Positions 1-64,000 of a stretch of 64,000 nucleotides of DNA are shown here, in pieces. The DNA lies in NCBI GenBank assembly GCA_009777535.1, contig WRLP01000013.1:1-64000 (forward strand). The letters are read 5' to 3'. The translations under genes and the position numbers were made by a program. The notes under the pieces are model-generated. The model was not told where the DNA came from. It was given only the letters and a program-made list of their open reading frames with translations, and did not search any database. Position 1 is the stretch's first letter. Each line of letters opens with the position of its first letter. This DNA is from Treponema sp. GTDB taxonomy: Bacteria > Spirochaetota > Spirochaetia > Treponematales > Breznakiellaceae.

Positions 1-135
1 GCAGAATTTAACTTGCTGGAAATTGAAGCGGCTCGAAGAACAGGACGGAAAAACACCTTGATTGCCGCTTTGATTGGAATTCTTGGCGGCCTTGCCGTTG
101 GCGTGGGCGGTACATTGATTATTGGGGGAAGGTAA
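1..135 (+). CDS. C-terminal end of a small membrane protein (partial, phage region)
   Basis: The open frame enters from the left edge and stops at 133-135, so only the last 44 residues are visible. They hold a charged stretch (EAARRTGRKN) followed by a glycine- and alanine-rich hydrophobic segment of about 20 residues (ALIGILGGLAVGVGGTLII) and a short GGR tail. This is a C-terminal membrane anchor with the positive charges on its N-terminal side. In a phage tail or lysis context it could be a small holin- or spanin-like protein, but the fragment gives no family signature. Its stop lies next to the start of the next gene, which suggests translational coupling. Confidence 0.6.
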   Translation, partial: AEFNLLEIEAARRTGRKNTLIAALIGILGGLAVGVGGTLIIGGR

Positions 136-136
136 A

Positions 137-688
137 TTGAAAGACAGAATTAAGATTAAAGGGCGGGTAACGGTTCAGGTTTTCGATTGCCACGGAAAAT
201 TGAAACGGAAAAGTCCGGGGTTTCTGCGGAGGCTTTTTAGGATACCTGGGCAATTTATGGTTTTTGAATTCCATAACATTGTTACCAGAGAAGGGGACGC
301 TTTGATTGCTGACGCTCTTTTGGCTTCCCCTGCACGGACTAAGGTTACAAGTGCAACAGGCTTTATTCAGGTTGGTACTGGCTGGACAGGAAATAGTACC
401 AAAACGAATACAAGGTGCAATACCCCATCGGGGAGCATGAAAGCACTGGACAGCGGGTATCCGGCATTGAAAGCGGCTTGGGGCAATACAGGGGATACGA
501 CCGTTACCTATAGGGCTACATTTGCGGCGGGGGCGTTAAACGCTAACGGCATAAATGAGGCGTGTTTGCTTAACGGCAACGGCACGGCGGCTAACTGTCT
601 GGCTTATGCACAGATAACCCCGGCGGTCAATGTTACGTCAAGCGATACCCTTCAGGTGCTATGGGAAATTACAATACTCGGTCAGTAA
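137..688 (+). CDS. Phage structural (tail or fibre-type) protein, putative
   Basis: The protein has about 183 residues. I place the start at the TTG at 137, which has a strong GGGGAAGG ribosome site a few bases upstream; a TTG at 122 in the same frame is possible but overlaps that site. A basic N-terminal segment (about residues 1-35, KRKSPGFLRRLFR) is followed by a Ser/Thr/Asn/Gly-rich region. The pattern HNIVTREGDALIADALL, then FIQVGTGWTG, and the ending LQVLWEITILG resemble phage minor structural proteins that begin with a 'HN.VT..G...I...L' segment. The frame overlaps the next gene by 28 bases. No catalytic motif is visible, and the call rests mainly on context and style. Confidence 0.55.
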   Translation: MKDRIKIKGRVTVQVFDCHGKLKRKSPGFLRRLFRIPGQFMVFEFHNIVTREGDALIADALLASPARTKVTSATGFIQVGTGWTGNSTKTNTRCNTPSGSMKALDSGYPALKAAWGNTGDTTVTYRATFAAGALNANGINEACLLNGNGTAANCLAYAQITPAVNVTSSDTLQVLWEITILGQ

Positions 689-2223
689 GGTTTCTGCAAT
701 CCCCTACTGATTTTCCCTTAATGGTTTCGCTTGGGGAGAAAAATCCGACCTGGGGTGTTTCCCGATGGGAAGGCCGGGGGCTTAGGTTTGTACCGCCTGA
801 TGATGAGGGCTTTTCTGTCCGGGGGGATAAACAGAAACTTGAATATAAAGGAAGGCGGCGGTCTCATCGGTTTACTATCTTGGGTGATAGTGCTTTTGAG
901 TATGATGTAATTCTCAACAGGGAGCCTGAAAGCAATGTTATAAGGCTTCGCATGGAAGGGGCAGAAAACTTTGATTTTTTCCGGCAGCCTGATTTTGTGC
1001 CTGATCTTTTTTTGAAGGGCAGTTATGCAGTTTATAAAAAAGAAACTTTGTTAGGCGAAGGTACAGGGAAGTTATGCCATATTCACCGACCTTTGATTAT
1101 TGACGCAAGGGGGCGGCGGGTATGGGGGGATTTGTCAGTTGTCGGGAATGAGTTACGGATTAGCATACCTGAACAATGGCTTAGTGAAGCGGTTTATCCG
1201 GTGATTGTTGACCCGACCATTGGGACTACAACTATTGGTAGTCAATACCTATTTGATAATGACCCGCCGGAGCCGTGGGTTCCATTGCAATTTGAATGTG
1301 ATATACCAGTAAATCGTTTTTTAGTGCCTCAAACCATTAACGGACTATGCACAGCATATTTTTACAGCAACGAGGATTACGGCGAAGAAGCAGGTGGGTA
1401 TCCGGTTCTGTATTCTGACGGTGTTAATAGACCTAATGCAAAATTGAGTTTACAGGAAAGTTTTATTGATTTCACATTAAGTTCATCGAAACCCAAAGGA
1501 TGGCGGTCAGGTACGTTTTTAAGTAATGGCAGTATTTCCTCTGGTTCAAATATCTGGTTTGGCTGTTTTACCAAATACTTCTGGTTTCCACGTTTTGATT
1601 TTGGGGGGACATTTGAGAATTGGTATTGGAATAATGAAAATGTAATACCCAATATATATCCGGGAAGTTACTCAAATTGGGCTCCGAATTTTAAGCTGTC
1701 TATGTATTTTGATTATTCATCTGCTCAAAATTATGTAAGGACATTAACCCAGGGGGTTACGCTGACGGATAGCCGGAAATTAACAGCAAATTATAAGCGT
1801 AACAGTTTTGATACGGTGCGGGTAAATTCTACGGCAAACAAATTACAGGGGTTTATCAGGAAACTTGAAGCGGCAGTACAGGGCTATGATAATAATTCTC
1901 TTGCATTTTTATATTCACGGACGGTAAAAGATAACGCTAAGGTATCAGGCACATTAAGCCATTTGGGGGCTTTCTTTCGAGGGCTTTTTGATAATGCAAA
2001 AAGTGATAGTGAAGCAAAAATTGGAAGGACATATATTCTTACCCTGTCTGATACGGTGCAAGCGGCAGGGGTTGTAATTCGAGGGCTGCTAATGTTTGTC
2101 CGTATTGTATCGGGCTTGTTTGTTCGTGATTATCTTTTACGGCGGTTTTTAATTGCAAGGGAAGAAATTGTTTTGAAGTCAAGTATAACAAGGGAAATTA
2201 CCTTTGAAAGCAGAATAAACTAA
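661..2223 (+). CDS. Large phage structural protein with YPVIVDPTI motif
   Basis: The ATG at 661 gives 520 residues and overlaps the preceding gene by 28 bases; a second ATG at 721 is possible. The first 180 residues are beta-rich and end in RISIPEQWLSEAVYPVIVDP. The segment YPVIVDPTI is a recurrent junction in phage and surface proteins, where it closes one beta domain. A Trp/Tyr/Asn-rich middle follows (about residues 190-350), and then a C-terminal third with Thr/Ser/Asn repeats and short hydrophobic stretches. No signal peptide is seen. A tail, fibre or decoration protein of the element is the likely role. The function is inferred from position and composition only. Confidence 0.5.
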   Translation: MGNYNTRSVRFLQSPTDFPLMVSLGEKNPTWGVSRWEGRGLRFVPPDDEGFSVRGDKQKLEYKGRRRSHRFTILGDSAFEYDVILNREPESNVIRLRMEGAENFDFFRQPDFVPDLFLKGSYAVYKKETLLGEGTGKLCHIHRPLIIDARGRRVWGDLSVVGNELRISIPEQWLSEAVYPVIVDPTIGTTTIGSQYLFDNDPPEPWVPLQFECDIPVNRFLVPQTINGLCTAYFYSNEDYGEEAGGYPVLYSDGVNRPNAKLSLQESFIDFTLSSSKPKGWRSGTFLSNGSISSGSNIWFGCFTKYFWFPRFDFGGTFENWYWNNENVIPNIYPGSYSNWAPNFKLSMYFDYSSAQNYVRTLTQGVTLTDSRKLTANYKRNSFDTVRVNSTANKLQGFIRKLEAAVQGYDNNSLAFLYSRTVKDNAKVSGTLSHLGAFFRGLFDNAKSDSEAKIGRTYILTLSDTVQAAGVVIRGLLMFVRIVSGLFVRDYLLRRFLIAREEIVLKSSITREITFESRIN

Positions 2224-2233
2224 GGCGGTTCTT

Positions 2234-2527
2234 ATGGGACGTATTTTCAAGGGACAATCGGCATTGCGTATAACTCTTAAAACTTTTGTTGATTTAGAGG
2301 GGATAGAAAGTACGGTTATTAAGTATCGCAAGCCTAACGGAAAAACCGGGGAATTTGCCGCCGCTGTTGGAGATATTGCCCAGGGGGTCATTTTCCATGA
2401 ATGTATCGAGGGGGATTTAGATGTGTCGGGGTGGTGGGCTTTGTGGGCTTTTGTTACCTTTGCTGACGGCAGAACGGCGGCGGGGCAAACGGCGAAGGTG
2501 TATATCTGGAAGCAAGGAAGCGGATAA
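2234..2527 (+). CDS. Small phage protein, BppU-N-like beta fold suspected
   Basis: This 97-residue protein starts 10 bases after the previous stop. Its pattern, ALRITLKTFVDLEG followed by VIKYRKPNGKTGEF and a final WALWAFVTFADGRTAAG, resembles small phage proteins related to the N-terminal domain of baseplate upper protein (a strand, a turn, then 'KYrKPdG.tG.w'). That family helps assemble tail tips. The likeness is by eye and weak. The stop overlaps the next start by one base (TAATG), so the two are probably translationally coupled. Confidence 0.5.
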   Translation: MGRIFKGQSALRITLKTFVDLEGIESTVIKYRKPNGKTGEFAAAVGDIAQGVIFHECIEGDLDVSGWWALWAFVTFADGRTAAGQTAKVYIWKQGSG

Positions 2528-2883
2528 TGCCCAGGAGAAGAACGCCGGAAGAACGGTATAAATACAATATCCGCAAGCAACAAAAATCTTTAGAAGAATT
2601 TGCAGAACATGAGATTGAATGGGCGGGGGACTTAATACGCTGGTATGGAATTGTAAAAAAAGATATGCCCGATGATGAGTACCGCTCTTGTGCGTACTTT
2701 TTGAATAAAGAATTTCAAAAAAAACCGGGTTCATTGTCCTTGCTTTATACAATGTATATTCAATGGTGGCAGGAACTACCACAAGTTACAAAAGAAAATG
2801 CTTTTGATTTATTGGCATACCGCTTTAAGACGTATGCGGCAGTATTAAAGACTGGGGGCTATGATGGAAAACCTGATTGGTGA
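2527..2883 (+). CDS. Hypothetical phage protein
   Basis: The 118-residue protein starts with the ATG that shares one base with the upstream stop. It has a very basic N-terminus (MPRRRTPEERYKYNIRKQQ), then an acidic and aromatic helical body (EHEIEWAGDLIRWYG) and a short Trp-rich segment (IQWWQEL). No known motif is recognised. Its end overlaps the primase start by 23 bases, so it probably belongs to the same transcript. A role in DNA handling would fit the basic N-terminus and neighbour, but this is only a guess. Confidence 0.5.
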   Translation: MPRRRTPEERYKYNIRKQQKSLEEFAEHEIEWAGDLIRWYGIVKKDMPDDEYRSCAYFLNKEFQKKPGSLSLLYTMYIQWWQELPQVTKENAFDLLAYRFKTYAAVLKTGGYDGKPDW

Positions 2884-4252
2884 TGAAAGTGTCTACTTGC
2901 GGATTAACCAGCTAAAAAGCGGGAAAATACAGTTTACTGATTCCACGAATGCAGAAAGATTTGCCAAAGAGCATGGCAAAGATATACGGTATTTCCCTGC
3001 CTGGAAAAAATGGCTGGTGTGGAACGGTAAACGATGGGAAATAGACGAAGGTGCGGCACTGGTGCAAACTAAAGGGCTGGAAACAATCAGGAACCTTTAC
3101 GATGAATTACTAAAGACAAGCGACTATCGGGAACGAAACGATATAGAAAGTTATGCAAGGGTATGTGAAAGCACTAAAAGACGTGAAACCCTTATCCGTA
3201 ACGCTCAATGGATTAAACCGTTACACATAACAAGCGAAGATTTAGACCCTGACCATTGGCTGTTGAATGTGCAAAACGGCGTTATTGAAATGAAAAAAAC
3301 GGAATTTCGGGAACATAGGCAAGATGATATGATGACCAAAATTGCCAATGTTGAATATGACCCAAACGCTGACTGTCCGCTGTGGAAACAGTTTATCCGT
3401 GAAATTATGAATTATAAATCTGAATTGATTAACTTTTTGCAGACCGCCGCAGGGTGGGCTTTGACTGGCGATATTTCAGAACAGACTATGTTTATTCTGT
3501 ACGGCTCCGGTGCAAACGGTAAATCAACTTTTTTGAATACCATCATGTATATTTTGGGTGATTACGCTACGGCAACGCCTACAGAAACTTTTATGAAAAA
3601 GAACGGCGACCAAACAACCAATGATATAGCCCGATTAAGGGGAATACGGTTTGTTACCACTACCGAAGCGGAGCAAGGGCGTAGGCTGTCCGAACCGCTT
3701 ATTAAGCGGATTACTGGCAATGACCAAATGATGGCTCGTTTTCTGTACGGGGAGTTTTTTTCGTTTACCCCTACATTTAAGATTTTCATGGCTACTAACC
3801 ATAAGCCTGTTATCAAGGGTACTGACTACGGTATTTGGCGGCGAATTAAACTGATACCTTTTACAACCAGAATACCTGAAGAAAAACAGGATAAAGACCT
3901 TGAATTGAAATTGCGAAGTGAAGCAAGCGGAATTCTTAACTGGCTTTTGGAAGGGACTAAACGCTGGTTACAAGAGCGGCTTAATGCTCCCGATGAAATA
4001 CTAAATGCAACTGATGAATACAGGGAAGAAATGGACGTTATAGGAAATTTCCTAAGTGATAAATGTCTGATTGAAAAGGATTTGACAATCCGTATCCGGG
4101 AACTATATAAAGCATATTCGGACTGGTGCGAAGATAACAAGGAACACGCCGTGCCGGAACGGTTTTTTACTTTGCGGCTTAAAGAGATGGGTTTCCAGCA
4201 ATGCAGAACGTCCGAGGCTCGTTACTGGTCGGGGGTTGGGCTTCGCCGTTAA
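2861..4252 (+). CDS. Phage/plasmid primase-helicase, P4/D5 family (SF3 helicase)
   Basis: The 463-residue protein starts at the ATG at 2861, just behind a CTGGGGG ribosome site. The N-terminal 150 residues match the D5_N-type region that precedes the helicase (LNVQNGVIEM and VEYDPNADCPLWKQF are typical). The superfamily 3 helicase core follows, with Walker A GSGANGKST near residue 215, a TTEAEQG segment in the Walker B area, motif C FKIFMATNHKP near residue 312, and the arginine-rich GIWRRIKLIPF. In phage P4-like elements this protein unwinds and primes replication at the element's own origin. The enzyme has no clear primase domain at the N-terminus, being shorter than P4 alpha (about 777 aa), so it may act as helicase only. 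The gene lies directly upstream of a repeat-rich gene-free region that may be its origin. Confidence 0.9.
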   Translation: MMENLIGDESVYLRINQLKSGKIQFTDSTNAERFAKEHGKDIRYFPAWKKWLVWNGKRWEIDEGAALVQTKGLETIRNLYDELLKTSDYRERNDIESYARVCESTKRRETLIRNAQWIKPLHITSEDLDPDHWLLNVQNGVIEMKKTEFREHRQDDMMTKIANVEYDPNADCPLWKQFIREIMNYKSELINFLQTAAGWALTGDISEQTMFILYGSGANGKSTFLNTIMYILGDYATATPTETFMKKNGDQTTNDIARLRGIRFVTTTEAEQGRRLSEPLIKRITGNDQMMARFLYGEFFSFTPTFKIFMATNHKPVIKGTDYGIWRRIKLIPFTTRIPEEKQDKDLELKLRSEASGILNWLLEGTKRWLQERLNAPDEILNATDEYREEMDVIGNFLSDKCLIEKDLTIRIRELYKAYSDWCEDNKEHAVPERFFTLRLKEMGFQQCRTSEARYWSGVGLRR

Positions 4253-4680
4253 TTTTTTTTACCCTTGCGGGTTTTGGGGTGGTTCCCCCGTGCGCCCCTT
4301 TGGGTTGGGTCGGCAAAACAGCCGACAGGAAAAACTTCTCTCTCGAAGTCTATTAAAAGTATGCAAGAGTAGGCTTTTTTTGTGTTTTGTTATCTCGGAA
4401 AATTATCTGAAAAATGTGCCTGGTCATAAAAATAAATAAAACATTGCGAAAAGTAGCAAAAAATAAAGCCACGCACACGCCCCCCTTGCTTAAAAAAAAT
4501 CTGCCCTTGTTTTGTTATGACATATCGGCTTGTCATTTATGACAGGTAAAATCAGGTGTTTTGTCATCAAAAAAGCGGTTTTTTTTCAATCTATACTTAT
4601 ATTATCTTTTTATTTTTTTTTCTATGACAAGTATGACAAAGATAAATTATAAAAGTATGTATATGGTAGCCTTATAGAGA
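4253..4680. other. Candidate replication origin: TATGACA repeats in AT-rich DNA
   Basis: This gene-free stretch follows the primase-helicase gene. It starts with a GTCGGC/GCCGAC hairpin at 4309-4326, which may end the upstream transcript. Farther on, the heptamer TATGACA occurs at 4516, 4538, 4623 and 4632, and TGTCAT, its inverse, at 4531 and 4562. Between them lies a run of about 50 bases that is almost only A and T (4570-4622). Iteron-like repeats beside an AT-rich segment next to an SF3 helicase gene are the expected make-up of a P4-type origin. The role is inferred. Confidence 0.4.
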
Positions 4681-4719
4681 AGTCTGAAAATCGGGGGTGG
4701 ATTGTTGTCAGCGTGTCAT

Positions 4720-5780
4720 CATCAGGCCGCCGCCGTAGGCGGCGGGCAGCAAGAAACGCCTGGAGCAAGTACCGCTGTTTTCATGCTTTCACTTTTCGAT
4801 AATGCTTTAGGGCGGGTCTTGCGTAGGGCGGTTCTTGCTGCTGTGATAATGCTCTGTCATCAATGCCTGCCTACCTGCAAGGTGGGCGGGTCTTTGGGAG
4901 TGCGTAGCAGCAAATATCGCTCGGCTTCATTGTTGCGGGGGATTTCGGATTGGTGTCTTGAAAATGCCTCACCTTACGACCATGCCGCCAGTCCGTTGCT
5001 ATCGAAGATAGCGGCGGTCTGGCGGTTTTTATCAGGATAATGTAACGGCTACGGAGCGGGAGAAAATGCCTGTCGAAGCCGTGGGGTGCTTGGGGATAAT
5101 GCTTTTCGCAACGGGGGTTTTTCTATCAAGTAATGCCTTGTCTACCAGTTCCCAATTGCACACAATCGCTGTTGTATACGACGTTCCAGCCCACCTTATA
5201 AAGCAAACCGTAGGTTTGCGGTGGGCTGGAATGTGGGTGATGGAGGCGTGGGAATGGAGCGAAGCGGAATGACCTAGCCGACTGAACCCCTAGCCGCCTT
5301 GCGGCGTAGCGTATACATTCGGTTGTGTGCTGTTGGGGCTTTTCGGGTATGTTCTGCGGGTAAATTAAAAACCCCCGTTGCGTGGGATAATGCTTTGGGG
5401 TAATGTTTTTACTTTGCGAACCCCACGGTGCTTTTGAGATAATGCCGCCGATTAACCCGATAAGTTTTTTGAAATTATGTTTTACTTTTTCCGATATGGC
5501 TTATGGGGTTAAGCGGCGGTCTTTGGAATGGGTCTTTTGTTTATAGGCTCTGCGGGGGGCGGGGTGCCGGGGTTTTTATGCTGTTTTTGGGGTGCTACCC
5601 TTTACCTACTTGCAGGGGCAAGGGCGGCGTGAGGATTAGCCGCCTTTGACCCTGACCCGACCGGCAGGACGCCGGGCGGGTTGTGAATAAATGCCTTTTG
5701 ATAAATGCAGCATAAAAAGGGCGGCGTGAATGATTTGAGAAAATTGCGGAGTGCAGCATAGCGGAACGGAGCAATTTTGA
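4720..5780. ncRNA. Large structured noncoding region (candidate ornate RNA) in the phage element
   Basis: About 1.06 kb between primase and integrase carries no credible gene but many strong, nested inverted repeats. On the plus strand they are: 8 bp with a GTA loop at 4727-4745; 10 bp (with G-T pairs) at 4866-4890, enclosed by an 8-bp pair 4835-4842/4906-4913; an 18-bp hairpin at 4985-5025; 12 bp plus 7 bp with a GTA loop at 5184-5231; a 16-bp long-range pair 5107-5122/5367-5382 enclosed by a 9-bp pair 5079-5087/5420-5428; a roughly 20-bp pair 5445-5464/5500-5519; and hairpins at 5620-5646, 5656-5680 and 5740-5778. The pentamer AATGC recurs 11 times in the linkers. Giant phage RNAs such as GOLLD and ROOL have this kind of size and setting, but I cannot assign it to either. 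Strand is undecided. Confidence 0.5.
4985..5030 (+). terminator. Strong GC-rich hairpin followed by T run
   Basis: CCGCCAG (4985-4991) pairs with CTGGCGG (5019-5025), and inside, 11 more pairs close on a GAA loop with one T-T mismatch between the two stems. Five T residues follow at 5026-5030. This is a textbook intrinsic terminator for plus-strand transcripts, or one domain of the structured RNA described around it. It could end read-through from the primase gene or separate two parts of the region. Confidence 0.5.
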
Positions 5781-5825
5781 CCTTTCTCCCTCTTTTCTAT
5801 TTCAGTTTGTTTTGTGCCATTATAA

Positions 5826-5839
5826 CCCCCTTTCGGGGG
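5826..5839 (-). terminator. Short hairpin behind the integrase gene
   Basis: CCCCC (5826-5830) and GGGGG (5835-5839) form a 5-bp hairpin with a 4-base loop, 12 bases beyond the integrase stop. The following bases on the minus strand (TTATAATG) are only partly T-rich, so this is a weak intrinsic terminator at best. Confidence 0.35.
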
Positions 5840-5851
5840 CTGTAAAACTCT

Positions 5852-7180
5852 TTACGCTGAACAGGCTATCTTGTTTCCCATTTTTTTGTATGTAACAAGT
5901 TTTGGTGTTTCCGGCAATAGCCCTGCAAAAGTTTCTTTTTGGGCGGAATGGATTAGTTCCCTGTCCCCTACTGTTTCGTGGTCAGCGTAATGGGCAAGCA
6001 TTACATCGGTTAAATGTCCGGTTTGCGATTTCAAAAGTTTTTTGTCCAGTTTTCTAATCATGTAGGAAGTATAGAAATGCCGCCAACTGTGAAAATCATA
6101 TTTCGCCGCTTCCTCTTTAGAAAAACCTATTTTTATTAACGCTTCACGAAGCCCCCTGCCAAAGTGCTGCCCCTGCATAGGAACTTTTTTTCTGGTTGTT
6201 GACCAAAAGATAAATCTTTCAGGTGTTTTACTCCACGGATTTTGATTGCCCATTTCTATAAGCGCATACATCAAATCGGGGAAAGGTATCTCTACCGTTC
6301 TGGTTTTATTGTTTTTCGGCGGTTTCCTTCCGTCCTCTTTATTCCATGAGCCGTCAACATAAATACAATCAGCCCCTAAATTCTTAAACTGCAAGGCTAA
6401 AATTTCCCCGTTCCTCATTCCGGTAACCGCCGACAGCATATTCGCTAGTTTAACCCTGTCATCTTCCCACACAGTACGAAACACAGCAGCGGCTACAGTA
6501 GGGGTTAAAATCGACCTTTTTCGTTCTTCCCCCGCAAACATGGTATGTCCTCTGGTCGGGTCTTTATCTATATGCCCTTTGGAAAATGCCCAACGGAGGG
6601 GTTTCGTTCCGGCTTTTATAACGACATTTTTCCGTGAAGCCGATAAATCCTTTTCCCCCATGTGGGTAATAAAAGCGTCAATATCCGCTGCCGTTATATC
6701 TCCCAAAAACCGCCCATTGAAAAACGGCTCCCAATACAGCGAAATCGCCCCGCCCTGTATAGAGCAATGGCGGCGGTGTATGCCGTGAGCTTTGCGTAAT
6801 TTCTCCTGAATGTAGGGGGATTTGTCCCAATCCCAAAAGGTAGCCAGGTAGCCGATAAAATCCTGTGCTTGCTGTGTGCCAGCCATGACAAAACTTTTCA
6901 GCCAGCCCTGCCGTTGGAGTTCGGCAATCATGGTTTCGGCATCGTCTGGGTCTTTAAGGTTTTTGACGGTTTCCCGCAGGGATAGGTTATGTACTCTGAC
7001 GGTGTTCTGCTTTTGCGGGATGCCGTCTCGAAGCCATTGGAAGGCTTTTCTTACCGCTTCTTCTTCTGTTTTCTGCTTGGTTGAGATTGCTGGTAGCTGT
7101 TTGCCGTTTTCATCGTTAAACTGAACCAGATAATAGGGGCGGTCGGCTCTTTTATAAACCGAAAATGGGTAGGCGTTCAT
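5852..7180 (-). CDS. int: Tyrosine site-specific integrase
   Basis: The protein has about 442 residues; I chose the ATG at 7180 over the GTG two codons upstream (7186), since an AGGTG ribosome site fits either. The N-terminal half holds an arm-binding and core-binding (SAM-like) region (PYYLVQFNDENGKQ, then DITAADIDAFI). The catalytic domain shows the first Arg in SAVTGMRNGEILAL, the H-x-x-R box in HSWRHFYTSYM, a later His in KSQTGHL, and the nucleophile Tyr in DVMLAHYADHE. Tyrosine recombinases cut and rejoin att sites. The gene sits at the end of the element with its start toward tRNA-Phe, consistent with integration at that tRNA. No excisionase is seen nearby. Confidence 0.93.
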   Translation of the reverse strand: MNAYPFSVYKRADRPYYLVQFNDENGKQLPAISTKQKTEEEAVRKAFQWLRDGIPQKQNTVRVHNLSLRETVKNLKDPDDAETMIAELQRQGWLKSFVMAGTQQAQDFIGYLATFWDWDKSPYIQEKLRKAHGIHRRHCSIQGGAISLYWEPFFNGRFLGDITAADIDAFITHMGEKDLSASRKNVVIKAGTKPLRWAFSKGHIDKDPTRGHTMFAGEERKRSILTPTVAAAVFRTVWEDDRVKLANMLSAVTGMRNGEILALQFKNLGADCIYVDGSWNKEDGRKPPKNNKTRTVEIPFPDLMYALIEMGNQNPWSKTPERFIFWSTTRKKVPMQGQHFGRGLREALIKIGFSKEEAAKYDFHSWRHFYTSYMIRKLDKKLLKSQTGHLTDVMLAHYADHETVGDRELIHSAQKETFAGLLPETPKLVTYKKMGNKIACSA

Positions 7181-7328
7181 ATACACCTCAAACCCGACTT
7201 TAGACTGTAACAGGTTTTACTGTCAGTTCTACTGTCGGTCGCGTTTGAAATGTTACTTTCGCCCGTTGTCGGGTAGAAAGAAATCCCATAATTCCTTACT
7301 ACATAAGGAATTAGGAAACTCTGTGAAC

Positions 7329-7401
7329 TGCCACCTCGGAGAATTGAACTCCAGACACGCAGATTTTCAGTCTGCTGCTCTACCAACTGAGCTAAGGTGG
7401 C
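7329..7401 (-). tRNA. tRNA-Phe (GAA), probable integration target
   Basis: Read on the minus strand, the 73-nt gene folds into a full cloverleaf. The acceptor GCCACCT pairs with AGGTGGC, the D arm is GCTC/GAGC, and the anticodon stem GCAGA/TCTGC closes the loop CTGAAAA with anticodon GAA. The T arm is TGGAG/CTCCG with loop TTCAATT and one T-G pair. The discriminator is A and CCA is not encoded. The 3' end points toward the integrase, so the element's att core is expected in the T-arm/acceptor half. The gene looks intact and functional. Confidence 0.95.
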
Positions 7402-7410
7402 TAAATAACG

Positions 7411-7981
7411 GCGCCGCGTCAAGCGGCGTTATTGCCAAAAAAATCAAAACAGCCCAGGCACCAATATAGGTAACCACGGCCGGTAATGCAAGCCTGCCTT
7501 TAGGCAGGCGACAGTGCCGCTTCGAAAAACGGCAGCGTCCCAAAGCAAACCCTCCCTTTGGGAATTAAGGTTCATACAAAGAACCAGGTAAAAGCGCCCC
7601 GTCAAGGGGCGTTGTCCCGAAAAAATTATAACGGCCCAGGCACCAATATAGGTAACCACGGCCGGTAATGCAAGCCTGCCTTTAGGCAGGCGACAGTGCC
7701 GCTTCGAAAAACGGCAGCGTCCCAAAGCAAACCCTCCCTTTGGGAATTAAGGTTCACACAAAGAACCAGGTAAAAGCGCCCCGTCAAGGGGCGTTGTCCC
7801 GAAAAAATCATAACGGCCCAGGCACCAATAAAAGTTACTACGGCCGCTAATGCAAGCCTGCCTTTAGGCAGACGACAGTGCCGCTTCGAAAAACCGCAGC
7901 ACCCCAAAGAAAACCCTCACTTTGGGAATGAAGGTTCACACAAAGAACCATATAACGGCGCCGCTTCGAAAAACGGCAGCA
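7411..7981. repeat. Tandem array of three 182-bp units built from hairpins
   Basis: The same 182-bp unit is repeated head to tail three times (starting near 7411, 7594 and 7776), with a short, internally shortened fourth piece to about 7981. Units 1 and 2 are almost identical and unit 3 is more diverged. Each unit holds five small hairpins: CGCCCC-GTCAA-GGGGCG, GCCTGCC-TTTA-GGCAGGC, TGCCG/CGGCA, CCCAAAG/CTTTGGG and GGTTC/GAACC. Unit 1 has a compensated base-pair swap in the first hairpin (G-C for C-G). The open frames seen across it (93 codons, twice) are artefacts of the repeat. It resembles clustered REP/BIME-type palindromes rather than CRISPR. The following 289 bases (7982-8270) hold only the leader region of the next gene. 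Confidence 0.85.
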
Positions 7982-8270
7982 TCTTCATCATTCATACCAA
8001 ATACGAAAAAAAATGTCAAGTATATCCTGTACTTTGTGCCCAAAAGCTGCCGTTTCGGCATTTAGGGTGTATTTTGCGATATATTTTTCCTATTTCTGGG
8101 TATAAAAAATGCCTGTTTCGATAAATATGATCAAATTAAGGCATTATGGGCGTTTGTTTCGAATTATATGGTCTTACTTATGAATATTTATACATATTTA
8201 AGAAAAGAAATGCCATATTACAGTTTTGTTTGCATTATCAGGCTTACAAACGTAATTGGAAGGGGGAAAT

Positions 8271-10469
8271 ATGAAAATAAAATTTAAATTGAGTTTGTTG
8301 GTGGGCTCCATCATGGTAGTGGTAGTAGCGGGAATTTCCATGCTGCTTTTAAGAGAGGCTTCCAGCATAAGTATGGAGCTAAGTCTAAGGGGCATAAGGC
8401 TTCTGACCCAGCAGCGGGCCGAATACTGGAACGGACAAATGAACAGCCAGATTGCTGCAATTCGTACTCTGGCCGAAATAATGAGAAACTACGAAGTTAT
8501 TCCGGCCGGAGAACGGCGTGATCAGTTTGATGAGATGCTGCTGGCAGTTATAGAATCGCATACCGAGCTGATTAATGTTTATACGATCTGGAAGCCAAAT
8601 GCTCTGGACGGCATGGATGCTCAATACCTGGGCCGGACAGGTTCCAGCCCTACAGGACAGTATGCCATGGCCTTTACCAAGGAGACCGGCGAGATAACGA
8701 GCCGTGCAAGCACTGATGTGGCTGCTTCCATGGAATATTTCAACGGGCCAAATTCAAAAAGAGACAGGGTAGAGCATCCATTTACGCTGAATGTAAACGG
8801 AAAGGAAAAATATTTAATCAGAATGATGGTTCCCATAATTGACCGCCGTACAAATGAAGTCATTGGCGGTATCGGCTGCCTGTTTGATACCAGCATTATA
8901 CAGCCTATTTTGGAAAACACCGTTGCGAATAACGAAGAAATCGCCATAATGGTAATGTATTCCGGCAACGGACATATTTTGGCGCACTTTCTTCCGGAAC
9001 GTGTAGGAAGAATGCTGACCGATGTTGATATGGAATACGGCAAAAATCAGCCGTTGGCATTTCAGGCCGTGCTTGACGGAACGCCTTATAAAGACAGCGC
9101 CTATGATCCTACGCTTGGCATTAATATAGAGCTGAATATGGTTCATATTAATATCGGCAATTCGGACACGACCTGGGCAGTCATGCTGGGGACTACCGAT
9201 GCATACGTTCTGAAAGAAGTACGGGCCATAACAAAATTTACAGTAATCCTGGCGGTTATAGCCGTTCTGGTTTCCGCTGTAATACTTTTTATTGTATTCA
9301 ACTATATGACTAAACCGGTTGTAAAGGTAACGGAAACACTAAAGGACATATCCGAGGGAGATGGAGATCTAACCCGGACAATTCCGGATAAGGGCAATGA
9401 TGAAATTGCCGAACTATCCCGTTATTTCAATCTGACACTTAAAAAAATAAGAAACCTTGTTATAACAATTAAAAACCAGACGGTAACATTGTTTGATATC
9501 GGCAACGAATTGGCCAGTAACATGACAGAGACCGCCACGGCAGTCAACGAAATCACCGCCAATACCCAGAGTATTAAGGGACAGGTGTTAAGCCAAAGCG
9601 CGTCTGTTACCCAAACTAACGCTACCATGGAACAGATGAATGTTAACATTGATAAATTGAATGAGCATGTGGAAAGCCAGGCAACCAGTGTGGCTCAGTC
9701 TTCGTCGGCCATTGAACAAATGATGGCCAATATACGCTCTGTTTCCAATACTCTTTCTAAAAACGCCGAAAACGTCAGTGAATTGACAAGCGCTTCGGAG
9801 GTAGGCCGCGAAGGATTAAGAAATGTGGCCACAGATATTCAGGAAGTTGCAAAAGAATCAGAAGGGCTTTTGGAAATTAACTCTGTTATGAAAAATATTG
9901 CGAGCCAGACAAACCTGCTCTCCATGAATGCCGCCATAGAGGCTGCACATGCCGGGGAAGCGGGAAAGGGCTTTGCTGTAGTAGCCGGTGAGATTCGAAA
10001 ACTTGCCGAGGAATCCAGTGAGCAGTCCAAGACAATCAGTGTTGCGCTTAAAAAGATCAAGGGCTCCATCGACAAGATTACTGTATCTACCGGAAATGTA
10101 CTCAACAAATTCCAAACGATTGATTCAGGCGTAAAGACTGTCGCGGAGCAGGAAGATAATATCCGCAGTGCGATGGAAGAGCAGAGGGAGGGCAGCAAGC
10201 AGATACTGGAAGCTGTTGGCCACCTTAATGAGTTAACCCAAATGGTAAAGAACGGCTCAACTGAAATGATTGAAGGCAGCAGGGAAGTTATTCAGGAAGG
10301 CAATAATCTGGAACAGGTTACTCAGGAGATCACCGGTGGCATGAATGAAATGGCAGCCGGGGCCGAGCAGATAAATGCGGCGGTTATCAGGGTTAACGAG
10401 ATAAGCGCGAAAAATAAGGAAAATATTGAGCTTCTTGTACAGGAAGTTTCAAGATTTAAGGTGGAGTAA
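8271..10469 (+). CDS. Methyl-accepting chemotaxis protein with Cache-type sensor
   Basis: The start is the ATG at 8271, behind a very strong GGAAGGGGG site, giving 732 residues. Transmembrane helix 1 spans about residues 7-27 and helix 2 about 320-342. Between them lies an extracytoplasmic sensor of about 290 residues with the features of a double Cache domain ([38 protein letters not shown]). A HAMP domain follows ([20 protein letters not shown]), and then the long coiled-coil signalling domain, whose hairpin tip reads [20 protein letters not shown], the standard CheA/CheW contact. The protein senses an external ligand and controls the flagellar CheA kinase; the ligand is unknown. The last codons and stop are duplicated in tandem just downstream. 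Confidence 0.95.
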
Positions 10470-10495
10470 TCTATATTTAAGGTGGAGTAATCTAT
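10454..10495. repeat. 21-bp perfect tandem duplication at a gene end
   Basis: The 21-bp unit beginning ATTTAAGGTGGAGTAATC occurs twice without a gap (10454-10474 and 10475-10495). It covers the FKVE-stop end of the chemoreceptor gene and repeats the same codons and stop in frame. The stop of the convergent downstream gene lies inside the second copy. It looks like a recent replication-slippage event and has no effect on either protein. Confidence 0.9.
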
Positions 10496-10917
10496 CCACC
10501 CTTTACGGCGCGCCGGAAGGCTTCCAGCATCCGCTGGGCGGCGACTTCGTCTTCTTCGACGCTGCCGCCGCTAACGCCGATTCCGCCGACGGTTTTTCCG
10601 TCTATTTCCAATGGAAATCCGCCCCCGAAAATTACCAGTTTTGGGGCGGTAACATTGATGCCAAAGGCGTCGCCGTCCACTTGCGCGATTTTACCGAATT
10701 CCCTGGTACTTTGCCCCAAAACTGCCGATGTATAAGCCTTTTTTTGGGCTATTTCCAGACTGGGTACAATAGCGTCTCCAAAGCGATAAAAAAATCTAAG
10801 GTTTCCATGCCGGTCGGTAATGGCAATTGACAGGCACACGTCCATTTCCTGCTGCGCCTTTTCCGCCGCCTCCGCCATTTGCCGGCACAGGGCCAAACTG
10901 AAATCAAAATCACTCAT
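10492..10917 (-). CDS. GlcG/HbpS family protein (heme- or cobalamin-binding fold)
   Basis: The 141-residue protein starts at the ATG at 10917, behind an AGGAG site. It shows the hallmarks of the GlcG/HbpS (PduO C-terminal) fold: CLSIAITDRHGNLRFFYR, SLEIAQKKAYTSAVLGQ and a glycine-rich IFGGGFPLEIDGKTVGGIGVSGG. Family members bind heme (HbpS of Streptomyces, a redox sensor partner) or act in cobalamin metabolism (PduO). No signal peptide is present, so it should be cytoplasmic. It lies 50 bases downstream of a chemoreceptor gene in the same orientation and may share its transcript, hinting at a redox- or heme-linked role. That link is inference. Confidence 0.85.
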   Translation of the reverse strand: MSDFDFSLALCRQMAEAAEKAQQEMDVCLSIAITDRHGNLRFFYRFGDAIVPSLEIAQKKAYTSAVLGQSTREFGKIAQVDGDAFGINVTAPKLVIFGGGFPLEIDGKTVGGIGVSGGSVEEDEVAAQRMLEAFRRAVKGG

Positions 10918-10967
10918 GACATTCTCCTGTTAAAAACATTTATTTAAGACCATCAGCCTTCGCATAA

Positions 10968-13094
10968 TTATTCCACTTTGAATTTAGCTATGGCTCTGCT
11001 TAAATCATCTATATTTCTTTTATTCTTTACACTTATCTCATTAACCGTACTTACAGCCTTATTTATTTGATCTGCGCCTATGGTCATTTCGTCCATGCCG
11101 CCGGCTACCTCCTCGGTAATTCTTTTAAGGCTTAAACTTTGGTTTATCACATTCTTGCTGTTAGCCGCCATATCCGAAGAAGCGCTTTTTACAAGTCCTG
11201 TAATGGAATTTAACTGGCCTACGGCTTCAAGGATTTGCCGGCTGCCTGTTTCCTGTTCTTCCATAGCCGTGCGAATTTGCGATTCCTGATTCGATACGAT
11301 TTCTACATCCCCGGCGATGGCTTCAAAACGCTCCAGCACAATATCCGTGGATTTTGTAATTGCGTCTATGGAAGTTTTTATTTTTTTCAGTACCTCACTG
11401 ATTGTCTTCGACTGTTCCCTGGAGTTTTCCGCCAGTTTGCGTATCTCGCCGGCCACCACCGCGAAACCCTTGCCTGCCTCTCCGGCGTGGGCGGCTTCGA
11501 TAGCAGCATTCATGGAAAGCAGATTGGTTTGGCTGGCTATGGTTTCCATTACCGAGTTGATCTCCAGAAGACCTTCGGATTCCCGGGCGATTTCCTTTAT
11601 ATCCTGCGAAACTGTCTGAAGGTCCCTGCGGCCGGTCTGCGAAGAATCCCCCAGAGAATTGATGTTTCCGGTATTCTTGATCAGGGTTTCCGCAACAGAG
11701 CGGATATTGGCGAGCATCTCCTCGATAGCCGATGATGACTGAGACACGCTTTCCGCCTGGACGGCGATGTGTTCGTTCAGTTTATCAAGCCCTTCCATTA
11801 TTCTTTCCATAACGGCGCCGGCATCGTTCACCTCACCAGCCTGTGATGCAACCTGGTTTTTCATGCTCTGTATATTGGCGGCTATTTGGTTGATGGCCGC
11901 CGCTGTTTCGGTCATGTTGGACGCAAGATCTTCCCCGGTATTCTCAAGGGAGCGGGTTTCGTTTTTTATCCCCGACAGAAGCCCCCGTATGTGCTCAACA
12001 GTTTCGTTAAATAAATTGGCCAGATTTCCGATTTCATCTTTCCTCTGAACAGCGCACCGCTGCGTCAGATCCCAGTTAGCTGAAATATGATTAAGAACTT
12101 TAACCATTCCGCTTATGGGTTTAAGTGAATTAAGAACGAGAATATTAAAGAAAATAAAAATTAGGGCTATAACCCCGATCATGCTGACAAACAGGAATGT
12201 TATACCTGTTTCCAGATAGTCTTTGGTGGTGAGCGTTTGAACGACCGCCACATACCAGCCAAGGGCAGGCACCCTGCTTACGGCTATCTCCCCTTCCTGA
12301 CTTGTGAATGTGTATACATCATCAATTGTATTCTCCCTCACCCAGTCAAGAATCTTTGCCCCGTTTTCGCCCAGTTCCTGATCCAGTGTTACTTTTTCCA
12401 CTATAAGACTGGCATCTTTCGCTCCGGTAATTTCCCCGGCTTCGTTAAAAAAGTAAAGTTCGCCCGTCCCTGTGTATCCGGCATAAAGCGAATTAACAAA
12501 GGCCGTCAGATCGATTCCTGTTCCCAAAATACCGATTGGTCTGCGGTTTTCATTAAAGACCGGTGCGTTGATCCATAAATTGGTAACATCAAGATCCGGG
12601 TTATAATTGATATTGAAGTTGTACCTTTCAGTTTCGTTAAGCGTCATCAGATACCAGTAGTTATCCGGATCGGTTGCATCAAGGGTAAAAACGTATGCGT
12701 CATCGGAATGGAATCTTTTGTCCTCGTCGTTCAGCCAGAATACCGTGTTCCCCACAAAGGCGCGGCGGTATCCGGCTATTTCCTCAAAAGCAATTCTTTC
12801 CAGTTCCCGATCGTTTGGGTTCTGGAAGTACCGCTTTATCAGGGGGGAATCGGCCATTTTCATGACAATGGCAATCTCGCCGTTCACCGAGGATTCCAGA
12901 GTGATCCGCTGAATTATCACAATATCAGAGAGCTCACTCTTTTTGTTGTTATGAATAATTCCCTTCATGGACAGAAAAAAGGCAAAGCCGCCTCCGGCCA
13001 CAATTACCATGAAAAAAACAAGAGAAAACAAAATAAACTTCTGTTTTATTGAACCCGTGTAAAGTTTCTGCTCTTCGGTATGATTGTTTTTCAT
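10968..13094 (-). CDS. Methyl-accepting chemotaxis protein with dCache sensor
   Basis: I start the protein at the ATG at 13094 (708 residues). The longer open frame upstream would run through the promoter region. Helix 1 (about residues 20-42, FILFSLVFFMVIVAGGG) and helix 2 (about 300-325, FLFVSMIGVIALIFIFF) enclose a double Cache sensor with the typical segments DPDNYWYLMTLNETERYNFN, LWINAPVFNENRRPIGILG and GELYFFNEAGEI. HAMP and signalling domains follow, and the tip [20 protein letters not shown] is the same as in the receptor at 8271. dCache domains of this type often bind amino acids or other small ligands. It is transcribed from a promoter divergent from the XRE-cupin gene and may be co-transcribed with the HbpS-type gene downstream. 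Confidence 0.95.
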   Translation of the reverse strand: MKNNHTEEQKLYTGSIKQKFILFSLVFFMVIVAGGGFAFFLSMKGIIHNNKKSELSDIVIIQRITLESSVNGEIAIVMKMADSPLIKRYFQNPNDRELERIAFEEIAGYRRAFVGNTVFWLNDEDKRFHSDDAYVFTLDATDPDNYWYLMTLNETERYNFNINYNPDLDVTNLWINAPVFNENRRPIGILGTGIDLTAFVNSLYAGYTGTGELYFFNEAGEITGAKDASLIVEKVTLDQELGENGAKILDWVRENTIDDVYTFTSQEGEIAVSRVPALGWYVAVVQTLTTKDYLETGITFLFVSMIGVIALIFIFFNILVLNSLKPISGMVKVLNHISANWDLTQRCAVQRKDEIGNLANLFNETVEHIRGLLSGIKNETRSLENTGEDLASNMTETAAAINQIAANIQSMKNQVASQAGEVNDAGAVMERIMEGLDKLNEHIAVQAESVSQSSSAIEEMLANIRSVAETLIKNTGNINSLGDSSQTGRRDLQTVSQDIKEIARESEGLLEINSVMETIASQTNLLSMNAAIEAAHAGEAGKGFAVVAGEIRKLAENSREQSKTISEVLKKIKTSIDAITKSTDIVLERFEAIAGDVEIVSNQESQIRTAMEEQETGSRQILEAVGQLNSITGLVKSASSDMAANSKNVINQSLSLKRITEEVAGGMDEMTIGADQINKAVSTVNEISVKNKRNIDDLSRAIAKFKVE

Positions 13095-13121
13095 AATATA
13101 ATATCTGCTCCCATATAATAA

Positions 13122-13150
13122 ATGATATTCCCGCTCCTTTTGGTTGTCAA
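13122..13150 (-). promoter_or_regulatory. Sigma-70-type promoter for the dCache chemoreceptor
   Basis: On the minus strand, TTGACA (13145-13150) is followed after exactly 17 bases by TATCAT (13122-13127). Transcription would begin near 13115, about 20 bases before the ATG at 13094. This supports that start over the longer frame. A GGGAG ribosome site lies in between. Confidence 0.65.
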
Positions 13151-13185
13151 TATGTCTGGTTTTTTCATGAATGTGCTTTATATGT

Positions 13186-13214
13186 TTGACAGGATTTACG
13201 CCAGTAATTATCAT
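13186..13214 (+). promoter_or_regulatory. Sigma-70-type promoter for the XRE-cupin operon
   Basis: TTGACA (13186-13191), 17 bases, then TATCAT (13209-13214), the same two hexamers as in the divergent promoter 36 bases away. Transcription would start near 13221, giving a very short leader that contains little more than the ribosome site before the ATG at 13231. Confidence 0.65.
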
Positions 13215-13230
13215 AAGGAAAGGAAACAAT

Positions 13231-13797
13231 ATGAATGAATCACAACAACCGGAAAATCCTGCTTCCTTAATTCCGGGGCGGATTAAAGAACTAAGGGAAA
13301 TACTGGAAATAAGCGCCGCGGAAATGGCCGGAGAAACGGGCATACCCGCCGAGGTTTACAAAAGGTACGAGAGCGGAGAACTTGATATTCCTATCAGTGT
13401 TTTATATAACATCGCCGTCCGGCTTGGTACTGATGTTACTGTATTGATTACCGGAGAAGAAGCCAGAATGGAGAGCGCCGCCGTCTGCCGCAAGGGCAGG
13501 GGTGTTCAGATTGAGCGTTATCCGGGTTATGAATTTTCCAGTCTGGCGTATAACTTTAGAAACAGAACCATGGAGCCCCTGCTGGTATTTCTCGATTCAT
13601 CAAAACCGCCGGCGGCCCTTGTGACCCATTCCGGTCAGGAGTTTAACTTTGTAGTCGAAGGCCGGATGAAGATTACTGTGGGAAAGCGTGAGCATTTACT
13701 TTCCGAGGGTGATTCGATCTATTTTGATGCACATCTGCCCCACGGTCAAAGCGCAGTTGACGGGCACGCCCGGTTTATTACAATTATCCAGGAATAA
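13231..13797 (+). CDS. XRE-family regulator with C-terminal cupin sensor
   Basis: The start is the ATG at 13231, with an AAGGAAAGG site in front; the protein has 188 residues. Residues 15-70 form a helix-turn-helix of the XRE/Cro type (RIKELREILEISAAEMAGETG, then VYKRYESGELDIPISVLYNI). Residues 110-185 form a cupin_2 beta-barrel (HSGQEFNFVVEGRMKITVG, then LSEGDSIYFDAHLPHGQSA). Such regulators bind a small metabolite in the barrel and repress or activate the adjacent operon. The acyl-CoA synthetase gene begins 4 bases after its stop, so it very likely controls its own operon with that enzyme; the effector may be the enzyme's acid substrate. Confidence 0.92.
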   Translation: MNESQQPENPASLIPGRIKELREILEISAAEMAGETGIPAEVYKRYESGELDIPISVLYNIAVRLGTDVTVLITGEEARMESAAVCRKGRGVQIERYPGYEFSSLAYNFRNRTMEPLLVFLDSSKPPAALVTHSGQEFNFVVEGRMKITVGKREHLLSEGDSIYFDAHLPHGQSAVDGHARFITIIQE

Positions 13798-13801
13798 TGT
13801 T

Positions 13802-15493
13802 ATGAGCGAAATTCTTTCTCGTTACTGCCCAAGGACCGAATTCGAAAGTTATGAAGATTTTTACGACAACTATCGCTGCAATGTTCCCGATAATTTTAAT
13901 TTTGCCTATGATGTTGCAGATGAGTGGGCTGCACTAGAGCCGGACAAGCCGGCCCTGTTGTGGACAGATGATGCCGGAGTTATGCGCTCATATACCTTTG
14001 GTGATATCAGGCGCTTGTCCAACAAGGCTGCGAATGTTCTTTTATCGCTTGGGGTTAAAAAGGGTGATGTGGTTATGCTTATTTTGAAACAGCGCCCTGA
14101 AGTATGGATACTGATGTGCGCACTGATGAAAATAGGCGCTGTATGCATTCCTGGCACATATCAGCTTACCGCAAAAGATTTGGAATACCGCTGCAATATA
14201 GCCGATGTAAAATTTTTAATTTCTGTTGATGATGCTGAACTGATGGAAAATATCGCTCTTGTCCGCCGGAATTGCGCAAAACTGGAAAAAATCGCGATAG
14301 TGGGCGATGCGCAAATTCCGGATAATTATATAAATTTGCGCGCACAAATCGACAAAGCGCCGGACAGTTTCAGCCGGATTCAGAGCAATGTAAAAGATAC
14401 CATGTTGATTTATTTTTCTTCGGGTACATCGGGAATGCCCAAGATGGTATTGCACAATCACAGTCTTCCGCTGGGGCATATTGTTACGGCGAAGTACTGG
14501 CAATGCGTAGAGGATAATGCAGTTCATCTTACCCAAACCGATTCCGGCTGGGCGAAATTTGCCTGGGGCAAGATTTATGGACAGTGGATATGCGGGGCGG
14601 CTGTCGGTGTTTATGATACCGAAAAATTTACCCCAAAGGGAATGTTAGACGCCATTCAGCGCATCAGGCCGGCAACTTTCTGCGCGCCGGCCACCATATT
14701 CCGCTATCTTATTAAAGAAGACCTTTCCGGATACGATTTCAGTTTTATACGACATACTACTGTGGCCGGCGAGCCTTTAAGCCCGGAAGTTTACCATAAA
14801 ATGAAGGAACTTACCGGCCTTGAAATACGGGAAGGGTTCGGCCAGTCGGAAACCTCGGTATTGACCGCCGCCTTCAAATGGCTGCCTGTAAAACCCGGCT
14901 CCATGGGCAAGCCGTCGCCACTTTACGGCCTCCAACTGCTCGATGAAGATAAAAATATCTGCGACGACGGTATTGTCGGTAATATGAGCATTACATGCGC
15001 CGGGAAAAATATTTATGAAACTGAAAGCGGCGCGGCGGCCATGCCAGGTATGTTCCGAGGCTACTGGAAAGATCGGGAAATTACCGGCAATGCCTGGAAA
15101 AACGGAATTTATCAGACAGGAGATATGGCATGGCGGGACGACGAGGGCTATCTCTGGTTTGTCGGGCGCAACGATGATGTTATCAAATGTTCTGGCTACC
15201 GCATCGGCCCCTTCGAGGTAGAAAGCGCTCTTATGGAGCATCCGTCCGTTCTGGAGTGTGCCGTAACCGCCGTTCCCGACATTGAACGCGGGCAGATCGT
15301 TAAAGCAACCGTCGTTCTTGCGCCCGGCTTTACTGAAAATGATGAATTAAAGCGCGAACTACAGAATCATGTAAAGCGCGTAACAGCTCCGTATAAGTAT
15401 CCGCGTATTGTTGAGTTTGTACCTGAGCTTCCAAAAACCATCAGCGGTAAAATTCAGCGCAACCTGATACGAAAAAAAGATTCCGGCGGGTAG
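13802..15493 (+). CDS. AMP-forming acyl-CoA synthetase (acetate/medium-chain type)
   Basis: The ATG at 13802 gives 563 residues. The ANL-superfamily core motifs are all visible: the P-loop YFSSGTSGMPKMV near residue 205, the aromatic A5 motif REGFGQSET near 345, the A7 TGDMAWRDDEGY and hinge FVGRNDDVIKCSGYRIGPFE near 445-475, and the catalytic lysine motif PKTISGKIQR near 550. The enzyme would activate a carboxylic acid to acyl-AMP and transfer it to CoA. The layout is that of medium-chain or acetyl-CoA synthetase relatives rather than ligases for long chains, but the substrate is not readable. It is coupled to the XRE-cupin gene and ends just before the convergent operon. Confidence 0.92.
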   Translation: MSEILSRYCPRTEFESYEDFYDNYRCNVPDNFNFAYDVADEWAALEPDKPALLWTDDAGVMRSYTFGDIRRLSNKAANVLLSLGVKKGDVVMLILKQRPEVWILMCALMKIGAVCIPGTYQLTAKDLEYRCNIADVKFLISVDDAELMENIALVRRNCAKLEKIAIVGDAQIPDNYINLRAQIDKAPDSFSRIQSNVKDTMLIYFSSGTSGMPKMVLHNHSLPLGHIVTAKYWQCVEDNAVHLTQTDSGWAKFAWGKIYGQWICGAAVGVYDTEKFTPKGMLDAIQRIRPATFCAPATIFRYLIKEDLSGYDFSFIRHTTVAGEPLSPEVYHKMKELTGLEIREGFGQSETSVLTAAFKWLPVKPGSMGKPSPLYGLQLLDEDKNICDDGIVGNMSITCAGKNIYETESGAAAMPGMFRGYWKDREITGNAWKNGIYQTGDMAWRDDEGYLWFVGRNDDVIKCSGYRIGPFEVESALMEHPSVLECAVTAVPDIERGQIVKATVVLAPGFTENDELKRELQNHVKRVTAPYKYPRIVEFVPELPKTISGKIQRNLIRKKDSGG

Positions 15494-15540
15494 GGGTTAT
15501 TTGCAGCCTATTTGGTTCTGGGCTTTTAGTGAGCAGTATA

Positions 15541-16512
15541 TTAACCTATACTAATTCCCTCTGCTTCTGCCGCGATTTTTACCTCTTCTATGGCAATTTT
15601 CTCTTCCACTAACGTTCTTTTCTCTGAATATTTTGCCTTGAACACTTTTGCTTGTGCATCTTGTGCGGAAGCTGCCTTTGTTGCTGCATCTGCCCATTTT
15701 TCCGTTTCCTTCTCTGCGTCTATTGTTTTTGTTAACGCAAAGTCAGCTTTGGCAGCTGCGTCTTTTGCAGATTCCGATGCAAATGTCATATTTTTAATTT
15801 TATCAACTTTTTTTTCTGCGTTTTTCTTTGCATTCTTTGCACTATTTAATGCATCTGTTACTTCCTGCTGTAAATGATTCCAATCAGCCTCTTCTTTCGC
15901 TGCCTGATTGTATAGATCAAAAGCTAAGTCAACATCCTTTTCCAACAGTTTAGATGCATTTTCCGCATGCTGTGTCCTTTTTGATGCGCCTATCGATGTT
16001 TTCCCAATTGCCTTTTTTGAAATTTTCTCCTCATCTTTCAGCGCTGCCGCCGATTTTTTAGCTATTATATCTGCTTCTTCCAGTATTTTTTTTGCATTAG
16101 TCGAAATAATCGTTTTTTTTGCATCATTTATTAAAGCCACGATGTTATCAGATTTACTTTTTACATTACCTACCATAATGCTTGTTGCGCCAATATATTG
16201 CTCTCTAGTATTTTTTGCATCCTCATTTGCAATTTTTGATGCATACCTTCTTTCCTGAGTACCAGCCGCAATAGCATAAATAATACCAATTATAATTCCT
16301 GCTATAGATAAAAATAAAAATGTCCACCCGAATGAAGCTCCAGACCAAACATTTTCCCCCAATATACAACCATTTATGTTATCAAAGTCGCCGCACCGTC
16401 TAGAGCCTGGACAAAAACAGGCAAAAAACTCAATTGCAAATGCCGCAAGATAAAGCAGAGGCGCTGCAATTAGTCCAAACCCGATTATTTTCCACGCATT
16501 TTTAGCATTCAT
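15541..16512 (-). CDS. Membrane-anchored coiled-coil protein of unknown function
   Basis: This 323-residue protein is the last gene of the kinase/ATPase operon; its ATG overlaps the preceding gene by 11 bases and follows an AAGGAG site. It has two hydrophobic helices (about residues 10-32 and 60-85) with a short Cys-rich loop between them (FFACFCPGSRRCGDFDN). The remaining 230 residues are Ala/Lys/Glu-rich and predicted coiled coil (DAKKTIISTNAKKILEEADI; SAKNAKKNAEKKVDKIKN). No enzymatic motif is present. With both helices at the N-terminus the long tail is most likely cytoplasmic, where it could serve as scaffold or kinase substrate. The operon role is inferred from the neighbours. Confidence 0.75.
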   Translation of the reverse strand: MNAKNAWKIIGFGLIAAPLLYLAAFAIEFFACFCPGSRRCGDFDNINGCILGENVWSGASFGWTFLFLSIAGIIIGIIYAIAAGTQERRYASKIANEDAKNTREQYIGATSIMVGNVKSKSDNIVALINDAKKTIISTNAKKILEEADIIAKKSAAALKDEEKISKKAIGKTSIGASKRTQHAENASKLLEKDVDLAFDLYNQAAKEEADWNHLQQEVTDALNSAKNAKKNAEKKVDKIKNMTFASESAKDAAAKADFALTKTIDAEKETEKWADAATKAASAQDAQAKVFKAKYSEKRTLVEEKIAIEEVKIAAEAEGISIG

Positions 16513-17275
16513 ATACTTTCTCCTTACTCGTAAAAAATAATATAAAACAAATCATTAGAATAAAAATGCTTACTACATGACTAAATGAAACGCCATGCCA
16601 AACACCGCGAACAGAATCTCCTCTGAAAAGCTCCAAAATTATGCGTAAAATGGCATATGTGGATAAGTATACTTTCATAAGATGTTCTTTGAATTTCCCC
16701 ATATTTAGTAATTTTAAAAGAAAAATAAATATAACTATATTTATGCCGGCTTCAAACAATTGAATAGAAATCCTCGACTTGGTAATTATTTCATTACTAA
16801 TTCTGTTGGTATACAAAACAGAAAATGGTGATTGTGTTTCTTTACCATAACAACAACCTCCAAAGAAGCAGCCTAACCGTCCCCAAAAATGGAATAATGG
16901 TATGCAGACAACAACTAAATCTACTACCCTGTATTCAATATTTTTATTCCATATCTTGCATATAAACAAGAACGATAACAGAAACCCAATTAATCCGCCA
17001 TAGAAAACAATACCTGTATTTAAAAGTGTGTCTATAGTTATCGGTTCTTTATTCGCTAATGCTGCATATAACCCGGTAATTAAACCAAAAAATTTAGCTC
17101 CTATCAGTATACCGATTCCGCTTATGAAAAATATTTTTGTATATCGCGGGATGTTATAGCCGTATTTTAACAACAAAAGGATAAACAAAGACGATGCAAA
17201 AACCACGCCTATTACAGCAAAGAAGGTGTAAGGCGGAATACTAAAAATTCTGGTTGCTGTTGCATCGTATGCCAT
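16502..17275 (-). CDS. Lgt-like multi-pass membrane protein with altered active site
   Basis: The 257-residue protein has about seven membrane helices and aligns by eye with prolipoprotein diacylglyceryl transferase: GIVFYGGLIGF matches the Lgt 'FHGGL.G' segment, FWGRLGCFFGGCCYG the 'GR.GNF.NGE' signature, ISIQLFEA the 'HPSQLYEA' segment, and LRIILELFRGD the 'R...EFFR' segment. True Lgt uses the His of the first motif and the Asn of GRxGNF; here they are Tyr and Cys, while the two arginines remain. It is therefore probably an Lgt paralogue with another or lost reaction. It sits in the Ser/Thr kinase operon, 9 bases after the kinase gene. A role in modifying a membrane lipid or protein partner is a guess. 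Confidence 0.8.
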   Translation of the reverse strand: MAYDATATRIFSIPPYTFFAVIGVVFASSLFILLLLKYGYNIPRYTKIFFISGIGILIGAKFFGLITGLYAALANKEPITIDTLLNTGIVFYGGLIGFLLSFLFICKIWNKNIEYRVVDLVVVCIPLFHFWGRLGCFFGGCCYGKETQSPFSVLYTNRISNEIITKSRISIQLFEAGINIVIFIFLLKLLNMGKFKEHLMKVYLSTYAILRIILELFRGDSVRGVWHGVSFSHVVSIFILMICFILFFTSKEKVYEC

Positions 17276-17284
17276 TATTTCTTC

Positions 17285-20200
17285 TTACCTTCGTGTCCAT
17301 GTTGTAGTATTAGTATCAGAACGTGTATAGGTCCCTGCTCTATTGCCATAATTGGCATATGATGTATTAAAACCGGTCATATTTCCAAGTACACCATTGT
17401 TTTCATCACTTCCAAGTGTTACATTTGCTCCAAGGCTAACACTTGTTAACGGATTGTTGGCAAAGGCATTCAGTCCTATGGATGTAACACTACCGGGTAT
17501 GACAATGCTGGTTAAATTGTTGTCAGAGAATGCATTTTCTTCAATAATTGTAACAGTATATTTGCCTATTTCTGCAGGTATTACCAACTGGTCGCCGGTT
17601 CCGTTGTAATCCATAATGGAAATATTTCCCTCATTGAACCGGAATCCAAAATCACCATACCATGCTTTCCAGTCATTAGTATAAAAATTGGATCGTTTGT
17701 AAGTCCCCTGCATCATTCCATTTTCAAGATAAAAATTTTCAAAATTGTGACCAAATGCATTTTCCCCTATTGTTACATCTGCTCCAATAGAAATGCTGGT
17801 AGGCCTATTCCCGGAAAAAGCATTCTCGCCGACAGATATAATATTTTCCGGAATTACAATACTGCTCAGGCCATTTCGGCTAAATGCGCCATCACCAATA
17901 ATAGTGACGCTGTCCGGAAAGTCAATACTGGTAATTTGTTTTCCCGCATATTCATTATCTGCAATGGCGGTCACAGTGTCAGGAATGGATAAATGTCTAT
18001 CGAATAAAAATGCCAACCAGCCATTATAGAAAGCATATCCACAGGCAATGCTAAAAGGTATAAATATAACAGCTATTTTCAATATTTTCTTTATCGCTGC
18101 TATATTTTTAAATGCTTTTCGCTTTCGTTCACGGTCATCACGTTCTTTTCTTTTTTTATTTTCCGATAATTCGAGTTTTTTGCCTTCGCTGCCCAGCTTT
18201 TCTTCCTGTTCTTTCCTCTCTTGTTCTTCTCTGCGATTAAGAAATTCGCGATACTGGTTGGTATCGGCTCCCAGCTCGAGCAATAGTTTTATTAGATCAT
18301 TTTTTCCGGCAAAAAAGGCTTCGAATGCATTAACCAGAGGAAATGTACCATCAGATGAATTTTCGTTGATATCTGCTCCAAGTTTACAGAGTAATTTAAT
18401 TAAATTGCCGACATTGTCAGCACCGTGTTTGCTGCTTAAATCATCAAAGTTGTACACTACATAATCGACAGGAGTCTTTTTATCAGGGGAATCTAGTATT
18501 TGCCCCTTAAGCGGCAATCCCTGTCCGGCGTATGCTTCAAAACAATTGAAGCGATCCGGCACGTAATCAATTAAATATTTAAGATCAGATATTGCCGACT
18601 GTTCCGGGTTACTGCCCTTAAGCTCGTTATATGAAAGAAAGGGGAGCAGCCACAATAGATGAAACTGATCAGGAGCGGGGAGATTATCAAAAGCTTCCAT
18701 TGTCTTGAATAATTTAAAATAGTCTTCATTGATGGAAATCCAGGCGAGCAGCAGGGAATCCTTTTCCATTACCGCTTTTTTGATAAGGTCTATCTGCTCA
18801 TTGTTTTTTTCCTGCTTAAGTTCTTCAATGCTTTGATAACGTTTTGAGCCTACAGTAATTCCAAGATCACTTTGTAATTGTAAATATACCCGTGCAATTG
18901 CATACTTGGAGGAATATTCTTTAAAATATTTACGGAAATTTTCTACAATTTCCATTCCCTGTACACCTCCGGTAGCTAAAAAGTACAGATAAAGATCGGT
19001 GTTAGGGTTCTTTAATTCGTCCATGTAATAAGCCGATTCGGACATTATTGCATCCGCTATGTTTTCGACGCTTTTACAGATTTTACCTCCCTTGCTTACG
19101 AAGTCCTCATCCGCTCCCAGCTCAATAAGCAGCTTTGCCAAATCATCATCTCTTGAAACGGCATTAATAAAAGGGAATCTGCCGTCACTTGAATATTCGT
19201 TGACATCCGCACCGAGTTTACACAGAAGGCGGATAAGATTATAAACAGTATCGGAACCGTGCATTATGCTTAAATCATTGAAGTTACATACAACATAATC
19301 GATTGGAGCCTTTTTTATGGGAGAATCCAATATCTGTCCTTTAAGAGGCAAACCTTGTGTGATGTATGTTTCAAAAAGATCAGATCTCCCCGGATATTGT
19401 TCGATCAAGTCTTGCAATGCAGCCTCGCCGGTGTTGCCGGATAGTTCTGTAAATGAAAGGAAGGGTATTAAACTTAGCAGGAAAAACTGCTCGGGTATGT
19501 TTTGTTTGCCGAACTCATCTGTAGACTTAAAATAGTCTCCATATTTATCGGAAATCCACACAAGCAGCGGGGAATCTTTTTCCTTTACCGCTTTTTTAAT
19601 AAGGTCTATCTGCGAGCTGTCTTTTTCCTGCGCAAGTTCATCGGCGCTTAGGTATCGTTTTGAACCTAAGGGTATGCCGCCATCGCTTTGTAATTTCAAA
19701 TACACAAGAGTAAGAGCGCGGTTAGGCGGGTATTCAATAAAAAATTTTCGGAAGGTGTCGGCAGTATCTTTTCCCTGCGAGCCTCCGGTGACAGCAATGT
19801 AAATATACAGACCGGCATTGGTTTTGGAAAGTTCATCCATGTAATGTGCCGAATCGGCCATTATCGTATCTGCTATTTCCTCGCTGCTATTACATATTTT
19901 TCCCGTCCGGCTGATAAACGGTCTTTCCGGATCAAGGGTATATATCGCCGCGCTAAGACCTGCTTCCCGGTCGCTGCCATACAGCGATATGACATCTTTT
20001 ATGTCACTATACATTGTAACATCGCGAGCTTCAAAAAGCGTTTTTGTAATAATTTCGTCGTAAAGACAATCTTTCCCCACTTTGGGATATTTATCCATAA
20101 GGGCGGCTAGTTCTTTTTGGTTTGAAGCGGATTCATTGCCGAATTTCAACGGCGGATCATAGGTAATGCTGGTTACTGTACTTTGTTTTTTTAAGTCAAG

Positions 20201-21151
20201 TGTAAGAATTTCCCCTTTAAGCCATTTTTGTACAAACTCGTTTCTCCATCGGTCTTTTGGAAGCGGATCAATTAGACCCTGTATAAGTGTCTTGCAATCG
20301 TCAGGCATATTACCGGGAAAAATAACAGATTTGTCCCTGATATTACGTTCCCGTGTGATCGGCTTTATTGCCTTAAACGGCTGTTCGCCCAGCCAAAGTT
20401 CGTACATTGTTATTCCCAGGGCAAAATAATCGACCGCCGGGGTAATTTCAACCGTTGTGTTATTTCCTTTTCGCGCTAATTCGGGAGCGGCATACAGATC
20501 GGTGTTGCTTGCAACAACTTCGACTTCATCACTGCCGTCCTGCATAACGCTTGAAATGCCGAAATCGGCAAGAACGAGTGATGTTCTTTGTGCGTCTTCA
20601 AAAAAGATATTATCCGGCTTTAAGTCCTGGTAAATCGTTTTATAATAGCCGTGAAGCTGCTGCAGGCCTTCATTTATCTGAGCGATCACATCTTTCAATT
20701 TGTTATCTCGTATTGCCCCGTTCGCCTTAATAAAGTCGCTCAGGGTGCCGCCTTCGGCGAATTCCATAATTTCAAAATCCTGACCGTAGTAGTTACCAAT
20801 ATCAATTATTTTTACAACCTTTTCTTTGGGATTATCCCTTATTTTAGTTAAAACTTTTTTTGCAGTATCACTTAATGGGGTATTTGGTTTATAGTGCTTT
20901 AAGGCATAATGTTTATCGTTCATTTTCATTTTATATACAACGGCCTCACCCGATCCCTTGCTGATAAGACTGTCGATAACATAATTATTGCCATTTAAAA
21001 CTATTGTTTGTCCCTCTGCGAAAATGATGCCTCCCCCAACCGGGATTGTGCCATGAATACCTCCTATGCGCGCGGTACCGGCGTCCATTCTTGCTGTGCC
21101 AGGATCCATTCTGTCGGTGCCTTGGCTGGTATCCATTCTTTCGGTACTCAT
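17285..21151 (-). CDS. Membrane Ser/Thr protein kinase with ankyrin-like repeats and LRR_5 ectodomain
   Basis: The 1288-residue protein starts with an ATG overlapping the phosphatase stop (ATGA). Residues 1-35 hold four copies of a TxRM/TxRI motif (TERMD, TDRMD, TARMD, TARIG). The kinase domain spans about 45-315: G-loop SKGSGEAVVYK, Lys in HYALKHY, catalytic loop YQDLKPDNIFF (Gln for Arg, so a non-RD kinase), ADFGIS and LYAAPELA. Two similar 300-residue modules follow, each with an ankyrin-like pair (LLCKLGADVNEYSSDGRFP; LLCKLGADINENSSDGTFP). A charged Glu/Lys/Arg coiled coil, one membrane helix (near residue 1030) and LRR_5/BspA-type repeats (SVTIIGDGAFSRNGLSSIVI and relatives) complete it. 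It could pass an envelope signal to cytoplasmic kinase targets, probably with the FHA and PP2C neighbours. Confidence 0.9.
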   Translation of the reverse strand: MSTERMDTSQGTDRMDPGTARMDAGTARIGGIHGTIPVGGGIIFAEGQTIVLNGNNYVIDSLISKGSGEAVVYKMKMNDKHYALKHYKPNTPLSDTAKKVLTKIRDNPKEKVVKIIDIGNYYGQDFEIMEFAEGGTLSDFIKANGAIRDNKLKDVIAQINEGLQQLHGYYKTIYQDLKPDNIFFEDAQRTSLVLADFGISSVMQDGSDEVEVVASNTDLYAAPELARKGNNTTVEITPAVDYFALGITMYELWLGEQPFKAIKPITRERNIRDKSVIFPGNMPDDCKTLIQGLIDPLPKDRWRNEFVQKWLKGEILTLDLKKQSTVTSITYDPPLKFGNESASNQKELAALMDKYPKVGKDCLYDEIITKTLFEARDVTMYSDIKDVISLYGSDREAGLSAAIYTLDPERPFISRTGKICNSSEEIADTIMADSAHYMDELSKTNAGLYIYIAVTGGSQGKDTADTFRKFFIEYPPNRALTLVYLKLQSDGGIPLGSKRYLSADELAQEKDSSQIDLIKKAVKEKDSPLLVWISDKYGDYFKSTDEFGKQNIPEQFFLLSLIPFLSFTELSGNTGEAALQDLIEQYPGRSDLFETYITQGLPLKGQILDSPIKKAPIDYVVCNFNDLSIMHGSDTVYNLIRLLCKLGADVNEYSSDGRFPFINAVSRDDDLAKLLIELGADEDFVSKGGKICKSVENIADAIMSESAYYMDELKNPNTDLYLYFLATGGVQGMEIVENFRKYFKEYSSKYAIARVYLQLQSDLGITVGSKRYQSIEELKQEKNNEQIDLIKKAVMEKDSLLLAWISINEDYFKLFKTMEAFDNLPAPDQFHLLWLLPFLSYNELKGSNPEQSAISDLKYLIDYVPDRFNCFEAYAGQGLPLKGQILDSPDKKTPVDYVVYNFDDLSSKHGADNVGNLIKLLCKLGADINENSSDGTFPLVNAFEAFFAGKNDLIKLLLELGADTNQYREFLNRREEQERKEQEEKLGSEGKKLELSENKKRKERDDRERKRKAFKNIAAIKKILKIAVIFIPFSIACGYAFYNGWLAFLFDRHLSIPDTVTAIADNEYAGKQITSIDFPDSVTIIGDGAFSRNGLSSIVIPENIISVGENAFSGNRPTSISIGADVTIGENAFGHNFENFYLENGMMQGTYKRSNFYTNDWKAWYGDFGFRFNEGNISIMDYNGTGDQLVIPAEIGKYTVTIIEENAFSDNNLTSIVIPGSVTSIGLNAFANNPLTSVSLGANVTLGSDENNGVLGNMTGFNTSYANYGNRAGTYTRSDTNTTTWTRR

Positions 21152-21891
21152 ACTTCGTTCTCCTCTGCTTTTATGGTAATGATTGAAATATTATCAAGGC
21201 CGCCTTTTTCTTTTGCAAGCACCAACAGTTTTTCGGCCGCCTCTGTTCCTTCGGTTTGCGATTGAATAAGTATATCGGAAATCATTGCAGAAGATACAAG
21301 ATCGTGCAAACCATCGGAAGACAGAAGAAATATATTACCTTTCAAAAAAGGCTGTTCGACCTCGGCAAATTCAATGAAAGCACTGTCACCGCCTCCCAAA
21401 GAATTGGTGATTATATTGGTAGGGGCACCCGGGTTCCCGCCTGATTCCCGCAAGGAATGATCTGTCGTAAGGCGTGCCAATCCTCCGTTACGCAGTAAAT
21501 AAATCCGTGAGTCACCTGCATGAAAGCGGAAAACTTTACCCTGGTAAAGAAAAAGCCCGGCAATGGTGCTTCCCATTCCCTGCGACATTGCACCGTGAGT
21601 TTCCTGCGTATATACATCAAAAACCTCTTTTAACTCCTGATCACTTAAGTCATCGGGAATTCTTTCAAGAAATTCTTTTAGTTTGTTAAGCGCAATTTCG
21701 CTGGCAATTTCTCCTTTGTCCAGGCCGCCTATCCCATCAGCTACTGCTATTACTACTCTTTTGCTGATATCAAATTCTTTCTTCATAGAGCCGTCACGGA
21801 ATATTACTCCATTCAGTAGAATCATGTCTTCATTATTTGGTTTTCTACAGCCAATATCACAAACACCGTAAACAGAAAGTACAGTTCTCAT
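21148..21891 (-). CDS. PP2C-type Ser/Thr protein phosphatase
   Basis: The 247-residue protein overlaps both neighbours by 4 bases (ATGA), which implies tight translational coupling. All PP2C metal-binding motifs are present: IGCRKPNNEDMIL, VVIAVADGIGGLDKG, FRFHAGDSRIYLLRNG, LLSSDGLHDLV and KGGLDNISIITI. It is a soluble, Mn/Mg-dependent phosphatase of the stand-alone bacterial type (Stp/PrpC), about the usual length. Placed between the FHA gene and the kinase gene, it should reverse the kinase's phosphorylation. Confidence 0.95.
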   Translation of the reverse strand: MRTVLSVYGVCDIGCRKPNNEDMILLNGVIFRDGSMKKEFDISKRVVIAVADGIGGLDKGEIASEIALNKLKEFLERIPDDLSDQELKEVFDVYTQETHGAMSQGMGSTIAGLFLYQGKVFRFHAGDSRIYLLRNGGLARLTTDHSLRESGGNPGAPTNIITNSLGGGDSAFIEFAEVEQPFLKGNIFLLSSDGLHDLVSSAMISDILIQSQTEGTEAAEKLLVLAKEKGGLDNISIITIKAEENEV

Positions 21892-22562
21892 AATCTTGCT
21901 GTACCTCCTTCATTTGTATCGTATGTGAGAAGCAGTTCGATATCTGCAATTTTTATTGTTGAATTGCTTAATACGGGATAGAGCGCATTTGGTGCAAGCT
22001 GACCTCCATTGTAAAAGGTTCCGTTTGTGGAGCCCATATCCTGAATATGCCAGCCGGCGGCGTTTTTAACAAATTTACAATGCGTGCCGGAGATAAAGTT
22101 GAAACGGGCAAATACACCGGTAAAAGCTCCGTTTTTACGCCCAATTATATCACCGTCCTTTGCTTCGATTGTTATGCCGTGCATTTGCGAAGTTAGTTTT
22201 ACCTTATCGCCGCTAATCTGCTGCGGCGGCTGGACAGGAGCAATTATTGGAGCAGCCTGTGCAGGCTGCGCGGGCGGGGGAGACGGAGTAGGCTGAACAG
22301 GCTGTGGTGTTAATGTTGGTTGAACCGGTTGAACCGGTTGAACCGGTTGAGCTGGCGGTGCAGGGATGCTTTCTGTTTTTGAGGCTGCCGAAGCGCCGCT
22401 TCCTGCCGGAATCAGTTCTTTTCCGTCAAGTACACAACGTTTTCCCTTGCCGGGACGTCCGCACACCGAACAGACAAGTATTTGCTGCCCGCACTGATCA
22501 CAGTAGAGAAAATCATCGTCGATTTTTTCTTTGCACGAAGGGCATTGCATGTTATCGTTCAT
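21888..22562 (-). CDS. FHA-domain protein with zinc ribbon and proline-rich linker
   Basis: The 224-residue protein starts behind an AAAGGAG site. The N-terminus has zinc-ribbon cysteine pairs (CPSCKEK, YCDQCGQ, CSVCGRP). Residues 60-120 are a Pro/Gln/Val/Ala linker that at DNA level shows a 9-bp unit repeated three times plus a variant (22319-22354), a likely site of length variation. Residues 130-215 form an FHA domain with the canonical residues GDIIGRKNG, FISGTHCKF and DMGSTNGTFYNGG, which bind phosphothreonine peptides. In kinase/PP2C operons such proteins are the readers of the phosphorylation signal. The likely ligand is the kinase itself or the AAA+ protein; not shown. Confidence 0.93.
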   Translation of the reverse strand: MNDNMQCPSCKEKIDDDFLYCDQCGQQILVCSVCGRPGKGKRCVLDGKELIPAGSGASAASKTESIPAPPAQPVQPVQPVQPTLTPQPVQPTPSPPPAQPAQAAPIIAPVQPPQQISGDKVKLTSQMHGITIEAKDGDIIGRKNGAFTGVFARFNFISGTHCKFVKNAAGWHIQDMGSTNGTFYNGGQLAPNALYPVLSNSTIKIADIELLLTYDTNEGGTARL

Positions 22563-22582
22563 CTATACTCCTTTCCGTTATT

Positions 22583-25102
22583 TCAGGATACGGTCATGTC
22601 CAGGTCTTCCACACGCATAATTAAAATTTCACGCTTTAATTCTTCATCGGGTTTCTGCATTGCAAGCACCCTGCTGGATACATTCTCTCTTGTCTTGTCA
22701 AATAACTGCCTTACAGTTCTGGCATTAGCGAATTGAGCATTTCTTTTGGCGTATAAATCGTCCAGCCTTTTATTTAATGCTTTTTCAAAACCCGGTTCAA
22801 ATTCAATTTTTTTCTTTTTGCACATATTCTCAAAAATTTGATACATCTCGGCTGTATTGTAATCCTCAAAGTTGATATAATCCGTAAAACGCGATTTAAA
22901 TCCGCTGTTAGACGCTAAAAAATAATCCATCTCTTTGGTATAACCTGCTGCAATGACTACGAATTTTCCCCTGTCATCTTCCATTCGTTTAAGAAGGGTA
23001 TCTACAGCTTCTTGTCCAAATGAATCCTGCTGTCCCTGTTTCAGGGCATAGGCTTCGTCAACAAAAAGGATGCCGCCCATTGCATTGTCACAATTCTGCT
23101 GTACCAGCTTGGCTGTCTGGCCGACATAAGAAGCTACCAGTTTTCCCCTGTCTACTTCAATTAAATTGTTGGTGGGGAGCATTCCAACAGCCTTAAATAC
23201 ATCGCCCATTATGCGTGCGACAGTCGTTTTTCCCGTGCCCGGGTTACCCATAAAAACAAAATGTTTAGCAAGTACTTCTGTCTCCCCTGTAAGTTTTTGC
23301 GCTTTCAATGAATTGGCGATTTTTGCTACTTCATCCTTGACCTTCTTAAGCCCCACAAGTTCGTTAAGCTCCTTAAGCGCTTCCTCTATGGAAACCATTT
23401 TTTCAGAAGTGGAAGCAGGTATATCTTCCGGTAAAAAGGTAAGGGTGTCTTCTTTTGATAAACTGGCAATATTGGTGGTAGAAAGACGTTCCGCCTGATT
23501 TTTACGCGTTTCGTCCATAAGGTTTCTTGCTTCACGGCCGTTTGCAAAGTCTTTGGTCTTACGGGCGCATCTATCCTTAAAGAAAGAGATAATTTTATCA
23601 TTTGTATCTGTCGGCACTATAAAGCTCTGTTTGCCTGCAAGGGATGCGAAAATTGCCGCAAGTTCATCCGGGGTGTAATCCTCGAGATTAAAATATTTTG
23701 TAAACCTGCTTTTTAAGCCTTCGTTTGCTGTAAGAAAATTTTCCATTGGGTTTCTGTATCCGGCAACAATAACAATAAACTTGCCCCGGTCGTCTTCCAT
23801 TCTTTTCAGGAGAGTATCGATACATTCCTGTCCAAAACTATCGCTGTCATTTTGTTTTAATGTGTACACTTCATCAATAAATAGAATACCTCCCATCGAC
23901 GAGTCGCAGGCATTATTCGTTTGCGGCGCGGTTTGCCCTACGTAACCTGCAACTAATTTGCTTCTGTCTACTTCGATAACATGACCGGAATCCAGCAAGC
24001 CCAATCCTTCGAATATTTTTCCAAGCAGCCTGGCTACGGTGGTTTTACCTGTACCGGGATTGCCGGTAATGACAAAATGATTGGCAGGCTTGTCCATTTT
24101 TATGCCCTTTTTTTCCATTTCGGCGATCTGGTTAAGCTGTGTATAAAGACTCTTGATTTCTTTTTTTAATTCAGTCATACCGATAATATTATCAAGCTCT
24201 GCCATTATTTCCTGTAAACTTTTCTTTTCATCAACTTCTCCCTTTATATCTTCCGCCACAACTATTTTGTCGCAGGCTTTTCTTAAGTAATAACAACTTG
24301 TTACAGACTTGGCTTCATTTATGGCAAGATAGCCGTTTACGAATTTGATGTTGTTGTTTGGTTTCTTTAGTTCCTTAAAGAGGTAACGAAACCGCAAAAA
24401 GAGTTTATCTGAAAATACACTATCGAATGAAAAACCCTGTTTTTTTAATACATTCTCTGTAATGGCAACATACTGCTCAGGCGTATAATCGGGAATAATA
24501 AAGACTTTCTCGAACCGGTTTATTATTTGCTTGCTCTCTGATTCACTGCTATTTGCAAATTCCCTTAAACCGGAAGGTAAACCAGCCATAAATACAATAG
24601 GATCATCCTTATTGTCATCCATAAGATTGATAAATTTAGAAAAAGCGGGTATAGCCTTTCCATCGAAATCTATCAGTTTTTGAGCGTTGTCAACAAAAAG
24701 CATTCCGCCCTTGGCATTTGAAAAATGTTTTTCCAGATCTTTGTCGCTCATTCTTTCAAACATATTTCCGTCTACTATTTCCGGTTTGCTTTTTGTGATC
24801 ATACCGAATTTGATAAATAGATCGGCAACAAGATTGGAGATAAGTGTCTTAGCTGTACCAGAAGAGCCGATAATAATCGTATCGTAAGGATATCGTGTAC
24901 CGGCATTATTTTGCTTCATTCCTTCAAGGATATTTTGCAGGTCCTGTAAATCTTTTTTAAGATCATCAAGCCCGACCAAATTTTCTAGAAAATCAACTGA
25001 AGCGCTTGAGCTTTCAGTATTCGGGATAGATATTCCGGTACCGCACTGTTTGCAATACTTTGCGGTATCCCGGTTTTCTGTACTACATTGACTGCACTGC
25101 AT
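22583..25102 (-). CDS. Triple AAA+ ATPase of the CbxX/CfqX (SpoVK, EccA-like) family
   Basis: The 839-residue protein starts at 25102 behind GAGGTG. A four-Cys zinc ribbon (CSQCSTENRDTAKYCKQCG) opens it. Three AAA+ modules follow. Module 1 (about 35-280) has Walker A IIGSSGTAKT and a changed Walker B (MLFVDNAQKL, Asn for Glu), so it is probably inactive. Modules 2 (about 300-560) and 3 (about 575-830) are canonical: TGNPGTGKTTVARLLG with GILFIDEVYTL, and MGNPGTGKTTVARIMG with GILFVDEAYAL. The YVGQTA pore-type segment occurs in both. Relatives are CbbX rubisco activase, SpoVK and mycobacterial EccA, which remodel protein partners. Here the partner is probably another operon product. The fused module arrangement is notable. 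Confidence 0.93.
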   Translation of the reverse strand: MQCSQCSTENRDTAKYCKQCGTGISIPNTESSSASVDFLENLVGLDDLKKDLQDLQNILEGMKQNNAGTRYPYDTIIIGSSGTAKTLISNLVADLFIKFGMITKSKPEIVDGNMFERMSDKDLEKHFSNAKGGMLFVDNAQKLIDFDGKAIPAFSKFINLMDDNKDDPIVFMAGLPSGLREFANSSESESKQIINRFEKVFIIPDYTPEQYVAITENVLKKQGFSFDSVFSDKLFLRFRYLFKELKKPNNNIKFVNGYLAINEAKSVTSCYYLRKACDKIVVAEDIKGEVDEKKSLQEIMAELDNIIGMTELKKEIKSLYTQLNQIAEMEKKGIKMDKPANHFVITGNPGTGKTTVARLLGKIFEGLGLLDSGHVIEVDRSKLVAGYVGQTAPQTNNACDSSMGGILFIDEVYTLKQNDSDSFGQECIDTLLKRMEDDRGKFIVIVAGYRNPMENFLTANEGLKSRFTKYFNLEDYTPDELAAIFASLAGKQSFIVPTDTNDKIISFFKDRCARKTKDFANGREARNLMDETRKNQAERLSTTNIASLSKEDTLTFLPEDIPASTSEKMVSIEEALKELNELVGLKKVKDEVAKIANSLKAQKLTGETEVLAKHFVFMGNPGTGKTTVARIMGDVFKAVGMLPTNNLIEVDRGKLVASYVGQTAKLVQQNCDNAMGGILFVDEAYALKQGQQDSFGQEAVDTLLKRMEDDRGKFVVIAAGYTKEMDYFLASNSGFKSRFTDYINFEDYNTAEMYQIFENMCKKKKIEFEPGFEKALNKRLDDLYAKRNAQFANARTVRQLFDKTRENVSSRVLAMQKPDEELKREILIMRVEDLDMTVS

Positions 25103-25134
25103 ATTTCACCTCTCTTTTTGCAAACCGCTTTCAG

Positions 25135-26244
25135 TTATATATAATAGCCGCCTCTTGATGGATCGCCGCATTCATTGGGGCCGCCGGGATGTATTACACC
25201 ATAAGCATTGCAGCGCCAGGCTCTATTGCGAAGCTGTCTCTCGAGTTCTTCTTTGAGGGCCAGCGCCTCTTTTATTTGTCTCTGACGTTCCTCTTCTTTT
25301 CTTCTTCTTTCTTCTTCTTTACGTTTTCTCTCTTCTTCTTTACGCCGTCTTTCTGCTTCTTTACGCTGTCTTTCTGCTTCTTTACGCTGTCTTTCTGCTT
25401 CTTCTTCCGCCTTTCTTTTTTCTTCTGCAATTCTTTCTTCTTCTATTCTTTTTTCCTCTGCAATTCTCTCGGCTTCTATACGCTGCCTTGTAACTTCATC
25501 TACGGCTGCACCGGCTTTCCTGATAGACGCTAATTGTTTATCTGAAAAAAGAGATTTTCTTTTTGGTGGCTGCGGCGTTGGCGGAACCGGTACTTCATCT
25601 TTAACCGCTTCATCTTCAGCTATTTCCTGTTCAGGATCACTTTTGATTAGCGTTTCCAGTCGGGAAAGTTCCGCCTCGACTGAGGCTGTTTGTGCAGCGG
25701 CACAAGCGTTGTACCAGCGCCTGGCTTCCTGGTTTGAACTGAATGTTTTCTTTTCTGTTTCCTGTTCTGCTGCTTCCGGTGTGTCTGACGGTATCCGGTT
25801 TAATATTTCATTCTGGGCGCGTTGTAATTCTGCAACGGCTTCTTCGGTAACAGGTTTTCCGCAGCCGGAACAAAAATCAAATATACTCAATTTGCCGCAA
25901 TGCGGGCAGTTAATACCGTCTTTTGGCTTGCCGCATTCCTGGCAAAAAAGCGCTTCCTCCGGAATCTCTGCATAACAAAATTTACATTGCCCATCTAAAA
26001 GCCATGCCCCGCAAACCTGACAGATATCCGCAGTTGAAGAAGCAGGAGCATCGCATTTTGTACATTTTTTTCCGGTAGAATGACCGCATTCCGGACAAAA
26101 AAGGCTTACATCGGGAAGCTCTGCATTACAATTCGGGCATAAGCCGGTTTTTTGATCGTCATTTTGAGCTTCAGCCAAATCATTGGATATGTTCCGTTCT
26201 TCTTTTTTGGTTTTCTGGCTTTGCTTTTGTGCATAATCTGGCAT
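25135..26244 (-). CDS. Multi-zinc-ribbon protein with charged coiled coil
   Basis: This 369-residue protein is the first gene of the seven-gene operon. Residues 35-140 hold at least five zinc-ribbon half sites (CPNCNAELP, CPECGHS, CTKCDAP, CQVCGAW, CKFCYAE, CQECGKP, CPHCGKL, CSGCGKP). A linker with Pro follows, then about 90 residues that are almost only Glu, Arg, Lys and Ala (single long helix or coiled coil). The C-terminus is short and Gly/Cys-rich (CNAYGVIHPGGPNECGDP). No ribosome site is evident before the ATG at 26244. The shared zinc ribbons with the FHA and AAA+ proteins suggest a common assembly platform. Function unknown. Confidence 0.78.
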   Translation of the reverse strand: MPDYAQKQSQKTKKEERNISNDLAEAQNDDQKTGLCPNCNAELPDVSLFCPECGHSTGKKCTKCDAPASSTADICQVCGAWLLDGQCKFCYAEIPEEALFCQECGKPKDGINCPHCGKLSIFDFCSGCGKPVTEEAVAELQRAQNEILNRIPSDTPEAAEQETEKKTFSSNQEARRWYNACAAAQTASVEAELSRLETLIKSDPEQEIAEDEAVKDEVPVPPTPQPPKRKSLFSDKQLASIRKAGAAVDEVTRQRIEAERIAEEKRIEEERIAEEKRKAEEEAERQRKEAERQRKEAERRRKEEERKRKEEERRRKEEERQRQIKEALALKEELERQLRNRAWRCNAYGVIHPGGPNECGDPSRGGYYI

Positions 26245-26247
26245 AGT

Positions 26248-26305
26248 ATACTGTAATATATCATGAGGTTCGCCTCCGGTTCAAGCGGGGAACATATTAC
26301 AGTAT
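26248..26305. promoter_or_regulatory. 12-bp inverted repeat upstream of the kinase/ATPase operon
   Basis: ATACTGTAATAT (26248-26259) and its exact inverse ATATTACAGTAT (26294-26305) stand 34 bases apart directly upstream of the first gene, in the only sizeable gap between it and murE. The pair could be a two-site operator or, as a stem, part of the leader or of a murE terminator. Confidence 0.45.
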
Positions 26306-26342
26306 TATTGCTTAAAATAAAGTAGTGGTAATTTCCTGCCTT

Positions 26343-27923
26343 TTACTTCCAGCCCATTTCGCCCAGGGCTTTTTCGGTTTCTGCGATTTCGTCAAATGGC
26401 ATAACATGATCGGCGTATATTATCGAGTTTTCGTGGCTTTTTCCAAGCAGTAAAACAAGGTCGCCGGGCCGGGCAAGAGACAGCGCCCTGCGGATTGCCG
26501 CCGGCCTGTCCGGTATCAAAAACAGGTTTTCGCCGCGCTTAAAAATCGCCGCTGCCTCTGTTTCAACTCCACGGGCGATTTCTTCCAGAATGTCCATAGG
26601 CTTCTCGCCCCTGGGATCCTCATCGGTAAGTATGATAATGTCCGAGTATTCGGCGGCGATTTTTCCCTGTTCGGGGCGCTTTTGGGTATCACGCTCTCCG
26701 GCGGAGCCAAAAACGCTGATTATTCTGCCGCCCTTTTTATTCAGCCGTTTGCGCAGCGGCGGGAAAATTGTATTAAAAGATGATGGGGTGTGGGCATAAT
26801 CCACCACGACCTCAAAGGGCTGGCCCTTGTCTATGGCATTCATTCTGCCGCGAACGGGCTTCAGTCCTGGTACCAGCGCAGCGATTTTATTTACAGGCAG
26901 CTCAAGGACGCCAGACACTGCAAGGAGGGCGGCCAGAACATTGCCGGCGTTGAAAGCGCCCGGAAGTCTGTCCCTGATTATCAAGAAATCCTTCTCTCCT
27001 TCGGCAGCAACATCATACCAGTTACCCCAGGCGCTGCTTTCAATGCTCTTTAATGAAAGCGCCGCTTCCTTGCCCTTGGCGCTGAAGCCGGCAGTTTTTT
27101 GCTGGGTTGCCTTTGCAAAATAATCAGCGCTTTTATCATCAATATTGATAATGCCGAAAGGTTTGTGGGCGTGATTGTTATTCGCACAATCGTCAAGGGC
27201 GCGGAAGAGGTTTGCCTTGTCGTCGCGGTACTGTTCAAAGGTTCCGTGAAATTCCAGATGCTCGTGGGTAACATTGGTAAAAACCGCGCAGCAAAACTGA
27301 ATGCCGCCAAGCCGGTTGGTGCGCGGCGACAGTCCGTGAGAGCTTGCCTCCAGAACCGCGTATTCACAGCCGTTATCTGCCATTTCGCGCAGCATGCGCT
27401 GTACTGCTGTCGCTTCCGGAGTGGTCTGGTGTTCGGTGTTGTCAAGCGCTTCATCTCCCAGGCTGTGCTGAACTGTAGAAATAAAACCGGCTTTTTTTCC
27501 CAGCAGGCGCAGTAACTGCCAGATAAGGCTTACCGTCGTGCTCTTGCCCTCGGTTCCCGTAACGCCAATAACACATAAATGTCTGGAAGGGAAGTTGTAA
27601 AACGCCGAGGCGACGGGCGACATTGCAAAGCGGGAGTTTTTCACCTTCAGCACAACTGTTTTGTCGGAAATACCGGCTGCATCAGTAATTTTTTTATCAG
27701 CCTCGCATACAACCGCCGCAGCGCCTTTTGCGATTGCTTCATTTATATAGAGGTGACCATCAGTGTGCAGTCCGCTCAGGGCAAAAAAAAGATTACCGGG
27801 TTTTACCAGGCGCGAATCATATTCAAGACCGGTTATCATCGGATCGCTGCCGCCCTCCCGCGCTGTCATGCCCGCTTTTTCGGCAGTTTCAGGAGTAAAA
27901 AATTCCGAGAGGCGGCGTTCCAT
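26343..27923 (-). CDS. murE: UDP-N-acetylmuramoyl-dipeptide ligase MurE
   Basis: The 526-residue protein has the three Mur-ligase domains. The N-terminal UDP-binding part includes GLEYDSRLVKPGNLFFALSG, the ATP loop is VTGTEGKSTTVSL, and the central domain has YAVLEASSHGL and FTNVTHEHLEFHGT. The C-terminal part has YAHTPSSF and LTDEDPRGEKP. It adds the third amino acid to the peptidoglycan stem peptide in the cytoplasm. In the position that discriminates substrate, DAP enzymes read DNPR and lysine enzymes DNPA; here it is EDPR. Treponemes are known to use ornithine, so the substrate may differ from DAP. The gene lies 3 bases downstream of the AMMECR1 gene. Confidence 0.95.
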   Translation of the reverse strand: MERRLSEFFTPETAEKAGMTAREGGSDPMITGLEYDSRLVKPGNLFFALSGLHTDGHLYINEAIAKGAAAVVCEADKKITDAAGISDKTVVLKVKNSRFAMSPVASAFYNFPSRHLCVIGVTGTEGKSTTVSLIWQLLRLLGKKAGFISTVQHSLGDEALDNTEHQTTPEATAVQRMLREMADNGCEYAVLEASSHGLSPRTNRLGGIQFCCAVFTNVTHEHLEFHGTFEQYRDDKANLFRALDDCANNNHAHKPFGIINIDDKSADYFAKATQQKTAGFSAKGKEAALSLKSIESSAWGNWYDVAAEGEKDFLIIRDRLPGAFNAGNVLAALLAVSGVLELPVNKIAALVPGLKPVRGRMNAIDKGQPFEVVVDYAHTPSSFNTIFPPLRKRLNKKGGRIISVFGSAGERDTQKRPEQGKIAAEYSDIIILTDEDPRGEKPMDILEEIARGVETEAAAIFKRGENLFLIPDRPAAIRRALSLARPGDLVLLLGKSHENSIIYADHVMPFDEIAETEKALGEMGWK

Positions 27924-27926
27924 GTT

Positions 27927-28514
27927 TTATTCTTCTCCAAAAACGATGGCTGTAAAGGTATACAGTTCCGCATCCGGTGCGTTATACGAACCTGGGGGAA
28001 GACCCGCCTTTATGCAGATATATTCAAGATATTGATCCAGATCCCAGCCCTGTTCCACCGGCACCTGCGGCAGCAATACTCCTGATCGGCTTCCCCTGAT
28101 CAGGTAAAGGCCGTGAACGCCGACCTTTACCTGCCGCGGATCGGGGCATCGCGACATGGGTGACAGCGCGGAAATTTCAATTTGACAGCGCGGAAGTTCT
28201 TCCTTTTTAAGAGGCGGAAAGCGCGGGTCGCCGAAAGCGGCCTCCCTTGCCATGATGCGTACTGTTTCTTCCAGCGGAAGGTTTGCCGTCATTCTGCCGA
28301 TGCAGCCCCTAAGGGAATGTTTCCCAAAACCGTCGTCTATATGCAGGCTGACAAAGGCGCCGCAGGGTGTTTTAAGCGAGGAGTTATCACCTGCAATAAA
28401 CTGATATTCGGGAGGGCGCCCTTCAAGTTTTGCGGTAACGCTTTCCCGCGCCTGGATCAGCAAATTTTTCTGTTCCTCTTCGGATAGTGAAAAAGGCATG
28501 GAATTATTATACAT
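27927..28514 (-). CDS. AMMECR1-domain protein
   Basis: The 195-residue protein starts at the ATG at 28514 behind AAGGAATTC. The family's signature LRGCIGR is present near residue 66, with PCGAFVSLHI, REAAFGDPRFPPL and CQIEISALSPM in order, and the C-terminal GVLLPQVPVEQGWD. AMMECR1 proteins are conserved in all domains, and in bacteria often occur in the three-part AmmeMemoRadiSam set (with Memo and a radical SAM enzyme). Only this member plus an unrelated-looking radical SAM gene nearby is seen here. The biochemical role is not established. It sits between TetR and murE with gaps of 7 and 3 bases, so one transcript is likely. Confidence 0.9.
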   Translation of the reverse strand: MYNNSMPFSLSEEEQKNLLIQARESVTAKLEGRPPEYQFIAGDNSSLKTPCGAFVSLHIDDGFGKHSLRGCIGRMTANLPLEETVRIMAREAAFGDPRFPPLKKEELPRCQIEISALSPMSRCPDPRQVKVGVHGLYLIRGSRSGVLLPQVPVEQGWDLDQYLEYICIKAGLPPGSYNAPDAELYTFTAIVFGEE

Positions 28515-28521
28515 GAATTCC

Positions 28522-29190
28522 TTAAGCTCCTGAAATGCTTAGACTGCTGCGGTCAATCCCTTCCTTTGCGAAACCGTGGACAAGTATTTGAAAGGAGCTT
28601 GTCATCTCCTTAATTATGGCCGGAATTTTTTCGCTATCCATGGGTACGCATGCGGCCTTTTCAATAAATGAAAAAAACATCGACAGAAGAAGCCGCGTCG
28701 CCATGGCGGAATCCAGATCAGGATCAAAAACCCCTTCAACTTTACATTCATCAATATTTGTTTTAATTGTTTCTAGAATAAAATCCACATAATGAGACTT
28801 GTTTTGCTCCTGTAGCATAAGAAACATCAGGTTGGAGTCAAGGTAATTGCGTACCTTAAAGGTAAGAATCATTTCATCGAAATTGCCAAACAACTCCATA
28901 TAGCCCCGCCAGAAGCATCTAAGGGCAGCCATGCCGGTAAGTCCTGTTTCAAGAAAGGGCTTGCAATGCTCCAGAAAGGAGCGCGCCGATTCTTCGCATA
29001 TTTCGTTAAATAAAATTTCCTTGCTGGAAAAGTACAGATACACCGTGGCTTTGGAAAGCTCCGCTTTTCGGGCGATATCTTCCATGCTCACCCTGTGTAC
29101 CCCGTTAAGAAGAATGAGTTCTCTGGCGCATTTGAGTATTGCCTTGCGGCGTTCAACTTTTTCTCTTTCCCGACGTTCGGAAATTCCCAT
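28522..29190 (-). CDS. TetR-family transcriptional regulator
   Basis: I use the ATG at 29190, which has a GAGGG site, giving 222 residues; upstream ATGs at 29208 and 29220 are less likely. The N-terminal helix-turn-helix is typical: AILKCARELILLNGVHRVS, then MEDIARKAELSKATVYLYFS followed by SKEILFNEI. The C-terminal 150 residues are the ligand-binding and dimerisation part without a readable ligand. The gene is divergent from the radical SAM/glycosyltransferase pair, and a 22-bp dyad in the intergenic region overlaps that pair's promoter, so repression of the pair is the likely function. Confidence 0.92.
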   Translation of the reverse strand: MGISERREREKVERRKAILKCARELILLNGVHRVSMEDIARKAELSKATVYLYFSSKEILFNEICEESARSFLEHCKPFLETGLTGMAALRCFWRGYMELFGNFDEMILTFKVRNYLDSNLMFLMLQEQNKSHYVDFILETIKTNIDECKVEGVFDPDLDSAMATRLLLSMFFSFIEKAACVPMDSEKIPAIIKEMTSSFQILVHGFAKEGIDRSSLSISGA

Positions 29191-29288
29191 ATTTAACCCT
29201 CGATTCATATAATAACTCAAAATCGGGGATAATTGTAAGCCCTAATTAAATAATATATATAAATTCATTATTTTATTTAGTTACTATA

Positions 29289-29337
29289 TTGACATTTGTT
29301 TTTTATCTAATTATTATACGATTTATAATATTCGTAT
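29289..29337 (+). promoter_or_regulatory. Promoter with overlapping TetR-type operator
   Basis: TTGACA (29289-29294), 17 bases, then TATTAT (29312-29317). A dyad, ATACGA-N10-TCGTAT, covers 29316-29337, starting in the -10 box and crossing the start point. Its size and position fit a TetR dimer site that blocks transcription of the radical SAM gene. The TetR gene lies divergently. Confidence 0.7.
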
Positions 29338-29356
29338 AGCTAAAATGGAGGTTTTT

Positions 29357-30592
29357 ATGAGTACAAAACGCAAGGGAAGCTCTTTCAATTCAATCAGGAC
29401 AAAACGCCAACTGGAAACGATGATTTTGTTTACTACCGGAAAATGCAATGCCAAATGCACCCATTGTTTTTATGCCAACGATATGGAAAAAAAGAATGAT
29501 GATCTTTCTTTTGATGATATAAAGAAGATTTCAGAAACTTCGCCGGCGTTCAAACGCCTGTTTCTTTCCGGTGGCGAGCCGACTTTAAGGGAAGATCTGC
29601 CACAGATAATAGAGTTGTTTTACAAAAACAACGGTATAACGGATTTGAATTTTCCCACAAACGGCATAAAGACCGAACGTTTAATTGAATGGATCACGCG
29701 GCTGCGCAGGAGCTGCCCCGATTTAAATTTGACGATAAGCGTTTCCTTCGACGGGTTCGGCCGGACCCACGATACCCAGCGGGGGGTGATCAGTTTTTAC
29801 CGCGCCGCCGAGACTCTCAAAAAACTGGACGATCACTTCCGCAACGACGGTCATGTGCTGAAAAATATCGCAACAATTATTACTAAATATAATATCGAAG
29901 AAATTGTTGATTTTGTTACCTGGGTATACGGACGCTTCAATGTATCCACCCACACAATCGAGGCGGCGCGGGGCGTTACCAGGGAAGCGGGAGTAAAGGT
30001 ACTCACGGAAAAATCACTGGTTGATATTCAGGACAGAATAGCCCCCTATTATCTTTATTATGCGAAACGCATAGGAGAGGGAATGAATTTTATCGGACGG
30101 GGGCTTACCAAGTTTTTCTATGTTGGACTTATGCGGACAATGTATAATCTGCGCGCCAAAAATGTTGAAAAGCCGGTTTCCTGGGGAATGGACTGCACTG
30201 CGGGGGAGACGACGCTTGTTGTTGATTATGACGGACGTTTCCGCGCCTGCGAGCTGAGGGATCCAATCGGCAATGTAAAGGATTATGGCTGTAATGTAAA
30301 AGCAATAATGTCCGGCGCTGCGATGAAAAGTGAAATTGAAGAGATTGGGCATGGTTACAAGGCGAACTGCTGGTGTACGCATGGCTGCTGGATGATGGCT
30401 TCCCTTAATTTTAATCCGGGAAAAATGATCTCCATGATGTTCAGCGCCAATAAAGAAACCAAAAAGCTTTCCGGAATATATCCTGTTATAACCGATGAAG
30501 CGGCGCTGCAAAAACTTGAAGCGAAATATCAAATAGATATGGAAAAAATGGAGCAGATAGGGCTTGTAGAAAAAACAAGGAAGACAGCGTGA
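29357..30592 (+). CDS. Radical SAM protein with SPASM-type C-terminal Cys cluster
   Basis: The start is the ATG at 29357 behind GGAGG (411 residues). The radical SAM cluster motif CNAKCTHC lies near residue 33-40, with LFLSGGEPTLREDLP as the SAM-binding GGEP segment and ISVSFDGFG later in the barrel. The C-terminal region has further cysteines (MDCTAGETTLVVDYDG, RACELRDP, CWCTHGCWMM) like SPASM/twitch auxiliary Fe-S clusters. Such enzymes modify peptides, lipids or small metabolites. The stop overlaps the glycosyltransferase start (GTGA), so both act in one pathway, possibly making a modified glycolipid or glycopeptide; the substrate is unknown. Confidence 0.9.
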   Translation: MSTKRKGSSFNSIRTKRQLETMILFTTGKCNAKCTHCFYANDMEKKNDDLSFDDIKKISETSPAFKRLFLSGGEPTLREDLPQIIELFYKNNGITDLNFPTNGIKTERLIEWITRLRRSCPDLNLTISVSFDGFGRTHDTQRGVISFYRAAETLKKLDDHFRNDGHVLKNIATIITKYNIEEIVDFVTWVYGRFNVSTHTIEAARGVTREAGVKVLTEKSLVDIQDRIAPYYLYYAKRIGEGMNFIGRGLTKFFYVGLMRTMYNLRAKNVEKPVSWGMDCTAGETTLVVDYDGRFRACELRDPIGNVKDYGCNVKAIMSGAAMKSEIEEIGHGYKANCWCTHGCWMMASLNFNPGKMISMMFSANKETKKLSGIYPVITDEAALQKLEAKYQIDMEKMEQIGLVEKTRKTA

Positions 30593-31839
30593 AAATACTT
30601 CTGGTTACCAGGGGCTCCATGGGGGATGTTTTTCCGTATCTGCGGCTGGCGGCGGAATTAAAAAAGCGGGGGCACGAGGTAACGCTCAGTCTGCCGCGAA
30701 TTTTCGACAGGGAAGGGAAGGAGACCGGGGTTCGTTATGTGCTGCAGGCAATGGACGATATCGCCGGCATGATCGAGGGGACTCCAGGCACAAAAAGCCT
30801 TCTTGAATGGACGCGGCGGGTTATAGACAGCCAGTTCGACGAACTTATCCCCCTGCTGGAAGAAAACGACCTGTTAATAGCGGCTAACACTGAATTCGCC
30901 GCTCCAAGCATAGCCGAATATCTTGGAAAGCCGTGCGTCCGCACCGCATACGGCCCGTTCATTCCAGGCCGCAGAATTCCACCCCCTGTTTTCCCGTATC
31001 CCAAACCCAATCCGGTTTTCAGGCCGGTTCTCCTTTGGAAACTCCTTAATATCGGCCTTAATCTTATGGTAAAGAAAACCCTGAATAAACACCGCCTTGA
31101 GCTGGGAATGCTGCCGATACATGATCAGGGTGAATACGCCCCGATTAATACTGATAATTTTCTTATTTACAGCAAATATCTTGGTAATGTTGATTACGGC
31201 TGGAAGTACAAGTGGAATATCGGCGGTTACTGTTTTAATGATACATTCCCTTATGACAGTGAAGAACTGGTAAAATTACTTACCTTTATTAAAAAGGATG
31301 CACGCCCAGCTGTCTGGTTTTCGCTTGGAAGCTGTTATGCGGATAACCGTGACAGGTTTGCCGATATGTTATACGCTATTTGCGCCAAACTTGATTACAA
31401 GCTGGTGGTTTCATGCGGCTGGTGGAATGTCGGCGCCAATTTACAGAATAACAGCAATCTTTTCAGAGTTGAAAAACCGATCCCGCACAAGTTAATTTTT
31501 CCGCATTGCGATGCCATTATCCATCATGGCGGCGCCGGAACAACTCACAGTGCAGCGCGTTCGGGCAGGCCGCAGATGATAGTTCCCCTGCTGCTGGATC
31601 AGTTTTATTGGGCACACAGGGTCAAAGAATTGGGCATTGGCCCCGGCGGAATCAACATAAAACGAATTACCAAAGGTCAGCTTGAACGAAAGGTAGTTGA
31701 TGTTATAACCAATCCGTATTACAGGGAAAAGGCTGATTCCATCGGAATATTAATCCGCAATGAAGACGGGCTTGAAAATTTCTGCCGCCATATTGAAAGT
31801 TATCAGTCGCAGGCCGCCCGTGTAAGGGAGAGGGCGTAA
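30589..31839 (+). CDS. GT1-type glycosyltransferase (UGT/sterol-glucosyltransferase-like)
   Basis: The GTG at 30589 overlaps the upstream stop by 4 bases; the protein has 416 residues. The N-terminal acceptor domain opens with RGSMGDVFPYLRLAAELKKR, the typical MurG/UGT glycine loop. The C-terminal nucleotide-sugar domain carries VWFSLGSCYAD and the donor motif HHGGAGTTHSAARSGRPQM followed by LLDQFYWAHRV, close to the family's 'P...DQ..na' end. The enzyme would move a sugar from UDP- or GDP-sugar to a lipid or hydrophobic acceptor at the inner membrane face. It belongs to the TetR-controlled pair with the radical SAM gene. Confidence 0.92.
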   Translation: MKILLVTRGSMGDVFPYLRLAAELKKRGHEVTLSLPRIFDREGKETGVRYVLQAMDDIAGMIEGTPGTKSLLEWTRRVIDSQFDELIPLLEENDLLIAANTEFAAPSIAEYLGKPCVRTAYGPFIPGRRIPPPVFPYPKPNPVFRPVLLWKLLNIGLNLMVKKTLNKHRLELGMLPIHDQGEYAPINTDNFLIYSKYLGNVDYGWKYKWNIGGYCFNDTFPYDSEELVKLLTFIKKDARPAVWFSLGSCYADNRDRFADMLYAICAKLDYKLVVSCGWWNVGANLQNNSNLFRVEKPIPHKLIFPHCDAIIHHGGAGTTHSAARSGRPQMIVPLLLDQFYWAHRVKELGIGPGGINIKRITKGQLERKVVDVITNPYYREKADSIGILIRNEDGLENFCRHIESYQSQAARVRERA

Positions 31840-31883
31840 TATTCGGTTGCCAAGCGGTGTTAAATAATAATATTATATAACCC

Positions 31884-33041
31884 ATGTGGCGGGTTTTTTC
31901 GGTACTGGCAATATTCTTGTATTCTTTTTTCTGTTTTTATATAGGTGCAAGACTGTTCAGCTTTGTTCGGTTTTTTCTGCCCCGTATAAAGGCTCCTGTA
32001 TTCTTTATCTTTTTTGCTCTTTTATCTTATTCATTTATAATTGTCAACTTTTTTCGTTTTAACCGGGTTTTTATTTTCCGGCAATTAAGCTCGCTTTGGA
32101 TGACCGTCTTTTTTTACATTTTTCTGTCACTGCTCATGTTCGATATTGTCCGGCTGGTTCTCTTTTTTTGCAGGAAAAGCGCCCTAACTCCGCGTTTTAC
32201 ATTTACCGGCACCGCGATAGCCCTCGGTCTTTCCCTTGTGGTAATCCTCTACGGTGCTATAAACGTCCGCTCCATCCGTACGGTTAATTACAATGTTTCA
32301 CTTTCGGGGCAAGGCAATGATATCCGCATTGTCCTGATTTCGGATACACATATCGGCTCCACGATTGATCAGGGGTGGATTGCGCGTGTTGTCGATACAG
32401 TTAACAGGGCGCAGCCGGATATGGTCTGTATTGCTGGAGATATTTTCGACGGCAATCTGGACGCTGTAAAAGATACAGACGGCATAGCTTCACAGTTCAG
32501 GAGGATAAATGCGCCTCTTGGTGTGTATGCCTGCCTGGGTAATCATGATGTGGACAGAATAAGCATATCCGGCGGCGGCGGGAATGAACGGATTATTAAT
32601 TTTCTGAAAGAGGCCGGCATTGTACCGCTGGAAGATGAGGCTGTATTGGTTGGGGAAAGTTTTTATGTAATAGGCCGGCGTGATGTCCGGCCAATAGGCA
32701 TGAACAGCGTCCGTAAAACCGCCGCCGAACTATTAAGCGATCTTGACAGGGAGCGCGCTGTTATTGTACTGGATCACCAGCCGACACAGTTCGTGCAACT
32801 CGAAGAAGCCGGCGCCGATCTGCTGCTGAGCGGGCACACACATGGAGGGCAGGTTTTTCCTGCCAATCTGATTACACGAAGCATTTTTAAGAAAGCCGGC
32901 GGGACTCATTACGGTTATTGGCAGGGCAGGACAATGCAGGCCCTTGTTACATCAGGCGCCGGCTTCTGGGGGCCGCCACTGAGGGTAGGTACAAGAAGTG
33001 AGGTAGTGGTAATTGATGTGGGATTTTTCCCTGCCTTGTAA
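31884..33041 (+). CDS. Membrane-anchored calcineurin-like metallophosphoesterase
   Basis: The 385-residue protein has about four membrane helices in the first 135 residues (IFLYSFFCFYIGARLF through GTAIALGLSLVVILYG) and then a calcineurin-type phosphoesterase domain. Metal motifs are complete: LISDTHIGS, IAGDIFDGN, CLGNHDVDR, VLDHQPTQ and LLSGHTHGGQ. It resembles YkuE-type enzymes that act on lipids or phospholipid headgroups at the membrane. No ribosome site is obvious before the ATG. It follows the glycosyltransferase by 44 bases and may share its transcript. Confidence 0.92.
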   Translation: MWRVFSVLAIFLYSFFCFYIGARLFSFVRFFLPRIKAPVFFIFFALLSYSFIIVNFFRFNRVFIFRQLSSLWMTVFFYIFLSLLMFDIVRLVLFFCRKSALTPRFTFTGTAIALGLSLVVILYGAINVRSIRTVNYNVSLSGQGNDIRIVLISDTHIGSTIDQGWIARVVDTVNRAQPDMVCIAGDIFDGNLDAVKDTDGIASQFRRINAPLGVYACLGNHDVDRISISGGGGNERIINFLKEAGIVPLEDEAVLVGESFYVIGRRDVRPIGMNSVRKTAAELLSDLDRERAVIVLDHQPTQFVQLEEAGADLLLSGHTHGGQVFPANLITRSIFKKAGGTHYGYWQGRTMQALVTSGAGFWGPPLRVGTRSEVVVIDVGFFPAL

Positions 33042-33086
33042 AAAGGGGCATTTTGAACGATAGTTTAGTAAAAAAGGGAGAGAGCC

Positions 33087-34661
33087 GTGCAATTTATTGA
33101 TTTTGACAAGACTGATGCCTACAGGCTGCTTACAGAACATACCTTAAATAAATTCGATTTCAGGGTAAAGCTGGATGCTGAAAGGGTAGGGCGGTGCCGG
33201 ATTCCAATGGCCGCCGGGTTAACTTATTCTTGGGCTGCCAAGGCTGTTGACGATAAAACACTGAAACTGCTGCAGGCTCTGAGCGACGAGCAGGAACTTA
33301 TCGCCAAGTACAGGGCTCTTTTAAGCGGCGAGGTGATGAACACGGGCGAGAACCGCAGGGTGCTGCATCATCTTTTACGCGGCGGGCATGGACAGCCGGT
33401 CATCGAAAACAAAAGGGATATCGGCGAGTTTTACCGGGGAGAGCTGGATCGCCTGTGCGAATTTGCTTCCAGCGTACATTCGGGTAAATATAAGGGCAGT
33501 ACGGGCAAGCCTTTTACTACGGTTATTCAGATAGGCATCGGCGGTTCGGATCTAGGCCCGCGCGCACTTTATCTTGCCCTGGAAAACTGGGCTGCGGCAG
33601 AGGGAAAGAAAAAACTAACAGCCAAATTCATCTCCAATGTTGATCCCGATGACGCTTCGGCGGTTATTGCTTCTTGCGAGCTTGAACAAAGCCTTTTTAT
33701 ACTGGTATCGAAAAGCGGCACAACCCAGGAAACTCTTGCCAACGAGCTCTTTGTAAGGGACAAACTCATCACAGCAGGGCTTGATGCCTCCAAACACATG
33801 ATCGCCGTTACCAGCGAGACAAGCCCTCTTGCGCATAACACCAATTATCTTGATTCCTTTTACATCGACGACTATGTCGGCGGCCGTTATTCGTCATCGT
33901 CAGCCGTAGGCGGCTGTGTACTTTCTCTTGCCTTCGGGCCGGAAGTGTTCAGGGAATTCCTGGCCGGGGCAGCCGAAGCGGACGCTCTTGCCCTGCAGCC
34001 GGACATTAATAAAAACGCCGCCCTGCTGGACGCCCTTATCGGCGTTTGGGAGCGGAATTTTCAAAAGTACCCTTGCACGGCGGTTCTGCCCTACAGTCAG
34101 GCGCTGTCCCGTTTTCCGGCGCATTTGCAGCAGCTCGACATGGAATCCAACGGAAAGCGCGTGAACCGCAATGGCGTGCCGCTGTCTTACAGTACCGGCC
34201 CTGTTGTATTCGGCGAAAGCGGAACCAACGGCCAACATTCGTTTTACCAGCTCCTGCATCAGGGGACTGACATAATCCCGCTGCAGTTTATCGGTTTTAG
34301 CGAAAGCCAGCGAGGCGATGATGTTACAGTAGACGGCTCTGTCAGCCAAACCAAACTTGCGGCAAACCTTGCCGCCCAAATCGCCGCTTTCGCCAAGGGA
34401 CAGGACAATGCCGACCTGAACAAAGAGTTCCACGGCGGCAGGCCGTCGAGTCTGATCTTTGGAAAAAGGCTTACGCCGCAGGTATTGGGGAGCCTGCTTG
34501 CCCATTATGAAAACAAGGTAATGTTCCAGGGATTTGTGTGGAATATCAACAGCTTTGATCAGGAGGGTGTGCAGCTGGGGAAAGTTCTTACAAAAAAGGT
34601 ACTCGCCGGCAGCCCGGCGGACAGCGCCCTGGAAGCTTACAGCAAGATATTTGGAATATAA
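33087..34661 (+). CDS. pgi: Glucose-6-phosphate isomerase
   Basis: The GTG at 33087, behind AAAAAGGGAGAG, gives 524 residues. The sugar isomerase (SIS) motifs are clear: VIQIGIGGSDLGPRALYLAL, FILVSKSGTTQETLANE, DDYVGGRYSSSSAVGG, MESNGKRVN and the second active-site segment GESGTNGQHSFYQLLHQG. The enzyme interconverts glucose-6-phosphate and fructose-6-phosphate in the cytoplasm. The length is normal. A hybrid histidine kinase gene begins 19 bases after its stop. Confidence 0.97.
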   Translation: MQFIDFDKTDAYRLLTEHTLNKFDFRVKLDAERVGRCRIPMAAGLTYSWAAKAVDDKTLKLLQALSDEQELIAKYRALLSGEVMNTGENRRVLHHLLRGGHGQPVIENKRDIGEFYRGELDRLCEFASSVHSGKYKGSTGKPFTTVIQIGIGGSDLGPRALYLALENWAAAEGKKKLTAKFISNVDPDDASAVIASCELEQSLFILVSKSGTTQETLANELFVRDKLITAGLDASKHMIAVTSETSPLAHNTNYLDSFYIDDYVGGRYSSSSAVGGCVLSLAFGPEVFREFLAGAAEADALALQPDINKNAALLDALIGVWERNFQKYPCTAVLPYSQALSRFPAHLQQLDMESNGKRVNRNGVPLSYSTGPVVFGESGTNGQHSFYQLLHQGTDIIPLQFIGFSESQRGDDVTVDGSVSQTKLAANLAAQIAAFAKGQDNADLNKEFHGGRPSSLIFGKRLTPQVLGSLLAHYENKVMFQGFVWNINSFDQEGVQLGKVLTKKVLAGSPADSALEAYSKIFGI

Positions 34662-34680
34662 TGCAGGCCGGAAGGTTGTT

Positions 34681-36954
34681 ATGATCAGTGTTTTGATTGT
34701 TTTTATTATTTCACTGCTTATATGCTGCGCCGTCGCGTACATTCTGGGGCTTTTCTGGTTCAGCGATATGCGCAACCGTCAGCTTCGGGGATTTTTTTCA
34801 CTTGGTATCGGAGTTTTTATCTGGACGCTGCTGAATGCAATTACAATGATCAGCAGTTACGAATATTTTCCCGTAATTTATACAATCCGGATGGTAATGG
34901 TCTGTATCATTCCTTTTGGAGTAACATGGTTTATTTTTAATTTTATTCAATTGCCGCTAAGAAACATGCGTTTTGTGCGTATTTTATTATTTGCGCTGCC
35001 CCTGATTGATATAATATGTTTAATTACCAATCCTTTGCACTATCTTTATTTCAGCGATTATAATTTTCCCCTGCCGTCCCGCGCAGTAATTTTCTGGATA
35101 CACTTTACCGTGGATTTTATTGTTGTCTTTTTCGGATTTTCTCTTTTAATACGATACATAATAAAAAATGCAAAAAGCAACAAGCTTTTGATTCTTACAG
35201 GGTTGGGCCTGTTGATTCCGTATGCTATGAATTTCATGTTCAGCTTCGGCATGATTCCATTTCCCCACGATACCACGCCCATAGGTTTCTTTTTTACAAT
35301 CATGTTTTTTGTGTTTGTTTCCTATCGTTCAGGAATATTTAATATAAAAACCACCATGTTTTCCAGCACGATGGATTCCATAAATGACATAATAGTCCTG
35401 TTTAATGAAAAACTTGTTGTAATGGATGCAAACATCAGCGCGCTGAAAACATTCGGTAAACCAACACTGAACATCGGGCAGTCAAAAGCGATTTCGTTTT
35501 TTGAATATATCAGCAGCATTGCCGTTGATGTTAAGCCCCTGTCTTTGATGGATAGTTTGAAAAAGGGGCAGGATGTCGAAGGCGAGTGTACCATATCACC
35601 TGATGGAGAAAAAGAAAAAACATTTACCATATTCTTTAAATTGGTGCGTGTAGGCAGGACAAAATACGGATATATCTTAATGATGACTGATATCAGCAAT
35701 TACCGGAAAATGATAAGCGAAATAAACGAACAGAACAAAATGCTGACTGAATTAAAGGAAAAAGCGGAAATATCAAACCATGCAAAAGGTGATTTTCTCG
35801 CAAATATGAGCCATGAGATACGTACGCCGTTAAATGCAATTTTGGGAATGACCATGATAGGCATGAAAGCCGGCGATATAAAACGAAAAGATTACAGTTT
35901 TCAAAAAATAAGTGATGCTTCCACGCATCTGCTGGGCGTTATAAATGATATTCTTGATGTATCCAAAATTGAGGCAAACAAATTTGAATTATCCAGGGTG
36001 GAATTCAGCTTTGAAAAAATGATCCAGCAGGTGATAAATGTTGTTACTTTCCGTGTTGAGGAAAGGAAACAGAATTTTTCCGTTAATATAGAAAAAAATA
36101 TTCCGCCTGTACTGATCGGCGACGATCAACGGCTGGCGCAGATTATAGCCAATTTATTGTCCAATGCGGTAAAGTTTACGCCGGAAAACGGTTCGATAAG
36201 CCTTAACGCCGAGCTTTCAGAAGAAGAAGGAAAAGTTTGCACCTTGAGGATAAGCGTCGCCGATACCGGCATCGGTATTGCGCCGGACCAGCATTCGCGG
36301 CTGTTTGAATCGTTTGAACAGGCTGAGAGCAGCACGACGCGTAAATACGGGGGTACCGGCCTTGGGCTGGTAATTTGTAAAAGTATTGTCGAAATGATGG
36401 ACGGAAGGATATGGATTGAGTCTGAGCTTGGTAAGGGTTCTAAATTCATCTTTACTGTAAAACTGGAGCGCTCGGAAGGCACACATAACGGAACTCCTGG
36501 AGCAGAAAACAATTCGCTTGGGGCAGAAGCAAAGGATAATTACAGGGGGCATTACATTCTGCTTGCCGAAGATTTGGAAATAAACCGCGAGATTGTACTG
36601 GCGCTGCTTGAACCTACGGAACTGGAGGTTGACTGCGCTGAAAATGGACTGGAAGCTGTAAGATTGTTCAGAGAAGCTCCGCACAAGTATGACCTGATAT
36701 TTATGGATGTGCAGATGCCGGAGATGGACGGCTTTGAAGCAACCCGCCGTATAAGGGAAATTGAAAAGGAGTTACCGGATAAGCCGGGGCAAATCCCCAT
36801 AATAGCCATGACAGCTAACGCTTTCAGGGAAGATGTTGAAAAATGCCTGGAAGCTGGCATGAACGATCATGTCGGGAAGCCGATTAACCTCGATGAAGTG
36901 CATGAGAAGCTGCGAATTTTCCTGGCTGACGGCAAAGACCGGCAGCGAGATTAA
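34681..36954 (+). CDS. Hybrid histidine kinase with 7TM sensor, PAS and receiver domains
   Basis: I start at the ATG at 34681 with a GGAAGG site, giving 757 residues. Seven hydrophobic helices in the first 215 residues form a 7TMR-type N-terminal sensor. A PAS-like domain follows (TMDSINDIIVLFNEKLVVMD), then a HisKA domain with phospho-His in FLANMSHEIRTPLNAIL near residue 380, HATPase motifs (IIANLLSNAVKFTP, ADTGIGI, GGTGLGLVICKSIVEM), and a C-terminal receiver (HYILLAEDLEINREI, DLIFMDVQMPEMDGFEATRR, IIAMTANAF, GKPIN). It lacks an Hpt domain, so phosphotransfer would go to a separate protein. The last 71 bases overlap the convergent M28 gene. Confidence 0.95.
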   Translation: MISVLIVFIISLLICCAVAYILGLFWFSDMRNRQLRGFFSLGIGVFIWTLLNAITMISSYEYFPVIYTIRMVMVCIIPFGVTWFIFNFIQLPLRNMRFVRILLFALPLIDIICLITNPLHYLYFSDYNFPLPSRAVIFWIHFTVDFIVVFFGFSLLIRYIIKNAKSNKLLILTGLGLLIPYAMNFMFSFGMIPFPHDTTPIGFFFTIMFFVFVSYRSGIFNIKTTMFSSTMDSINDIIVLFNEKLVVMDANISALKTFGKPTLNIGQSKAISFFEYISSIAVDVKPLSLMDSLKKGQDVEGECTISPDGEKEKTFTIFFKLVRVGRTKYGYILMMTDISNYRKMISEINEQNKMLTELKEKAEISNHAKGDFLANMSHEIRTPLNAILGMTMIGMKAGDIKRKDYSFQKISDASTHLLGVINDILDVSKIEANKFELSRVEFSFEKMIQQVINVVTFRVEERKQNFSVNIEKNIPPVLIGDDQRLAQIIANLLSNAVKFTPENGSISLNAELSEEEGKVCTLRISVADTGIGIAPDQHSRLFESFEQAESSTTRKYGGTGLGLVICKSIVEMMDGRIWIESELGKGSKFIFTVKLERSEGTHNGTPGAENNSLGAEAKDNYRGHYILLAEDLEINREIVLALLEPTELEVDCAENGLEAVRLFREAPHKYDLIFMDVQMPEMDGFEATRRIREIEKELPDKPGQIPIIAMTANAFREDVEKCLEAGMNDHVGKPINLDEVHEKLRIFLADGKDRQRD

Positions 36955-37837
36955 TTACCTGAGCGAAATACTGCGGCGTCAGCCGTAAATGAATATCCGC
37001 CGCACTGTTAATTACACGCCATGTTTCCGGTATTTGGCGGCGTTCGTTTAGGCTGTTAAATTTACCGGCGATCAGTATGTCTGCAAAGTCGGGGTTTTTG
37101 CGCAAAAGTGAAACGTATGTATTTGCCTCTCTCGCCGGAAGCATTGTAATGGTTTGGGAAGGCAGGCCGGCGCGCAAAAATCCGGCGTCATCGGAAAACG
37201 GAGTTGGCGCCAGCAAAACTTTATCCAGGCGCAATGAGTGGGCGGCTGCAAGCGCGTGATCACGCAGCTGTATTATGAGCTTTCTGGCTTCAATTAAACC
37301 GGGACGCTCCCCGTTTTTAAGAATGTGATCGGTGGTGCTGGATATGATTAAAGTATCTCCGGTACCGCAGGCGTCAAAATTATAAATTTTTGCGTTCTCC
37401 AGAGAATAAGATTTCAGTTTTTTAGCCAGGCTGAAAGACCCCTGCGCTTCAATTTTATCGCCTGCTTTAAGCTCTTCCTTGTCGGTAAATATAATTATCC
37501 AGTTATCATCGCCGCTGTCCGCAAGGATCGCCGCAGTTTTAAGCAGCTGAAAAACGGCGGCGCTGTTGTCATTCGCGCCGGGGCTTCCGTCCACGCGGTC
37601 GTAGTGGGCAGTCAGTATTACAGGGCTTTTACCGCTGAAAGCCCGGACTAATTTTTGACCAGGCGGAAAAATAAAAATATGGCGGCCGCCCTCTGTCGAA
37701 ATAACCGAAGAGCCCAACCTTAGTTTTTCCGCCAGTTCCAGCAGCATTTTATAGCGATCCGCGTTAGGTGATAAAAAATCGAGAAAGCGGTCGTATGGGA
37801 ATTCTTTTGTCCAGGCCGGTTTTTCATTCACCCGCAC
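36884..37837 (-). CDS. M28-family zinc aminopeptidase-like protein
   Basis: The protein has about 317 residues and begins with a GTG that shares one base with the pdxY stop (TAGTG). Zinc-ligand regions of the M28 fold are visible: LTAHYDRVDGSPGANDNSAA, FTDKEELK, YNFDACGTGD and PFSDDAGFLRAGLPS. No signal peptide is seen, so it is likely cytoplasmic. It is shorter than secreted M28 aminopeptidases (usually 350-500 aa). It is the last gene of a four-gene operon, and its 3' end overlaps the convergent histidine kinase gene by 71 bases, so the two transcripts are antisense there. Confidence 0.88.
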   Translation of the reverse strand: MRVNEKPAWTKEFPYDRFLDFLSPNADRYKMLLELAEKLRLGSSVISTEGGRHIFIFPPGQKLVRAFSGKSPVILTAHYDRVDGSPGANDNSAAVFQLLKTAAILADSGDDNWIIIFTDKEELKAGDKIEAQGSFSLAKKLKSYSLENAKIYNFDACGTGDTLIISSTTDHILKNGERPGLIEARKLIIQLRDHALAAAHSLRLDKVLLAPTPFSDDAGFLRAGLPSQTITMLPAREANTYVSLLRKNPDFADILIAGKFNSLNERRQIPETWRVINSAADIHLRLTPQYFAQVINLAAGLCRQPGKFAASHALHRG

Positions 37838-38721
37838 TATTTTATTCTCACAGCTTCAAAGCTCCGGGAAGGAGATGTTATTTCATGCTGGCTTTGAACC
37901 ATTAGCATTTCAGGCGGAGAGTTAACATTCGCCCTATGGCCGGGTAAGCATGCCTCCAGAACACCGTAAACAGCCGCCGTACACAGTTCCAGGGTTTGCT
38001 TAAGATTCCTTGTATCCATGTAGCGTGATAAAAAAACCGCCGCAGTCAGATCGCCGGTGCCGGAAATACCCGTATCCAGCGGCAGTTCCGGAGTGCTGAT
38101 TCTGTACAGCCCTGTTTTATCCGAGGCCAGCATGCTGATGTATGTTTTTCCGTCTGCGGCCTGTGCTTTTTCCCTGTAGCTTGTTACGAGCACTACGGAC
38201 GGGCCCTTTTCATGAAGGGCGTCAATGGCCCTGGCCGCGTTGTCGATGGCCGCTGTCTTAATCCCTGTAAGTTCTTCAAGCTCGAATTGATTTGGCGTAA
38301 CAATATCGGCAATCGGGATCAGCTCATTTTTGAAAATAACGGGAATGTCGGGCTTTACATAAAGACCGGGCCTGGTATCGCCCATAACGGGATCACAGCA
38401 GTACAGTGCTTTCGCAGATACACGGCGCACACGCACAACTGCATCAATTATCGCGCGGCCTACGGCGGCGTCCCCAAGGTAACCTGAAAGAACCGCTTCG
38501 CAGCGGCCCAGTGCGCCTATTTCTTCAAGGCCGGTTACAAGCTCCCGGACGAAATCCGCGCCAAGAACCTTTCCGCGCCAGGAGCCGTATCCTGTGTGGT
38601 TGGAGAATTCAACCGTGTTTATCGCCCATACTTCCCGGCCAAGCCGCTGAAGAGGAAAAACCGCAGCGGAATTTCCTGCATGTCCGTACACCACATGGGA
38701 CTGAATCGATAATACCGCCAT
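37837..38721 (-). CDS. pdxY: Pyridoxal/pyridoxamine kinase
   Basis: The 294-residue ribokinase-fold protein has the PdxY/PdxK marks SIQSHVVYGHAGNSAAVFPL at the start, EFSNHTGYGSW, YCCDPVMGD and TPNQFELEELTG, and the anion-hole GTGD near residue 220 (ISGTGDLTAAVF). It phosphorylates pyridoxal or pyridoxamine in PLP salvage. Its ATG overlaps the preceding stop by one base (TAATG) and its stop overlaps the next start, so all four genes are translationally coupled. Confidence 0.95.
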   Translation of the reverse strand: MAVLSIQSHVVYGHAGNSAAVFPLQRLGREVWAINTVEFSNHTGYGSWRGKVLGADFVRELVTGLEEIGALGRCEAVLSGYLGDAAVGRAIIDAVVRVRRVSAKALYCCDPVMGDTRPGLYVKPDIPVIFKNELIPIADIVTPNQFELEELTGIKTAAIDNAARAIDALHEKGPSVVLVTSYREKAQAADGKTYISMLASDKTGLYRISTPELPLDTGISGTGDLTAAVFLSRYMDTRNLKQTLELCTAAVYGVLEACLPGHRANVNSPPEMLMVQSQHEITSPSRSFEAVRIK

Positions 38722-39638
38722 TATGCCCGCTTAAAAACACGCCCTGCCAAAAGGGCGATAAATCTAAAAAATCTTCCCCGGCTTTGTCCATATTTTTTCG
38801 AAAAATCACCGGCCGCTTTTGCCAGGGAATAGGCGCCGTATTTTTTTTTCATAAAATCCCAGTGTTTGATTAGCCAAACATAGAGATCCGATTCTGTTCT
38901 GCCGGGAAAATTAACCAAAAGCCACTGTTCCCTGATAATATCCATTATAGGAATAAACACATTGTTGTACCAGGATACCAGCGCGTCCGGAAAGGGTATT
39001 TCATCTTCCATATCTTCGTTTAAGTAATACTTGTGAACCAGGATATGATTGTATATTACATCGTAGCGGCCCGGAGCGCTGAAATTAAGCTGTGAAAAAG
39101 AGGTGAGTTCCAAAAAATCCGTCTTTTCATAAAATAAATTCTTCTCGTATGTAATAAGCGCTTCCCTTAGATCATCAGTTGTCATCGAGGGTTTTATATT
39201 GATTTCGGTTTCCAGGCTTATTACCTCAGCGTCGATAAATTCCACATTCTGCGCCATGGCTACCGATACCCTGTGGTTGCCGTCTCTTACAAAATATACG
39301 CCGCCAAGTTCATAAAGCTGAATCGGCGGCAGAATAATGTCTTTGATATGGGCTTCATCAACACGCTGCCAGCGGCTGCGCAGATGATCCGAGCGCGGGA
39401 GAAAAAATTTATTAAAATCCCGGTAGCGTCCCTCGCTGCCGATTATTTGCCTGATTGGTACTGTACGGCTGCCGAGGTAAATCTGATTTTTGGGTTTAAG
39501 AATATTTTTTACATCATTAAAGGAAAGCAGATTGTCGCGATCGGTATTAAGAATATTCTGCATCCGGGAAAGAATTGCCCTGCCCCTTGCTCTGGAAAAA
39601 TCAGAATGAGCCTGCTGCTGTGTATATATGCCTTTCAT
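38721..39638 (-). CDS. ParB/sulfiredoxin-like DGNHR-motif protein
   Basis: The 305-residue protein has a motif VYFVRDGNHRVSVAMAQNVE near residue 115, the same DGNHR box found in ParB/Srx-fold proteins and in DUF4032 proteins, where it forms a nucleotide or phosphate site. Preceding residues (PIQLYELGG) and the following E-rich strand fit that fold. The C-terminal half is aromatic and basic with no known motif. No HTH is recognised. It overlaps both neighbours by one base in the operon with a phosphoesterase, pdxY and peptidase genes. The role is unknown. Confidence 0.75.
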   Translation of the reverse strand: MKGIYTQQQAHSDFSRARGRAILSRMQNILNTDRDNLLSFNDVKNILKPKNQIYLGSRTVPIRQIIGSEGRYRDFNKFFLPRSDHLRSRWQRVDEAHIKDIILPPIQLYELGGVYFVRDGNHRVSVAMAQNVEFIDAEVISLETEINIKPSMTTDDLREALITYEKNLFYEKTDFLELTSFSQLNFSAPGRYDVIYNHILVHKYYLNEDMEDEIPFPDALVSWYNNVFIPIMDIIREQWLLVNFPGRTESDLYVWLIKHWDFMKKKYGAYSLAKAAGDFSKKYGQSRGRFFRFIALLAGRVFKRA

Positions 39639-40276
39639 TAATATACGCCCATATCTATAACATAATGGCCGTAAGCATTAATAACCAATGTGTTTTCCCA
39701 TCTGGTGCAGCGGACGGCGGATAAATCGTACAGATGAATATGGCCGTGGACAAGATACTTAGGCTTAAATAGTTTCATAAACAGGATAAAGGTCTTAAAG
39801 CCCCAATGGCACCTGTCTTCCTTATCGTGAATACCTTTTGGCGGGGCATGAGTAAGCAGAATGTCTACAAAACGCCCGTGAAAAATTCTGTTCCACAGAA
39901 GCCTTGGAAGAAGTTTTAAGGCTTCCATGAACATTTGCGGCTCGGTGAACTGATTTATCCCGCGGTTGTACCGCATGGCGCCGCCCAGCCCCGCTACGAT
40001 CATTTTTTCTTCAATCTTTACTTTAGAGCCGAGGTGAATCGCGCCGCAGCCATTTAGATCCCTGCTGTAGTATCCCTTATAATGCCGTATCTCATCTGCA
40101 TGGTGATTACCGAATACAAAGAGCAGTGGTTTATTCAGGCTGGATACGACAAAATCAAGATAATCCAGGGGAAGATCGCCGGCGCAAAGGATTAATTCCA
40201 CATCGCTAAAACGTTCCCTTATGGAAGGCGAATAAACCAGGGGATCTATCTGGTCGGAAATACACAGTATTTTCAA
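39638..40276 (-). CDS. Calcineurin-like phosphoesterase
   Basis: The TTG at 40276, behind GAAGGA, gives 212 residues and heads the four-gene operon. The fold's metal motifs are LILCAGDLP, FVFGNHHAD, ILLTHAPPKG and YLVHGHIHLY. The first motif, normally SDxH, reads SDQID and lacks the His, so one metal ligand is altered. Such small proteins (YfcE- or MJ0936-like) hydrolyse phosphodiesters. It is soluble, without signal peptide. Intact later motifs suggest retained activity, perhaps with a changed metal site. Confidence 0.88.
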   Translation of the reverse strand: MKILCISDQIDPLVYSPSIRERFSDVELILCAGDLPLDYLDFVVSSLNKPLLFVFGNHHADEIRHYKGYYSRDLNGCGAIHLGSKVKIEEKMIVAGLGGAMRYNRGINQFTEPQMFMEALKLLPRLLWNRIFHGRFVDILLTHAPPKGIHDKEDRCHWGFKTFILFMKLFKPKYLVHGHIHLYDLSAVRCTRWENTLVINAYGHYVIDMGVY

Positions 40277-40384
40277 TGAAGTCCTTCACAATGGCGAACC
40301 CTCGCCGCAGAACCCTCCCTCCAAGGGTTTCCTGTATATATTATTACATATAACCTGTCTTGCGCAAGAACACCGGAATAAACC

Positions 40385-41070
40385 CATAATTGCCTCAGTA
40401 CCATAAAATGTGTTATATTTATTGTAGGGAGAAAACTATGCCTGCAACACAAACAGCCAATACCCCCAGTTTTGAGATGGTCTGGGCTTTAGTTAAGGAA
40501 GTAGCCGAAAACCAAAAAGAAACCGAGCGGCAGATACAGGATAATGCCGTGCAAATGAAGGAATTTAGGGAAAGCCAAAAAGAAACCGAGAGGGTTTTAA
40601 AAGAATCAAAAAAAGCATTGGATATTCAGATTGGATCATTGACCAATCTTTTTGGCGATTTCACTCTTGGTATGATAGCCCCCAGGATTCGTGAAAAATT
40701 TACGGAATTGGGGCTTGTCTTTCTTGAGTCAAGTTTAAATTTCGATGTTACCGACAGAATAAATAATATCTCTTTTGAAATAGATATTTTTTTGAAAAAT
40801 GGCGAGAAAGCCATGCTGGTAGAAGTTAAAACCAAGCTTACAGAGGAGCGCATAAATAAACATATAAACCGTCTCGAAAAAATGCGTAAATATGCAGATT
40901 TACACGGTGATAAACGTGTATTTTTAGGGGCAGTTGCAGGTTTTGCAGTAACCGACGAAGTAAGAAAAATTGCACTTGACCAGGGTTTTTATTTAATTGA
41001 ACCGGACGGAGAGAATTTTAATATCACTCCGCCCAATGACAAACCCAAAGAATGGTAATTGGTGTCTGTA
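40385..41070. repeat. Long direct repeat, copy 1
   Basis: Roughly 690 bases covering the leader, gene and first bases downstream of the PD-(D/E)XK-like gene are repeated in the same orientation at 42718-43425. From about the codon block QIQDNAVQMKEF onward the two copies differ at only a few positions. The start of the leader is also shared (ATAATTGCC and TTATATTTATTGTAGGGAGA). Confidence 0.9.
40438..41058 (+). CDS. PD-(D/E)XK nuclease-like protein with coiled-coil N-terminus, copy 1
   Basis: The ATG at 40438 behind GGGAGAAAACT gives 206 residues. Residues 20-60 are coiled coil built from repeats of QKETERQIQDNAVQMKEF type. The C-terminal 120 residues match the PD-(D/E)XK fold as in DUF3782 proteins: FEIDIFLKNGEKAMLVEVKT carries the Asp and the E-x-K pair. 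Such proteins occur in large families in cyanobacteria and spirochaetes; whether they cut DNA is not established. A nearly identical paralogue lies 2.3 kb downstream. Confidence 0.85.
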   Translation: MPATQTANTPSFEMVWALVKEVAENQKETERQIQDNAVQMKEFRESQKETERVLKESKKALDIQIGSLTNLFGDFTLGMIAPRIREKFTELGLVFLESSLNFDVTDRINNISFEIDIFLKNGEKAMLVEVKTKLTEERINKHINRLEKMRKYADLHGDKRVFLGAVAGFAVTDEVRKIALDQGFYLIEPDGENFNITPPNDKPKEW

Positions 41071-41118
41071 ATCTTTGCTCTTCCCTGCCGGTGATGCCCT
41101 TGGGCGGTGTACGAAAAG

Positions 41119-41187
41119 AATATTTAACCACTAACCACACGAACCAACACGAACAAAAAAGTGAATTCATGGCAAAAGTTCGTGCTT
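41119..41187. repeat. Dispersed ACTAACC/ACGAAC repeat, copy 1
   Basis: A 69-base stretch starting AATATTTAACCACTAACCA and ending AGTTCGTGCTT shares its arrangement with 54299-54368. AACACGAAC near its middle and GTTCGTG at its end form an inverted pair. It lies in the gap behind the nuclease-like gene and in front of the convergent lipoprotein gene. Confidence 0.7.
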
Positions 41188-41209
41188 ACACCAATTCCTG
41201 TTACCAATT

Positions 41210-42481
41210 TTAGTCGTCAGGTTCACCTGGTATTTCCGTATCTATCCACATAGCATATAAATAAGTGCTTTCGGTAATATTTAAAAAATTACCGTCCCAT
41301 TGATTCCGGAAACTGCCGTTATCAAAAAACCAACCACCGAATGTGGAAGCCCCAAGTTCTGGTAGGGGGGCGTCTGGCAACATAACAGTTTCGCCAGACT
41401 TCATAATTAAGATTATTACATCATTAAATGAACCGTCTACGCGACCACCGTTAAGCACGAATGTTACAGTGAATGTTTCTACCAGTTCACTAGGCGCCCC
41501 ATCACCGCTCTGTTTATCGAGTGGGGACAAAGCTGCTATGGTTATACCAATACCTGTTCCGCTGTGCATTATCATTTTATCATCACTTATGGCAAAACCA
41601 AATGTTCCTACATCAGTGCCGCCGAATTTGAGTGTTACAGTACTGCCAGATACAGTTATATCGTAAGTGGTACCATCACTCGAAATCAATTTCCCGGCAG
41701 ATGTTATTTCCAGTGATACCACAAAATTCATATTTTCTTGTTTGCCCCATTTTCCAACAAGTGCAGACATATCACCTTCACCGCCGCCGTTATTGCTGCC
41801 AACTTTTACAAAAGGTGAAATTAAAGCTAAAGATGCCATGAACCCTGTTGCGTTGGTAAAAGTCATTTCACCGTTGCTAATGGAATAGACAAATGACGCA
41901 ACAGTAGAACCGTACACTTTAATTTCCACGGTATTACCTGAAACAGATATTTTGTCAAAATCGCCTCCGCTCTGACCTGTTGCGGTAAATGTACCATCGG
42001 ATGTAATTTTGAAAACCATATCCGATGGGTTTGCTTTTGAAGCCCATTCTCCGACTAATTCTGAGGGAATGTTGCCATTTGTGCCGCCGTTATTGCTGCC
42101 AACTTTTACAAAGGGTGAAGCTAAAGCTATAGTTGCCATGAAACCTGTTGCGTTGGTTATAGCCAATTCACCGTTGCTGATGGAATAATTAAACGCTGCA
42201 ATAGTAGAACCCTGCATTTTAATTTCTACGGTATTACCTGAAACAGATATTTTATCAAAATCGCCTCCGCTCTGACCTGTTGCGGTAAATGTACCGTCAG
42301 ATGTAATTTTGAACATCATGACCGAAGGGTTTGATTTTGAAGCCCATTCTCCGACTAAAGCCGTGGGTATGCGGCCACCACCGCTACTGCTGCCGCTTCC
42401 GTCACTACAGGCAATCATGCTAAATACCATCATGCTCACTACAATGAAACCCAAAATTCCATAAATCCTGTTCTTAAACAT
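41210..42481 (-). CDS. Repeat-built lipoprotein with InlB-type C-terminal repeat
   Basis: The 423-residue protein has a lipoprotein signal (VSMMVFSMIAC, lipobox Cys at about residue 25), then a Ser/Gly linker and three successive domains of about 95-100 residues of the type LVGEWASKxNPS...FKITSDGTFTATG...VEIK...SFxYSISNGE. Domains 1 and 2 are almost identical at DNA level (300-bp unit, matching near 41784 and 42084) and domain 3 is diverged. The C-terminal 75 residues have the InlB B-repeat/Listeria-Bacteroides pattern (TFVLNGGRVDG to GGWFFDNGS and YLYAMW). It should sit on the outer face of a membrane. Function unknown. The gene lies between the two direct repeats. Confidence 0.88.
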   Translation of the reverse strand: MFKNRIYGILGFIVVSMMVFSMIACSDGSGSSSGGGRIPTALVGEWASKSNPSVMMFKITSDGTFTATGQSGGDFDKISVSGNTVEIKMQGSTIAAFNYSISNGELAITNATGFMATIALASPFVKVGSNNGGTNGNIPSELVGEWASKANPSDMVFKITSDGTFTATGQSGGDFDKISVSGNTVEIKVYGSTVASFVYSISNGEMTFTNATGFMASLALISPFVKVGSNNGGGEGDMSALVGKWGKQENMNFVVSLEITSAGKLISSDGTTYDITVSGSTVTLKFGGTDVGTFGFAISDDKMIMHSGTGIGITIAALSPLDKQSGDGAPSELVETFTVTFVLNGGRVDGSFNDVIILIMKSGETVMLPDAPLPELGASTFGGWFFDNGSFRNQWDGNFLNITESTYLYAMWIDTEIPGEPDD

Positions 42482-42717
42482 ATATTTCTCCTTAAATATA
42501 TTTTATGGAACATACATTCCACAATTTCCAATAATTATTTGCATACCTGTTCCCTGAGGCGGAGATCTGTTCATATATAGCGGTTATATGGTTCATATGA
42601 AGTATTATATCCTTTTTTATAAAAAATAGGCAATAGCCAGCAGTGTATACAGGGCTTACTTAGGGTGTGTATAACTACATTTTGTAAAATAAGCAAATTT
42701 GCAGCCGGAATGAATCC

Positions 42718-43425
42718 ATAATTGCCGCAGTATCATAAAAAGTGTTATATTTATTGTAGGGAGAAAGACCATGCCTGCAACTCAAACCGTTAATGCCCCA
42801 AGTTTTGAATCAGTCTGGGCGATAATGCAAGATAATGCCGTGCAAATGAAGAAATTTAGGGAAAACCAAAAAGAAACCGAGCGGCAGATTCAGGATAATG
42901 CCGTGCAAATGAAAGAATTTAGGGAAAGCCAAAAAGAAACCGAGAGGGTTTTAAAAGAATCAAAAAAAGCATTGGATATTCAGATTGGATCATTAACCAA
43001 TCTCTTTGGCGATTTCACTCTTGGTATGATAGCTCCCAGGATTCGTGAAAAATTTACGGAATTGGGGCTTGTTTTTCTTGAGTCAAGTTTAAATTTCGAT
43101 GTTACCGACAGAATAAATAATATCTCTTTTGAAATAGATATTTTTTTGAAAAATGGCGAGAAAGCCATGCTGGTAGAAGTTAAAACCAAACTTACTGAGG
43201 AGCGCATAAATAAACATATAAACCGTCTCGAAAAAATGCGTAGATATGCAGATTTACACGGTGATAAGCGCGTATTTTTAGGGGCAGTTGCAGGTTTTGC
43301 AGTAACCGACGAAGTAAGAAAAATTGCACTTGACCGGGGTTTTTATTTAATTGAACCGGACGGAGAGAATTTTAATATCACTCCGCCCAATGACAAACCC
43401 AAAGAATGGTAATTGGTGTCAGTCA
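42718..43425. repeat. Long direct repeat, copy 2
   Basis: Second copy of the block at 40385-41070, in the same orientation. It includes the leader motif, the whole nuclease-like gene and GGTAATTGGTGTC behind the stop. It differs mainly in the number and order of the coiled-coil repeats at the gene's 5' end. The 290 bases before it (42482-42770) hold the lipoprotein leader and nothing else I can name. Confidence 0.9.
42771..43412 (+). CDS. PD-(D/E)XK nuclease-like protein with coiled-coil N-terminus, copy 2
   Basis: The 213-residue protein starts with an ATG behind GGGAGAAAGACC. It is almost identical to the copy at 40438 from residue 40 on, including FEIDIFLKNGEKAMLVEVKT with the Asp and E-x-K residues. 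The N-terminal coiled coil differs: it has an extra DNAVQMKKFRENQKETERQI unit, as expected from unequal exchange between repeated codon blocks. The near identity of the domain suggests recent duplication or gene conversion. No further role is evident. Confidence 0.85.
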   Translation: MPATQTVNAPSFESVWAIMQDNAVQMKKFRENQKETERQIQDNAVQMKEFRESQKETERVLKESKKALDIQIGSLTNLFGDFTLGMIAPRIREKFTELGLVFLESSLNFDVTDRINNISFEIDIFLKNGEKAMLVEVKTKLTEERINKHINRLEKMRRYADLHGDKRVFLGAVAGFAVTDEVRKIALDRGFYLIEPDGENFNITPPNDKPKEW

Positions 43426-43455
43426 CAACATCATAGATTAAAGAAATAACAGGGT

Positions 43456-43530
43456 CCGCGGATTACGCGGATTTAGAAGATTATAGGTAAAAATCAAACT
43501 AATTAATCTGCGAAAATCCGTGAAATCTGC
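43456..43530. repeat. Imperfect inverted repeat between genes
   Basis: TCCGCGGATTACGCGGATTTA (two related halves at 43456-43476) and AATCTGCGAAAATCCGTGAA at 43505-43524 form an imperfect dyad. The same kind of 'CCGCGGATTACGCGG / CGAAAATCCGTG' motif occurs as a dispersed repeat in several bacterial groups. Placed between the nuclease-like copy and the TPR genes, it has no clear role. Confidence 0.45.
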
Positions 43531-43592
43531 TGCTCATAAGTCAAAGATAAGGCTGGTTTGACGATAATGTAAATAAGGATAATAATAAGGAT

Positions 43593-44303
43593 ATGAAAAA
43601 AGCCGCTTTAGCCGCTGCTTGCGCGAACTATTTACTTTTGTTTGCGTCTGTTTTTTGTTTCGGGCAGACAAATTTTGCAAGGGGCGAGGAATTATTCATG
43701 AAAAACAGTCCCTCTGAGGCGCTTGTCTTCCTTGAAAATTCGATTGTTGATGATCCGGGCAATGTTAAGGCCTATTTGTATCTTGGGATTGTTTATGAAC
43801 AGCTTGACAGGGCAGATGAAGCAATTGCCGTTTACAGGCGGATAATGCCGCGGGCAGGAAATCTGACCGCCCAAACGGCAAATAATCTCGGAAATGTTTA
43901 TTTTAAGAGAGGAAATACCGAAGAGGCCCTGCAGTTCTATAACACTGCCATTGAAAGCGATATGTATTTTCCGTCTGCCTATCTTGGCAGGGCAAACGCA
44001 AAAATAAAAGCCGGCCTGCTGCGGGACGCTCTTTCGGATTACGACCAGTACCTGTTTTTGGAAAGGCAGTCGCCCCAGCGCGCCAGAATTGTGGAATTGA
44101 TGGACATTATTCGCGCGGAATTGGCCTCTGAAGAAAGAATGAGAATGCTTGCAGAGGAAGAAGAACGGCTGCGCGCAGAGCAGCGCCAGCGGCTGCTGGA
44201 CGAAATATCATCTTCTCTTCAGGCGGCTGTCGATTCCAGCCAGGGTCTTTCCTCAGGTGCCGAAGATGTCGAAGGCTATACAAGCGAATTTGAATTGGAG
44301 TAG
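43593..44303 (+). CDS. Secreted TPR protein
   Basis: The ATG at 43593, behind AATAAGG, gives 236 residues. A signal peptide (MKKAALAAACANYLLLFASV, cleavage near FCFGQ) is followed by three or four TPR units (ALVFLENSIVDDPGNVKAYL; LTAQTANNLGNVYFKRGNTE; ALQFYNTAIESDMYFPSAYL) and a charged Glu/Arg-rich helical tail. It would sit in the periplasm and bind protein partners. It is probably co-transcribed with the larger TPR gene that begins 8 bases after its stop. Confidence 0.85.
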   Translation: MKKAALAAACANYLLLFASVFCFGQTNFARGEELFMKNSPSEALVFLENSIVDDPGNVKAYLYLGIVYEQLDRADEAIAVYRRIMPRAGNLTAQTANNLGNVYFKRGNTEEALQFYNTAIESDMYFPSAYLGRANAKIKAGLLRDALSDYDQYLFLERQSPQRARIVELMDIIRAELASEERMRMLAEEEERLRAEQRQRLLDEISSSLQAAVDSSQGLSSGAEDVEGYTSEFELE

Positions 44304-44311
44304 GTAATAAT

Positions 44312-45955
44312 ATGGATAAGCGAAAATTAATCATTCTGATTGCCGCCGGCGCTGTCCTTCTGACAGTCTCCGGCATTATTTTCTATTCGTGCAGAAATAC
44401 CAGCGCTTCCAAAGCCCTGACGGCTGCGGAATCCAAAAGGCAAAACACTTTAAGGCTTGCCGCAAGTTATCTGGAAGCCGGGGAATATATGAGGGCTTTG
44501 GACCTTCTCGACGGGCTGTTGATTGATAACCCCGAAGATGCCGACGCCATGGCATTGCAGCGGCTTGTTTTTGCGGCGCAGCGCAGCATAAGTCTCGACG
44601 CGGAACCGGAGCCGGCATCAACACCGGAACCGGCTCCTGTGCCTGTTCCTGCGCCGGCACAGGTGCAGCGGACTGCCGCCCCAAGGGCGAGCGAGCCGGA
44701 CAGGGAGGCTGAGCGCAGGGCAGCGGACGCGGAAGCCGCCAGGATTGCCCTTGAACTGGCAAACGCGGCTGCTACCAGGGATCAGGAACAGGCGGTCAGC
44801 CATTACAATCAGGCGCTGCAAAAGCGCGACAGCGGCCGCCTGGATGAAGCAATCGCCGACTTAAAGGAAGCCATTCGCCTTGATCCGCGCAATTATATTT
44901 ATTCCCATGAACTTGGAAGAACCTTGTTTGCCGCCCGGCGCTACGCCGAGGCGCTGGAAGCATTCCAGACCGCGGTCAGGCAAAACCCGAATTTTGAACC
45001 GGCCTGGTACAATATGGGCGGAACCCTTGGGATTCTGAATCGTAATGATGAAGCCCTCGCCGCGTACCGAAGCGCTGTTTCCGTGAAGGGTGATTATTTT
45101 CCCGCTCACCGGGAAATCGGCAGGATACTTCTTGCAAGGGGAGATGCCAGGGGCGCTGTCGATTCTTTTAACAGGGCATTGCAGTACAGCCCCGGGGATT
45201 TGGCTACATTACGCGAAATCGGGGTCGCACAGTTCCAGACGGGCAGTTATGCCGCCGCTGAGGCTTCCTTTCAAAGGGTATTACAGGACGCGCCCCGCGA
45301 TGCGCAGACTTACTATAACATGGCCCTGGTAAAACTCGAGCTTGGAAAAACAGACGAAGCCCTGTTATTTGCAAAGCAGGCGGCGGACAGTAATCCTTCG
45401 AATGCGGTATACATGTATACCCTGGGCCTTGCGTGCGAAGCCTCCGGCGGTGTGGATGCTGCCATTGCGGCGTACATTAATGCCGCATCGCTTGATGCCA
45501 ATTATCTGCGTCCAAGGATCAATCTTGGAAGCCTCTACATTTCAAGAGGCATGCTGACAGAAGCCCAGCGTTATCTGAATGAAGCTCTCAGGATTGAAAG
45601 CAGTAACTTCGAGGTGAACAATAATCTGGGCGCAATGTACGCGAAAATGGAAAACTGGGTATCCAGCATTATGCATTACGAGAGGGCCTTGACTGCAGGG
45701 ACGAATAACCCCGTTGTCAGGCTGAACCTTGCCCGCGCGTATGTCGGTGCGGGTGATTTGCTGAAGGCGGAAAATTCCTACCAGGCGGTTCTTCGTCTGA
45801 CGCCGGACAACTGGGACGCCATGTTTGAACTTGGGAAGACCTGCGCCAGCCTTGGCAAAAAAGATGAGGCAAGGCGGTTTTTGTCCGAGCTTGTTAGGAG
45901 CAACGCCTCTTATCCGGGAAGACAGGAAGCCGAACGGATTATGGCGGGGCTTTAA
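44312..45955 (+). CDS. Membrane-anchored TPR protein with Pro/Ala-rich linker
   Basis: The 547-residue protein begins with an N-terminal membrane anchor (LIILIAAGAVLLTVSGIIF, residues 5-25), so the rest is extracytoplasmic. A short TPR-like region is followed by a low-complexity Pro/Ala/Glu linker (about residues 95-130), an Ala/Glu coiled stretch and about ten canonical TPR units (AIADLKEAIRLDPRNYIYS, ALEAFQTAVRQNPNFEPAW and onward to the end). TPR arrays are protein-binding scaffolds. It forms a pair with the upstream TPR protein, perhaps in envelope assembly. The convergent ABC transporter operon ends 15 bases downstream. Confidence 0.85.
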   Translation: MDKRKLIILIAAGAVLLTVSGIIFYSCRNTSASKALTAAESKRQNTLRLAASYLEAGEYMRALDLLDGLLIDNPEDADAMALQRLVFAAQRSISLDAEPEPASTPEPAPVPVPAPAQVQRTAAPRASEPDREAERRAADAEAARIALELANAAATRDQEQAVSHYNQALQKRDSGRLDEAIADLKEAIRLDPRNYIYSHELGRTLFAARRYAEALEAFQTAVRQNPNFEPAWYNMGGTLGILNRNDEALAAYRSAVSVKGDYFPAHREIGRILLARGDARGAVDSFNRALQYSPGDLATLREIGVAQFQTGSYAAAEASFQRVLQDAPRDAQTYYNMALVKLELGKTDEALLFAKQAADSNPSNAVYMYTLGLACEASGGVDAAIAAYINAASLDANYLRPRINLGSLYISRGMLTEAQRYLNEALRIESSNFEVNNNLGAMYAKMENWVSSIMHYERALTAGTNNPVVRLNLARAYVGAGDLLKAENSYQAVLRLTPDNWDAMFELGKTCASLGKKDEARRFLSELVRSNASYPGRQEAERIMAGL

Positions 45956-45970
45956 GACGGCAGACAAGCC

Positions 45971-46657
45971 TTAAAGGCGCACAATTCTGTCGCACAGGTA
46001 TTCCACAGCGCCTGTGTTATGCGAAATAAACAGTATGCCCAGTCCCAGGTTTTCATGCAGTTCACGGAAAAGATTAAGAATTTGCGCGCCGACCGAAACA
46101 TCAAGGGAACTGATCGCTTCATCGGCTATGAGCAGCTTCGGCTCCAAAATAAGGGCGCGGCCTATGCAGACACGCTGTTTTTGCCCTCCGGACAACTCAT
46201 TTACCATCCTTGATTTATAGGAAGGATCGAGCCCTACCTGCATCAGTATTTTATCAACCTTTTGGGCGCGTTCTTCCGGCGTGCCGATCCCGTGTATTAC
46301 AAGAGGCTCCTCAACAAGAACGCCGATTTTTTTTACCGGGTTAAGGGAAGTACCGGGATCCTGAAACACAATCTGAACCATCAATGACGGAGGCCTGTGG
46401 CGTTTCTGTTTCTGCTTTTGCCCATCAATAAAAATTTCTCCGGTATAATCAACAAGACCCAGAATGCAGCGGGCAAGTGTCGTTTTACCGCAGCCTGATT
46501 CACCTGTTAATCCCAAAATTTCGCCGTCGCACAGCCGGAGGCTGAAATTATTTAAAACAGGTTTAATTTCCTTTTTCCCGAACGGACCGAAACTCCGGCT
46601 GTAATAGGCAGTCGAGATCTCCCGGATATCAAGCAATGCATTGGAGATTTCAGGCAT
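45971..46657 (-). CDS. Peptide ABC transporter ATP-binding protein (DppF/OppF type)
   Basis: The 228-residue ATPase has Walker A GESGCGKTTLARC, the Q-loop FQDPGTSLNPVK, the ABC signature NELSGGQKQRVCIGRAL, Walker B LLIADEAISSLDV and the H-loop ILFISHNTG. It is shorter than most OppF proteins (about 320 aa): it stops soon after the H-loop and lacks the C-terminal oligopeptide cassette tail, which can hold an Fe-S ligand set. It would power the transporter together with the DppD-type partner. It is the last gene of the five-gene operon and overlaps its neighbour by 8 bases. Confidence 0.93.
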   Translation of the reverse strand: MPEISNALLDIREISTAYYSRSFGPFGKKEIKPVLNNFSLRLCDGEILGLTGESGCGKTTLARCILGLVDYTGEIFIDGQKQKQKRHRPPSLMVQIVFQDPGTSLNPVKKIGVLVEEPLVIHGIGTPEERAQKVDKILMQVGLDPSYKSRMVNELSGGQKQRVCIGRALILEPKLLIADEAISSLDVSVGAQILNLFRELHENLGLGILFISHNTGAVEYLCDRIVRL

Positions 46658-47663
46658 TAAAACCTCCCTGCACAGGCTGCGCTGTAAAATTGGCTGAAAA
46701 ACAGCGAACCTTGTGTGTGCCGCTCAAATCGATTGCCGGCGGGAATTCGGCAATGCATGGGGGCAGCACTCCGGGGCACCGCGGAACAAACGGACAACAT
46801 GGAAAAATATCCCTTATCGAAGGAATTTTCCCCGGTACATTGGCAAGCGGCCTGCCTCTTTGTTCCCTGTCCGGAATGGCGCCGATTAATCCCCTTGTGT
46901 ATGGATGAAATGGAGTATTAAATATTTTTTCCGCCGTGCCTTCTTCAACTATTCTGCCTGAATACATTATCAAAAGACGGCTGCAAAATTTCCGCATCAG
47001 TGAAAGATCATGCGATATGAAAAGTATTGCCGTGCCGAAGCGCCGGTTTATTTCCAGAAGCAATGAAAGAATCTGCTGCTGGTTTGCCTCGTCCAGGGCA
47101 GTTGTAGGTTCGTCGGCAATCAGAAGCCTGGGGCGGCAAATTGCTGCAATGGCAATCATCACCCGCTGGCACATGCCGCCGGAAAGCTGATGCGGATATT
47201 TATTGTAAATAATTTCAGGATCTGAAAAACCAAGTTTAGAAAGCATGTCCAGTGCCAGAGCATACCTTTCCTTTTTATCGCTGTGCCCGTGAAGCTTAAG
47301 GGTTTCGGTAATTTGCCTTCCGGCTTTCATCAGGGGGTTCAGGCACTGCCGCGCTTCCTGGAAAATTATCGAAATATCCTTTCCCCTTACATGACAGAGT
47401 TCTTTTTCGCCAAGTTTTGTTAAAGAGATGCTTTCGCCCTTTTCTTCCGGCTTGAACAAAATTTCACCGTTCAGAATTATTTTGTTATCTGACAATAAAC
47501 CGGAAATGGAAAGGGCTGTCAGGGTTTTGCCGGAGCCGGATTCTCCTGCAAGACCGAGAATTTCCCCAGGTTCAATTTTAAAACTGATATTATTTACTGC
47601 AGTAAGAAATTCTCTGCGCTCTTTAAGGGCGATTGTTAAACTGCGGACCTCAAGCAATGCCAT
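46650..47663 (-). CDS. Peptide ABC transporter ATP-binding protein (DppD/OppD type)
   Basis: I use the ATG at 47663 behind GGAG (337 residues), which overlaps the permease gene by 14 bases; a longer upstream frame is unlikely. Motifs: Walker A GESGSGKTLTALS, Q-loop IFQEARQCLNPLM, signature HQLSGGMCQRVMIAIA, Walker B RLLIADEPTTALD, H-loop ILFISHDLSLM. The C-terminal oligopeptide tail has the conserved cysteines (FPCCPFVPRCPGVLPPC) that in family members bind an Fe-S cluster. It pairs with the DppF-type ATPase. Confidence 0.94.
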   Translation of the reverse strand: MALLEVRSLTIALKERREFLTAVNNISFKIEPGEILGLAGESGSGKTLTALSISGLLSDNKIILNGEILFKPEEKGESISLTKLGEKELCHVRGKDISIIFQEARQCLNPLMKAGRQITETLKLHGHSDKKERYALALDMLSKLGFSDPEIIYNKYPHQLSGGMCQRVMIAIAAICRPRLLIADEPTTALDEANQQQILSLLLEINRRFGTAILFISHDLSLMRKFCSRLLIMYSGRIVEEGTAEKIFNTPFHPYTRGLIGAIPDREQRGRPLANVPGKIPSIRDIFPCCPFVPRCPGVLPPCIAEFPPAIDLSGTHKVRCFSANFTAQPVQGGFNA

Positions 47664-48459
47664 GCCGCTCTCCAAGCCGCCGGATGCCTTCGCCCAGGCA
47701 ATGAAAAGCAATTACCGTCAGCATTATGAATGCTCCCGGAACAAGGGCGCACCACGGGGCGTTAAAAAGAAAGTTTTGTGATTCGGAAAGCATGCGTCCC
47801 CAGGAAGGCACCGGCGGCTGAATTCCCAGCCCAAGGTAACTCATGGCGGACTCGGCCAGGATTGCGTTGGAGAGCCCCAGTACCGAGGCGGAGAGCAGCG
47901 AGGGAACAAGGTTTGGCAGAATGTGAATAAAGATGATACGCACAGGGCTTGCCCCGATTATCTTTTCTGCCAGTACAAAGCCGGTGGTTTTGTACTGCAA
48001 AGCCCCAGATCGCATAATGCGTGTATAACTTGGGATAAAAATTATCAGCAGGGCCGTAAATAGCGTAAACTGGCTGTTGTCCAGGAGGGCTACCATCATA
48101 AGGGCAAGGAGTATTCCGGGAAACGAGCTTATGGTATCCATTACACGCATAATTATTTCACCGGTAATTCCGCCCGTATAACCGGCAAAAAGCCCCAGCA
48201 CGCTTCCGATTGCCGCAGCGGCCGCTACAGTACATACGGCAAGCAAAATTGTGTATCTGCCCCCGATCATGACTCTGGAAAAAATGTCGCGTCCGAAGTT
48301 GTCTGTTCCGAAAATGTGCCGGATGCCGGGGGGAAGAAAACGCTTTTGAGTATCCATTAGATTGTAATCGAAGGGAACCCAAAACAGGCTTAGTAACGCA
48401 AGGGCGATTATGATAAAGCAAAGAACAGCGCCGATTTTCAATTCAATATTAAGCCTCAT
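47650..48459 (-). CDS. Peptide ABC transporter permease (DppC/OppC type)
   Basis: The 269-residue permease has about six membrane helices and the DppC start (HIFGTDNFGRDIFSRVMIGG) followed by TILLAVCTVAAAAAIGSVLG. The EAA loop reads AEKIIGASPVRIIFIHILPN, the contact to the ATPases, followed by LAESAMSYLGLGIQPPVPSW. It forms the pore with the DppB-type partner. The gene starts 21 bases after that partner's stop and overlaps the ATPase start. Confidence 0.94.
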   Translation of the reverse strand: MRLNIELKIGAVLCFIIIALALLSLFWVPFDYNLMDTQKRFLPPGIRHIFGTDNFGRDIFSRVMIGGRYTILLAVCTVAAAAAIGSVLGLFAGYTGGITGEIIMRVMDTISSFPGILLALMMVALLDNSQFTLFTALLIIFIPSYTRIMRSGALQYKTTGFVLAEKIIGASPVRIIFIHILPNLVPSLLSASVLGLSNAILAESAMSYLGLGIQPPVPSWGRMLSESQNFLFNAPWCALVPGAFIMLTVIAFHCLGEGIRRLGERHGIA

Positions 48460-48480
48460 CGGGAAAACCTCATATTGATC

Positions 48481-49437
48481 TTACGCTCTTTGTTTTTCCA
48501 GATTGATTCTGGGATCGATAATTTGAATTGTTATATCTGCCAGTGTATTGGCGGCGACAACAATGAACGCAATGTATACAACAAGAGCCTGTATCAGGGG
48601 ATAATCCCTGGAACTTATCGCCATGATAAGCAGCCGTCCTATTCCGGGAATGTTAAAAACCTGTTCGATTACAATGCTGCCGGAAAAAACCTCTGCGACA
48701 ATCATTGCAAGCACGGTAACCGACGGAACAAGGGCGTTCTTCAATACATGGCGGCGGAGAATTTGCCGCCTTCCGGCTCCCTTGCTGCGTGCTGTTCTGG
48801 CATAGTCGCTTTTCTGTTCTTTCAGCAGGGAGCCTCTTAAAAATTTTACCATAACGGCGGCGTTTGGAACGGCTATCGCCAGCGCCGGAAAACACAGGCA
48901 TCCTATAAAACCAATAAAATTTTCACGCCAGTCTATGTAAACGCCGGGAGTAAAAAGCCGCAGCCCAAGTCCGAAAATCCAGATAAAAAGCAGCCCAAGA
49001 AAAAATCCCGGCAGACCAACGCCGACAGCGGTAAGTATATTTACCGTGCGGTCAAGGCGGCCCCCTTCGCGCCGTACCGAAAAAAGAGCGGCAGGTACGG
49101 ATATTAACAGTATAAAAATGAGGGAAAGGGAAGCCAGGGCGAAAGTAACGGGAAGCCTTAATTTGATTAAAGCTGATATGGATTCCCCCCGGAAACGCAG
49201 TGAATTCCCGAGACTGCCGGAAAAAAACCCGCCCAGCCAGCCCAGGTAGCGCTCATGCAGGCTTTTGTTCAGCCCAAGTTCTTCGCGTAACAGTTCAAGC
49301 TGCTGCGCCGAAGCTTCCGTACCGGCAATAAGGCTCGCAGGATCCCCCTTTATTACGCTGAAGGCAAGAAAACAGAAAACTGAAACCAGAAACAGCGTAA
49401 TAACTGTTACAACGAGCCTTTTTAAAATATAGACCAC
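48481..49437 (-). CDS. Peptide ABC transporter permease (DppB/OppB type)
   Basis: The 318-residue membrane protein begins with the typical YILKRLVVTVITLFLVSVFC and the extracytoplasmic loop ELGLNKSLHERYLGWLGGFF followed by GSLGNSLRFRGE. The EAA motif is ARTARSKGAGRRQILRRHVL. It has about six helices. The ATG shares one base with the substrate-binding protein stop, so it is coupled to that gene. It is one half of the transport channel. Confidence 0.94.
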   Translation of the reverse strand: MVYILKRLVVTVITLFLVSVFCFLAFSVIKGDPASLIAGTEASAQQLELLREELGLNKSLHERYLGWLGGFFSGSLGNSLRFRGESISALIKLRLPVTFALASLSLIFILLISVPAALFSVRREGGRLDRTVNILTAVGVGLPGFFLGLLFIWIFGLGLRLFTPGVYIDWRENFIGFIGCLCFPALAIAVPNAAVMVKFLRGSLLKEQKSDYARTARSKGAGRRQILRRHVLKNALVPSVTVLAMIVAEVFSGSIVIEQVFNIPGIGRLLIMAISSRDYPLIQALVVYIAFIVVAANTLADITIQIIDPRINLEKQRA

Positions 49438-50957
49438 TATTTCCCCGCTCCGTGAATTGAAGCGAAATCGATTACATACAACGGATAATTTTTAATTCCT
49501 GCATAAACGCCGCCGCGGAATGCCTTAAAGTAAAAAATATCCTGAATATAAACACTTGCCGCATTTGCAACAATTATCCGCTGGGCTTCTCTGTAAAGTT
49601 CAGCGCGTTTTTCATCATCAATCTCCGTAAGTGCGGCGTCGTATACCCTGTCGTAATCATTATTGCTAAAATTGATAAAGTTGCTGCCGGCATCACTGTG
49701 GTAACGAGACAGGAAACTCCGAGGAGAGACATTCGTGCTGTCAAGCGAAATTATAGTTGCCTGATACTGCCGCTGCCGGTAGACACCAGACAGCCAGCTT
49801 GCCCAGTCCACCAGCTTAATGCTTGCCTGGACGCCTATTTTTGCAAGCTGGCTTACAATTACCTGGGCGGTATCTACATGCATTGTATAATTGGAAGGAA
49901 CTGTTATTTCCAGCGGCAAAACCTGCCCGCCTTCCCCATAGCCTGCTTCCGCCAGGAGTGCACGCGCACGATCAGGATCATAACTGTAAAACCCGGTGAG
50001 CGATGGTTCGTAGTATGCGGATAAGCCCGGAATGAGCGGACTGCCAGACGGCTCGCCCATTCCAAAAAAGGCGGCGTCAATAATTCCACTAACATCAATG
50101 CCGTAATTAATGGCCTGTCTTACCCTAATATCATTCAGCGGAGCGGCCGCATTATTCAGTGCGAGAAGCTGAACAGAGGCGGAAGGACTGTGAATTAAAT
50201 CAAATTGTTTTGGATCCATCTGGCTGATCAGGGAGCCTGTGATGCTTGCACCGTCAATGCCGCCCCCCATCAGGCCCGGAAGCAGCGCATCAGTATCCGC
50301 AAGGAATACAATGGTTAGCTTTTCAATGACGGGCAAATTTTCAATATCCGGCTCCCGCCAGTAATCATTAAATCTTTTCATCTCCAGGGATTGCTGAACG
50401 TTGTAACTTTCAAGCATGAACGGTCCTGTTCCCGTAACATTTTTCTCGCGTTCTGTATTATCCGCCCTGACTATCCCAATGGAAGCGTAAGATAAAAATT
50501 CCGGATCGGGATTTTTCAGAATAACCCTAATGCGGTTTTCATCAGGAATTTCGATTCTATCAATATTGCTGATGCCCTCGAAGCCGGATGCTGCGGCGGT
50601 TTCCAGGCTGAACTTTACATCGGCGGAATTCAACAGGGAGCCGTCGTGGAAGCGTATCCCCTGGCGCAGCCTGAAATCGTATACAAGACCGTCCTGTTCA
50701 ATTGTCCACGAAACCGCGATACAGGGCTGCATTCTGCCGTCAGTATCCGGTTTTACCAGCCCCTCGAAGATATTGAAGAGTATTGTCCTGCCATCGGCTG
50801 AATTCGCGGGGTTTAGCGGATCGAGTGTGGCCGGTTCGCTGGTAAAACCATAGCGCATTTCCAGCATTTGATGAGTAACATTGGCGCTCTCGCGGCGTCC
50901 GCACGACAGAAGCAGCAAGAGAGACACTGTTGCTGCGAATATTTTGCTTTTCTTCAT
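49437..50957 (-). CDS. Peptide-type ABC transporter substrate-binding lipoprotein (SBP_bac_5)
   Basis: The 506-residue protein has a lipoprotein signal (KIFAATVSLLLLLSC, Cys at about residue 19). The mature part matches family 5 binding proteins: RYGFTSEPATLDPLNPA at the start, ILFNIFEGLVKPDTDGRMQP, IRFHDGSLLNSADVKFSLE, and later VRQAINYGIDVSGI and YSYDPDRARALLAEAGYG. Such proteins capture peptides, nickel or sugars outside the membrane. The substrate cannot be read from sequence. It leads the five-gene operon. No strong ribosome site precedes the ATG. Confidence 0.94.
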   Translation of the reverse strand: MKKSKIFAATVSLLLLLSCGRRESANVTHQMLEMRYGFTSEPATLDPLNPANSADGRTILFNIFEGLVKPDTDGRMQPCIAVSWTIEQDGLVYDFRLRQGIRFHDGSLLNSADVKFSLETAAASGFEGISNIDRIEIPDENRIRVILKNPDPEFLSYASIGIVRADNTEREKNVTGTGPFMLESYNVQQSLEMKRFNDYWREPDIENLPVIEKLTIVFLADTDALLPGLMGGGIDGASITGSLISQMDPKQFDLIHSPSASVQLLALNNAAAPLNDIRVRQAINYGIDVSGIIDAAFFGMGEPSGSPLIPGLSAYYEPSLTGFYSYDPDRARALLAEAGYGEGGQVLPLEITVPSNYTMHVDTAQVIVSQLAKIGVQASIKLVDWASWLSGVYRQRQYQATIISLDSTNVSPRSFLSRYHSDAGSNFINFSNNDYDRVYDAALTEIDDEKRAELYREAQRIIVANAASVYIQDIFYFKAFRGGVYAGIKNYPLYVIDFASIHGAGK

Positions 50958-51034
50958 AATTTATCATTATAGTCAATAAGAAGGGAAATTGGGAGTGGGG
51001 AAGGCACTCTTATGCCGATAATTAAAGTTATATT

Positions 51035-53809
51035 ATGATTGAAACGCTGTTTTTCCTCCGGTTCAAAAGCCAGTTACGCCGCACCAGGCCCGATCTTGTT
51101 CACCTGATAGAGCAGACCATGCTCGGGGCAATCGCGGATGCCGGCGGGAAATTAACCGGAGAGAGAATGCTGACAGCGTCATACAACGAAGATTCAATCG
51201 GCTTCTGGCTTGATATGCTTATTCTTATCGAGAATGTTAAAAAATGCATTGATGCCGAGCCGGATTTGTATGGCTATGCGCTGGTTGTCAGCAAGGTTAC
51301 CCAGCAGCCGGAAGCTGATAATTCCCCCCTGCGCCTGTGCCGTTTTTTCGCAGGCGGTGGCGGGGGTGTTTTCCTTGACAAGGCGGCGGCGGAGGGGCTT
51401 TCCCCCTTTGTACTGGCTGAAACCCCACAAGAGTGGCTGAAGCAAAGAACCCTGTCCACAGAAAGACATAATGGGATCGATCAATTTTTCAGATTGAAAG
51501 AATTAAGGGATTTTAATTCTGCTGTGAAAGCAGATACAGCATTCCAGGAGGGCATTTCCCATGCGCTCGGCAGAGATTCAAAGAGGAATACCCTTGTTTT
51601 AAGTCCGGTTCTATCAAACATGTCTGACTGCCTGCACCAGTACTGCAGGGACGTTAACGGGGATTTCCCCTCATTGATACTCTGTTTTGACAATGGCGGA
51701 TTTAAGGCCGTTGTTGATGTATTTTCACCGGAGCTTCGTTCTTTTTTTGAAAGGCGCGCAGAACTTTTAAGAAAGAGAAATCTTGCCCTGGAAGAAATTA
51801 CCGGCCTGTGGGAACTGTTGTTCAGGGAACGCCTGCGAGATGAAATTTCCGTTTTTATTTCCCGTAAAGCCAGGCGGTTTTTTTCCCTGCTCCTGGAATT
51901 TTATTCCGGTGTCGCACGAAAACAGGGGCATGTTCCAATCCTGGCGCTGGAAAATATTCACCATGCAGATAAAGCAACCGTAGACATGTTATTTGACATA
52001 TTTTCCTGTTCGAAGAATACGATAAAAGATTTTTTGATACTGGGTACCAGTAGCGACAGCCTGAGTGATGATGATTTTTACAGGTGGAGGCGGATTTTTC
52101 AAAAAATAATCAGGCCTGAATTCAAAAAAGAAAACAATAACGGCATTCCGGATATGCCCCTGGATCTTTGGGAGATTGCCTATACCATTTTACTTTTAAG
52201 CCGTTATTATCCTGCCGTATTTATCAGCAGGCTTTTTGGAGAAGAAGGGAAGAAAAACGCAGTGATAACCAGGGCTTTATCACTTCTTTCGATGTTAGGT
52301 GTAATTTATAGCCCGCAGGATCCCCGGCTTTGTATGGATAACTTTTCTGAACATGCGCAGAAGGCTCTGGGAGAAAAAGCCGCTCCCATAAAGGCCTTTG
52401 TCTGCAGGCGGCTGCTGGACTGGGTAAAACAGCAAAAACTGAAACCCTGCTTTAACCTTCTTTTGATAATTTCCGATTTGGGCGCTGTTTCGCAGCTGGA
52501 TGATAGGCTTATCTTAAGTTCCATAATTTCCGATCTGCTGAATGAAACATCTTCCAGTGTTGAAGCTGCAAGTAAATCAGGACTGCTCAGAAAAATTTCC
52601 GGCTCTAAAAGGGCGGCCATTATTCTTTTTATATATAATACCATGCGGGCACTTCACTTTGGCAGCGAAGATGAAATACGCGCCATGTTTAAGGAACCCG
52701 CTCCTGAATGTTCTTCCTTTCCCATTCTAAAATCCCAGGTTCATGCAAACCTTTCCAGTTATTATCTGGGGCAGAGAGACAGCGCCGCCGCGCAGGACAA
52801 TGTTAAACAAGCCATCATACTTAGTCAGGATAAAAACAATCTTTGCCTACCCCAATCCTATCGTTTGTTTTCGATGGTGAATCTCTGCAAACAGCAGTTC
52901 GGCGAGAGCATTGACTATCTTGATTTTTCGATGGCAAACGCGGAAAAACACGGTAATTACAACGAGCTGGGCATTTCCGCCTATTATGCGTCGGTCTCCC
53001 AGTTTCTGTACGGCAACCTCTCAAAAGCCGCTGTCCTGGCGCGCAAGGCAGGTGAAGAATGTATTGATGCAGGCAGGCCGGATTGGGCTGACCGCTCCCG
53101 CTTTTTCGAAGGAAGGCTTGCCTTTGAAACCGGAAACTACGGAGAAGCGGTGAAAATATTCGAGGCTCTGCTGCGCTCCCCTGTCAACGGAAAATCGCCC
53201 GAAAAAGACAGGCTCCTGGCAGCATGGGCTTACCGGGCGAAGATATACCATAAGAGCTCCTTTATCCCCAAACCTGATACCGGCGGCAATGACGCGGATC
53301 TTTTTGAAGTAGAGGCCTCTTATCTGGCTGGCGATTACCGTAAATGTGCGGAGCTTTCCGCCGCCCTTAAAAATCCATATCTTGATGATAATTTTCTTTT
53401 CACCGAACAGCCCCACTGGCGCAGCGGATTTTCCCAATGCGAATTATTGTATTTTTCCCGTGGTGAAAACTGGGACAGAATGGTTTCTGTTTTTCATTCA
53501 CTGGCCATCTGCCGCCTCTCGGCTGAAGGAGGGGAAGAAGCCGTGCAAACCATGCAGCGTATTTTAAGAAACGAACGCCTTTCCGAAATGGATCCGTGGG
53601 ATGCGTTTTATTTCTATGCCTGGTATAAAATTCTGGAGCAGACACGAACGAACCAGGCTGATATGAGCACAGCGGTTTCCAGCGCATTCAAACGCCTTCA
53701 GCGCCGTGCCGGCCGTATTGATAATGTTGAAATCCGCCGCCAATATCTTAACAAACCGCGCTGGAATAACGCCCTGTGCCAGGCCGCTAAGGAATTCAAG
53801 TTAATATAG
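51035..53809 (+). CDS. STAND-like TPR signalling protein without P-loop
   Basis: The 924-residue protein has no signal peptide. Its N-terminal part (about 1-110) recalls the degenerate nucleotide-cyclase-like or sensory domain found ahead of STAND ATPases (DLYGYALVVSK). The following 350 residues look like an AAA_16-type ATPase, with VPILALENIHHADKATVDMLF near residue 306 in the place of Walker B and IKDFLILGTSS behind it, but the region where Walker A should be has no GxxxxGK(S/T). The C-terminal 400 residues are helical TPR units (ILKSQVHANLSSYYLGQRDS; ELGISAYYASVSQFLYGN). MalT/LuxR-type proteins share this plan, but no HTH is present. It is a likely scaffold or sensor. Ordinary ribosome site absent. 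Confidence 0.7.
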   Translation: MIETLFFLRFKSQLRRTRPDLVHLIEQTMLGAIADAGGKLTGERMLTASYNEDSIGFWLDMLILIENVKKCIDAEPDLYGYALVVSKVTQQPEADNSPLRLCRFFAGGGGGVFLDKAAAEGLSPFVLAETPQEWLKQRTLSTERHNGIDQFFRLKELRDFNSAVKADTAFQEGISHALGRDSKRNTLVLSPVLSNMSDCLHQYCRDVNGDFPSLILCFDNGGFKAVVDVFSPELRSFFERRAELLRKRNLALEEITGLWELLFRERLRDEISVFISRKARRFFSLLLEFYSGVARKQGHVPILALENIHHADKATVDMLFDIFSCSKNTIKDFLILGTSSDSLSDDDFYRWRRIFQKIIRPEFKKENNNGIPDMPLDLWEIAYTILLLSRYYPAVFISRLFGEEGKKNAVITRALSLLSMLGVIYSPQDPRLCMDNFSEHAQKALGEKAAPIKAFVCRRLLDWVKQQKLKPCFNLLLIISDLGAVSQLDDRLILSSIISDLLNETSSSVEAASKSGLLRKISGSKRAAIILFIYNTMRALHFGSEDEIRAMFKEPAPECSSFPILKSQVHANLSSYYLGQRDSAAAQDNVKQAIILSQDKNNLCLPQSYRLFSMVNLCKQQFGESIDYLDFSMANAEKHGNYNELGISAYYASVSQFLYGNLSKAAVLARKAGEECIDAGRPDWADRSRFFEGRLAFETGNYGEAVKIFEALLRSPVNGKSPEKDRLLAAWAYRAKIYHKSSFIPKPDTGGNDADLFEVEASYLAGDYRKCAELSAALKNPYLDDNFLFTEQPHWRSGFSQCELLYFSRGENWDRMVSVFHSLAICRLSAEGGEEAVQTMQRILRNERLSEMDPWDAFYFYAWYKILEQTRTNQADMSTAVSSAFKRLQRRAGRIDNVEIRRQYLNKPRWNNALCQAAKEFKLI

Positions 53810-53851
53810 GCGGTTGTGAAGCACTGGCGGGGGGGGAACAGAAAGTAAAAG

Positions 53852-54160
53852 TTAAAAATTAAAAGATAAAAGGATTTCTCTTTTAGTTTTTTTTCCTTTT
53901 GTCAAAGCTGTTATTTCAAGACCCATGCCTAAGCTTTCCAGATAGTCCATTAAGGTTGAGACTTTTATATCTTTCCTGTTTTCAAGTTTAGATACAGCGG
54001 TTTGAGAAAAACGAACGACATTTTCCTGTTTGAAGCCATACTTTCCTCTCAATTCCTTTAGTTTAATATTTAGGCTTTCCTGTTCGTATATCTTACGGGC
54101 TTTGCTGACAACTTCCGGATTTAATTCTGCTTCTAATTCGTTTAACGAGCGAAATTTCAT
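53852..54160 (-). CDS. XRE-type HTH protein, lone antitoxin-like regulator
   Basis: The 102-residue protein starts behind GGAGAAG. The HTH is in the middle: ELRGKYGFKQENVVRFSQTAV followed by SKLENRKDIKVSTLMDYLES, close to HigA-type antitoxins (usual length about 95-110). The N-terminal 35 residues are helical. No toxin gene lies next to it on either side, so it is either a solitary regulator or the remainder of a pair. Its promoter is very good and contains a dyad that fits autoregulation. Confidence 0.82.
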   Translation of the reverse strand: MKFRSLNELEAELNPEVVSKARKIYEQESLNIKLKELRGKYGFKQENVVRFSQTAVSKLENRKDIKVSTLMDYLESLGMGLEITALTKGKKTKREILLSFNF

Positions 54161-54179
54161 TTTTTCTTCTCCATAAATA

Positions 54180-54208
54180 AATATATGAATTGTAGTTCAT
54201 ATTGTCAA
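54180..54208 (-). promoter_or_regulatory. Near-perfect promoter with dyad in the spacer, XRE gene
   Basis: On the minus strand TTGACA (54203-54208), 17 bases, TATATT (54180-54185). Between and around the boxes lies the dyad TATGAA-N6-TTCATA (54184-54201), which touches the -10 box. An autorepressor binding there would block the promoter. Confidence 0.7.
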
Positions 54209-54236
54209 GAAGGCGCCTTTTAGACAACGCCCCGTC

Positions 54237-54265
54237 TTGACACTTTTTCGCAGTCATTCTACACT
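54237..54265 (+). promoter_or_regulatory. Possible promoter upstream of the tRNA pair
   Basis: TTGACA (54237-54242), 17 bases, TACACT (54260-54265), on the strand of tRNA-Met and tRNA-Gln, about 240 bases upstream. The -35 box is perfect and the -10 box moderate. A dispersed repeat and two hairpins lie between it and the tRNAs, so the link to them is uncertain. Confidence 0.4.
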
Positions 54266-54298
54266 TTTTTTATTGGCGGCAGGGTAGTGTCCAAAATG

Positions 54299-54368
54299 AA
54301 TATTTAACCACTAACCATCACTAACCAACACGAACAAATATTAGAATTTGAAGCAAGAGTTCGTGCTT
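54299..54368. repeat. Dispersed ACTAACC/ACGAAC repeat, copy 2
   Basis: It has the same order of elements as 41119-41187: AATATTTAACCACTAACCA, then ACTAACCAACACGAACA and AGTTCGTGCTTT. It has one extra CACTAACC unit. It lies in the otherwise gene-free 350 bases between the XRE gene and tRNA-Met, together with a 7-bp hairpin at 54427-54443 (GAGCCCT-TTC-AGGGCTC). Confidence 0.7.
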
Positions 54369-54468
54369 TTTATGAGGTTCATGGTAAAATTTGAACTTAT
54401 TGGACATTCCCTTATTGCGGCGGCAGGAGCCCTTTCAGGGCTCGAGCCTAGAGGAAATATATTATATG

Positions 54469-54507
54469 TTATTTGTAGAACAACTCGTAGAGTTGTTCTG
54501 CAAATAA
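54469..54507. repeat. 18-bp hairpin with GTA loop abutting tRNA-Met
   Basis: TTATTTGTAGAACAACTC (54469-54486) and GAGTTGTTCTGCAAATAA (54490-54507) pair along 17 of 18 positions around the three-base loop GTA. It ends one base before the tRNA-Met acceptor, so it would be in the tRNA leader. It could be a processing or transcription-control structure, or a palindromic repeat element. The same GTA loop recurs in the hairpins of the phage region. Confidence 0.75.
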
Positions 54508-54508
54508 C

Positions 54509-54581
54509 GGCGGCATAGCTCAGTTGGTAGAGCAAACGGCTCATATCCGTTCGGTCATAGGTTCGAGTCCCATTGCCGCTA
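54509..54581 (+). tRNA. tRNA-Met (CAT)
   Basis: The 73-nt cloverleaf has the acceptor GGCGGCA pairing with TGCCGCT (one G-T pair), the D arm GCTC/GAGC, the anticodon stem AACGG/CCGTT with loop CTCATAT (anticodon CAT), and T loop TTCGAGT. The T stem has one A-C mismatch, and CCA is not encoded. G-T at the first acceptor pair and the body sequence favour elongator Met, but tRNA-Ile with a modified CAT cannot be excluded. It lies 10 bases before tRNA-Gln. Confidence 0.88.
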
Positions 54582-54591
54582 TTCGATCCAT

Positions 54592-54662
54592 TCCCCGGTT
54601 GTGTAATGGTAGCACAGCTGACTCTGGATCAGCTTGTGGGGGTTCAAATCCTCCCTGGGGAA
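54592..54662 (+). tRNA. tRNA-Gln (CTG)
   Basis: The 71-nt cloverleaf has the acceptor TCCCCGG/CTGGGGA, the D arm GTGT/GCAC type, the anticodon stem GCTGA/TCAGC with loop CTCTGGA (anticodon CTG), and the T arm GGGGG/CCTCC with loop TTCAAAT. The discriminator is A and CCA is not encoded. The last 18 nt recur exactly 204 bp downstream, which marks it as the target of a small inserted element. Confidence 0.92.
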
Positions 54663-54866
54663 ATCTTCTCTAATAAGCATAGTAATGTAGCACCAACAAT
54701 AATTTCCTAATAGAAAGTGATCGGAGGATTTGAAACGAAGTGCCGTGCCCTGAAAAGGCATAGCCTTTGAAGGGCTGAGGCGCATGGATGCGCCGAAAGG
54801 CACGAAGACGGCCTGTAGGGAGCAAACAGGATGTTTGCGACCGGAAGGCAAATCCTCCCTGGGGAA
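54645..54866. mobile_element. 204-bp structured element at the tRNA-Gln 3' end
   Basis: The terminal 18 nt of tRNA-Gln (54645-54662) are repeated exactly at 54849-54866, so the 204-bp period looks like an insertion flanked by tRNA-derived direct repeats. GGAGGATTTG at 54723-54732 is the inverse of CAAATCCTCC and forms a 10-bp terminal stem with 54849-54858. Inside lie CGTGCC/GGCACG, AAGGC-ATA-GCCTT, GGCGCA-TGGA-TGCGCC and GCAAACA-GGA-TGTTTGC, giving a multi-branched fold. No open frame is present. Downstream to 55010 are further hairpins (54876-54889 and 54950-54967). The element has no integrase, so it would be non-autonomous or a repeat. Confidence 0.7.
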
Positions 54867-55064
54867 CAATTAATGCGCCCGTAAGGGCGTTACTCGGATA
54901 AATTTGGCACGTTCCGGCGCAAGTAAATTCCCCGCTGACAGTAAATGTAGAACGCCTTTAGGCGTTCGTACGCGCCGCGGGCAGCCTATGGTTCTTGGAA
55001 CACCTTTGCGCCTCCGTTGAAAAATCCTCTTGACTGTTTGTGAACAATTGGCTACAATATTATT

Positions 55065-55361
55065 ATGATTGTTGAAAAGACAGATACTTTTGATAAGTGG
55101 CTGAGGGTCTTGAAAGACGAAATTGGCAAGGCCCATATACTGCGACGAATTCAAAGGATTTAGACCGAAGATTTTTTCGGCGATCACAAAAAACTTGCAG
55201 GCTGCGATCTTTATGAACTTATTATTGATTACGGTCCAGGGTACAGGGTTTGTTTTGAAAAACGCGCTAGCAACACTATTTGTTTTGTGCTTCGCGGCGG
55301 CAAGAAGGCAGACCAGAAACAAGATATAAAACATGCAAAGAAACAGGCGAAGGAGAATTGA
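55065..55361 (+). pseudogene. RelE/HigB-type toxin interrupted by an in-frame TAG
   Basis: From the ATG at 55065 the frame reads MIVEKTDTFDKWLRVLKDEI and on to IQRI, then meets TAG at 55161-55163. Without that stop it would continue in the same frame through TEDFFGDHKKLAGCDLYELI, then IDYGPGYRVCFEK and KKQAKEN, to a TGA at 55359-55361, a full-length toxin of 98 codons. The family ('addiction module killer protein', RelE/ParE superfamily) has exactly this pattern, including the DYGPGYR strand. The stop differs from a sense codon by one base and the antitoxin is intact, so it is a nonsense-mutated gene (or a read error). Confidence 0.85.
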
Positions 55362-55362
55362 T

Positions 55363-55686
55363 ATGGCTAAAGAAAAAGTAACGCGCTGGAACATACTCGA
55401 CTACCTCGACAACGAAAAATCAATTGCGGCGTACCTGCAAGTGGCGCTTGAAGAAAACAACCCTACGGGATTTGTGGGCGCAATCGGTGATGTGGTACGT
55501 GCGCGCGGTATTAATGCTATGGCAGAAGAAATGGGCGTAAGCCGTGAAGGTCTGTATAAAAGTTTTTCCGGCAAACGCAAACCGAACATTGAGACTGTAT
55601 TCAACGCACTCGACAAACTTGGTATGCAAATAATCATCCAGCCTAAAATAAATACAAAAAGAAAAAGAAAAGCTACTGTTTTGTAA
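55363..55686 (+). CDS. HigA-type HTH antitoxin partner of the interrupted toxin
   Basis: The start is the ATG at 55363, one base after the toxin frame's stop and behind AAGGAG (107 residues). Residues 38-95 form an HTH of the 'addiction module antidote' type: INAMAEEMGVSREGLYKSFS followed by KRKPNIETVFNALDKLG. In the intact family the antitoxin neutralises the mRNase toxin and represses the operon. Here it may be left over after loss of the toxin. A longer frame from 55333 is out of register with the toxin and is not preferred. Confidence 0.88.
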   Translation: MAKEKVTRWNILDYLDNEKSIAAYLQVALEENNPTGFVGAIGDVVRARGINAMAEEMGVSREGLYKSFSGKRKPNIETVFNALDKLGMQIIIQPKINTKRKRKATVL

Positions 55687-55709
55687 ATAAATTCACTGTT
55701 CCCTGCTCT

Positions 55710-58700
55710 CTACTGGCCCCCCAATAATCCAACGCCGTTTACGCCTCTAAGGAACGGATAGCCCCAATTCGCTACTTGTGAAAAATCCCAATGAGCGGCG
55801 GAAAAACCCAGACCGTTAAATACGGTCGGCGGAGTGCCGCTTGCAGGAGGAACATTCCGCCAGATGTCAATGCGGCGAAATTCGCTGTCGGTTGCATCCT
55901 GTCCGTGCTGGTTATTGTGTGTTTTCGCTGTAGTCGGGCTGCTGTCTGTACGTATCAGTACGCCAATGGCAAAAGATGTTGCACTATTGCGGGTTACACT
56001 CATTTGGTAAACAGACCAGCTTCCTGCATTTGTCATTATCGTAAAAGTAAACTGGAAGGATTGGCCGTCGGCAGTAAGCTTGCTTAGGTCAACACCGGTG
56101 ATTCTGCCGGAAGATATGCCGCCCTCCCAGACAGGCGAGCCCGTCTCACCGCCTGAGCTTAATGTTGTTGCCATTGAAACGCCAGAAATGCCTGAGCCGC
56201 CCGGATCGCTGAGGGTAAAGCCGGATATGGAACGCGGTACAATTGGCGCGGTAAAGTCGGTATTTGAAAACACACAGCTTCCGCCCAGAACAGGGACGGG
56301 TGCCGTGGTAATGTTAAGCTGCGCGGGGTTATCCCTGTTTGCATAAGTATCGCTGAAAAGCCTCATGCCGTTGAAGGTGCGGTTGTTGGATTTGTTGGTG
56401 TTATAACCGCTGGCGAATATACGCCCGATGTATGTGGTCGATCCGCCGGTTACGGTAACACTTTGCCCAAGAGCTGCGCTATTGCTTATGGTTTTGCTGT
56501 AAGTGCCAACCATGCCTTCCAGCCCCATAAGCCCGCCGGCGTTGGTTGTGCCACTGGTATGGTTGCGGTTGACAATAACTGTGCCGGTGGCAAAACAGCG
56601 GTCCACACTGCCGTTAGAAGCGGTTGTTTGTGTGATCCCTGCGGCAAGGCCGCCGGCATGTATGGTTCCAATACTTCCCGAATTTGGTTTATCAACCGTT
56701 ACATTCCCCGTTGCGTAGCAGTTTTCCAAATTCATATACAGCCTTCCTATGAAACCTCCTGCGAAAATTTCATTATCAGCCAAACTTGTAATAACCACAT
56801 TCCCTGTAGCATAACTATTGCTTATAGTATTTAAGGGACTATTAACAGTACGCGCAGTAAAACCGCCTGCATACATAATGCCGTAGCCCGTAACACTTAT
56901 GTCCCCTGTTGCATAACAATAAGAAATATCGGCGTTGATTCTTCCGGCGAAACCACCGACATTCTTATCACTGTTTGCGCCCAGACTCGTGGTTATTACG
57001 ACAGAGTTTTCGCCCGAACAGTTTACCGCTGCCCCGCCATAGAAATCACCGACAAAACCTGCTGCATAAAATTGTGAACCGGAGCCGGTTTTATTGACGG
57101 TAAATTCTCTTGCAAAGGCGGAACAACTGTCAACATTTGCACTGCCTGATGTTCTTCCCAAAGCCCCGCCCATGCGGGCAGTTCCATTATTGCTGCTTAC
57201 AAAGATACTGCCCTGCCTGTAATCTGCGTCTTCCAGTCCGGAATTGTGAAGCAGACCAACCAGACCGCCTACATGGAGTCCGGTGTTGCTTTGTTCTATT
57301 GAAGCAACTGTATTTACCTCCTTGTTCCTGCCCACACTGATGTTTCCCATTACGCTTACTTCTTTTATGGTTCCGCCGCTTGTATCTCCTGCAATACCGC
57401 CAACATTGATTGAGCCGCTTGCTGTATCGCTCGCTTTTTCAACTCTTAGGTTCAACCCGCCATAAGCGTTGTGAATGCTTGAAGTGCCGGTCATCTGCCC
57501 GCCAAGTCCGCCAACAGAAGCGTCTGTGTTGCCGCTTACGGTGAAGGTTGCCGCGCCCTTTACCAGCATATTGATAAATTGCACGCTACCTTGCGCCGTT
57601 CCGGCTATGCCGCCAAAACGCGCCGCATCTGTGGGATTTATGGAAACAGGAGTAGTGCTTCCTGCTGCTGTTTCATAGAACACGGTCAAGTCGCGGACAA
57701 GACCGTCGTTCAGCACACCGAACAATCCCATGTCGGCGGCGGCATTTATACTGCGGATGATAACCGAATGCCCGTTGCCGTAGAAGTTCTTGCCGGACAA
57801 ATCAACAGGCTCCCAGTCAGTCACTTCAATATCGCCAGTCAACACATAATTGATAATTGCTATTTGCTCATTGCTATTTACCGCTTGGAGTATTGCGGTA
57901 AAGTTTTCTTGCGTAAGTAAAACCGTGTTAGCCGCAGCAATTGTCATATCGGGAATGTTGTATACCCATATAGGCCCTGTTGTCATTGGTCCTGCAATGT
58001 TTTGCGTAACTATGCTGATTTTATAGCCGTATACATTGGACACCGCCTCGCCGTCTCTTACACGGTTGGTGATTATCTGGGGGACTGAGAAATTGTATGG
58101 CACTGCTCCTCGGCTTCTGGTAATGGTCTGCGTATTTTCTTCAATGTCGCCACTGGGACCTGAGCGGTAAGTGCTTATCACTATTTCCGGGTAGGGGTAG
58201 GTTCCTACAGCAGATGTCCAACCAGGAGAATTTTCTTCCCAGCTTAGCGTTATTTCGTCTCCGTTTGTATTGCAATAGGCTTTTATATTGGCAACCGATT
58301 CTTTTACGGCGGAGGAATACATTACCCTCAATCCCGTTGCCGTCCAGTTAGGCGTAATGTTGCCGAGGGTGTCCTCGTATTTTACAAAGACACGGTATTC
58401 GGTGTCTTCTGTCAGCAGTCCCGAAAGATCGGCAAGTGTCCATTGGTTATTCGGCGGCAAGCCGTTGTTCACACTTCTTTTACCGCTGGTTACTGTTTCT
58501 GTTGCGGCATTTACGCCTATCATCGCATACCAGTACAGGTTTTCGCTTTCGTCCATAGTCCAGGGCAGACTGTAGGCGCGGCTCGCCGGTATGCCCCCTT
58601 CGCCGCCGTTGTCAATTATGCCGGACAGGCCGTTCAGGGCCAGCGTCATTGGAACATTCAAGCCGTAGACATACACGCCGTTATCAATCTGATAATCTCC

Positions 58701-60119
58701 CGAAAAAACAGGCTGCGGGTTCTCTACATCCGGCGCGGCGTCGTCTATAACGATTGTGACATAGCGGCCTTCTGATATTGCCTCGTTTACCGGCATTTCT
58801 TCAACAGCGGGGGTTCCGTCGTACCAGGGGAGCACCGCCATTTGCACAATTCCCGACAGCGCGGTTTCCAGTGTGTGCGTAACGGTAAACTCGCCTCCGG
58901 CAAGGGATACGCAGGGCCCCGGATACAGGTATGTTGTTTCATTTGTGCTGCCGGGGTTTAGGTCAAAGCCCCGCAGGCTGAACAGGCGGTGTTCCACAAT
59001 GATTATTTTGTTCGGGTTGCTGTCGGGGGCGTCTTCAGGCGCTTCCACGGTAAAGCGGATATATACGGTGTTTTTAGTATTGTTAGTATTTTGCGAAAAA
59101 CGGCGATCTATGTCGGGGCGGGAGAATTCGGCGTCTCTGAAATAGCCACTTGCCAGTGCTTCGCTTGCTCTTACGTTTCCGGCGCGGTAGACCTTCCTCG
59201 CTTCGGTGGTATCTGTTTGGTAGCTGATGAGGGTGGGCACTGTCATTGCTACGCCGCTTTCGCTTTCTATGCCGGGCCCAACGGTAACGGTTACGGTAAG
59301 CAGGGCGATCTCATGGGCGTTTGCATTGGGTATGAGGTTTACCCGGTTATTAATGTGGGGGTTTGCCGGGTCGGGCGCAGGGGGATATTCTATATCAAAA
59401 TAGTTTCGCAAGTCGCCGTTTTCGCCGTTCATGTTGAAGGGCTGGCCGCGCTCATTGCCACTTGCCCAAATGCCCGTAACGCGTATAGTGGGGCTTTCCC
59501 CGGTCAGGCTGATGGTTGATGTATTTACCGGCATGTTAAACCAGATATTGACCCGCTGGTCGTAGGGGAAGGGTGTTAATATGGGGTTAAGCGGCGGATT
59601 GGTCTGCTGATCAAGGCTGGGGCGATTACTGCACCAGGGGACAAGGGTTACCGGCGTATCGGTAAAGATGGTTACGGCAGCGATTTTTGCCCCGCTTGCG
59701 CCTTCGCTGAGTGTTACTCTTACGCTGCTGCTGTTAAACGCTAGACCTTCAACCTCTGCCGCTGTTTTTATTTTATCAAGGCCGTTATATTCTACGGCCG
59801 GAAATGCCAGCCATTTTTCAAAACCGTATCCGGGCATGGGAGTAAACTCCACATTAAATTCGTAGCCCTTGCGTGTATTGTCACGGTTCAAATCCCCCTG
59901 TTGAGGGCTTGCTCCCCATTCGACCGGATAATCAACACGCACAGTCAGCTTCGCCGCATTTGCCCAGGCGATTTCTTCATCAATCTTTTTTAGCAGATCA
60001 TTGTCATGTGTGCCGGTAAAGGGATCGCAGGAGAAACTAAAAATCAGAAGGTATAAGAGAAAGGCTAATATAACAGCAAAGTTTCCGGGTTTCATTTTTG
60101 ATTTCCCCTTAATTTTCAT
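55710..60119 (-). CDS. Giant surface lipoprotein with GLUG repeats
   Basis: The protein has about 1470 residues. Three in-frame ATGs (60140, 60119, 60095) all lead into the same signal; the one at 60095 has the best site (AAGGGG). A lipoprotein signal (FLLYLLIFSFSC) is followed by a region of Ig-like and beta-sandwich character (about residues 60-750, with repeated VTVTVGPGIE and YVTIVIDD strands). From about 800 to 1250 it has GLUG-type repeats (NVGGIAGDTSGGTIKEVS, HVGGLVGLLHNSGLE, NAGGLMGLEGM), which form an elongated beta-helix. The C-terminal part is short and Trp-rich. GLUG proteins are surface adhesins or display proteins. It is divergent from a LuxR gene, and direct repeats in between suggest that regulator controls it. 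Confidence 0.88.
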   Translation of the reverse strand: MKIKGKSKMKPGNFAVILAFLLYLLIFSFSCDPFTGTHDNDLLKKIDEEIAWANAAKLTVRVDYPVEWGASPQQGDLNRDNTRKGYEFNVEFTPMPGYGFEKWLAFPAVEYNGLDKIKTAAEVEGLAFNSSSVRVTLSEGASGAKIAAVTIFTDTPVTLVPWCSNRPSLDQQTNPPLNPILTPFPYDQRVNIWFNMPVNTSTISLTGESPTIRVTGIWASGNERGQPFNMNGENGDLRNYFDIEYPPAPDPANPHINNRVNLIPNANAHEIALLTVTVTVGPGIESESGVAMTVPTLISYQTDTTEARKVYRAGNVRASEALASGYFRDAEFSRPDIDRRFSQNTNNTKNTVYIRFTVEAPEDAPDSNPNKIIIVEHRLFSLRGFDLNPGSTNETTYLYPGPCVSLAGGEFTVTHTLETALSGIVQMAVLPWYDGTPAVEEMPVNEAISEGRYVTIVIDDAAPDVENPQPVFSGDYQIDNGVYVYGLNVPMTLALNGLSGIIDNGGEGGIPASRAYSLPWTMDESENLYWYAMIGVNAATETVTSGKRSVNNGLPPNNQWTLADLSGLLTEDTEYRVFVKYEDTLGNITPNWTATGLRVMYSSAVKESVANIKAYCNTNGDEITLSWEENSPGWTSAVGTYPYPEIVISTYRSGPSGDIEENTQTITRSRGAVPYNFSVPQIITNRVRDGEAVSNVYGYKISIVTQNIAGPMTTGPIWVYNIPDMTIAAANTVLLTQENFTAILQAVNSNEQIAIINYVLTGDIEVTDWEPVDLSGKNFYGNGHSVIIRSINAAADMGLFGVLNDGLVRDLTVFYETAAGSTTPVSINPTDAARFGGIAGTAQGSVQFINMLVKGAATFTVSGNTDASVGGLGGQMTGTSSIHNAYGGLNLRVEKASDTASGSINVGGIAGDTSGGTIKEVSVMGNISVGRNKEVNTVASIEQSNTGLHVGGLVGLLHNSGLEDADYRQGSIFVSSNNGTARMGGALGRTSGSANVDSCSAFAREFTVNKTGSGSQFYAAGFVGDFYGGAAVNCSGENSVVITTSLGANSDKNVGGFAGRINADISYCYATGDISVTGYGIMYAGGFTARTVNSPLNTISNSYATGNVVITSLADNEIFAGGFIGRLYMNLENCYATGNVTVDKPNSGSIGTIHAGGLAAGITQTTASNGSVDRCFATGTVIVNRNHTSGTTNAGGLMGLEGMVGTYSKTISNSAALGQSVTVTGGSTTYIGRIFASGYNTNKSNNRTFNGMRLFSDTYANRDNPAQLNITTAPVPVLGGSCVFSNTDFTAPIVPRSISGFTLSDPGGSGISGVSMATTLSSGGETGSPVWEGGISSGRITGVDLSKLTADGQSFQFTFTIMTNAGSWSVYQMSVTRNSATSFAIGVLIRTDSSPTTAKTHNNQHGQDATDSEFRRIDIWRNVPPASGTPPTVFNGLGFSAAHWDFSQVANWGYPFLRGVNGVGLLGGQ

Positions 60120-60194
60120 TTCTCTTTCTTTTCCTTGCATGCCTTTTATTTCTTACCTAACAATTGCTCCATTTTCTTTTTTTTTATATTACCA

Positions 60195-60251
60195 AAACTG
60201 GTGAATTTTCGAAAAAAATGATGAAAAACATCACTTAAACTGGTGAATTTT
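60195..60251. promoter_or_regulatory. Pair of 15-bp direct repeats, 42 bp apart, between divergent genes
   Basis: AAACTGGTGAATTTT occurs at 60195-60209 and 60237-60251, and each copy is followed within about 10 bases by AAAAATGAT. The spacing of 42 bp equals four helical turns, so two protein dimers would sit on one face. The region separates the GLUG lipoprotein gene from the LuxR gene. Confidence 0.55.
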
Positions 60252-60288
60252 ACTTAAAAATGATATATTCAATGCGGAAAACAGGAAT

Positions 60289-61932
60289 ATGGAAACGTTC
60301 AAGAAAAACCTGCGATTTTTATCTCTGGCCCGGCTTTTCTCCTTTCTGGGGCTTTTGTTCCTCAGTGTAAAAACCTTTCTGGTGGTTGCACTGTGTGATT
60401 TTATAAGTAACGGAAATATGGTTATTTTAAGGCTTGCTCTGTTTATGTGCATTGGCATATTCCTGGGGATGCTATTGTGCCCTTTATTCATTCCTTCACC
60501 GGGCCAAAAAAAACCTCTATTCGCAGGCATTGGATTCATTCTGTTTTTTGTAGTACCCAATATTGCCCTGCGGTCTTTGGGTTTACAGCGATGGCTTGGT
60601 TCAGAAGTAATCAGCGCTGTTATTACAACATTAACGAATATCCTTTATCCCCTGTGCTGCGGTTTATTTTTCCTGACCCATACTATGAATTATACTCACG
60701 CAAAGACGCAAAGACGCCAAGACGCCAAGATAAATAGAAATATTGTAAAAAGCGAAAACAGAACCGGCCGGTATTGTGTGTTTTTATTTGCCCTTGTCCT
60801 TGCCGCCGGAATGGCAGGGCGCTATGGTTTATTGCCGGCGCTTTCTTTATTTGGGATTAGCCCAGACCCTTCCGGGTCAATGGTCTTGCTGCACACAATT
60901 AATATGTGGCTCGTTGCGGGAACAGGGTTATCTGCCATTATCTGCATCACATTGTTAAATATGCAAGCTCCCAGTGAACTTGCCACAGTGGAACCCCGCC
61001 CCGGCCCGGCGGCAGGTACCAGCGGCACACGTATGCGGCCGAATGGCCGCTGTAGAATCCTTCCTTTCGTGCACGGCCCGAAGGGACGTACCAATTGGCG
61101 CATGATTTTTTCTTTAATTAGCATTGCAGCTGTAAGTAAATTATTAAACTCGATGATGGGAATACGGTTTTTGCCCATTATCAATTATTCGATTTGGACT
61201 GAAAAGCATTTATTATTACTGATGATAGGCGGACTAATAATTCTGGGTTTTCTGGCAGGGCGTTCCATACTCATTTTTCTCCGCTGGTATCTGCCCTGCT
61301 CGGTTGCCCTGTTTATTTTGCTTCCCTGTATTGTACTTTTCGATAACAGTTCACGATTTGTCCTTTTAATTGACACAATTCTTGCCGTCTATACAAATAC
61401 GACATGGGCAGTTTTTACTGTTGCTCTGATTGAATTATTTTTACCGGCAAAACAAGTATGGCATAACAGCTTCTGTTTTTACATTCTTGCGGGCATTATC
61501 CATTTTACCAATATTATAATTTCCCTTAGCCCTATTATCAGCCGGCATATCCCTCCCGGAACAGGATACTCGGTCTGGATTATCGGAATTGCCGCAATGG
61601 CTTTGATTTTGTTATCTGTCATAGCGCTGATACCAAATCAAATAACAAAGAACAAGGAGCAAAAAACAGAGGGAGAGACGGCACAACGGAGTATTCCTGA
61701 TATTTCTTCCTTTGAAGATATTTTTAATAAGTATGGGCTTTCAAAAAGAGAAATTGAGGTTGCAGGTTTAATTTTAACTGAAGGCTTGGGAACAAGGGAA
61801 ATCGGGAAGCGTCTTTTTATTACAACGGATACAGTCAACAGCCACATAAAGAAAATTTTCCAGAAATTTGATGTGAATAGCAGGACGGAGTTTATGTCGA
61901 GGTTTGTTTCGGTTTCGGCAAAGAATGATTAA
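60289..61932 (+). CDS. Membrane LuxR-type regulator with multi-pass N-terminus
   Basis: The ATG at 60289 gives 547 residues. About ten membrane helices cover residues 10-445 (LFSFLGLLFLSVKTFLVV; ILRLALFMCIGIFLGMLL; IGFILFFVVPNIAL and more). A LuxR HTH domain ends the protein (residues 475-540: GLSKREIEVAGLILTEGLGT then REIGKRLFITTDTVNSHIKK). The membrane part has no close known fold, so it is a membrane-bound, one-component regulator. Two repetitive DNA segments lie inside the coding sequence and add loops between helices: an 8-bp repeat at 60698-60729 and a palindromic block at 61015-61092. The frame stays open through both. It probably regulates the divergent GLUG lipoprotein gene. Confidence 0.85.
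   Translation: METFKKNLRFLSLARLFSFLGLLFLSVKTFLVVALCDFISNGNMVILRLALFMCIGIFLGMLLCPLFIPSPGQKKPLFAGIGFILFFVVPNIALRSLGLQRWLGSEVISAVITTLTNILYPLCCGLFFLTHTMNYTHAKTQRRQDAKINRNIVKSENRTGRYCVFLFALVLAAGMAGRYGLLPALSLFGISPDPSGSMVLLHTINMWLVAGTGLSAIICITLLNMQAPSELATVEPRPGPAAGTSGTRMRPNGRCRILPFVHGPKGRTNWRMIFSLISIAAVSKLLNSMMGIRFLPIINYSIWTEKHLLLLMIGGLIILGFLAGRSILIFLRWYLPCSVALFILLPCIVLFDNSSRFVLLIDTILAVYTNTTWAVFTVALIELFLPAKQVWHNSFCFYILAGIIHFTNIIISLSPIISRHIPPGTGYSVWIIGIAAMALILLSVIALIPNQITKNKEQKTEGETAQRSIPDISSFEDIFNKYGLSKREIEVAGLILTEGLGTREIGKRLFITTDTVNSHIKKIFQKFDVNSRTEFMSRFVSVSAKND
60698..60729. repeat. 8-bp repeat (ACGCAAAG type) inside the LuxR gene
   Basis: Four contiguous units, ACGCAAAG twice and ACGCCAAG twice, span 32 bases. 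Because the period is not a multiple of three, the protein reads HAKTQRRQDAK, a peptide typical of such repeats when translated in more than one frame. It lies in a hydrophilic loop, so it is tolerated. Confidence 0.75.
61015..61092. repeat. Palindromic element inside the LuxR gene
   Basis: GGTACC at 61015 and GTACC near 61088 are the outer ends of a GC-rich block whose core is GCGGCC-GAAT-GGCCGC (61035-61050). It encodes a Gly/Arg/Pro-rich loop (TSGTRMRPNGRCRIL) unlike the flanking hydrophobic helices. Composition and palindromes resemble the element behind tRNA-Gln. Confidence 0.6.
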
Positions 61933-61981
61933 TGAGCAGGCTATTTTTTGAGCCTCAATAAATTTTGTGTTTCTAAAACAA

Positions 61982-64000
61982 CTACTTCTTGCTCCTGACA
62001 TAAGCTCCGACCCTCACGTCCTGAGCCTTTATGTGGCTTATCAGCCAGTCCCCGACCTTTGCACGTACATCTTTGATAACAGCCTCGGATGGGCCAAGGG
62101 CGCGCCACTGGACTGCATGTTTTTCAATAAGCACTTTGTAGGCTTCATGTATTTTTTTATGGTTTTGATAGTCGGGATATTTTTCTGATTTTTGTAACTC
62201 TTGTTCCTCGCTGAAATGCTTGTTCACATAGTTGATCAAAAAATCTATGCTATTGTTGAATTCGGTCCGGTTACCCGAATTACAGGCCCGTATAATCTTG
62301 TTGATCGCGGAAAACAGTTCTTTATGCTGGGAATCAATCAATTCCTGTCCTACCGCAAAGGTTTTATCCCAGACGTAATCGGCGGTATTTTCAACTTTGT
62401 AGCGTTCGACTTCTTTGGATAATGCACCGATGTGTTCTCTATTATTGTCGCTGATGCCCCTGACCCGCCCAACCGCGGAATTAATATAATCTGCGCCGGA
62501 GGCAATTTCACTTATACCGCTGGTTATTTCCTCGGTGGCAGTTGCAAGGTTTACGCCTTCCCTTATAACCTGCTGACTGCCTTCAAGCATTTGCGAAGAA
62601 CCCTGCAGAACCTGGCGTGTAATATCCTGAAGCTGGCTTATGGCTTCCAGGATTTGCTTGCTTCCGACGCTCTGCTCTTCCATGGCGCTGCGTATATTCG
62701 ATTCCTGTTGCGAAACGACACGCACTTCAGTATCAATATCCTGGAATTTTTCCAGCACTACTGTGGTAGATTTGCTGATCTTGTCGATGGAAGTCTTTAT
62801 CTTGTTCAGAACCACAGATATGGTTTTTGACTGCGCAGTGGAAGACTCGGCCAGTTTTCTTATCTCTGCAGCCACTACCGCAAAACCCCTTCCGGCCTCT
62901 CCGGCATGGGCTGCTTCGATGGCGGCATTCATGGACAAGAGATTGGTCTGGCTGGCAATATTTTCCATTACCGAATTAATTTCCAAAAGCCCCTGGGATT
63001 CTTTGGCAATTCCCAGAATGTCCTGCGTTACTTCCTCGAGGCTGTTTCTTCCTGTTTCCGAAGCAAGGATTAACTGTTCTACATTATCAGTATTCTTTAC
63101 CAGGGTATTGGTAACGCTCTGTATATTGGCAAGCATTTGTTCAACCGCGGAAGATGATTGCGATACGCTTTCTGTCTGGGCCTCCACTTGAGTATTCAGA
63201 AGGCTGATATTTTCCATAACCTGTTCCATAGTAGTGTTTGTTTCAGTCACGGATGCCGACTGGTTCATTACCTGATCTTTGATTTTTTGGATATTGCCGC
63301 TTATTTCGGTAACTGCTATGGCAGTCTGATCCATGTTTTCGGAGAGTTCGTTTCCCACATTGGAAAGATTTATGCTTTGGTCTTTTACAATAATGACCAT
63401 GTTGCATATCCTGTCCAGGGTTTTATTAAAGAGATCTGCCATTCTGCCAATTTCATCATCGCGCTTTATTTTAATTCGCTCGGAAAGATTTCCTTCTCCC
63501 CTGGACAGAAGCGTCAGTATTTTATTAATCTGGCCCAGGCGGACAAAAATTGGACGTGCCAGGAAAAACAAAATCAGCACACCGGCGACGGCGAAAATAA
63601 TTCCCATAACGATCTTCTCTATTATCTGGGATCTCAACGAATAATAGAGGTATTCCGCGTTATAATCGCAGCCCACAATCCCAACCATAACTCCCCGGGA
63701 ATTGAATATGGGTTCGTAGACCGAGAGAAGGTAACCCCAATCACCTATATGCAGGGGCCCCGGATTGCCGGTTTCTGTCTGCCAGGTTTTGGTAAAACCG
63801 GAATCAATGTCGCTGGGATCAACCTCATCACCCAGGGCTGAAAAAATGTCCGAGTTAATATCCCCGGAGCCGTCTATTATGTAACGGAAACCCGTTGGCC
63901 CTCCGGGAGCTGCTGTGTAGAGGTAAAGAGGGGCAGTTTCGCTCCAAATTCTAAAAAGTTCCAGCCTTGTCTCTTCATAAAAGGGGTCATTTTCGTTCAG
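61982..64000 (-). CDS. Chemoreceptor with C-terminal hemerythrin domain (5' truncated)
   Basis: The frame is open to the right edge, so the N-terminus is missing; 672 residues are visible. They begin with part of a Cache-type sensor ([20 protein letters not shown], then [20 protein letters not shown]). A membrane helix ([19 protein letters not shown]), HAMP and a signalling domain follow, with the tip [20 protein letters not shown]. The last 125 residues are a bacteriohemerythrin domain: [55 protein letters not shown] and [10 protein letters not shown], with the His/Glu pattern of a di-iron site that binds oxygen. As in DcrH of Desulfovibrio, it should sense oxygen or redox state. An internal ATG at 63688 is not the real start. 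Confidence 0.94.

Follow-up and report, generated by a model that had tools for sequence, protein, structure and literature searches.

To our knowledge, bacteria and phages have very few RNA families as large as the one described here, and two of the large phage RNAs, GOLLD and ROOL (Rumen-Originating, Ornate, Large), are still without a function known to us. GOLLD is encoded by phages and prophages, exceeds 800 nt, and has an elaborate structure in which one part is better conserved and another variable; ROOL is large, phage-encoded and structured, with a variable linker (PMC12286853). Both form RNA-only nanocages, that of GOLLD being a 14-mer.

Here we describe a structured noncoding RNA region at positions 4690-5785 (+ strand, about 1.1 kb, ends approximate) of a 64-kb stretch of Treponema DNA, the whole of which is called the window below. 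Like GOLLD, this RNA lies in a prophage, is longer than 800 nt and has better conserved and variable parts; like ROOL, it is large, phage-encoded and structured, with a variable part. It differs from GOLLD in host group and gene context, and from ROOL in being longer and lying outside a tRNA island, while it matches the covariance model of neither; assembly into a cage of the GOLLD or ROOL kind is, for the Treponema RNA, an argument by analogy.

Neither the window nor 20 homologue loci matched GOLLD, ROOL or any other large family when searched with the Rfam covariance models, and the GOLLD and ROOL models gave no match to window 4250-5860 at E values up to 10. GOLLD, ROOL and all other Rfam families were therefore rejected as the identity of the region, which looks like a new ornate phage RNA family. 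A first-pass annotation of this DNA had suggested a possible giant noncoding RNA with stems typical of GOLLD and ROOL; the long, nested, phage-encoded structured RNA is upheld by its compensatory evolution, but membership in GOLLD or ROOL is not. Other Rfam results were one sub-threshold sraL match and a TD-2 RNA (RF03162) in the leader of one homologous prophage RNA (L090, 498-596, - strand).

Results

The region is flanked by genes for a D5/P4-type primase and a tyrosine integrase and lies at a tRNA-Phe gene, which agrees with the prophage context first assigned to it. RNAs of the GOLLD and ROOL kind had been noted to occur often near tRNAs; here there is this single tRNA-Phe gene nearby and no tRNA island, and the gene is likely the integration target rather than a member of an island. 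The features of the locus, in window coordinates, are as follows.

2861-4252, + strand: D5_N/P4-type primase-helicase gene, the conserved upstream neighbour (Pfam and PHROGs)
4515-4720, no strand assigned: AT-rich leader in which ATGACA occurs four times and TGTCAT three times; a putative operator or promoter, or a set of iterons
4726-4745, + strand: 5' GC hairpin (CCGCCGCC GTA GGCGGCGG), from sequence and predicted fold
4746-4841, + strand: hairpin H1 (GCAAGU..CCGC / GCGG..UCUUGC), an inverted repeat
4864-4890, + strand: hairpin H2, with compensatory changes in homologues
4984-5027, + strand: hairpin H3 (CCGCCAG..CTGGCGG), an inverted repeat
5079-5087, + strand: outer long-range stem, 5' arm (GCCGTGGGG), pairing with 5420-5428
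5107-5122, + strand: inner long-range stem, 5' arm, a perfect repeat pairing with 5367-5382
5160-5328, + strand: attC-like inner module whose 5' core box is degenerate (ACACAAT .. GTTGTGT), from repeat matches
5367-5382, + strand: inner long-range stem, 3' arm, pairing with 5107-5122
5420-5428, + strand: outer long-range stem, 3' arm (CCCCACGGT), pairing with 5079-5087
5445-5519, + strand: local hairpin (CCGCCGATTAACCC..GGGTTAAGCGGCGG), an inverted repeat
5566-5725, + strand: 3' domain closed by GGGGTTTTTATGCTG / CAGCATAAAAAGGG, an inverted repeat
5610-5687, + strand: 3' twin hairpin with loops GUGAGGAUUA and AGGA, from covariation and covariance model R1
5740-5779, + strand: 3'-most hairpin AAAATTGC..GCAATTTT, a possible terminator kept in about ten loci
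5852-7186, - strand: tyrosine integrase gene (Pfam and PHROGs)
7329-7401: tRNA-Phe gene, near the integrase

The region had been described as lacking a credible gene, and its two + strand ORFs and one minus-strand ORF (59 aa) are indeed not conserved in homologues. In tblastn comparisons with homologues, these ORFs gave short matches only, many of them interrupted by stops, and a coding explanation was rejected on the grounds that the ORFs are spurious and unconserved.

Folded as a 1000-nt RNA, the region has a z-score of -9.41, and none of 20 shuffles was equally stable. Among 250-nt segments sampled across the window, the nine inside the region gave z-scores of -2.0 to -6.3; the mean of the 105 taken elsewhere was -0.6, and of the four among these that fell below -3, two overlap tRNA genes. 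The inner long-range stem, the 16-bp pair singled out in the first-pass annotation, is 100% complementary over 16 nt, the outer stem does enclose it, and at least eight more strong stems were found within 4726-5779, in line with the ten or so strong inverted repeats reported. The loop context CCGTAGG is likewise common to two hairpins, in the 4733 and 5208 regions; as a conserved motif it was rejected, the two being merely C(GNA)G loops that read CCGAAGG, CCGCAGG or CCGGAGG in homologues. There are 18 copies of the octamer GATAATGC in the window, where 3 are expected, and five of the 18 (window 4798, 4845, 5095, 5386 and 5438) lie within the RNA, between hairpins.

The segment enclosed by GCCGTGGGG and CCCCACGGT was aligned from 13 loci over 81 model pairs, in helices picked by an RNA energy model on that same alignment; 94.4% of the cells were paired and 32 pairs carried compensatory changes, a result as good as which was reached by none of 500 shuffles, and slid controls were 49-58% paired. 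In the 13 homologues, the helix corresponding to the 16-bp stem has its arms separated by about 330 nt and 11 of its 16 pairs covarying, and the inner stem of the window shows five compensatory changes relative to the closest homologue, G016. For the outer stem, 96% of the cells are paired across the 13 loci with almost no sequence variation, and this helix is backed by sequence conservation, not by covariation.

Outside the long-range stems, 17 of the 20 pairs of the twin hairpin covary in 14 loci, the window included, so that varying stems carry two near-invariant loops, GUGA(U)GGAUUA and AGGA. Compensatory changes were also found in H2 (8 of 11 pairs in 12 loci), in H3, which is retained in G016 with one such change, and in the closing stem of the 3' domain, which has two relative to G016. 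The H1 element recurs in six other places (L043, L132, L136, G009, L144 and L103), and the local hairpin at 5445-5519 has no counterpart in G016. Over 102 hand-aligned pairs, with the L box helix left out of the counts, the window differs from G016 by 14 compensatory changes and one broken pair, and G016 folds with a z-score of -7.62 into the same nested topology. Among the pairs that are mostly Watson-Crick, 24 cells are G-U and 10 are A-C, an excess that indirectly favours an RNA read from the + strand. Compensatory base changes exceed the controls, as expected of a structured noncoding RNA.

When 199 related genomes were searched at the DNA level, several (G016, G012, G009 and others) matched the region colinearly, and there were many further matches confined to the inner segment. 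The primase gene is found in 35 of 200 family members. Among primase-linked loci with at least 800 nt downstream in one termite-gut Treponema family, 35 of 47 carry at least two elements of the RNA downstream, compared with 2 of 46 non-Treponema loci. The covariance model of the twin hairpin matches 21 of the 200 family genomes, and in a phylum-wide search its strong matches were restricted to the termite-gut Treponema family. By their GTDB names, the hosts are mostly termite-gut Treponema metagenome-assembled genomes, where "termite-gut" is read from isolate names. The RNA is also present in two closed genomes of 3,855,671 and 4,059,867 bp, which we take to be those of the cultured T. azotonutricium ZAS-9 and T. 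primitia ZAS-2, respectively; the larger has four primase loci, each with related noncoding DNA downstream. The loci are at about 1.974, 2.038, 2.123 and 2.185 Mb of G078:C1 in the larger genome and about 0.422 Mb of G068:C1 in the smaller.

Only pieces of the 3' end of the RNA were found in G002 and G045. There are few full-length alignments because many homologues are cut by contig ends within the RNA, and since modules are gained, lost and permuted between loci, there is as yet no single full-length consensus. Metagenome contigs (L042, L044, L046, L050, L318, L319 and others) end inside or beside the RNA unusually often, perhaps owing to shared modules or hairpins. A DNA search of phage GenBank records returned nothing beyond short chance matches, the exact twin-hairpin pattern was absent from IMG/VR, and we found no earlier report of this RNA in the open-access literature.

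The leader contains seven copies of ATGACA/TGTCAT in 241 nt, where 0.14 are expected from the window (about 50 times the average density), and by eye many homologue leaders share TATGAC-n-TATGACA followed by a TATATA-type sequence. These repeats suggest a phage-controlled promoter or origin. It is improbable that the region is mainly a phage replication origin, in which a replication protein would bind ATGACA iterons and the DNA hairpins after them would act in single-stranded form, as its seven iteron-like copies and the adjoining primase-helicase gene might imply; the iterons precede the folded region, with none inside it, and two nested helices over 240-340 nt, the G-U excess and near-invariant loops on changing stems are all better accounted for by an RNA. 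The two are also compatible, with an origin in the leader and an RNA downstream of it. We also think it unlikely that, instead of being an independent RNA, the region is a structured 3' UTR of the primase mRNA or a cis-acting element that regulates either the primase or the convergent integrase. Its location downstream of the primase on the same strand, and convergent with the integrase in the window, would suit such a role, but a promoter-like leader with conserved ATGACA repeats stands between the primase and the RNA, the integrase does not adjoin the RNA in most homologues examined, and known cis-elements are far smaller and simpler.

A heap of dispersed palindromic repeats without RNA function, which the first-pass annotation had named as one outcome that would overturn its proposal, is very improbable and largely refuted: the inner ~170 nt do match attC-like repeats on contigs C26 and C5 and in many relatives, but this inner part alone is dispersed, the rest of the region has no significant second copy in the genome, and the framework outside the inner module covaries.

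The module held within the long stem of the RNA differs between homologues. In most it is a module of about 300 nt; the window, G016 and probably G030 have an attC-like one instead, which matches repeats elsewhere in those genomes. Window 5178-5312 shares about 89% identity with repeats that its own genome carries on C26 and C5. This identity and the paired R and L boxes resemble an integron attC site. The module differs from such a site in that its 5' core box has AAT instead of AAC, in G016 as well, and in that it has no cassette ORF and lies within a conserved RNA stem. The AAC and GTT triplets of attC R boxes are thus not both present in the inner module: the boxes read ACACAAT / GTTGTGT in the window and ACATAAT / ATTATGT in G016, whereas the C26 repeats have AAC and GTT. 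Where an AAC box would stand, both the window and G016 read AAT, while the stem is kept and extended. We read the inner module as an attC-like element apparently converted into an RNA part, although the conversion may have run in the opposite direction, from RNA part to attC-like element.

The C26 and C5 repeats start with RYYYAAC-like and mostly end with GTTRRRY-like sequences, and often bracket small ORFs; arrays with intervening small ORFs span 1010-5655 of L056 (G000:C26:33000-38673) and 1649-10460 of L057 (G000:C5). A tyrosine recombinase near the C26 repeats is related to integron-integrases, has no match to model positions ~171-241, and scores 196.6 bits, below the TIGR02249 integron-integrase cut-off of 265 bits. 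Of 25 genomes from the same genus, none passed this cut-off. Many termite-gut Treponema genomes have similar recombinases. Together with this recombinase, the C26 and C5 arrays are possibly an undescribed integron-like system. No integrons were reported for T. primitia and T. azotonutricium in a published survey (PMC3607928), in agreement with the sub-threshold score of the recombinase.

Discussion

The region is conserved in position and structure, evolves by compensatory change and encodes no conserved protein, and we are highly confident that it encodes a functional structured RNA. Overall, it is probably best explained as a ~1.1-kb structured noncoding RNA of a Treponema prophage, built on a multi-domain framework. 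The RNA would be read in the direction of the primase, starting just past the ATGACA leader and ending at the AAAATTGC/GCAATTTT hairpin. Its framework would comprise the 5' hairpins, the two nested long-range stems and the 3' domain with the twin hairpin, and its inner apical module, which in the window resembles an attC-like element, would be exchangeable between lineages. Upon induction, the phage may turn the RNA on via an ATGACA-type operator, and the near-invariant loops on freely varying stems could serve as docking or kissing surfaces.

The Treponema RNA may share a broad kind with the GOLLD and ROOL phage RNAs. By analogy with what is known of those two (PMC12286853), it might assemble into an RNA-based particle, with the variable module as a peripheral or enclosed part; we offer this assembly tentatively, as a real possibility that we would stop short of calling probable. 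That the locus represents a new class of giant phage RNA, combining an RNA-only particle, inner-module exchange and a domesticated attC-like recombination hairpin, is more doubtful.

With the Treponema RNA, the few families of this size gain another, apparently unrelated, that covaries strongly, has modular inserts and keeps a fixed position in the phage genome beside a replication gene. If our reading of the attC-like module is correct, it would be a rare case of an RNA part derived from a DNA recombination hairpin, and a new giant-RNA class, if true, would connect phage RNAs to the unsolved question of how attC-type hairpins arose. The presence of the RNA in two closed genomes, presumably of cultured termite-gut spirochaetes, makes its expression, assembly and deletion testable.

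Two further repeats were seen in the window. A 182-nt unit is repeated three times in tandem (93% matches) at 7411-7950, adjoining the tRNA-Phe gene and outside the integrase, and 1.9 copies of a 300-nt unit (88% matches) lie at 41783-42358.
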